Shown here piece by piece: positions 1 through 23,068 of a stretch of DNA of 23,068 bases. The stretch's first letter is position 1. Each line of letters begins with the position of its first letter. Where the stretch lies: positions 1 to 23,068 of the IMG/VR virus record IMGVR_UViG_3300037010_001609. One strand, 5' to 3'. The notes beneath the pieces are model-generated. The model saw only the letters and a program-made list of their open reading frames with translations. It did not search any database and was not told the DNA's origin. The position numbers and the translations under genes are program-made. This DNA is from a virus.

Positions 1-696
1 GATCGGCTAAAATTACGAGCTGGCAATGAAGAGCGGATACAAGACGTTGAGGATATGATCAACGACGCAATATCAGTCGCACAGCGAACTTCTACCAAAA
101 CAATGAATCACAAGTGGGAGCAATCGCGAGTCGCTGTTTCACAGTTCCAAAATTGGATGCGAACTGGTAAATTCATCGTTGTTCCGATGCCGTCTTCATC
201 ACCAACTCCTCAACTGGTTGCAGCGGCGATTTCAAAACTGTCAGGAGCTCAAATTGTTGACGCATTTAAGAAGAATCCATATCCGTCACTTTCACGCCAC
301 TTGGTAAGGAATCAAAGAGGTGTCGCATATGATTTTGCTGCGGAGAAGGCAAAATATAATGCGTTAGTTGCCCAAGTTGATGCAGCAGCCGAACGAGACG
401 ACGTTGATGCATGGGAAAAGCTTGAAACTCAACGCATTGCTGCTGAAAAAGCATTGAAAACATATTCACGCAAGAAACAAATGGATGCTCCTCAATCCTT
501 ATATGGAAGGGCATACTATAACACAATCCAAATGAGTGATAATCCTAACTCATCGGCGCTACGAGATGCGTACGTAATGATTGTTGATGATAACATTGTG
601 ACAGGCCATTCAATTGCGGATGCTATCAAACAATTGATTCTTAGTGGAATTCGACCTAAGGATATTATTGGATTTGCCCCTCACCAGTTTACCTAA
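1..696 (+). CDS. Phosphoribosyltransferase-like protein, 5' end outside the window
   Basis: The reading frame is open to the left edge, so the gene probably begins upstream. The first internal ATG is at 55 (213 residues from there) and has only a poorly spaced GAGG before it. Counting from that ATG, a strand followed by PSSSPT (residues 41-51) and then VMIVDDNIVTGHS (174-186) match the type I phosphoribosyltransferase fold; the second is the PRPP-binding loop with paired acidic residues and a T-G-x-S turn. Residues about 95-142 form a charged, alanine-rich, probably helical insertion between the core strands. Such proteins move a phosphoribosyl group between PRPP and a base, but the substrate cannot be read from this sequence. 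The family call is fairly firm; the start and substrate are unknown. Confidence 0.62.
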   Translation, partial: DRLKLRAGNEERIQDVEDMINDAISVAQRTSTKTMNHKWEQSRVAVSQFQNWMRTGKFIVVPMPSSSPTPQLVAAAISKLSGAQIVDAFKKNPYPSLSRHLVRNQRGVAYDFAAEKAKYNALVAQVDAAAERDDVDAWEKLETQRIAAEKALKTYSRKKQMDAPQSLYGRAYYNTIQMSDNPNSSALRDAYVMIVDDNIVTGHSIADAIKQLILSGIRPKDIIGFAPHQFT

Positions 697-754
697 GTTC
701 CCCCTGGCAGTGTTGCAGTAAATACGGGTGAATTGTCATAACATAGGGAGACAT

Positions 755-1567
755 ATGAGATACAAAACCGTCTATGCAAAGCCTCGTCAGCATGATGAAG
801 AAGAAGACCAAGATGACCTCAAATTTCCTTTTGGAGAGCTGGAAAAGAAACCGTACAAGCAGTTTGATCAAGTATTTTCTGCACAACATACACATTTTTA
901 TCTGAGCAAAGCGATTGGTGAACCAGAAGGTTACACCGACATGATTCACAAGATCACAACAGCAAGTTCAGCAGATGTGATCTTTATCCACCTTAACACC
1001 CCTGGTGGACAGTTGGATACCGGTGTGCAACTAATCAACGCTATGACCAATTCAGCTGCAAAGATTGTTACGGTGTTGGAAAGTATGGCACACTCACTGG
1101 GAACGCTAATCTTCCTGTCGGGAGACGAGATGGTAGTGAATGAGCACTGTGTCATGATGTTCCACAACTTCAACGGTGGACTGATTGGTAAAGGCAATGA
1201 AATGGTGTCTGAACTTGAAGCAACAGTGAAATGGTTTCAGGCGCTTGCAGAGGACATCTATATCCCATTCTTGTCACAAGATGAATTCAACCGAATTGTC
1301 AAGGGTGAAGATATGTGGATGCAAACACCTGAGATTAAGGTTCGCCTTGAAAATATGGTTGCAATTATGTCCAAAAAAGAGGCAGCAGAAGACAAGCAGG
1401 AATTGATTGTCTCAACCAAAAAGGTGTTGGAAGATGCAACAAAGCTCTTGGCAAAATTAGACCCTCCACCAAAAGCACCAAAAGCACCAAAAGCACCAAA
1501 CCCAAAGGGCTATCGTAAGGGTCCAGCTCGTGCAACAGACAAGTTGAAGAAAGCAGCAACTGATTGA
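755..1567 (+). CDS. ClpP-like serine protease
   Basis: This 270-residue protein has a ClpP/crotonase-type core. By alignment to the ClpP active-site motifs, the nucleophile is S114 (in MAHSLGT), the histidine is H137 (in VMMFHN) and the acid is D186 (in GEDMWM). The oxyanion segment TPGGQLDTG lies at 82-90. About 40 acidic residues precede the core. After it comes a 60-80 residue Lys/Ala/Pro-rich tail with an APK repeat, absent from ordinary ClpP (about 195-210 residues). I chose ATG 755 because AGGGAG (745-750) precedes it; an in-frame GTG at 728 lacks a ribosome site. In other phages ClpP-like proteins are often prohead proteases, but here the neighbours are replication genes and no capsid gene is visible. 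The role (head maturation or host proteolysis) is open. Confidence 0.82.
   Translation: MRYKTVYAKPRQHDEEEDQDDLKFPFGELEKKPYKQFDQVFSAQHTHFYLSKAIGEPEGYTDMIHKITTASSADVIFIHLNTPGGQLDTGVQLINAMTNSAAKIVTVLESMAHSLGTLIFLSGDEMVVNEHCVMMFHNFNGGLIGKGNEMVSELEATVKWFQALAEDIYIPFLSQDEFNRIVKGEDMWMQTPEIKVRLENMVAIMSKKEAAEDKQELIVSTKKVLEDATKLLAKLDPPPKAPKAPKAPNPKGYRKGPARATDKLKKAATD
1471..1497 (+). repeat. Three tandem 9-bp units encoding Lys-Ala-Pro
   Basis: The unit AAAAGCACC occurs three times without a mismatch inside the 3' end of the ClpP-like gene. It encodes an APK/KAP run in the basic tail. Copy number could change by slippage without breaking the frame. Confidence 0.85.
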
Positions 1568-1599
1568 CCGTTATTAGGAAATGATGTAAGGTGGAAGCT

Positions 1600-2664
1600 A
1601 TGGAATCTCCCACCCTACAACAAATCATTAGACAACACATCAATCTACCTTCTCGGTCAAATGGCCAGGGATTCTATGCTGTGTTGTGTAAGGTCTGTGG
1701 GGATCACGGTAAAAAGGGTAAAAGAGCTGGCTTCAAATTTACCGGTGAGACTGTTGGATACAATTGCTTCAACTGTGGGCTTGGCGCTGGATACGACCCC
1801 ACGAAGCATGAAACAATGCCACATGATATGGTCTCAGTATTGGAAGCATTTGGGATTCCAGAGACGGATTGGCAAGCTGCTTTGTATCATGGTTTGGAAC
1901 TGCGGGAAGCTGGTGGGATCCCGTCAAAAGCAGCATCTTACGTCAGCATTGAGCCAGCAGAGATTCATTTTCCGTCTTTCTTCTACAAGTTAACGGATGA
2001 TCCAACTGATGACTTTGCACAATATGCAATTGAATACCTGGCAAGCCGTAAGGTAGATTGGAAGAAATATCCATTCTACTTGGTCGCCAAAGCCGACCAT
2101 CCTGACAACAGTCGGTGGTACGGACGTCTAATCATTCCAACATATAAGGGTAACAAATTGGTGTTCTGGCAAGGTCGAGATTTAACCGACATGCACGTGA
2201 AGAAGTATTTGAGTCCAAATGTGGCGCGTGAGAGCATTCTAAACGGATACGAACAAATCGAACGTTATGTTGAAGATCCACTATATATTGTAGAGGGATG
2301 GTTTGATGCGTTTCATCTTGAAGGTGTGGCAGTATACGGTAATAAAATGACCCCTAATCAGGTTCGGTGGATTAACATGTCCACAAGACCAAAAGTGGTA
2401 ATTCCGGATAAGTTCGGTGATGGTCATTTGTTAGCAAAGCAGGCGTTGGATCTTGGATGGGCTATCAGCACTCCTGATATTGGCTCGTGCAAGGATGTTA
2501 ACGATGCAATACTGAAATACGGCGAGTTGTACACGAGAATGACAATCATCCAACATACCAGTAGTGATCGGTTCACCGCTGAAACTCAACTTGGAATTTA
2601 TTGTGATTCTGGACCATCACGCGGCAAGGTTGCGCATAAAACATCACCTTCGGGCAAGAGGTAA
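1600..2664 (+). CDS. 61: DNA primase, T4 gp61 type
   Basis: This 354-residue protein is close to T4 gp61 in length (about 340). The N-terminus has a zinc-binding module, CKVCGDHG at about residues 29-36 paired with CFNCG at about 55-59. A TOPRIM domain lies in the second half: LYIVEGWFDAF carries the conserved Glu, and VVIPDKFGDG carries the metal-binding acids. It would make the short RNA primers for lagging-strand synthesis together with the gp41-type helicase encoded at 14156. ATG 1600 is preferred over an in-frame GTG at 1591 because AAGGTGGA lies directly before it at good spacing. Its 3' end overlaps the next gene in another frame by about 60 nt or more. Confidence 0.85.
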   Translation: MESPTLQQIIRQHINLPSRSNGQGFYAVLCKVCGDHGKKGKRAGFKFTGETVGYNCFNCGLGAGYDPTKHETMPHDMVSVLEAFGIPETDWQAALYHGLELREAGGIPSKAASYVSIEPAEIHFPSFFYKLTDDPTDDFAQYAIEYLASRKVDWKKYPFYLVAKADHPDNSRWYGRLIIPTYKGNKLVFWQGRDLTDMHVKKYLSPNVARESILNGYEQIERYVEDPLYIVEGWFDAFHLEGVAVYGNKMTPNQVRWINMSTRPKVVIPDKFGDGHLLAKQALDLGWAISTPDIGSCKDVNDAILKYGELYTRMTIIQHTSSDRFTAETQLGIYCDSGPSRGKVAHKTSPSGKR

Positions 2665-3022
2665 GCAACCAGTTGTAGTTTCAGAACGAATAATCAAATA
2701 TTGGTGGAGAATGTTGAATGTTGCGGTGTTTTATGGTAAACTACCTGAACCAAAGACAATAACATTAGTAAAACACCACACTACATATGCATGGGCACAT
2801 CCCAGAAAATATGGAAATGTAAAAATTACCATTCAACCAACCCTTACTTCGCGTAGATTGTTGCTTTCCATCTTAGTTCATGAAATGGTGCACACTTGGG
2901 AACATCACAATGACCACCGTATGACGCATGGCAAAAACTTCTTCAAATGGATGCCAAGAATCAAGCGAACAACAGGGTTAAACTTATCAATTTCAATTGC
3001 TGACGATGAACACCTCCGTTAA
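2603..3022 (+). CDS. SprT-like zinc metallopeptidase
   Basis: The protein carries HEMVH at about residues 93-97 (from GTG 2603), followed by HGKNFFKWM. This is the SprT/Spartan arrangement of two histidines, a catalytic glutamate and a third histidine ligand. The upstream segment IKYWWRMLNVAVFYGKLPEP fits the helix and strand that open the SprT fold. Spartan relatives cleave DNA-bound proteins; phage SprT proteins are common but mostly uncharacterised. The start is uncertain. GTG 2603 follows a weak GGAA, an in-frame GTG lies at 2564, and the recognisable domain begins only near 2680. It overlaps the primase gene in the +2 frame, so translation is probably coupled. Confidence 0.75.
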   Translation: MILDHHAARLRIKHHLRARGKQPVVVSERIIKYWWRMLNVAVFYGKLPEPKTITLVKHHTTYAWAHPRKYGNVKITIQPTLTSRRLLLSILVHEMVHTWEHHNDHRMTHGKNFFKWMPRIKRTTGLNLSISIADDEHLR

Positions 3023-3245
3023 TCCTGATACTGATCCTACAAAGAACTTGCGGTCAGATTTATGGCCATCAATGACCATCAGCGAACTTGCAGTTCAACA
3101 AGAACTTGTGCTTGACAAGCTGTCGAGATTGCATGGATTTATTGGTCCAAATGCCACCAAATCAATGCTGAACATTTACGGAGCATTGCATACAGCGTTG
3201 CAGGATCTTAACTCTTTGATCGATAATAAGTCAAATCAAAAGTAA
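3006..3245 (+). CDS. Small hypothetical helical protein
   Basis: This is a 79-residue reading frame starting at ATG 3006, 17 nt inside the end of the SprT-like gene and ending 11 nt before the topoisomerase gene. No good ribosome site is visible, so coupling to the upstream gene is likely. The C-terminal two thirds (from SMTISELAVQQELVLDKLSR onward) look amphipathic and helical, with no Cys and no recognisable motif. Function unknown; the tight packing between two real genes is the main reason to accept it. Confidence 0.6.
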   Translation: MNTSVNPDTDPTKNLRSDLWPSMTISELAVQQELVLDKLSRLHGFIGPNATKSMLNIYGALHTALQDLNSLIDNKSNQK

Positions 3246-3256
3246 CAAGGAATTTC

Positions 3257-5149
3257 ATGGCAAAGGATAAGAAGTACACTGGCGCAGACATCCAGGCGCT
3301 ATCAGATCGTGAACACGTACGGTTGCGTACGCAAATCTACCTCGGCAATATGCATCCTGTTGTATACGGGATTCCCCTGCTGACAGAAGATAAGTTTCAG
3401 ATCAAGCAAGTAGAATTCATCCCAGCTGTGTACAAAGCTATTGGTGAAGTTGTTGATAACGCTCTTGATGAATTCTCACATCTGACCTCAAAGATCAAGC
3501 TATTGAAATTTGATGCCCGGCCGGATACTGGTTGGTATTCCGTTAGTGACAACGGCCGAGGCATCCCAATTGATATGCATGCTACTGGCAAGCGTACGCC
3601 GGAAGTTGCACTTGGTAGTTTGAAAGCTGGGCGCAACTTCACTGACGATAAGGAAGTAGGCGTAATCGGCCAAAACGGGGTTGGAGCAGCGTGTACGAAT
3701 TACTGTTCAAGTGAATTTGATGTTACCATTCACCGTGACGGTAAGAAGTACTTCCAGCGGTTTGTTGATGGTGCAGATAAAGTATCCAATCCCAAGGTCA
3801 ATCAAACCACAACGACAAACACAGGAACACAAATTACGTTCCAGCTTGATCCACTGGTGTTTAAGAATATCGCTCTCCCTGAGGAATTGATCCGCAATCG
3901 AGCAATCGAAATTGCAATGACAAACCCTGATGTTACCGTAGAATATAACGGTACACGTTATCGGTTTAAGAAGGGATTGATTGATCTTGTAGCGCAAATT
4001 GCTGGTGACAAGGTGTTCTATTGTTTCGAAATCAATGAACCAAATATCACTGGTGAAGTGTTTGTCGTTGTCAATGCACATGAAGGCATTGATGAGCAAA
4101 TGTATACGTGGGTAAATAGCTCGCTGCTGTTTGACGGTGGTAAATGCAATACGCAGTTTTTCAACGCTCTATTTGACCGTGTTTACACGCATCTTGAAAA
4201 AGAAGCAAAGAAAACAAAGACGGAAGTCACCAGAAACGATGCTCGTCAAGGGTTGCTGGTCCTTGCAAACTTGAAAATCAAGAACCCCGAGTATGACAGT
4301 CAGGCAAAGACTCGGCTCACCGGCCCAGACCTCCGCAAAGAAATCACTGGCATGATTGATGCACAGTGGAAAATGTTTTCCAAGCGGACAGAACAATGGT
4401 TAGCTGATGTATTGGAACGTGCCAATGATCGGCATCACAAACAGGCAAACAAGAAGGCGATTGACGATCACGCAAAGAAACTAACGAAGCGTGTTGCTGG
4501 TTTGCTTGACGCTACAAACAAAGATCGTAGCTCGTGTCGGGTTCTGATCACCGAAGGTGAGTCTGCTCAAAGTCAAATTTGCGAAGTCCGTGATCCAGAA
4601 ACAACTGCTGCGTACGCCCTAACAGGGAAAATCAACAACGTATACGGAACTACACCTGCCCAAGCATTGAAGATGGGGAAGATTACCGACTTGCTTTTGG
4701 CAATCGGTCTTACGCCAGGCAAACGAGCAATACGAAGCGATCTCAATTACGGACAGATCGTCGTTGCAACGGATGCTGACTATGACGGAGACGATATCTT
4801 TACGTTGTTGACCAACTTGTTCTTCCATTTTTGGCCTGAACTATTTGACAAGAAGTATCCACCGATCATTCTTCGTCTTGTTGCGCCGAACGTGTGCGTA
4901 GTGAAAGGAAAACAACGAATCCACTTTACACGACGTGCTGACTACGAGAAAGTCAAAGACAAGTACAAGGGCTACGAGGTTCGGTACTATAAGGGATTAG
5001 GTTCCATGGCTCCGGAAGATTGGGAAATGATCCTGTCAGGAAAGAGCGATACACTAATTCCAATCATTGACGACGGTCACATGCACGAAGTGCTTGAACT
5101 GTTGTTTGGAAACAATGCTGATGCGCGAAAAGCATGGCTAACTACATAA
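3257..5149 (+). CDS. 39: DNA topoisomerase II large subunit (fused gp39/gp60 type)
   Basis: This 630-residue protein combines the ATPase and TOPRIM parts that T4 itself splits into gp39 and gp60. GHKL ATPase motifs are EVVDNALDE (E64, N68), SDNGRGIP (98-102) and GQNGVGA (138-144). QAKTRL at 349-354 stands in for the QTK lysine loop. The TOPRIM domain has EGESA (E433) and DADYDGDD (506-513), followed by YKGLGSM (578-584), a hallmark of GyrB/ParE-type subunits. With the gp52-type subunit at 5933 it would form an ATP-dependent topoisomerase for phage replication. AAGGAA at 3247-3252 precedes ATG 3257. A candidate 37-codon gene starts within its last 16 nt. Confidence 0.95.
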   Translation: MAKDKKYTGADIQALSDREHVRLRTQIYLGNMHPVVYGIPLLTEDKFQIKQVEFIPAVYKAIGEVVDNALDEFSHLTSKIKLLKFDARPDTGWYSVSDNGRGIPIDMHATGKRTPEVALGSLKAGRNFTDDKEVGVIGQNGVGAACTNYCSSEFDVTIHRDGKKYFQRFVDGADKVSNPKVNQTTTTNTGTQITFQLDPLVFKNIALPEELIRNRAIEIAMTNPDVTVEYNGTRYRFKKGLIDLVAQIAGDKVFYCFEINEPNITGEVFVVVNAHEGIDEQMYTWVNSSLLFDGGKCNTQFFNALFDRVYTHLEKEAKKTKTEVTRNDARQGLLVLANLKIKNPEYDSQAKTRLTGPDLRKEITGMIDAQWKMFSKRTEQWLADVLERANDRHHKQANKKAIDDHAKKLTKRVAGLLDATNKDRSSCRVLITEGESAQSQICEVRDPETTAAYALTGKINNVYGTTPAQALKMGKITDLLLAIGLTPGKRAIRSDLNYGQIVVATDADYDGDDIFTLLTNLFFHFWPELFDKKYPPIILRLVAPNVCVVKGKQRIHFTRRADYEKVKDKYKGYEVRYYKGLGSMAPEDWEMILSGKSDTLIPIIDDGHMHEVLELLFGNNADARKAWLTT

Positions 5150-5247
5150 CTAAACTCCTGGCCTGGTTAGCTGAATCATGGGAACTTATGGGCGAAGCTG
5201 CCCTGTGGACTCATTATTGGGTTAACGGGGAAGATCCTGATCTATGA
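5134..5247 (+). CDS. Possible 37-residue microprotein between topoisomerase and phosphoesterase genes
   Basis: An ATG at 5134, inside the last codons of the topoisomerase gene, opens a 37-codon frame. Its TGA (5245-5247) overlaps the next gene's ATG (5244) as ATGA. The product begins MANYITKLLAWLAESWELMG and ends in NGEDPDL; it has four Trp and could form one amphipathic helix. The frame fills what would otherwise be the only sizeable gap (94 nt) in this part of the operon, and the overlaps at both ends suggest coupled translation. There is no strong ribosome site, and a frame this short could be chance, so the call is tentative. Confidence 0.45.
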   Translation: MANYITKLLAWLAESWELMGEAALWTHYWVNGEDPDL

Positions 5248-5933
5248 AAATTACAAACGAAACACTACGCCTGAACTACTTGAAAGATTTGGGCAATCCT
5301 GACACGTTCCACGGACGTGACACACCAAAGGTTCGCAAGATTGACAACTGGAAAGCAATTACTCCGTACGTCAAGACAGTGGCAAAACCAATCAATCCAT
5401 ACACTCAAATGGTATGGGTGTGGAGTGATATTCACTTCGGACACAACAACATCATCAAGTATACTGCACCGCATCGGCCGTTTGCTGACAAGCACGAGAT
5501 GAACTCTGCAATGATTGGAAACTATCACAGAATCGTGCACCCAAATGATATCTGCATTTGGGGTGGTGACATTGGATTTATGGGCGAGCATGAGATCAAC
5601 GGAATTCTACGAAGCCTTCCAGGCCATAAGATTCAAATTGTTGGTAACCACGATATGCATCGCGACGGAACGTTGTACAACCTTGATTTTGATGAACGAT
5701 ACTTGTGTATGGTTGTTGATATTCGTGAGCCCGACGGGTACGAATATCAGTTGCATTTCACGCACTATCCAATGGATAGTGTTCCGTCAGGATGTGTTAA
5801 CGTGCATGGACACATCCACCAAAATGTTGCTAACCCCTGGAATATCAACATTTGCGTTGAGCACACGGAATGTGCGCCTATTAACTTGCTTGAAGTGTGT
5901 GATCGTGCTCGTAACTATTTAGAGACCAAATAA
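5244..5933 (+). CDS. Calcineurin-like metallophosphoesterase
   Basis: This 229-residue protein shows the full ordered motif set of the family: WSDIHFGHNNI (D62, H64, H67), GGDIG (D109), VGNHD (N135, H136, D137), THYP (H174) and HGHIH (188-192). These residues bind two metal ions. About 55 residues precede the first motif and show no known domain. Family members hydrolyse phosphomono- or phosphodiesters, including nucleotides and nucleic-acid ends; the substrate is not evident. GGGGAAG about 10 nt upstream could serve as ribosome site. It lies between the two topoisomerase genes and its TAA overlaps the next ATG by one base, so it should be made together with the topoisomerase. Confidence 0.85.
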   Translation: MKITNETLRLNYLKDLGNPDTFHGRDTPKVRKIDNWKAITPYVKTVAKPINPYTQMVWVWSDIHFGHNNIIKYTAPHRPFADKHEMNSAMIGNYHRIVHPNDICIWGGDIGFMGEHEINGILRSLPGHKIQIVGNHDMHRDGTLYNLDFDERYLCMVVDIREPDGYEYQLHFTHYPMDSVPSGCVNVHGHIHQNVANPWNINICVEHTECAPINLLEVCDRARNYLETK

Positions 5934-7282
5934 TGGCCAGAAAATCTGAATCATCTCCCTACATCAACGAACAACGACACGCCTACTCTTTGTATGTAAT
6001 GCAGATGCGGGCATTACCCGCAGCAACAGATGGATTGAAGGCTGGCGGGCGCCGAGCTCTATGGACAGCCCGTGATGGAAAGAAGTACAAGAGTGCGACT
6101 CTTGCTGGTGCAACAATGCCGATCCACCCACATGCATCACCAGAAGGTGCAATTGATACACTTGCAGCTCCGTACGGAAATAACATCCCATTGTTCAAGG
6201 GAGATGGCGCTTTCGGCACGCTATTGAATCCTACTGCATATGGTGCAAGCCGGTATACCTCCGTAACTACGTCTACGTTCACTGATGACGTTGTGTTTCG
6301 TGACATTGAGATTGTGCCGATGACAGAAAACTATGACGGTACTTTGCAGGAACCTGTTCACTTTCTTCCACTGATTCCAGTTGCATTGCTAAACCCAGCA
6401 GAAGGGATTGCAGTTGGATTTGCTACAAACATTTTGCCTCGGGCTCTTGATGATCTCATCCTTGGACAGATTGCACATTTGAAAGGTGCGAAAACGATCT
6501 CTAACCCGATGCCAAAGTTCATGCCGCTAAACACTGTCGCATTTGCTACGGAAGAAACGGAAAGAGGGATTGCGTACTACTTCAATGGTGAGTTAACGAT
6601 CAAGGACACGTCAACAGCGTTCATTGTCAAGCTACCGTACGGTCAAACACACACCAAAGTGATTGCAAAGCTCGATGATCTGATTGAGAGAGACGTTCTT
6701 GTTGATTACACCGATCGCTCAAAGAACATAATCAACATTGAGTTGAAGTTTCGGCGCGGCTACATCAAGTCAGTGAGCGAAGAAGACTTGCTTCGTACAC
6801 TTGGGTTAACAGTTCGCCATATTGAGAACTTGAACATCCTGGATTTCACTGGTAAGGCTGTATGGAACACCACACCAGTGGAAATGATTCGAGCATTCAC
6901 AACGTGGCGGTTGGGATGGTACGTGCAAAGATATGAACGGCTGCGTGATATCTTGAAACTCGATCTACAACGGTACTATGACATTCGGTGTGCAATTAAG
7001 AACAACGTCAGTGCCTTGGCTCGGAAGATTGAATCGCGCAGTGAGCTGAAAGAATGCTTGGCGGAGCTGAAAATTGTACACGTTGACTACATTGCTGATT
7101 TGCCAATCTATCGGTTCACGGAAGAAGAACGAGTCAAGAATGAACAACGGATCGTTGATGGTGAGGCACAACTCCAAGAGTACCTCGATATGCTGGCCTC
7201 CGAAGACAAGCGCAAGAAGGTATACATCAATGAATTGCAAGATGTATTAGGAAAATACATGAAGGGGATTTACGCGGCGTGA
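5933..7282 (+). CDS. 52: DNA topoisomerase II medium subunit (gp52 type)
   Basis: This 449-residue protein matches T4 gp52 in size (about 440). It begins with a GyrA/ParC-like core: DGLKAGGRRALW at 33-44, a glycine-rich segment (GDGAFG, 90-95) and GASRYTS at 104-110. In the last, Y108 is the DNA-cleaving tyrosine and R107 the arginine beside it. The C-terminal part is charged and helical, as expected for the coiled arm. It lacks the long beta-pinwheel tail of GyrA, as in T4. It would pair with the large subunit at 3257. Its ATG overlaps the phosphoesterase stop codon. Confidence 0.93.
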   Translation: MARKSESSPYINEQRHAYSLYVMQMRALPAATDGLKAGGRRALWTARDGKKYKSATLAGATMPIHPHASPEGAIDTLAAPYGNNIPLFKGDGAFGTLLNPTAYGASRYTSVTTSTFTDDVVFRDIEIVPMTENYDGTLQEPVHFLPLIPVALLNPAEGIAVGFATNILPRALDDLILGQIAHLKGAKTISNPMPKFMPLNTVAFATEETERGIAYYFNGELTIKDTSTAFIVKLPYGQTHTKVIAKLDDLIERDVLVDYTDRSKNIINIELKFRRGYIKSVSEEDLLRTLGLTVRHIENLNILDFTGKAVWNTTPVEMIRAFTTWRLGWYVQRYERLRDILKLDLQRYYDIRCAIKNNVSALARKIESRSELKECLAELKIVHVDYIADLPIYRFTEEERVKNEQRIVDGEAQLQEYLDMLASEDKRKKVYINELQDVLGKYMKGIYAA

Positions 7283-7292
7283 TCCCAGGCGT

Positions 7293-7300
7293 AATAAATA
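7293..7300 (+). promoter_or_regulatory. Candidate T4-type late promoter, AATAAATA
   Basis: This matches the T4 late consensus TATAAATA at 7 of 8 positions. It lies 23 nt before ATG 7324, between the topoisomerase gene and a small gene with a strong ribosome site. Confidence 0.5.
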
Positions 7301-7323
7301 ACAGCTATGTCACAGGAGGTAGA

Positions 7324-7575
7324 ATGACCAAGCACTATACGCATCACCAACACAATGTGATGCATGACATCGAGTGCATGTCAATAGAAGAGCTCGAACA
7401 ACAGTACGACATTGAAGTCGATACTGATGGAACGGTTTGGGATCACTGCGAAGGTAAAGAGTTTCTTGACCTTCAAGCGTGGGGATTGTTTGTTGAGAAG
7501 CTGGAAGCAGAAGACGTCGATGAATATGAACCGATCATCAGAACCGGCAAGCGCCGGTCTGATGATGATTATTGA
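7324..7575 (+). CDS. Small acidic hypothetical protein
   Basis: This is an 83-residue protein. ATG 7324 is chosen because a textbook ribosome site, AGGAGGT (7314-7320), lies just before it; an in-frame GTG at 7279 overlaps the topoisomerase end and has none. The N-terminus is His-rich (MTKHYTHHQHNVMHD), the middle is acidic (SIEELEQQYDIEVDTDGTVWD) and the C-terminus is GKRRSDDDY. No known motif. A late-type box at 7293 suggests late expression, unlike the topoisomerase before it. Its last 7 nt overlap the convergent minus-strand gene, and its last codons form a hairpin. Confidence 0.72.
   Translation: MTKHYTHHQHNVMHDIECMSIEELEQQYDIEVDTDGTVWDHCEGKEFLDLQAWGLFVEKLEAEDVDEYEPIIRTGKRRSDDDY
7534..7566. 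terminator. Hairpin at the junction of convergent genes, possible bidirectional terminator
   Basis: ATCATCAG (7534-7541) pairs with CTGATGAT (7559-7566), and ACCGGC (7543-7548) pairs with GCCGGT (7553-7558). This gives 14 base pairs with one bulged A and an AAGC loop. It lies in the last codons of the plus gene, next to the end of the convergent minus gene. Neither side has a good T-run, so it may act as a roadblock or RNA-end protector rather than a classic terminator. Confidence 0.4.
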
Positions 7576-7955
7576 CTGACAAAGTCAAACGCTGCGTAGA
7601 GACGAATAGGTTCGACAGCTGTGAAGCCTTCGTTCCTAATCAACGCATTGCTGTGGTACGGCCTCTTTCCCAGCTCACGGTCAAGCGACCACGTCAAGTG
7701 GTAAGTGCCACCATCAGGCCGAATGATATTGCCGCGAACGGCAATAACCCAAGCCTCCAACCCACGCTCAACGGCGTATCCAACCACCTCAAAGTCCCCC
7801 GTCGTTTGTTCGCCGTAAGGCACGTTGAACATACGAACTGCGGGGAATCGATGAGTGATATGATGTCCAATCCACGTGGGGAATTTTGGAGGGGCGAGAA
7901 CGTTTAACAGCTCTCGACTCCCGTTGTCCAATACAAATGCTTCGTATCCGTTCAT
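7569..7955 (-). CDS. 2H phosphoesterase-like protein
   Basis: This 128-residue protein has two His-x-Thr motifs in strand-like contexts, H32-I-T34 (in WIGHHITHRF) and H86-L-T88 (in TYHLTWSL). That is the signature of the 2H phosphoesterase superfamily (LigT, cyclic phosphodiesterases, Swiss-Army-Knife RNA-repair domains and the phage anti-CBASS protein Acb1). The opening (YEAFVLD, then SRELLNVL, then GHH-I-T) resembles the Swiss-Army-Knife 2H branch in my memory of the family. Such enzymes open 2',3'-cyclic phosphates or 2'-5' bonds. Its ATG overlaps the HAD gene stop as ATGA, so the two are translated together. The superfamily call is likely; the substrate is unknown. Confidence 0.6.
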   Translation of the reverse strand: MNGYEAFVLDNGSRELLNVLAPPKFPTWIGHHITHRFPAVRMFNVPYGEQTTGDFEVVGYAVERGLEAWVIAVRGNIIRPDGGTYHLTWSLDRELGKRPYHSNALIRNEGFTAVEPIRLYAAFDFVSQ

Positions 7956-8473
7956 AGTCCAAGCTCCTTCAACTTTTCAATCGTTGATGCGGCACTTGTG
8001 TGGTATACACCAATGCCACCTGCGTCCACCCAAGGGGTGATTACTTTCATCCGGTCGTCGATCAAAATCGTCGTAGGTGTAGCGTACTTCGCCTTATCTT
8101 TTCCGTCACGAACGATCCGAGCACTGTTTGCGTGATCGTGTCCAAGGTGATGACGGATCCACGCCCGCTTTTCCTCTTTCGCACCGATAATATGGCCAGT
8201 CGCCGTGCAGATCACCTTCGGCGCGTCAATAGTTTTCAAATGATCCCACAGAACAAATGCGTCGTGCATCGGATCCATTGTCTCAAAGAATTTGTTGCCA
8301 GCCTTGACGTGCTTCTCGATTTCCTTCCAAAAAGTACGTTTGAGTAATTTATGGGCAGGATCACCAAGAGACGCTTCGGGATTGATACCACTGACCTCAA
8401 TGGCTCGTGCCAGGAAGTTAACCATTACCCCGTCGAGGTCGACGTTGATTTCTGTAATTGTGATTTTTGTCAT
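7952..8473 (-). CDS. HAD-superfamily phosphatase / 5'-nucleotidase-like protein
   Basis: This 173-residue protein has HAD motif I as NVDLDGVMVNF (nucleophile D12, acid D14), a candidate motif II Thr in VICTATG (90-92), lysines in RDGKDKAK (122-129) and motif IV as ILIDD (D139, D140). It is small with a helical cap between motifs I and II, as in 5'(3')-deoxyribonucleotidases. ATG 8473 is chosen because GGAG lies 8 nt upstream; longer frames would run back across the promoter and terminator. It is the first gene of a two-gene unit with the 2H-like protein. It follows NrdJ and dCMP deaminase but has its own consensus promoter. A nucleotidase or an RNA-end phosphatase are both possible. Confidence 0.75.
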   Translation of the reverse strand: MTKITITEINVDLDGVMVNFLARAIEVSGINPEASLGDPAHKLLKRTFWKEIEKHVKAGNKFFETMDPMHDAFVLWDHLKTIDAPKVICTATGHIIGAKEEKRAWIRHHLGHDHANSARIVRDGKDKAKYATPTTILIDDRMKVITPWVDAGGIGVYHTSAASTIEKLKELGL

Positions 8474-8500
8474 GCTAAAAGCTCCATATTCAATCAGTAA

Positions 8501-8529
8501 AGTATACCCCAAAAACAAGGCCCTGTCAA
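8501..8529 (-). promoter_or_regulatory. Consensus sigma-70 promoter for the HAD/2H pair
   Basis: On the minus strand, TTGACA (8524-8529, perfect -35) and TATACT (8501-8506, -10, 5 of 6) are separated by exactly 17 bp (8507-8523). Transcription would begin near 8494, about 20 nt before ATG 8473. The -35 box lies inside the loop and one arm of the nrdJ terminator. Confidence 0.75.
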
Positions 8530-8543
8530 GCAGGGCCTTGTTT
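8513..8543 (-). terminator. Rho-independent terminator of nrdJ
   Basis: A perfect 13-bp stem (8513-8525 with 8531-8543) closes a 5-nt loop. On the minus strand it is followed by a T-run continuing from the stem (TTGTTTTTGGGG). It starts 10 nt after the nrdJ stop codon. Confidence 0.85.
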
Positions 8544-8552
8544 ACGCAGGGG

Positions 8553-11201
8553 TTATCCGCATTTACTTGAACCACAATCTACACATTTCTGACATCCTTC
8601 GCTGTATATCACGCGAGAAGATCCACATGACTCACACGTTGATCCTTCAACTGGATCTCCGTCCTTAATGAACGTCGACAGATACTTGCGAATCTGGAAC
8701 AAGAACGTTCCAGCAAATACATCCTGCACACGGTCAAGCGCAAGAACAATGTTCTTGATCAACACACCGTGACGCAAGCTCAAACTAATCATTCGAGCAA
8801 TTTTTGATGCATTAGTGTCACCACTGATTTTCTCCATCGTTGCATCAATGTGACGTTGAGGAATACCCTTGTTAACTGCCAACTCCATCAGTTTTTCTAC
8901 GGCGTCGCTGGTTGTCACACCTTTTTCATGGCTATTTGTGTGAACAAATAACGCAAACGGACGTGTTTGTTGTTCGTTCCACGTTGTTGTCAAGTACCAC
9001 TTCTTGCCCTCGGCCCGCAGGGTTTTCAATGTTGCTGCCGAACTATCAGGGAGCTTAACGTCGTCAAGAATGATTTCCTCATCCATCGCCGTTGCATTCT
9101 TTTCGTCCTTGGCTGCAAGCACTGTTGTCATGGTACCTGAACGGTAAGTCGTCACACCCTTGACAAACCCCGAGTTATAGGAATCGAGGTAGATGTCGCT
9201 AAAATCTGCGAACGGATAGTCGTTTGGTACGTTGACCGTCTTGCTCATCGCGCTATCAACCCAACGCGCAAAGCCTGTCAAGTCACTGACGTGATCTTGC
9301 ACAGACATACTAGTAGTCGTTGCCGCCCAGTCAGCCGAGGCATCCCATTCACCAATTCGCTTCATGAACCGAACACCGAAGTCCTCACACAATACTTCTT
9401 TTGTCAGACCACGGTTGGTGTCAATCTTGTATACTGTTCCATTGGCATCAGTACCGCGAAGAATCACCTCATCACCTTCCTTTGAGAACTTAAACATTTC
9501 TGTCTCGTACCACTCTCCCTCGTACCACTTTGGAGTCACACTGGCGATGTGATCAGGCATTACGTTGACAATTACTGTACGAACGTATTCATGCATAAAC
9601 ACAGGTTCAAGGCCGCCCGATACGACGTTGGCAAAGATGGATGTGTTGCCAGTAGGCTGGATCGATAGCAGCGAGCTGTTGCGAATACCAACCTTCCGCA
9701 TCTTGTCGATTACTTGTGATGAGAGGCCGAGGTTTTGAACGAACAATCCATCAGCGTGCTTTTCTGGTTCGCAGACAGAGAACATACCCTTTTCTTCTGC
9801 CAGGTCAACTGAATATGCGTACGCTGTTTGAGCGATCGTTTGCATTAGCTTTTCACGCAATCCAGCTGCATCGTTAGACCCAAACTTCGTCTTCAACATA
9901 TACAGCGCAGATCCCCAACCAAGAATGCCAACCCCGATCCGGCGCTTGTTCTTCATTGACCATTCATATTCAGGCAGAGGTGCTGATGACAGGTCGCTGA
10001 CGTTATCGAGGAAACGAACAAGATATTGAGTGTATTTCTTAACCTTACGTAGATCAAATCCTGTACGGTCTTTGTTGATGAAGTGAACGAGGTTCAACGA
10101 ACCTAAGTTGCAAACGTTACCTGGGGACAATGTTTGTTCTCCACAAGGATTCGTAGCGAAAATTGTTTCAGCGTAATTCAGTGGACCAAACTTGTTGGCG
10201 CGGTCCAAGAACAACACACCCGGCTCTGCACGGTTGTACGTTGATTCCATGATCAAATTCCACAACCATGATGCAGACACAGTGTTGAACACCTTGACAG
10301 GATGGCCGTTCGCCTCCCACTTCTTCATATCACCGTCCCACAGAGACTTGTATCCAGCAAATTGTGTGTCAGGGAAACGTAGTTCCCACTTATCCAGTTC
10401 ATCAACTTGGCGCGTCAATTCTTCAAGCCGTTCTGGTGTAATAGTCCCACCTGGAACAACACAATCGTCAAGCAAAGCCTTTTGTTTCTTAACGCTAATC
10501 ACCTTGCTCATAAAGTCATCCGTGCAGTTGACAGAGATGTTGAACTTCGTCAATCGACCGGGTTGCTGCTTTGCTGTAATGAACTCAATGATGTCTGGAT
10601 GCCACACATCCATTACTCCCATCATTGCGCCCTTGCGAATCTTGCCCTTGGCCTTCTTGTTTAGCGACTTCTTTCCGGATCCAGCTGTAATGATTTCCGA
10701 TGATTTGTCAAACATCTCCATGTACTTAACTGCACCGGGCGTCTCTACACCAATCCCGTGAATGAACGACCCACGTGGACGAATGTATGAGAAGTTCTCA
10801 CCCCAGCCACCTTCTGATTTCAACGTTTGTGCTTGCTGGCGAAGCGTTTCCAAAATACCATCCAGTGAGTCAATGTCGTACTTCCCACGGGGTCCAACGT
10901 AGCAATTCATTAGAGTTGTACCACCCCAGCTGGTGCCAGCATTTGCGTAGATACGGCCACCAGATGTTGCCTTGAACTCACTCAACAGATCATAGAACTT
11001 TTCAGTCCATTCTTGTTGTAGTTCAGGTGTTGTTTCCATTGAAGCAGCGGCCGCTGCTACGCGAAACATTGTGTCATTTACGTTGTTATCAGTATGATCT
11101 TTGTATGTGGAAGCCCACACTTCTTCGGAGAAGCCGTCTTCAAACGGGGTAGTGTAGCGAGCTTTGATATCCTCTGTGGACGTGGACGTGGTGAGAGACA
11201 T
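8553..11201 (-). CDS. nrdJ: Class II (adenosylcobalamin-dependent) ribonucleotide reductase
   Basis: This 882-residue protein converts ribonucleotides to deoxyribonucleotides using a B12-derived radical. NPCGEQ (351-356) holds the catalytic C353. C364 (in VCNLGSLNL), 11 residues on, and C100 (in LMNCYVG) fit the redox pair of class II enzymes. The segment from VPNDYPFADFSDIY to GVTTYRSGTM is typical of NrdJ. The C-terminus carries a Cys-rich tail (CESCG, then GCQKCVDCG, then KCG) of the kind that re-reduces the active site. No small subunit is needed, and none is seen. An AGGA box lies 10 nt before ATG 11201. The gene follows the dCMP deaminase gene by 30 nt. T4 itself uses a class I NrdAB. 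Confidence 0.93.
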   Translation of the reverse strand: MSLTTSTSTEDIKARYTTPFEDGFSEEVWASTYKDHTDNNVNDTMFRVAAAAASMETTPELQQEWTEKFYDLLSEFKATSGGRIYANAGTSWGGTTLMNCYVGPRGKYDIDSLDGILETLRQQAQTLKSEGGWGENFSYIRPRGSFIHGIGVETPGAVKYMEMFDKSSEIITAGSGKKSLNKKAKGKIRKGAMMGVMDVWHPDIIEFITAKQQPGRLTKFNISVNCTDDFMSKVISVKKQKALLDDCVVPGGTITPERLEELTRQVDELDKWELRFPDTQFAGYKSLWDGDMKKWEANGHPVKVFNTVSASWLWNLIMESTYNRAEPGVLFLDRANKFGPLNYAETIFATNPCGEQTLSPGNVCNLGSLNLVHFINKDRTGFDLRKVKKYTQYLVRFLDNVSDLSSAPLPEYEWSMKNKRRIGVGILGWGSALYMLKTKFGSNDAAGLREKLMQTIAQTAYAYSVDLAEEKGMFSVCEPEKHADGLFVQNLGLSSQVIDKMRKVGIRNSSLLSIQPTGNTSIFANVVSGGLEPVFMHEYVRTVIVNVMPDHIASVTPKWYEGEWYETEMFKFSKEGDEVILRGTDANGTVYKIDTNRGLTKEVLCEDFGVRFMKRIGEWDASADWAATTTSMSVQDHVSDLTGFARWVDSAMSKTVNVPNDYPFADFSDIYLDSYNSGFVKGVTTYRSGTMTTVLAAKDEKNATAMDEEIILDDVKLPDSSAATLKTLRAEGKKWYLTTTWNEQQTRPFALFVHTNSHEKGVTTSDAVEKLMELAVNKGIPQRHIDATMEKISGDTNASKIARMISLSLRHGVLIKNIVLALDRVQDVFAGTFLFQIRKYLSTFIKDGDPVEGSTCESCGSSRVIYSEGCQKCVDCGSSKCG

Positions 11202-11214
11202 AGATATTGATTCC

Positions 11215-11230
11215 TGTTGTTGTTGTTGTT
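11215..11230 (-). repeat. CAA-repeat leader between dCMP deaminase and nrdJ
   Basis: About five trinucleotide units (TGT on the plus strand, ACA/CAA on the mRNA) fill most of the 30-nt gap just before the AGGA box of nrdJ. A run like this stays unpaired and would keep the ribosome site open. It could also vary by slippage. Confidence 0.6.
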
Positions 11231-11231
11231 A

Positions 11232-11642
11232 TTATTGAGGGAGCTGTGTCACAACGACACCCTTATCTTGCAAGTATTGAATCCCTTTTTCGTTTTTGAA
11301 CGCATCGTTGTAATACACTTCACGTATTCCAAAATTGAAAATTAAGAAAGCACACTCAATGCAAGGCGCTGTTGTGACAAAAAGGACTGCACCATCGCCA
11401 GTTTCTGGCGATTGTTCTAATTTTCGTATAGCATTATCTTCCGCATGAATTACGGTATCAAACGTGTGGCCACTGGCATCCTCACACTGATTGTCAGCTC
11501 CTGACGGAGTGCCATTATAACCAATGGAAATAATCCGGTCATTTTTAACCACTACACACCCAACTTTACGCTTGTTGCAGTAGGATAAATCAGCATAAAT
11601 TTGAGCAGCTCGCATGTGAGCTTTTGAGTGACGTTCTTTCAT
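11232..11642 (-). CDS. Deoxycytidylate (dCMP) deaminase
   Basis: This 136-residue zinc-dependent deaminase converts dCMP to dUMP for dTMP synthesis. HAEDNAI (H66, E68) and APCIEC (C94, C97) provide the zinc ligands and proton shuttle. GYNGTPSG (41-48) and the N-terminal KRKVGCVVV strand are also typical of phage and cellular dCMP deaminases. ATG 11642 gives the usual family N-terminus; an in-frame TTG at 11672 would add 10 residues and has no better ribosome site. It is the first gene of the minus-strand unit with nrdJ, so the two steps of dNTP supply are made together. Confidence 0.88.
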   Translation of the reverse strand: MKERHSKAHMRAAQIYADLSYCNKRKVGCVVVKNDRIISIGYNGTPSGADNQCEDASGHTFDTVIHAEDNAIRKLEQSPETGDGAVLFVTTAPCIECAFLIFNFGIREVYYNDAFKNEKGIQYLQDKGVVVTQLPQ

Positions 11643-11715
11643 AGGCAGCTTATTTAGTATTGTTGTTTTCAAACCAACCCATCACCATAAAACGACGATA
11701 TTCTGTGGTGATTTG

Positions 11716-11744
11716 ATTATCCAAGCACTCGCCGTTAACCTCAA
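11716..11744 (-). promoter_or_regulatory. Sigma-70-like promoter for dCMP deaminase-nrdJ
   Basis: On the minus strand, TTGAGG (11739-11744) and GATAAT (11716-11721, 5 of 6 to TATAAT) are spaced by 17 bp. It lies about 75 nt upstream of ATG 11642 and is divergent from the plus-strand promoter at 11758. Confidence 0.5.
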
Positions 11745-11757
11745 CAGGTGATGCACG

Positions 11758-11785
11758 TTGACTTACTTTTTGTGTAGTATATACT
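11758..11785 (+). promoter_or_regulatory. Sigma-70-like promoter for the right arm
   Basis: TTGACT (11758-11763) and TATACT (11780-11785) are spaced by 16 bp. The predicted start near 11792 leaves a leader of about 60 nt before ATG 11854. The -10 box is identical to that of the HAD/2H promoter. Confidence 0.6.
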
Positions 11786-11802
11786 TGATCAAGTTCGTAC
11801 GC

Positions 11803-11823
11803 AGATGACGCCTGTCATCTTTT
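11803..11823 (+). promoter_or_regulatory. Leader hairpin with T-run
   Basis: AGATGAC (11803-11809) pairs with GTCATCT (11814-11820) around a GCCT loop, with Ts running to 11823. It begins about 11 nt into the transcript from the 11758 promoter. It could be a 5' stability hairpin or a weak attenuator. Confidence 0.4.
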
Positions 11824-11853
11824 CAAAACCCTGTCATACAAAGGATAACTACC

Positions 11854-12144
11854 ATGGCAGTTCCCGAAAAAGAAGTCCCCAAGGAAAAGGACGTTGGACA
11901 AATCGTTCGATACCTATCCGGTACGTTTAACCAGGCAACTGGTCAGCTTGAACGTGCTTTTCGCGGCAAGGGGCAAGGCCCAAATCTTGCCTACCGCCTG
12001 CAAACAGAGTTTGCATATCTGCTGAATGAGGTTACGCAAGGTCCTCGGTGTGTGTTGCAAAAGAACATCACCGCCTGCAACGAGTTCATTGATCAGGTCG
12101 TTCAAGATCTGAATCAACAAGCAGCAAACCGGCAGTCAGCGTAA
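11854..12144 (+). CDS. Hypothetical protein (96 residues)
   Basis: I do not recognise this protein. It has a Lys/Glu-rich start (PEKEVPKEKD), then a largely helical region with two cysteines (C66 and C75), and a Gln/Ala-rich end. AAAGGA upstream of ATG 11854 is a fair ribosome site. It is the first gene after the divergent promoter region, with a sigma-70 promoter at 11758, so early expression is likely. The next gene downstream has a late-type promoter. Confidence 0.75.
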   Translation: MAVPEKEVPKEKDVGQIVRYLSGTFNQATGQLERAFRGKGQGPNLAYRLQTEFAYLLNEVTQGPRCVLQKNITACNEFIDQVVQDLNQQAANRQSA

Positions 12145-12149
12145 GCACA

Positions 12150-12210
12150 AGGTCCTCAATGGTATAAATACCCAACACATTGTTGGGAAACTTATGCTAA
12201 TTGAGGACCT
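12150..12210 (+). promoter_or_regulatory. Nested inverted repeat around a late promoter and a start codon
   Basis: The outer arms AGGTCCTCAAT (12150-12160) and ATTGAGGACCT (12200-12210) are a perfect 11-bp inverted repeat. Inside lie the late box (12163-12170), then a perfect inner hairpin (CCCAACA 12171-12177, CAT loop, TGTTGGG 12181-12187) and ATG 12194. The inner 3' arm contains the GGG of the ribosome site, and the outer 3' arm covers codons 3 to 6. A late transcript would start near 12176 and lack the outer 5' arm and nearly all of the inner one. Confidence 0.7.
12163..12170 (+). promoter_or_regulatory. T4-type late promoter, TATAAATA
   Basis: This is an exact match to the T4 late consensus, 23 nt before ATG 12194. 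It lies between the arms of the inverted repeat described at 12150-12210. Confidence 0.7.
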
Positions 12211-12772
12211 AATTGGACGAAGCGTGGGCGTTGGCGTCCAAGAAGTTCAAGCCATAAAAACACATTGCTCGCAGTTCTTAACGGAATCTGCGAGATTGCC
12301 GTTGGTTAAAACACTTCCTACTACGTACTACAATTTCCACAAAGTCAAAATTCGATTGCAAAAGCGCAAGGATGAGGTATCAGATGTGTTTGAACGTGCG
12401 TTTGGAGAACAATTTTCAAACCTTCGACAGCGCGCAGTATTTGCTTACCCAAATCTACCTCCCGTTACAGAGGGGACAGATTTGTTTTACGTATTCCCTG
12501 TAAATGGATACAAATTTCTGTACAGCAAAGAGGTAACAAATTCAAGCAACGATTACAAACGAGTGATTGACACGCTGTTTGAACAGTTTGAAGACCCATC
12601 AACAGCGTCGGATATTGTTACTGATCTACTAAAATACACCTATTCCTCAACATTATTGCATGAGGGTATAGTTTCTGATTCAGAAATCATCCTGTATGGT
12701 ATACCATTCTACTATGCAGTACGAACTTCTGCATGCCAAGACTACAACTCTCTGTTAGCAATGGCAAAATAA
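12194..12772 (+). CDS. Hypothetical late protein (192 residues)
   Basis: I do not recognise a domain. The sequence is a mixed alpha/beta soluble protein with a basic stretch (KVKIRLQKRKDE near 50-61), aromatic-rich middle segments (LFYVFPVNGYKFLYSK near 97-112) and a hydrophobic C-terminal third. GGGAA upstream of ATG 12194 is the ribosome site, and it lies at the base of the inner hairpin. The exact late promoter box and the regulatory structure suggest a product wanted only late, such as a virion, assembly or lysis protein, but nothing in the sequence shows which. Confidence 0.75.
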   Translation: MLIEDLIGRSVGVGVQEVQAIKTHCSQFLTESARLPLVKTLPTTYYNFHKVKIRLQKRKDEVSDVFERAFGEQFSNLRQRAVFAYPNLPPVTEGTDLFYVFPVNGYKFLYSKEVTNSSNDYKRVIDTLFEQFEDPSTASDIVTDLLKYTYSSTLLHEGIVSDSEIILYGIPFYYAVRTSACQDYNSLLAMAK

Positions 12773-12780
12773 CATAAATA
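12773..12780 (+). promoter_or_regulatory. Candidate T4-type late promoter, CATAAATA
   Basis: This matches the late consensus at 7 of 8 positions. It begins right after the preceding stop codon and ends 16 nt before ATG 12797. No inverted repeat accompanies it. Confidence 0.55.
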
Positions 12781-12796
12781 CAACAAAAGGAATACT

Positions 12797-13111
12797 ATGG
12801 AACTCGCACTGTTTACAACTATTGGTGGTCACGAAGTTATCGGGAAGATTGTTGGAGAATTGTACGATGGTACGATCATCGTTCTGGAACATCCATTGGT
12901 TGTACGTCCAATTGAAAAGTCAAAGGGTCAATGGGCTCTCGATCTTTTCCCTCATAGCCTGTCAGATCCCGAAGGTGAACACAAGTTCTACACCAATGCG
13001 CTTGTTAGCCGGTCTGTTAAGGTTCCAGAAATGCTTGTTAAAGCGTATACAGAGCGCACATCAAGCATCATCCTTTCCTCCGCGTTGGATCAAATGGAAC
13101 GAATGAAGTAA
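12797..13111 (+). CDS. Small protein, possible Sm-like beta barrel
   Basis: This 104-residue protein begins with a strand pattern, TTIGGHEVIGKIVGELYDGT then IIVLEHPLVVRPIE. It resembles the Sm1 half of Sm/Hfq-like barrels, in which a G-x-x-x-x-G turn joins two strands. A second strand pair around KFYTNALVSRSVKVPEML could complete it, and a short helix ends the protein. The resemblance is by eye only. AAAAGGAA before ATG 12797 is a good ribosome site. The gene has its own late-type box and is followed, two bases after its stop, by the zinc-ribbon virion-like gene. Confidence 0.72.
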   Translation: MELALFTTIGGHEVIGKIVGELYDGTIIVLEHPLVVRPIEKSKGQWALDLFPHSLSDPEGEHKFYTNALVSRSVKVPEMLVKAYTERTSSIILSSALDQMERMK

Positions 13112-13112
13112 T

Positions 13113-14114
13113 ATGCCAAAAGTTGTAGTCAAAGGTGAGTCAGTATATAAGTGTAGCGTGTGCGCACGCAACATTCGTGTGCCAACAAACAAGCAGGGCC
13201 TTGATGTTTTATTGCGCTGCAACATTACCTACAACTGTCAAGGGAAACTGCGGCGCGTTACGCAGGCAAAGGAAATAAATCAAACCCCTGCATTTCCACC
13301 CGAGGTGCAGAACGTTGAAGATTGGTTTCAACGCAAGGTGTTGTACACACACGATCAACCCGTGCAGTCAACAACCTGGACAGTCAAACACAACTTAGCA
13401 AATCGTCCAAAACTTCACATTTTCGTATACCGAATTGTTGATGGTGTAAATGTGTTGGTAGACAGCACACCACTAACGGAAACAACAATTGACTTGAACA
13501 CAGTACAGGTCACGTTTGCAACAGCAGAATCTGGGTTAGCACAGTGCATCGCACTTGCATCCCAAAATTCAACTAACCCCGAGTCAACACAGCTTATCGT
13601 TGACACAACAACAGTGTTTCAAGTGTCAAGCAATGTTGGCGAGATTACGCTTGCCACGCTTTCTGCATCACCTCTTATCAGCTTGGCGTTGACATATAAG
13701 ACATCTGGTACGCAGTTGGATGTTGTGATCGATTATGCAGGTATTGACAATGTTCCTGCCATTGGTTCGCCGTGGGCTGGAACGTCTAACGTTGTGCTCA
13801 ACGGTAAAAAGTACACTGTGCGAAGTTTCAACATCACAACCACCCCGCTTGCCCCAGCGTATTTTGCAGCAGGGTCTATTCCGACGGGTTCGACTTTCTA
13901 TGTAAGCAACTTCAATGGCCATGTTCCTGTTACAGGTGAATGTTTGATGTTGTTGGGTCGTGATCCGTATGCAACCGTTGATAGAGTGCTGGACCGGTAC
14001 ATTGACGTATCCCAAATCAACACCGCCACCCCTGAAACATTTTACACATCTGGCAAGGGGTACACAGTTCCTACGCTGATTAAGCAGACATACCCGCTTA
14101 TTTTAGTTGTGTAA
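13113..14114 (+). CDS. Probable virion protein with N-terminal zinc ribbon
   Basis: This 333-residue protein starts with a small Cys module, C14-x2-C17 then C36 and C42, resembling a zinc ribbon. It is followed by TTWTVKHNLANRPKLHIFVY, a W-x-V-x-H-N-L pattern typical of beta-rich phage tail and baseplate modules. The rest is Thr/Ser/Val-rich beta sequence with few charged residues and ends in PLILVV. It directly follows a gene with a late-type promoter. The exact location in the particle is not evident. It might bind nucleic acid or another structural protein through the Cys module. Confidence 0.65.
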   Translation: MPKVVVKGESVYKCSVCARNIRVPTNKQGLDVLLRCNITYNCQGKLRRVTQAKEINQTPAFPPEVQNVEDWFQRKVLYTHDQPVQSTTWTVKHNLANRPKLHIFVYRIVDGVNVLVDSTPLTETTIDLNTVQVTFATAESGLAQCIALASQNSTNPESTQLIVDTTTVFQVSSNVGEITLATLSASPLISLALTYKTSGTQLDVVIDYAGIDNVPAIGSPWAGTSNVVLNGKKYTVRSFNITTTPLAPAYFAAGSIPTGSTFYVSNFNGHVPVTGECLMLLGRDPYATVDRVLDRYIDVSQINTATPETFYTSGKGYTVPTLIKQTYPLILVV

Positions 14115-14135
14115 CATTGGCTTCTACGGTATATT
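14107..14135 (+). promoter_or_regulatory. Possible sigma-70 promoter before the helicase
   Basis: TTGTGT (14107-14112) and TATATT (14130-14135, 5 of 6) are spaced by 17 bp. The -35 is weak. It lies at the end of the virion-like gene, about 20 nt before the helicase start codon. Confidence 0.4.
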
Positions 14136-14137
14136 GA

Positions 14138-14151
14138 TCTCCTATGGGAGA
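14138..14151 (+). promoter_or_regulatory. Short hairpin covering the helicase ribosome site
   Basis: TCTCC (14138-14142) pairs with GGAGA (14147-14151) around a TATG loop. The 3' arm is the GGGAG ribosome site of ATG 14156. This could lower or regulate helicase translation. Confidence 0.4.
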
Positions 14152-14155
14152 AAAC

Positions 14156-15511
14156 ATGCAAAATAACAACAATAAACAACGCTTGCTGGTGGAGTATATG
14201 ATATCTTCACCTGACACGTTTGCAAGATGCAAATCGATTGTCAAATCAGAATACTTTGATCCAGAATATCGTAAGTCGGTGGATTTCTTACACACGTACT
14301 ACGACAAATATAGTGCTGTTCCGTCACCTGCACAGATTGATGCTGAAACGGGCGTCCAACTTAAACACCAACCAATTTCACGTGCTGACATCAAGTACTG
14401 CACAGATGAAATTGAAGTATTCTGCCGTAGGCGAGCTGTTCAACAAGCTGTACTCACTGCACCTAAAATGATTGCAGAGGGTGATTATGGTGGGGTAGAA
14501 CGAATGATCAAGGACGCTGTCTCTATATCTCTGAACAGAGATATGGGGTTGTCGTACTTTAACGATCCACTTGGTCGTCTTGAAGAGATGACAAAAACTT
14601 CACCACGTATTCCAACACTTGGTCATGAGTTTGACGAATTGATGGGCGGCGGGCTGGCTCGCAAAGAAATCCTTATGTTGTCGGCGAATTCTGGTGGTGG
14701 TAAGTCAATTTGCCTTGCAAATTTAGCACTTAACTGGCTATCAACGCCGAAATCACCCACTGACAGTCGTAAACTCGACGTATTGTACATTTCTCTGGAA
14801 CTATCAGAAGAGATGATTGGTCAACGATTTGACACGATGTACACGGGAATTTCAACTGTACGTTGGCGTGACAATTACCGTGAAATAGCAGGAACACTCG
14901 AAGATATTGCACCACATGTAGGTCGAATGACCATTAAGCACATGCCCTCGGGGACAAACGCTAATACTATTCGTGCGTACTTGAAAGAGTTTGAACTCGT
15001 AAACGGGTATATCCCGGATTGTTTGATTCTTGATTATCTGGATCTCGGAGGTCCTAACGAGCATGTATCTGCTGATAATATCTCCGAAAAGGACAAACGA
15101 GCGGCAGAGCAATTCCGTGATATTTTGTTTGAGTACGACATGTATGGTGCGACTGCTTCCCAGCAAAATCGTTCAGCCATTGAAGCACAAGAGCTGAACC
15201 ATAGCCACATTGCTGGTGGATTGACAAAAATCAACACAGTAGACTGGTACATCTCTATCATCATGACCCCAACGATGAAAGCTGCTGGTGAAATTGGCTT
15301 TGCATTTTTGAAGACTCGCAGTAGTGATGGTGTTGGTAAGATCGTATACATGAAATGGGACAACGGAGCTCTACGGATTCGAAGCTATCCAAAAGATGAA
15401 GACATTGACGATGACGGTGTCATTACCAACAAAATGGCAAAGTTCAAAGAAGGTAGTCCCCCCAAACGTAAGTCGCTACTTGATAGTTTTGACATCGGTT
15501 CACCACAATAA
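14156..15511 (+). CDS. 41: Replicative DNA helicase, T4 gp41 / DnaB type
   Basis: This 451-residue hexameric-helicase protein (T4 gp41 is about 475) has Walker A as SANSGGGKS (176-184), YISLELSEEM (211-220) as the catalytic-Glu strand and Walker B as CLILDYLDL (289-297). ATASQQNR follows as the Gln-containing sensor motif. The first 130 residues are the helical N-terminal domain. It would unwind DNA at the fork and work with the gp61-type primase. ATG 14156 is preferred over ATG 14144 because GGGAG (14146-14150) lies 5 nt before it. A weak sigma-70 promoter at 14107 suggests early or middle expression, while genes on both sides have late-type boxes. Confidence 0.92.
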   Translation: MQNNNNKQRLLVEYMISSPDTFARCKSIVKSEYFDPEYRKSVDFLHTYYDKYSAVPSPAQIDAETGVQLKHQPISRADIKYCTDEIEVFCRRRAVQQAVLTAPKMIAEGDYGGVERMIKDAVSISLNRDMGLSYFNDPLGRLEEMTKTSPRIPTLGHEFDELMGGGLARKEILMLSANSGGGKSICLANLALNWLSTPKSPTDSRKLDVLYISLELSEEMIGQRFDTMYTGISTVRWRDNYREIAGTLEDIAPHVGRMTIKHMPSGTNANTIRAYLKEFELVNGYIPDCLILDYLDLGGPNEHVSADNISEKDKRAAEQFRDILFEYDMYGATASQQNRSAIEAQELNHSHIAGGLTKINTVDWYISIIMTPTMKAAGEIGFAFLKTRSSDGVGKIVYMKWDNGALRIRSYPKDEDIDDDGVITNKMAKFKEGSPPKRKSLLDSFDIGSPQ

Positions 15512-15514
15512 ATA
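15507..15514 (+). promoter_or_regulatory. Candidate T4-type late promoter, AATAAATA
   Basis: This matches the late consensus at 7 of 8 positions and spans the helicase stop codon, 31 nt before ATG 15546. GGTTC (15497-15501) can pair with GAACC (15537-15541) across the box, a weak echo of the nested-repeat design. Confidence 0.5.
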
Positions 15515-15545
15515 ACTCAATAACCATCCTCAGAAGGAACCCCAA

Positions 15546-15830
15546 ATGAAAATTCAACCTACTCTTACCGTAAATGTCGATGAATCCACGTTTCAAGTGG
15601 ACAGAATGAGCCCAGAAGTTCAGCAAATGATTGCTTACTTCGATGATTGGCGTCAAAAGGAGGCTGATGCAACGTCCGAGCTGCTGATGATTCGCGGTGC
15701 TTTGAAGGACATTCAAGCAACCCTCCTGGAAACAATTCAGAAGGACCGTGCTGATGCGTTGAAAAAAGCCGAAGCACTCGGTATAATTCCTGCATCTACG
15801 GAAACACCCGCAGTTACCCCTGAGGAATAA
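15546..15830 (+). CDS. Small conserved phage protein (possibly DUF6447-like)
   Basis: This 94-residue protein has an N-terminal strand pair (LTVNVDESTFQVDRMS), a long charged helix (residues about 25-75) and a Pro/Thr/Glu tail. The plan resembles the small proteins called DUF6447 in T4-like cyanophages, but I judge this from the pattern alone. AGAAGGAA precedes ATG 15546. The GAGGAA at its 3' end is the ribosome site of the next gene, so the two are linked. Function unknown. Confidence 0.7.
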   Translation: MKIQPTLTVNVDESTFQVDRMSPEVQQMIAYFDDWRQKEADATSELLMIRGALKDIQATLLETIQKDRADALKKAEALGIIPASTETPAVTPEE

Positions 15831-15834
15831 CGAT

Positions 15835-16128
15835 ATGAAACTGAATGAATCTGAAATTACTTCAATTGTGTACGAAAAAGACAGTGGTGAACAGTCGGCG
15901 CGGGTAATCATCCCTACCTCTGTTCCCAAAGACCTAATTCGTGCTCTTGATGTTTCAGAGCTTGAACCAGCAGAGCGTCAAGACTTGCTAAATCTGTACA
16001 CAGAGTACAAGCAGTACACGGCAGCTTTCCTGGAAAACATGTTCAACTTTGAAACATGGGTCGATCATACCCACAATCGAACAGTGAAACCTAAGTGGCG
16101 AGCATTTAAGGTCGCTGGATTGCGATAA
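15835..16128 (+). CDS. Small conserved phage protein (possibly WYL-like)
   Basis: This 97-residue protein contains ARVIIPTSVPKDLIRALDVS, a helical middle and a FNFETWVDHTH segment, and ends PKWRAFKVAGLR. I recall similarly shaped proteins with an IPT-x-VP, ALDVS and KWR-x-FK pattern in T4-like phages, some called WYL-domain. The resemblance cannot be tested here. GAGGAA (about 15822-15827) precedes ATG 15835 inside the previous gene. A terminator follows 8 nt after the stop. Function unknown. Confidence 0.7.
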   Translation: MKLNESEITSIVYEKDSGEQSARVIIPTSVPKDLIRALDVSELEPAERQDLLNLYTEYKQYTAAFLENMFNFETWVDHTHNRTVKPKWRAFKVAGLR

Positions 16129-16135
16129 CCGAATC

Positions 16136-16158
16136 AAGGGCCCTAACCAGGCCCTTTT
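16136..16158 (+). terminator. Rho-independent terminator after the WYL-like gene
   Basis: AAGGGCC (16136-16142) pairs with GGCCCTT (16150-16156) around a 7-nt loop, followed by TTCCTTTG. It closes the upstream unit just before the late promoter at 16171. Confidence 0.7.
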
Positions 16159-16164
16159 CCTTTG

Positions 16165-16210
16165 CTGTTCCATAAATACCGTGACAAACTATGTCACCGC
16201 AAGGGAACAG
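16165..16210 (+). promoter_or_regulatory. Second nested inverted repeat around a late promoter and ribosome site
   Basis: The outer arms are CTGTTCC (16165-16171) and GGAACAG (16204-16210). Between them lie the late box (16171-16178) and an inner hairpin (GTGACA 16181-16186, TGTCAC 16192-16197). The outer 3' arm covers most of the AAGGGAAC ribosome site of ATG 16216. A late transcript starting near 16184 would lose the outer 5' arm and most of the inner one. Confidence 0.65.
16171..16178 (+). promoter_or_regulatory. Candidate T4-type late promoter, CATAAATA
   Basis: This matches the late consensus at 7 of 8 positions. It sits between a terminator and ATG 16216 and inside the nested repeat at 16165-16210. 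Confidence 0.6.
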
Positions 16211-16215
16211 ACTTC

Positions 16216-17400
16216 ATGAAACTAATCAAACAACTAAATGACAACGCAAAGCGTACTATCGTAGCAGAAGATGCTGGTGGTGCAGTTGGTGGCGGTGACA
16301 TAGCAGGGGCAGGTATGGCTATGCCTCTTTTCTCACGTCTGGTACAACGTGGCAAGCCTACGAAAAAGACCGCAATTGTAAAATCTCCTGTGTTTGTTGC
16401 TAAGAAGCCAGGCCTTGGGTTAGCAGAAGCGTTCAAAACTCTTTCAGAGTTTGAAGGCGACGAACCAGCTGCTGGTGAGCAAAAACAACAAGATAACTTT
16501 GACTCATCAGAAGTGATTTCTAAGCTCAAAGGACTTGAACAAAAGGAAAAAATTGACCAACGTGATACTGTCACGTTTGGATTAGAGGACGATGACAGCA
16601 ATCTCGTACGCGTCACCGTTCGTTCGGAACAAGCAGAAGATTTTGAAAAAGCACTGCAATCGTTGATGTCAGCTCGTGAAGACGAGAACGATGAAATCCC
16701 TGAAATTGCAGAAGTGTTGTTCAAGCTGAAAGATCAGTTCGATATTGTTGACGTTCAATGGCCTGAGGTTGTTGAGGACGAAGAGGAGGTTAATGACCTT
16801 CAAGGCGGTGGACCGGAGGGTGCTGATGGAATGGATCCAAACGCTGCTGGTGATGAACTGGATCAACCTGATGAAATGGGTGGAATGGATGCGCCACCAG
16901 CAGGTGGTGATACTGGTCAAGTTACTGACTTGCTTACACAAGTGATTGATATGATGAAGGCTGACGCCGAGGCTCGCAAAGCAGAAGCACGTGCGCGTGA
17001 AGCAGAGGCAAAGACCAAAGAAGCTGACGCGTTGGTTGCTCAATCAATGTCACGTGTTAAGCAAGAAGAACAATATCTGGACATGGATAGCTACAACAAG
17101 GCAAAGAAGGATGAAGACAAAGAAGCAAAGCGTCTTGCCCAATTAGCAAAGTGGAAGCATGACATGGGTCGTGATCAAGGTAATGACGGCCGTGAGATGG
17201 ATACTGAACCAGCTGACGCACCATTGGTTCCGAACCCAGATGAAATGGGAATGGAACAAGAAGAACGATCATATCGTCGTCCTGCCCCTGTTCGCGCCCA
17301 GCCGCCCCAGCGCGCCCAGCCGCCCCAGCGCGCCCGTACAGTTCGAGGCCGTGTCGCCCCACATGATATTGCGCAGTTCATCATTGGTAGGGTGAAATAA
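16216..17400 (+). CDS. Acidic, coiled-coil late protein; candidate prohead core or internal head protein
   Basis: This 394-residue protein is low in hydrophobic residues. It has an acidic middle, a Gly/Met/Asp-rich linker (about 195-232), a long Ala/Lys/Glu coiled coil (about 245-315) and a Pro/Arg tail built on an 18-nt repeat. The start (MKLIKQLNDNAKRTIVAE, then D19) resembles T4 capsid-targeting peptides, where the head protease gp21 cuts after a hydrophobic-small-Glu triplet; here V16-A17-E18. ATG 16216 follows AAGGGAAC; longer upstream frames cross the promoter. The next gene also has such an N-terminus. A scaffold or internal role is inference from composition, promoter and N-terminus. 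Confidence 0.7.
   Translation: MKLIKQLNDNAKRTIVAEDAGGAVGGGDIAGAGMAMPLFSRLVQRGKPTKKTAIVKSPVFVAKKPGLGLAEAFKTLSEFEGDEPAAGEQKQQDNFDSSEVISKLKGLEQKEKIDQRDTVTFGLEDDDSNLVRVTVRSEQAEDFEKALQSLMSAREDENDEIPEIAEVLFKLKDQFDIVDVQWPEVVEDEEEVNDLQGGGPEGADGMDPNAAGDELDQPDEMGGMDAPPAGGDTGQVTDLLTQVIDMMKADAEARKAEARAREAEAKTKEADALVAQSMSRVKQEEQYLDMDSYNKAKKDEDKEAKRLAQLAKWKHDMGRDQGNDGREMDTEPADAPLVPNPDEMGMEQEERSYRRPAPVRAQPPQRAQPPQRARTVRGRVAPHDIAQFIIGRVK
17293..17335 (+). repeat. GC-rich 18-bp tandem repeat, 2.4 copies
   Basis: The unit CGCGCCCAGCCGCCCCAG (17293-17310) is repeated exactly at 17311-17328, with 7 more matching bases after. It encodes RAQPPQ units in the protein tail. Its nearly pure G+C stands out against the AT-leaning genome. 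Confidence 0.9.
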
Positions 17401-17401
17401 T

Positions 17402-17716
17402 ATGTCAACGTTGTCTTTTAAGCAGTATCTGTCTATTATGACAGAAGATACTCAGCAGGATGTTAACAAGCTAATGTCTGACATTTCATTGATTGACACA
17501 CAAGTTAATCAACGCACGCAACCGCTTCTTCTTCGCAAAGCTCAACTGCAAAAGCTGCTTGCAATCAAGCAAAAAATGGCACAAGCAGAAGAGAAAAAGA
17601 ATGGTGGAATGCAAGCACCGAACGGTCAGCAACAGGGCCAGCCTTCAAACCAGACAACCACACCGGGTGGTACAGGTTCGGCAACCCCTGGCGGAGCACC
17701 TGCGCTAACAAGATAA
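17402..17716 (+). CDS. Small hypothetical protein with capsid-targeting-like N-terminus
   Basis: This 104-residue protein starts MSTLSFKQYLSIMTE, followed by D16. It resembles T4 internal-protein leaders, with an aromatic-x-x-aromatic helix and a hydrophobic-x-Glu cut site. A helical, Gln/Lys-rich middle (about 16-66) and a disordered Gln/Gly/Pro/Thr tail follow. AGGGTG near the previous gene's end serves as ribosome site, and only one base separates it from that gene. It should be co-transcribed from the late promoter at 16171. No enzyme motif is present. Confidence 0.65.
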   Translation: MSTLSFKQYLSIMTEDTQQDVNKLMSDISLIDTQVNQRTQPLLLRKAQLQKLLAIKQKMAQAEEKKNGGMQAPNGQQQGQPSNQTTTPGGTGSATPGGAPALTR

Positions 17717-17719
17717 CGC

Positions 17720-18391
17720 GTGTTCACACATTTAACCACAATCAGCCCCATAGAATTAAAGACCGTCGAAGGACCCAAAGGTCGATTCTATATTACACCC
17801 GAGGGTAACAAATACCCATCAATCACAACCATTCTTGGAGCCGGTGATAAACTATGGCTCCAAGAATGGAGAATGAGCATGGGGTTTGAAAAAGCTGACA
17901 AAGAAATGAAGCGTGCCGCCGATAGAGGTACCGCAGTTCATTCAATGGTTGAGAAGCATCTTGACAACGATCCCACACCGACAGCCGGCCACAATCACGA
18001 ACACATTCCTGGGTTCAATCAATTGCGCCTTCCGTTGCGGAAGGTGGACAATATCCTAACACAAGAGAGCGCGCTTTGGAGCGACACGCTACGGTGTGCA
18101 GGTAGAGTGGATTGCGTGGGAGAATACAAGGGTAAGTTGGCAATCATTGATTTCAAGACGTCAACAAACAATAAGACAGAAGCAATGGTGCAAGATTACT
18201 ACTTGCAGACAACTGCGTATGCACTGATGTTCCAGGAACGATACGGCATTCAGATTGATCATTTGGTCATTCTTATGAGCGTTGAACGTGGAGCTGTTCC
18301 GCTGGTATTTCAACAACCAATTGAGCCATATATTGAGCCGCTCCTTTTGCGTATAAATACGTATCACACTACGTACGGAGTTAAGTCATGA
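17720..18391 (+). CDS. PD-(D/E)XK exonuclease, RecB / MGME1-like
   Basis: This 223-residue nuclease has GRVDCVG (D131), AIIDFKTS (D144, K146) and YYLQTTAYAL (Q163) in order, the PD-(D/E)XK core of RecB-like nucleases. The N-terminus, PSITTIL (33-39), and RGTAVHSMVEKHL (69-81, with H74 and E78) match the single-strand exonuclease branch that includes mitochondrial MGME1 and many T4-like phage proteins. It probably trims DNA ends in replication or recombination. The start is GTG 17720, three bases after the previous stop; no other start precedes the conserved strand. Its TGA overlaps the next ATG, and the next gene's late promoter lies within its 3' end. Confidence 0.8.
   Translation: MFTHLTTISPIELKTVEGPKGRFYITPEGNKYPSITTILGAGDKLWLQEWRMSMGFEKADKEMKRAADRGTAVHSMVEKHLDNDPTPTAGHNHEHIPGFNQLRLPLRKVDNILTQESALWSDTLRCAGRVDCVGEYKGKLAIIDFKTSTNNKTEAMVQDYYLQTTAYALMFQERYGIQIDHLVILMSVERGAVPLVFQQPIEPYIEPLLLRINTYHTTYGVKS
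18352..18359 (+). promoter_or_regulatory. T4-type late promoter, TATAAATA, inside the exonuclease gene
   Basis: This is an exact consensus match, 28 nt before ATG 18388. It lies inside the palindrome CGTATAAATACG, and ACGTA/TACGT pairing follows directly. Confidence 0.6.
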
Positions 18392-18984
18392 ATGATCCAA
18401 AAATTGAAACAGGTGATACCAGTGCCATGGTAGGTAATACTGTGAAGGTTGAGTTTGTTACATTTGGCAATCGATCAGTTGATGGGAAGGTTGACACAGG
18501 TGCTACCACTTCATCGCTCCACGCAACAGACATCAAAGTGAACCAACAACAACGAACAGTATCGTTTCATAGCCCTTCACTGTCAGACAATATTGTTACA
18601 CTTGATTTAGCTGGTGTTCAAGAGGTGCATTCAGCTGATAATGGCGGCGAACCTCGTCCTATGGTATCACTCGATGTCGCAATTGACGGCAAGCCTATCA
18701 ATGGGGCGACGTTCAATCTGAACGATCGTAGCAAGATGGATACGCAGATCTTGATTGGTCAAAATATCTTGAAAGCTGGTGGATTTGTGATCGATCCAAA
18801 CAAAGACGGGGAAGCAGCTGACCATAATCCAAATGATGCAGCTCACCAAGCAACAGCCGAACCTCGTATCAGAAACGAAGCAGCAATTTTGGAAGCAATG
18901 GAACTACTGGCAGAAGCCGACATATCATTTAGCGATCTATTGAAATACCTACAAACTGCTGCTATCAACCGTATCAAAGAGTAA
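18388..18984 (+). CDS. Retropepsin-like aspartic protease domain protein
   Basis: This 198-residue protein has GKVDTGATTSSLHATDI at 33-49, the D-T-G-A/S active-site strand of retropepsin-like proteases, with catalytic D36. Later comes MDTQILIGQNIL (117-128), the matching hydrophobic-Gly motif. Related bacterial proteins are annotated as RimK-associated putative ATP-dependent zinc proteases. A single catalytic Asp implies a dimer. The C-terminal 60 residues are a helical extension. Expression from the exact late box at 18352 suggests a role in particle assembly, maturation or lysis; a ligand-binding rather than proteolytic role is possible. GGAG precedes ATG 18388. Confidence 0.72.
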   Translation: MNDPKIETGDTSAMVGNTVKVEFVTFGNRSVDGKVDTGATTSSLHATDIKVNQQQRTVSFHSPSLSDNIVTLDLAGVQEVHSADNGGEPRPMVSLDVAIDGKPINGATFNLNDRSKMDTQILIGQNILKAGGFVIDPNKDGEAADHNPNDAAHQATAEPRIRNEAAILEAMELLAEADISFSDLLKYLQTAAINRIKE

Positions 18985-18988
18985 TATT

Positions 18989-19621
18989 GTGTCTATAAAA
19001 TCACCTTTCTATGTCGTAGAGGAATTCATATCACCAATGATGTGTGAGGATCTTGTTGATTCGTGTGAATTTAACGATCCCAACCGTGATATAGAAGGCA
19101 AAGCGGTCAAAACAGTAAAGACATGTGAATCCGGAGAACAAATGTTGTTTGAACGGTTGCAGATGCTTATACCGGAATTGCAAACGCACTATCAGTTGAA
19201 ATACAAAGGAACTGAGCGAATGTCGTTTGAGTGGTTTCCTGAAAATAGCGTAGGACAATTCATGTGTGAAAATAGTGAATACTTACGCAGCAAGTGGTTA
19301 CGTACTCGTAACCGAGATTTAACGGCAATTTTGTTCCTGAGTGATTATCAGGAACAAACTCCGTTTGAACAAGAGTTTGAAGTATATGGTGGTAAGCTCG
19401 AATTCGTTCAACACAAGTTTGGGTTCAATCCGCAACGAGGCACTTTGGTGATATTTCCCAGTGACCCTCACTTCATAAACATCACTACAACGGTGATGGC
19501 TGGTGATCTGTATCAGGTCCGCATCCAACTTGCGGCACAGACACCATATCTGTATAATCCCCAGGATTTCCTGGGCAACTATACTACATGGTTTACGCCG
19601 TTGCTTCAAGCTAACGGTTGA
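18989..19621 (+). CDS. 2OG-Fe(II) oxygenase-like protein with degenerate metal site
   Basis: This 210-residue protein has the layout of prolyl-4-hydroxylase-type oxygenases: SPFYVVEEFISPMMCEDLVD at the start, RDLTAILFLSDY (109-120), GGKLEF (134-139), P-x-RGTLVIFPS and H161, then GDLYQVRI. In active enzymes the G-x-x-x-x-x-H-x-D segment before the R-D-L-T strand holds two iron ligands. Here it reads GQFMCENSE (from G89), with N95 and E97 in place of His and Asp. It may be an inactive or repurposed member. It starts with GTG 18989, four bases after the previous stop, and no good ribosome site is visible. Confidence 0.6.
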   Translation: MSIKSPFYVVEEFISPMMCEDLVDSCEFNDPNRDIEGKAVKTVKTCESGEQMLFERLQMLIPELQTHYQLKYKGTERMSFEWFPENSVGQFMCENSEYLRSKWLRTRNRDLTAILFLSDYQEQTPFEQEFEVYGGKLEFVQHKFGFNPQRGTLVIFPSDPHFINITTTVMAGDLYQVRIQLAAQTPYLYNPQDFLGNYTTWFTPLLQANG

Positions 19622-19646
19622 TTTAACCAGAATTTTAACGTATAGT
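19618..19646 (+). promoter_or_regulatory. Sigma-70-like promoter for the transglycosylase
   Basis: TTGATT (19618-19623) and TATAGT (19641-19646) are spaced by 17 bp. The box overlaps the stop codon of the preceding gene. It sits in one of the few real gaps of the right arm (19622-19699). Confidence 0.55.
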
Positions 19647-19699
19647 GCTTCTGTGTGATTGAGTTCACATGGAGGCCTATTAACTGACGAAAAGGAAAC

Positions 19700-20413
19700 A
19701 TGATGAAGCAAAATCATCTATTCACCAACGTCACTGCAATGCTTACATTGTTTGTGGTGGTTCTTGTTGGCGGCACAGCCGCTGGCACGGGACATGTCCA
19801 ATTTACTGATCCATCGTGGCGAATCAAAGATCAGCCATTTGAAACACGGGAACACGAGACACAGATACTCACTTCTACGGATGTTGGTATCTTTTCCAGT
19901 AGTTCTGCGGAAAATATGAAGAAAGTGTTCTTGGTAGGAAGAGAGGTCGGCAATCCTGAAACGATGCAGGCTATTCTACTGCAAGAGACAAACGGAGGTG
20001 TTGGCCATGCAATTGGAAATAAGGCATCGCCTGTTGGCAAGCGTTCTTATGGACTAATGCAAATTCAAGTCGTTGCTGCTCGGTCAATTCTTCAACGAAC
20101 CCCCACGGTGTTTAAGAAGTACTTCCCCGATCGAACATATGATTCCGTTGCAGACGAAGAAATCATTGCTTTGCTGTTAACCAACGACGAAGCCAATATT
20201 CGAATTGCGGCTTACCACTTCAAACTGTACCTCCAACTTTGTGGAGGTGATTGGGACCGCGCTGTCGCGGCCTATAATGCAGGAATTGGTGGTGTCAATG
20301 GTATCCCTCAGCCATCTGAATTCGGATATGTCGTTGGCGTTAAGGCAAAGCTTGACAGTGCCGTTCGGCCGTTCAACCGTAAAAACAACTTACAGTTGAC
20401 ACAACGATTCTAA
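19700..20413 (+). CDS. Lytic transglycosylase (SLT family) with signal peptide
   Basis: This 237-residue protein has a hydrophobic signal or anchor segment at 12-28 (AMLTLFVVVLVGGTAAG) after a short polar start. The SLT domain follows: ILLQETNGG with catalytic E96, SYGLMQIQ (116-123) and AVAAYNAGIGGV (188-199). It would cleave peptidoglycan between MurNAc and GlcNAc. The leader suggests Sec export, either as a cleaved precursor or a signal-anchor endolysin. Its job may be lysis or superinfection control. No holin is visible nearby. Two ATGs lie side by side (19700, 19703); the AAGGA box fits the second better. A sigma-70-like promoter, not a late box, precedes it. Confidence 0.82.
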   Translation: MMKQNHLFTNVTAMLTLFVVVLVGGTAAGTGHVQFTDPSWRIKDQPFETREHETQILTSTDVGIFSSSSAENMKKVFLVGREVGNPETMQAILLQETNGGVGHAIGNKASPVGKRSYGLMQIQVVAARSILQRTPTVFKKYFPDRTYDSVADEEIIALLLTNDEANIRIAAYHFKLYLQLCGGDWDRAVAAYNAGIGGVNGIPQPSEFGYVVGVKAKLDSAVRPFNRKNNLQLTQRF

Positions 20414-20454
20414 CAACGTAATATTACACATCACAGCCACATAAGGAGAACAAT

Positions 20455-20811
20455 ATGGCGAAGTTCGCAAAGAAAGAAAAAACCCCGAAGGAAAGCAAGG
20501 GCAACATCATGGCTGATCCAGAAATTCGCAAGAAGTTCAAATCAGCACTTGCAACAGTTACGCATTACTTCCAACAAGCTGACGATGCGAAAGAGGGGGC
20601 CTCAGAAACAGTTGCTGACCTCGCAGCTGAATATGGTGTGGACAAGAAGCTGGTTCGTAAGCTCGCTGTTGTTATGTACAAGCACAATTACGGTTCTCTC
20701 CAAGAAGAAAATCGTCACTTTGAGACGTTGTATGAAACAGTCATTGAAGGAAAGCTTCGTGACCCCGATAGTGGATCATCCGATCCATTGGATGCTGATG
20801 ACGCAGAGTAA
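20455..20811 (+). CDS. DsbA-like double-stranded DNA-binding protein (T4 type)
   Basis: This 118-residue protein has a Lys-rich start and a helical centre (KKFKSALATVTHYFQQADDAK). A segment with EYGVDKKLVRKLAVVMYKHN and then HFETLYETV resembles the pattern I recall for T4 DsbA (an L-Y-H-K-D-N motif followed by an acidic E-L-Y-D-T-V helix). The tail is acidic and disordered. T4 DsbA binds DNA at late promoters. AAGGAG before ATG 20455 is a strong ribosome site, and a terminator follows the stop. The DsbA assignment comes from pattern memory and needs a profile search. Confidence 0.72.
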   Translation: MAKFAKKEKTPKESKGNIMADPEIRKKFKSALATVTHYFQQADDAKEGASETVADLAAEYGVDKKLVRKLAVVMYKHNYGSLQEENRHFETLYETVIEGKLRDPDSGSSDPLDADDAE

Positions 20812-20814
20812 CGC

Positions 20815-20839
20815 AAAGACCGGCAGATGCCGGTCTTTT
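20815..20839 (+). terminator. Rho-independent terminator before the DNA polymerase gene
   Basis: AAAGACCGGC (20815-20824) pairs with GCCGGTCTTT (20829-20838) around an AGAT loop. The Ts run to 20839. It lies 3 nt after the preceding stop. The T-run is short, so some read-through into the polymerase gene is likely. Confidence 0.75.
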
Positions 20840-20861
20840 ACCCTTTGAAGGTAAGTAGTAG

Positions 20862-23068
20862 ATGAGCTATATCTCAGCTGTAAAGAAAGATGACAAGGTC
20901 ATCGTATGGGAACGTACGGAGACGGGGGATCGTATTGTCAAGGACTACAAGGCTCCATACTACTTTTACTATGACGACGAAGGTGGTGAGTATACCACAA
21001 TCTTTGACACAAAAGTATCCAAAGTTGAGTTCACATCTGGGTTTAAGCTGAGTGCTGCAAAGAAAGACTTCGAGGCTCGTAAAATCCGGACGTGGGAAAG
21101 CGATATTCCAGCAGAAATTCGCCTGTTGTCCAACAAATATTACGGCAAGCCTGCACCAAAGTTAAACATCACATTGTTCGACATTGAGGTGGATTATGAT
21201 CCAGAGATGGGCATTACAGTCCAAGATATGGTTGCGATCAATCCATATGCTCCAATCAATTCCGTTTCACTTATTCACTGCTGGAAAAAGGAAATCGTTG
21301 TCATTGTGGTTCCACCTGAACCCGGCTGGGATGAAGTGCGGCTGTCAGAAGCTGTTATAGCTTCTGCTCCTGATGCTCCACTCGTTACTGACCTAACAAT
21401 TCGATACATTGTGTGCGAAACCGAGCGTGAACTGTTGTTGAATTTGATCCTTGAAATTGAAGACAGTGATGTGGTTGGAGGATGGAACAGCGACTTCTTT
21501 GACTGGCCATATGTAGCTCAACGAGTCATTCGAGTATTGGATGAAGAAGTAGTCACTCTGGAAACGATGGAGACAATCAACGAGTACAATGGAAAGTTGA
21601 ATGTTGTGTACGTGGAGAATCCCAATCCAGCAATACAAAAAGCTGGCCGGTTCCGCTGGCTCAAACGCCTTGACTTCCCACAGTATGGAATGCCTACGTT
21701 TCGACCAGTTGCTAATGCAACAACAGGTAAGTTGATGGGGAATACCATTGACCTTGTCGGCCGCATTCGTGCTGACTACATGAACTTGATCAAGAAGTAT
21801 GAGCCAGGTGAAAAACCCTCGTACAAGCTGTCTGCTATATCAGCGGATATTCTTGTAGACGATAAGACAAAGAAACCACTTCTTCCAAAGTTGGAATATG
21901 AAGGCAGCCTTGCCGACCAATATAGACAGAATTTCCCATTCTTCGTCCGATACAATATTCGGGATACGGAGATATTGTGGGGGTTTGAGAAAAAGCTTGG
22001 ATATGTTGAGGTTGCGAATCAGAATTACCACTTGTCTACTGGCCTATTCACACACGTTCTCGGCACGTTGAAGCTTGCTGAATTAGCCCTTGTAAACTTT
22101 TGTCATCATGAGTTACACCGCGTAGTTAAAAACGTGACAGCTCCTGAAATCGATCGCGCAATTGATGGCGCATTGGTATTGCTTCCACAAATTGGGATGC
22201 ATGAGAACTTTGGGTCTATTGACATCAATTCACTGTATCCGTCTGCCATTCGATCATTGAATATCTCTCCTGAAACTATTCGAGGTCAATTCACAAGAGA
22301 TGTGAAAGACGCAGCTGAAATTGCTGCGAATAGCGTTGCTCGACTTACGATGGTTATGGAAGGTACAAAGCAGGAAGTCACAAAAACCGCTGATGAATGG
22401 AGAGAGTACTTCATTGAGCGAAAGTGGGCTATATCTGGATATGGCACTGTGTTTGATCAAACCAAACAAGGGTTCATCCCAGCATTGCTTGGCGAATGGT
22501 ACGCACTGCGAAAGAAATATCAAGCAATGAAAGGTCAGGCTGCTGACGCTGGTGATTACCAGACGGCTGGCTACTATGATCGACTGCAATATGTGTACAA
22601 GATCAAGCTTAACAGCTTGTATGGTGCATTGACAAACTTGTATTTTCGCTTCTATGATTTGCGAATGGGTGAATCAACAACGGGCACTGGTCGAGTAATT
22701 CTTCGTCATCAGTGTCGTATGGTGTCAAAAACTTTGGAAGGAACGTACGACGTAAACTTCCCCCTCTACGACACAATGAAGAGTGCAGTTGATGCAGGGT
22801 ATACCGAAGACGAAGCAAGGCCTATTGTTCTTGATGGGCCCGTGTTCAATGGTAAGTTCCAATCTGATGCTGTAATTTACGGGGATACGGACTCAACGTA
22901 TTTTAAGACATACTCTGATAGTTCAGCCGAAGCAATTATGATTGCTGATGCTGTTGCAGCTAAGGTTAACGAATCATATCCTACGTTCATGCGCAATACC
23001 TTCTTGTGCACAACTGGATACGACAATATCATCAAGGCTGGTCGAGAAATTGTGTCTGATCGTGGAAT
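20862..23068 (+). CDS. 43: DNA polymerase, family B, T4 gp43 type, 3' end outside the window
   Basis: The frame runs from ATG 20862 off the right edge (735 complete codons; T4 gp43 has 898). The proofreading domain shows Exo I (LFDIEVD, about 105-111), Exo II (GGWNSDFFDWP, near 206) and Exo III (YNIRDTE, from 364). Polymerase motifs are A (DINSLYPS, from 454), B (KIKLNSLYG, near 580-588) and C (YGDTDS, from 673). The catalytic acids in A and C are intact. The missing part would hold the end of the palm, the thumb and the clamp-binding tail. AAGGT lies about 10 nt upstream of the start. There is no clear promoter between the terminator and the gene. Confidence 0.96.
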   Translation, partial: MSYISAVKKDDKVIVWERTETGDRIVKDYKAPYYFYYDDEGGEYTTIFDTKVSKVEFTSGFKLSAAKKDFEARKIRTWESDIPAEIRLLSNKYYGKPAPKLNITLFDIEVDYDPEMGITVQDMVAINPYAPINSVSLIHCWKKEIVVIVVPPEPGWDEVRLSEAVIASAPDAPLVTDLTIRYIVCETERELLLNLILEIEDSDVVGGWNSDFFDWPYVAQRVIRVLDEEVVTLETMETINEYNGKLNVVYVENPNPAIQKAGRFRWLKRLDFPQYGMPTFRPVANATTGKLMGNTIDLVGRIRADYMNLIKKYEPGEKPSYKLSAISADILVDDKTKKPLLPKLEYEGSLADQYRQNFPFFVRYNIRDTEILWGFEKKLGYVEVANQNYHLSTGLFTHVLGTLKLAELALVNFCHHELHRVVKNVTAPEIDRAIDGALVLLPQIGMHENFGSIDINSLYPSAIRSLNISPETIRGQFTRDVKDAAEIAANSVARLTMVMEGTKQEVTKTADEWREYFIERKWAISGYGTVFDQTKQGFIPALLGEWYALRKKYQAMKGQAADAGDYQTAGYYDRLQYVYKIKLNSLYGALTNLYFRFYDLRMGESTTGTGRVILRHQCRMVSKTLEGTYDVNFPLYDTMKSAVDAGYTEDEARPIVLDGPVFNGKFQSDAVIYGDTDSTYFKTYSDSSAEAIMIADAVAAKVNESYPTFMRNTFLCTTGYDNIIKAGREIVSDRG

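Follow-up and report, generated by a model that had tools for sequence, protein, structure and literature searches.

In phage T4, the late box of gene e lies in the 5' strand of a hairpin, and the ribosome site is hidden in the long early RNAs. The late RNA of gene e is made without the 5' strand of the hairpin, and e, soc, and 49 are named as one T4 class in the part of the review that deals with these genes (PMC3014915). T4 I-TevI, segB, and Aeh1 mobE are late genes within early or middle RNAs. Their ribosome sites are hidden in upstream transcripts and their late promoters sit at the hairpin, as described in the relevant sections of PMC2988022, where I-TevI is also reported to repress its own late promoter in T4 via an operator. 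A T4-like late motif was already published for a jumbo phage (PMC5259590).

The window, i.e., the whole stretch of 23,068 nt that was analysed, is part of a 65-kb contig (G001). The locus L003 within G001 and the locus L004 on a second contig are identical to the window sequence over 701 columns. Genes for topoisomerase, helicase, ribonucleotide reductase, and dCMP deaminase were recognized by Pfam and PHROGs, i.e., replication and nucleotide genes. Because of these genes and the helicase matches, the phage of the window is placed among the T4-like jumbo phages. No match was found for 11401-13200 in a DNA similarity search against the phage collection, and the Rfam search of the window gave 0 matches at the gathering score.

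Late box and inverted repeats before the 12194 gene

The following features were assigned around the start of a 192-aa gene, hereafter the 12194 gene.

11758-11785, + strand, sigma-70-like early promoter TTGACT-16-TATACT from the promoter scan, predicted source of the read-through RNA
11854-12144, + strand, ORF, gene of 96 aa lying after the early promoter and before the putative switch
12150-12160, + strand, 5' arm of the outer stem, AGGTCCTCAAT, perfect over 11 bp
12163-12170, + strand, T4-type late box TATAAATA, TATAA part at 12163-12167
12171-12177, + strand, 5' arm of the inner stem, CCCAACA, perfect over 7 bp, with the predicted late start (about 12176) inside
12176, + strand, predicted late transcription start, i.e., box end + 6 as in T4
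12181-12187, + strand, 3' arm of the inner stem, TGTTGGG, with loop CAT and the GGG of the ribosome site at 12185-12187
12194-12772, + strand, ORF of 192 aa with ATG at 12194, the gene under the putative switch
12200-12210, + strand, 3' arm of the outer stem, ATTGAGGACCT, perfect over 11 bp, within codons 3-6 of the 12194 gene

With a probability of roughly 0.85, the region 12150-12210 is a late-only translation switch of the T4 e/soc/I-TevI type. The elements, folding, covariation, and family concentration were computed. The read-through RNA from the 11758 promoter would carry the whole region, and the outer stem, the inner stem, and a helix between the box and the start codon would hide the ribosome site and AUG, so that the gene would be silent early. 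Late in infection, a gp55-type sigma would start the RNA within the inner 5' arm, near 12176. The 5' pairing segments would be missing or truncated in this late RNA, and the gene would be translated.

The original prediction described a perfect 11-bp repeat enclosing the late box, a perfect 7-bp inner hairpin, and the ATG, and every element was found at its position. Four inverted repeats of at least 11 bp with a loop of at most 60 nt were present in the window, the outer repeat being one of them, against a mean of 0.2 in 20 shuffles. The box TATAAATA occurred in two copies (0.47 expected; 10 of 100 shuffles reached two), and ATAAATA in six copies, all on the + strand (2.29 expected). In the computed fold of the read-through RNA, TATAA of the box (12163-12167) pairs with TTATG (12192-12196). 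Because of this pairing, the outer and inner repeats form one structure with the start codon inside the joining helix, and the promoter box therefore doubles as the strand that hides AUG. The joining of both repeats by this helix was missed in the original prediction.

AGGTCCTC recurs in the 96-aa gene, at 12040-12047, where it could pair with the outer 3' arm as well. This copy is probably a coincidence, since a similar stretch in L006, GGGTCCTCG, mismatches the arms of L006 itself.

The RNA of 12142-12220 folded at -33.1 kcal/mol, compared with -12.9 (sd 2.6) for its shuffles, i.e., z -7.8, and none of 200 shuffles was equally stable. The late RNA of 12176-12254 folded as its shuffles do (z -0.43). 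The start region had been claimed to be hidden in the RNA from the 11758 promoter and opened in a late RNA starting about 6 nt after the box, and the proposed comparison of RNAs from 11792 and from 12176 gave this contrast. Opening 12183-12196 costs 16.1 kcal/mol in the RNA from 11792 and 3.8 kcal/mol in the RNA from the presumed start at 12176, and the probability of an unpaired AUG is 0.002 and 0.34, respectively. With starts from 12174 to 12178 the cost was 3.7-3.9 kcal/mol, and with a start at 12172 it was 8.4 kcal/mol. When single segments of the long RNA were held unpaired, the cost fell to 11.7 (outer 5' arm), 10.4 (box segment), and 6.7 kcal/mol (inner 5' arm), so each segment contributes and the inner 5' arm contributes most. 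It was 4.9 kcal/mol with all three held unpaired.

Of the promoter at 11758, which had been predicted as a sigma-70 promoter, the site itself (TTGACT-16-TATACT) is present. It is weak alone, because the scan around it gave 8 promoter-like sites in 2 kb and shuffles already gave 4.3. A sigma-70-like site 403-437 nt before the start codon was found in 11 of 16 members of the 12194 family, window included, as a count with no shuffle control. One small gene lies between promoter and switch in the window, and a similar frame precedes the homolog in L006 by eye. No terminator-like site on the + strand was listed by the scan for 11785-12194.

The late motif was counted before called genes against five other A/T 7-mers, i.e., 45 versus 1-6 in G009 and 10 versus 0-1 in G001. 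ATAAATA reversed is ATAAATA itself, so the reversed-motif control column is void. A gp55-like late sigma was found in five of the 14 records searched, which are the five longer than 180 kb. None of the nine shorter records, the 65-kb contig of the window among them, gave a match. A gp45-like clamp was matched weakly in five of the 14 records. In T4, late RNA starts at box end + 6, and the predicted start at 12176 is consistent with an isolated 5-nt peak of the box-to-ATG distances described below.

The same kind of calculation was applied to T4. For the two late boxes of gene e, the opening costs were 16.1 and 13.8 versus 4.1 and 1.6 kcal/mol, and hiding compared with shuffles gave p 0.060 and 0.005. 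In soc the contrast was smaller, i.e., 8.9 versus 6.5 kcal/mol with p 0.10. Among 13 T4 genes examined, TATAAATA lay within 70 nt for soc and e alone, and not for gene 49.

The site of the window and T4 gene e share the box-in-hairpin layout, and their computed contrasts are of equal size. The arms of one homolog, L035 (AATACCTCT/AGAGGTATT), resemble the e sequence. However, e functions in lysis and has two late boxes, whereas the window switch has one box before an unrelated gene and an additional outer stem of 11 bp that extends into the coding sequence. With I-TevI, segB, and mobE it would have in common a late gene in an early or middle RNA, a hidden ribosome site, and a late promoter placed at the hairpin. 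I-TevI, segB, and mobE encode mobile endonucleases, whereas the genes of the window belong to the phage, are conserved in relatives, and lie in a region of DNA metabolism. The T4 genes soc and 49 are named in the same class, but the contrast of soc is smaller and 49 is without TATAAATA in this range of 70 nt.

Homologs of the 12194 gene and a second site at 16216

The profile search with the 12194 product gave 29 loci. The window and 22 loci, i.e., 23 family members, were folded, and 21 of them had a box within 60 nt (ATAAATA, or CTAAATA in L036, L037, and L039). Seven loci were omitted from folding. L022, L023, and L025 are the window's own phage, and the start regions of L031, L042, and L046 are identical to those of L032, L043, and L047, respectively. 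L030 was judged to be a copy of L029 from match figures and not by sequence comparison.

Hiding in the read-through RNA exceeded that of upstream shuffles at p 0.05 in ten of the 21 boxed homologs and did not in the other 11. The Fisher p of 4e-9 for homolog hiding overstates independence, because the homologs share descent. In L027, L032, and L035 the pairing is present though not above shuffles, and the shuffle test is conservative for these three because the CCC-rich segment of the inner stem was kept in the shuffles. A gene and promoter kept with the pairing lost, which had been named as evidence against the switch, was seen in three of the 21 (L037, L039, and L049). These show no hiding, with a read-through opening cost of 1.0 kcal/mol; all are distant members with the box 5 nt before ATG.

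Compensatory changes in relatives had been proposed as a check, and they were found, i.e., the arms differ and the pairing is kept. The arms are TCGACAAGCAT/ATGCTTGTCGA in L028, ATCCACAGACA/TGTCTGTGGAT in L029, AAATATCCCTACA/TGTAGGGATATTT in L036, ATATCCTC/GAGGATAT in L040, and TTACACGCAT/ATGCGTGTAA in L042, and short arms were seen by eye in L024 (ACCCC/GGGGT) and L027 (TACCCC/GGGGTA). In eight aligned members, the invariant positions are the ATAAATA motif, a single G in the ribosome site, ATGC, and six positions in the coding sequence. Arms upstream of the late start were swapped among 16 of the 21 boxed homologs (all but L037, L039, L044, L048, and L049). The opening cost was 11.87 kcal/mol with native and 6.65 kcal/mol with swapped arms (permutation p 5e-5), and the native arm was the best of 16 in seven cases.

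Of the 50,697 records of the phage collection, XacN1, CM1, and RAS14 alone matched the 12194 product at E 0.01. They keep the gene, and it precedes ribonucleotide reductase genes in the two annotated records. ATAAATA is absent from the inspected stretch upstream of the gene in these three phages, which speaks neither for nor against the switch.

A second candidate switch was assigned in the window.

16165-16171, + strand, 5' arm CTGTTCC, its last base being the first of the box
16171-16178, + strand, late box CATAAATA
16204-16210, + strand, 3' arm GGAACAG, overlapping the ribosome site AAGGGA
16216-17400, + strand, ORF of 394 aa with ATG at 16216, the gene under the second putative switch

The PHROGs search with the 16216 product gave no match. 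The product (beginning with MKLIKQLN...AEDAGGAVGGG, with many acidic residues and an Ala/Glu/Lys-rich stretch) resembles, as we presume, a prohead core or packaged protein. By eye, the arms in this family are GCCGTCC/GGACGGC in L056, CAGAGTC/GACTCTG in L064, TTGTCCTTATC/GATAAGGACAA in G004, and TTGTTAACCTA/TAGGTTAACAA in G012. When arms were swapped among 20 members, the cost fell from 10.12 to 6.30 kcal/mol (p 5e-5), and the native arm was the best in six of the 20. In five (L067, L074, L075, L076, and L078) the own arm hides no better. The swap set was made of 17 of the 34 loci and three contig sites; 21 members were given and L080 was lost for want of an open frame. The other loci were near copies, boxless, without a usable start, or not tried. 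Two members outside the swap set, in G005 and G011, showed no hiding (p 0.81 and 0.48).

Within 16136-16218 of the window, the region of the second candidate switch, a terminator-like hairpin, AAGGGC...GCCCTT, with a T-run is visible by eye just upstream of the box. A hairpin with a T-run directly before the box was also seen by eye in L053, L055, and L056 of the 16216 family, and a separate hairpin lies just before the box in L033, L038, L041, and L045, which are distant members of the 12194 family. These hairpins are possibly a second means against early expression.

The gene at 18388 is preceded by a third late box (18353-18388), where TACGTA repeats form, by eye, a short hairpin. The family with starts of the 18388 type showed weak and mixed hiding (+1.6 kcal/mol, n=7, the window copy being outside the set).

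Late boxes of the related contigs and rival explanations

The boxed genes of 12 phage contigs were clustered, and 29 families had at least three members, of which a few count one gene twice by two overlapping boxes. The 16216 family ranked first (n=9, +5.8 kcal/mol over shuffles, seven of nine at p ≤0.04) and the 12194 family second (n=10, +4.2 kcal/mol, five of ten at p ≤0.02). The other late-gene families ranged from +3.4 to -2.8 kcal/mol, several being mildly positive. The 12797 family, whose gene lies between the two switches, showed no hiding (-0.7 kcal/mol, n=6); its arm-swap control had only three members and was without power.

Over ten contigs, 44 of 143 late boxes hid the start above shuffles at p ≤0.05 (100 shuffles each). 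Among non-late starts of nine of these contigs, 17 of 140 sampled from 655 eligible did so (60 shuffles each), which also exceeds the nominal 5%. The count was 14 of 125 in G010 and G011 together, and just 8% of the 78 late boxes of G010 exceeded shuffles. Use of the switch by all late genes of these phages was thus rejected, as hiding was present in a subset only and hardly in G010.

A stricter count took perfect stems of at least 9 bp over the start region that are lost at the start site, with the expectation obtained by arm exchange. Observed and expected numbers were 8 versus 0.65 in G012, 3 versus 0.45 in G009, 5 versus 2.25 in G011, 3 versus 1.7 in G010, 2 versus 0 in G004, and 2 versus 0.43 in G014. 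The other six contigs had none. They include G001 (0 in 10 boxes), where the zero count arises because the outer 3' arm of the window lies outside the counted region. On the - strand of G012, perfect stems of about 11-15 bp that extend to the ribosome site were seen by eye at the late boxes at 43640, 101930, 111358, and 137824.

The repeats at 12150-12210 could instead be a transcription terminator or attenuator that halts the early RNA before the gene. A strong hairpin between two genes would suit this role, as would the separate hairpin before the box in L033, L038, L041, and L045. However, the + strand has no T-run after either stem, and the inner stem is terminator-like on the - strand only. 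Moreover, segments upstream of the late start covary with the 3' arms, whose ends fall at the ribosome site or within the first codons. This explanation is improbable. The dyad around the promoter is also operator-like, and the operator of T4 I-TevI is a precedent in the corresponding section of PMC2988022. It is very improbable, however, that the repeats are a DNA operator for a protein controlling the late promoter, as arm sequences vary among homologs while complementarity persists. G-U pairs seen by eye in the helices of L026, L060, and L062 also count against it, because such pairs are useful to an RNA and not to a DNA dyad.

That many late boxes of the same contigs lack excess pairing would agree with chance pairing next to an ordinary late promoter. 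This was considered the least credible reading in view of the z of -7.8, the arm-swap p of 5e-5 in two families, and the first and second ranks of 29 families. The structure may also act through RNA stability or processing and not on initiation directly, e.g., by cleavage of a helix that frees or destroys the message. The long helix of the read-through RNA could be a candidate cleavage site, and this explanation, though unlikely, is the most probable of the four. Against it, the start codon or ribosome site lies inside the pairing in the clear homologs, though the arm positions vary.

Predicted leaderless starts and the product of the 12194 gene

In six members of the 12194 family (L033, L034, L038, L041, L045, and L049), exactly 5 nt separate the end of the late box from ATG. 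The RNA would therefore begin with the A of ATG and be leaderless. A spacing of exactly 5 was found in 11 of 281 box-gene pairs within 60 nt in the 12 contigs, whereas spacings of 8-13 together gave one. For six other A/T 7-mers in the same contigs, one of 395 was at spacing 5. Three further contigs gave 4 of 64. The 15 genes with spacing 5 are in six of the 15 contigs, eight of them in G010, and genes for these counts were called with a simple ORF rule.

In RAS14, six of seven spacing-5 ATGs are annotated gene starts (51064, 79047, 90522, 200386, 211397, and 281509), compared with 2 of 12 at spacings 6-14. In XacN1, three of four spacing-5 ATGs checked, of five in total, are annotated gene starts. 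The pattern and its reversed form were counted 7 versus 2 times in RAS14 and 5 versus 1 in XacN1. Counts made without comparison to gene starts were 6 versus 4 in Paride, 5 versus 2 in Atu_ph07, and 2 versus 0 in T4, and in XaC1 both were 0.

It is reasonable to propose, with about even chances, that T4-like jumbo phages make leaderless late mRNAs, and that one branch of the 12194 family rebuilt the switch accordingly. In that branch, the box and its flank would pair with the start codon and hide it in long RNA, while the late RNA would begin with this very AUG. Leaderless genes are not hidden as a class; the opening costs at 159469, 167393, and 328510 of G010 were 0.3, 0.2, and 1.0 kcal/mol. 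Phage transcripts are described as often leaderless in a passage of PMC5312081. No report on leaderless late mRNAs in T4-like phages was found in a literature search that covered few subscription papers, nor in passages of PMC9004378 and PMC5312081. The word "promoter" was absent from the XacN1 paper (PMC5852040) in a term look-up. The leaderless late messages are a candidate class with predicted examples in the cultured phage RAS14.

The 12194 gene had been called a gene of unknown function. This agrees with the Pfam and PHROGs searches, in which no function for the product was found, but the predicted fold weakly resembles ADP-ribosyltransferases (ART). The AlphaFold model was confident (mean pLDDT 84.4), and Foldseek gave nothing at E 0.001. 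A second structural comparison gave eight rows, with 2aua, a protein of unknown function, at the top (Z 6.2), two unrelated rows, and rifampin ART (Z 3.9 and 3.5), pertussis S1 (2.6), CopC (2.3), and OspC3 (2.2), where Z below 8 may reflect merely a common arrangement. Rifampin ART, pertussis S1, CopC, and OspC3 are, as we take them, ART-fold proteins. No ART was among the 19 Pfam families listed for 23 homologs, and the weak resemblance of the model is a lead and no assignment.

At 2815-4121 of L008, YRG and R[SN]xGVF-like motifs were noticed in two genes that lie in tandem, the first being a distant relative of the 12194 product. These motifs are presumably reminiscent of ADP-ribosyltransferase motifs. 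The N-terminus of the 12194 product, MLIEDLIG, resembles what we take to be the capsid-targeting leaders of T4 internal head proteins. If the product is a packaged protein, its packaging would be the reason for late-only synthesis.

The T4 examples in the cited parts of PMC3014915 and PMC2988022 are single genes, whereas the switch was here predicted for two families of genes in uncultured jumbo phages. Further switches could be sought from sequence only, by testing whether arms covary around late boxes. Because compensatory change keeps the switch in two gene families, the results suggest that the choice of the start site is a general means of timing late genes trapped in early operons.
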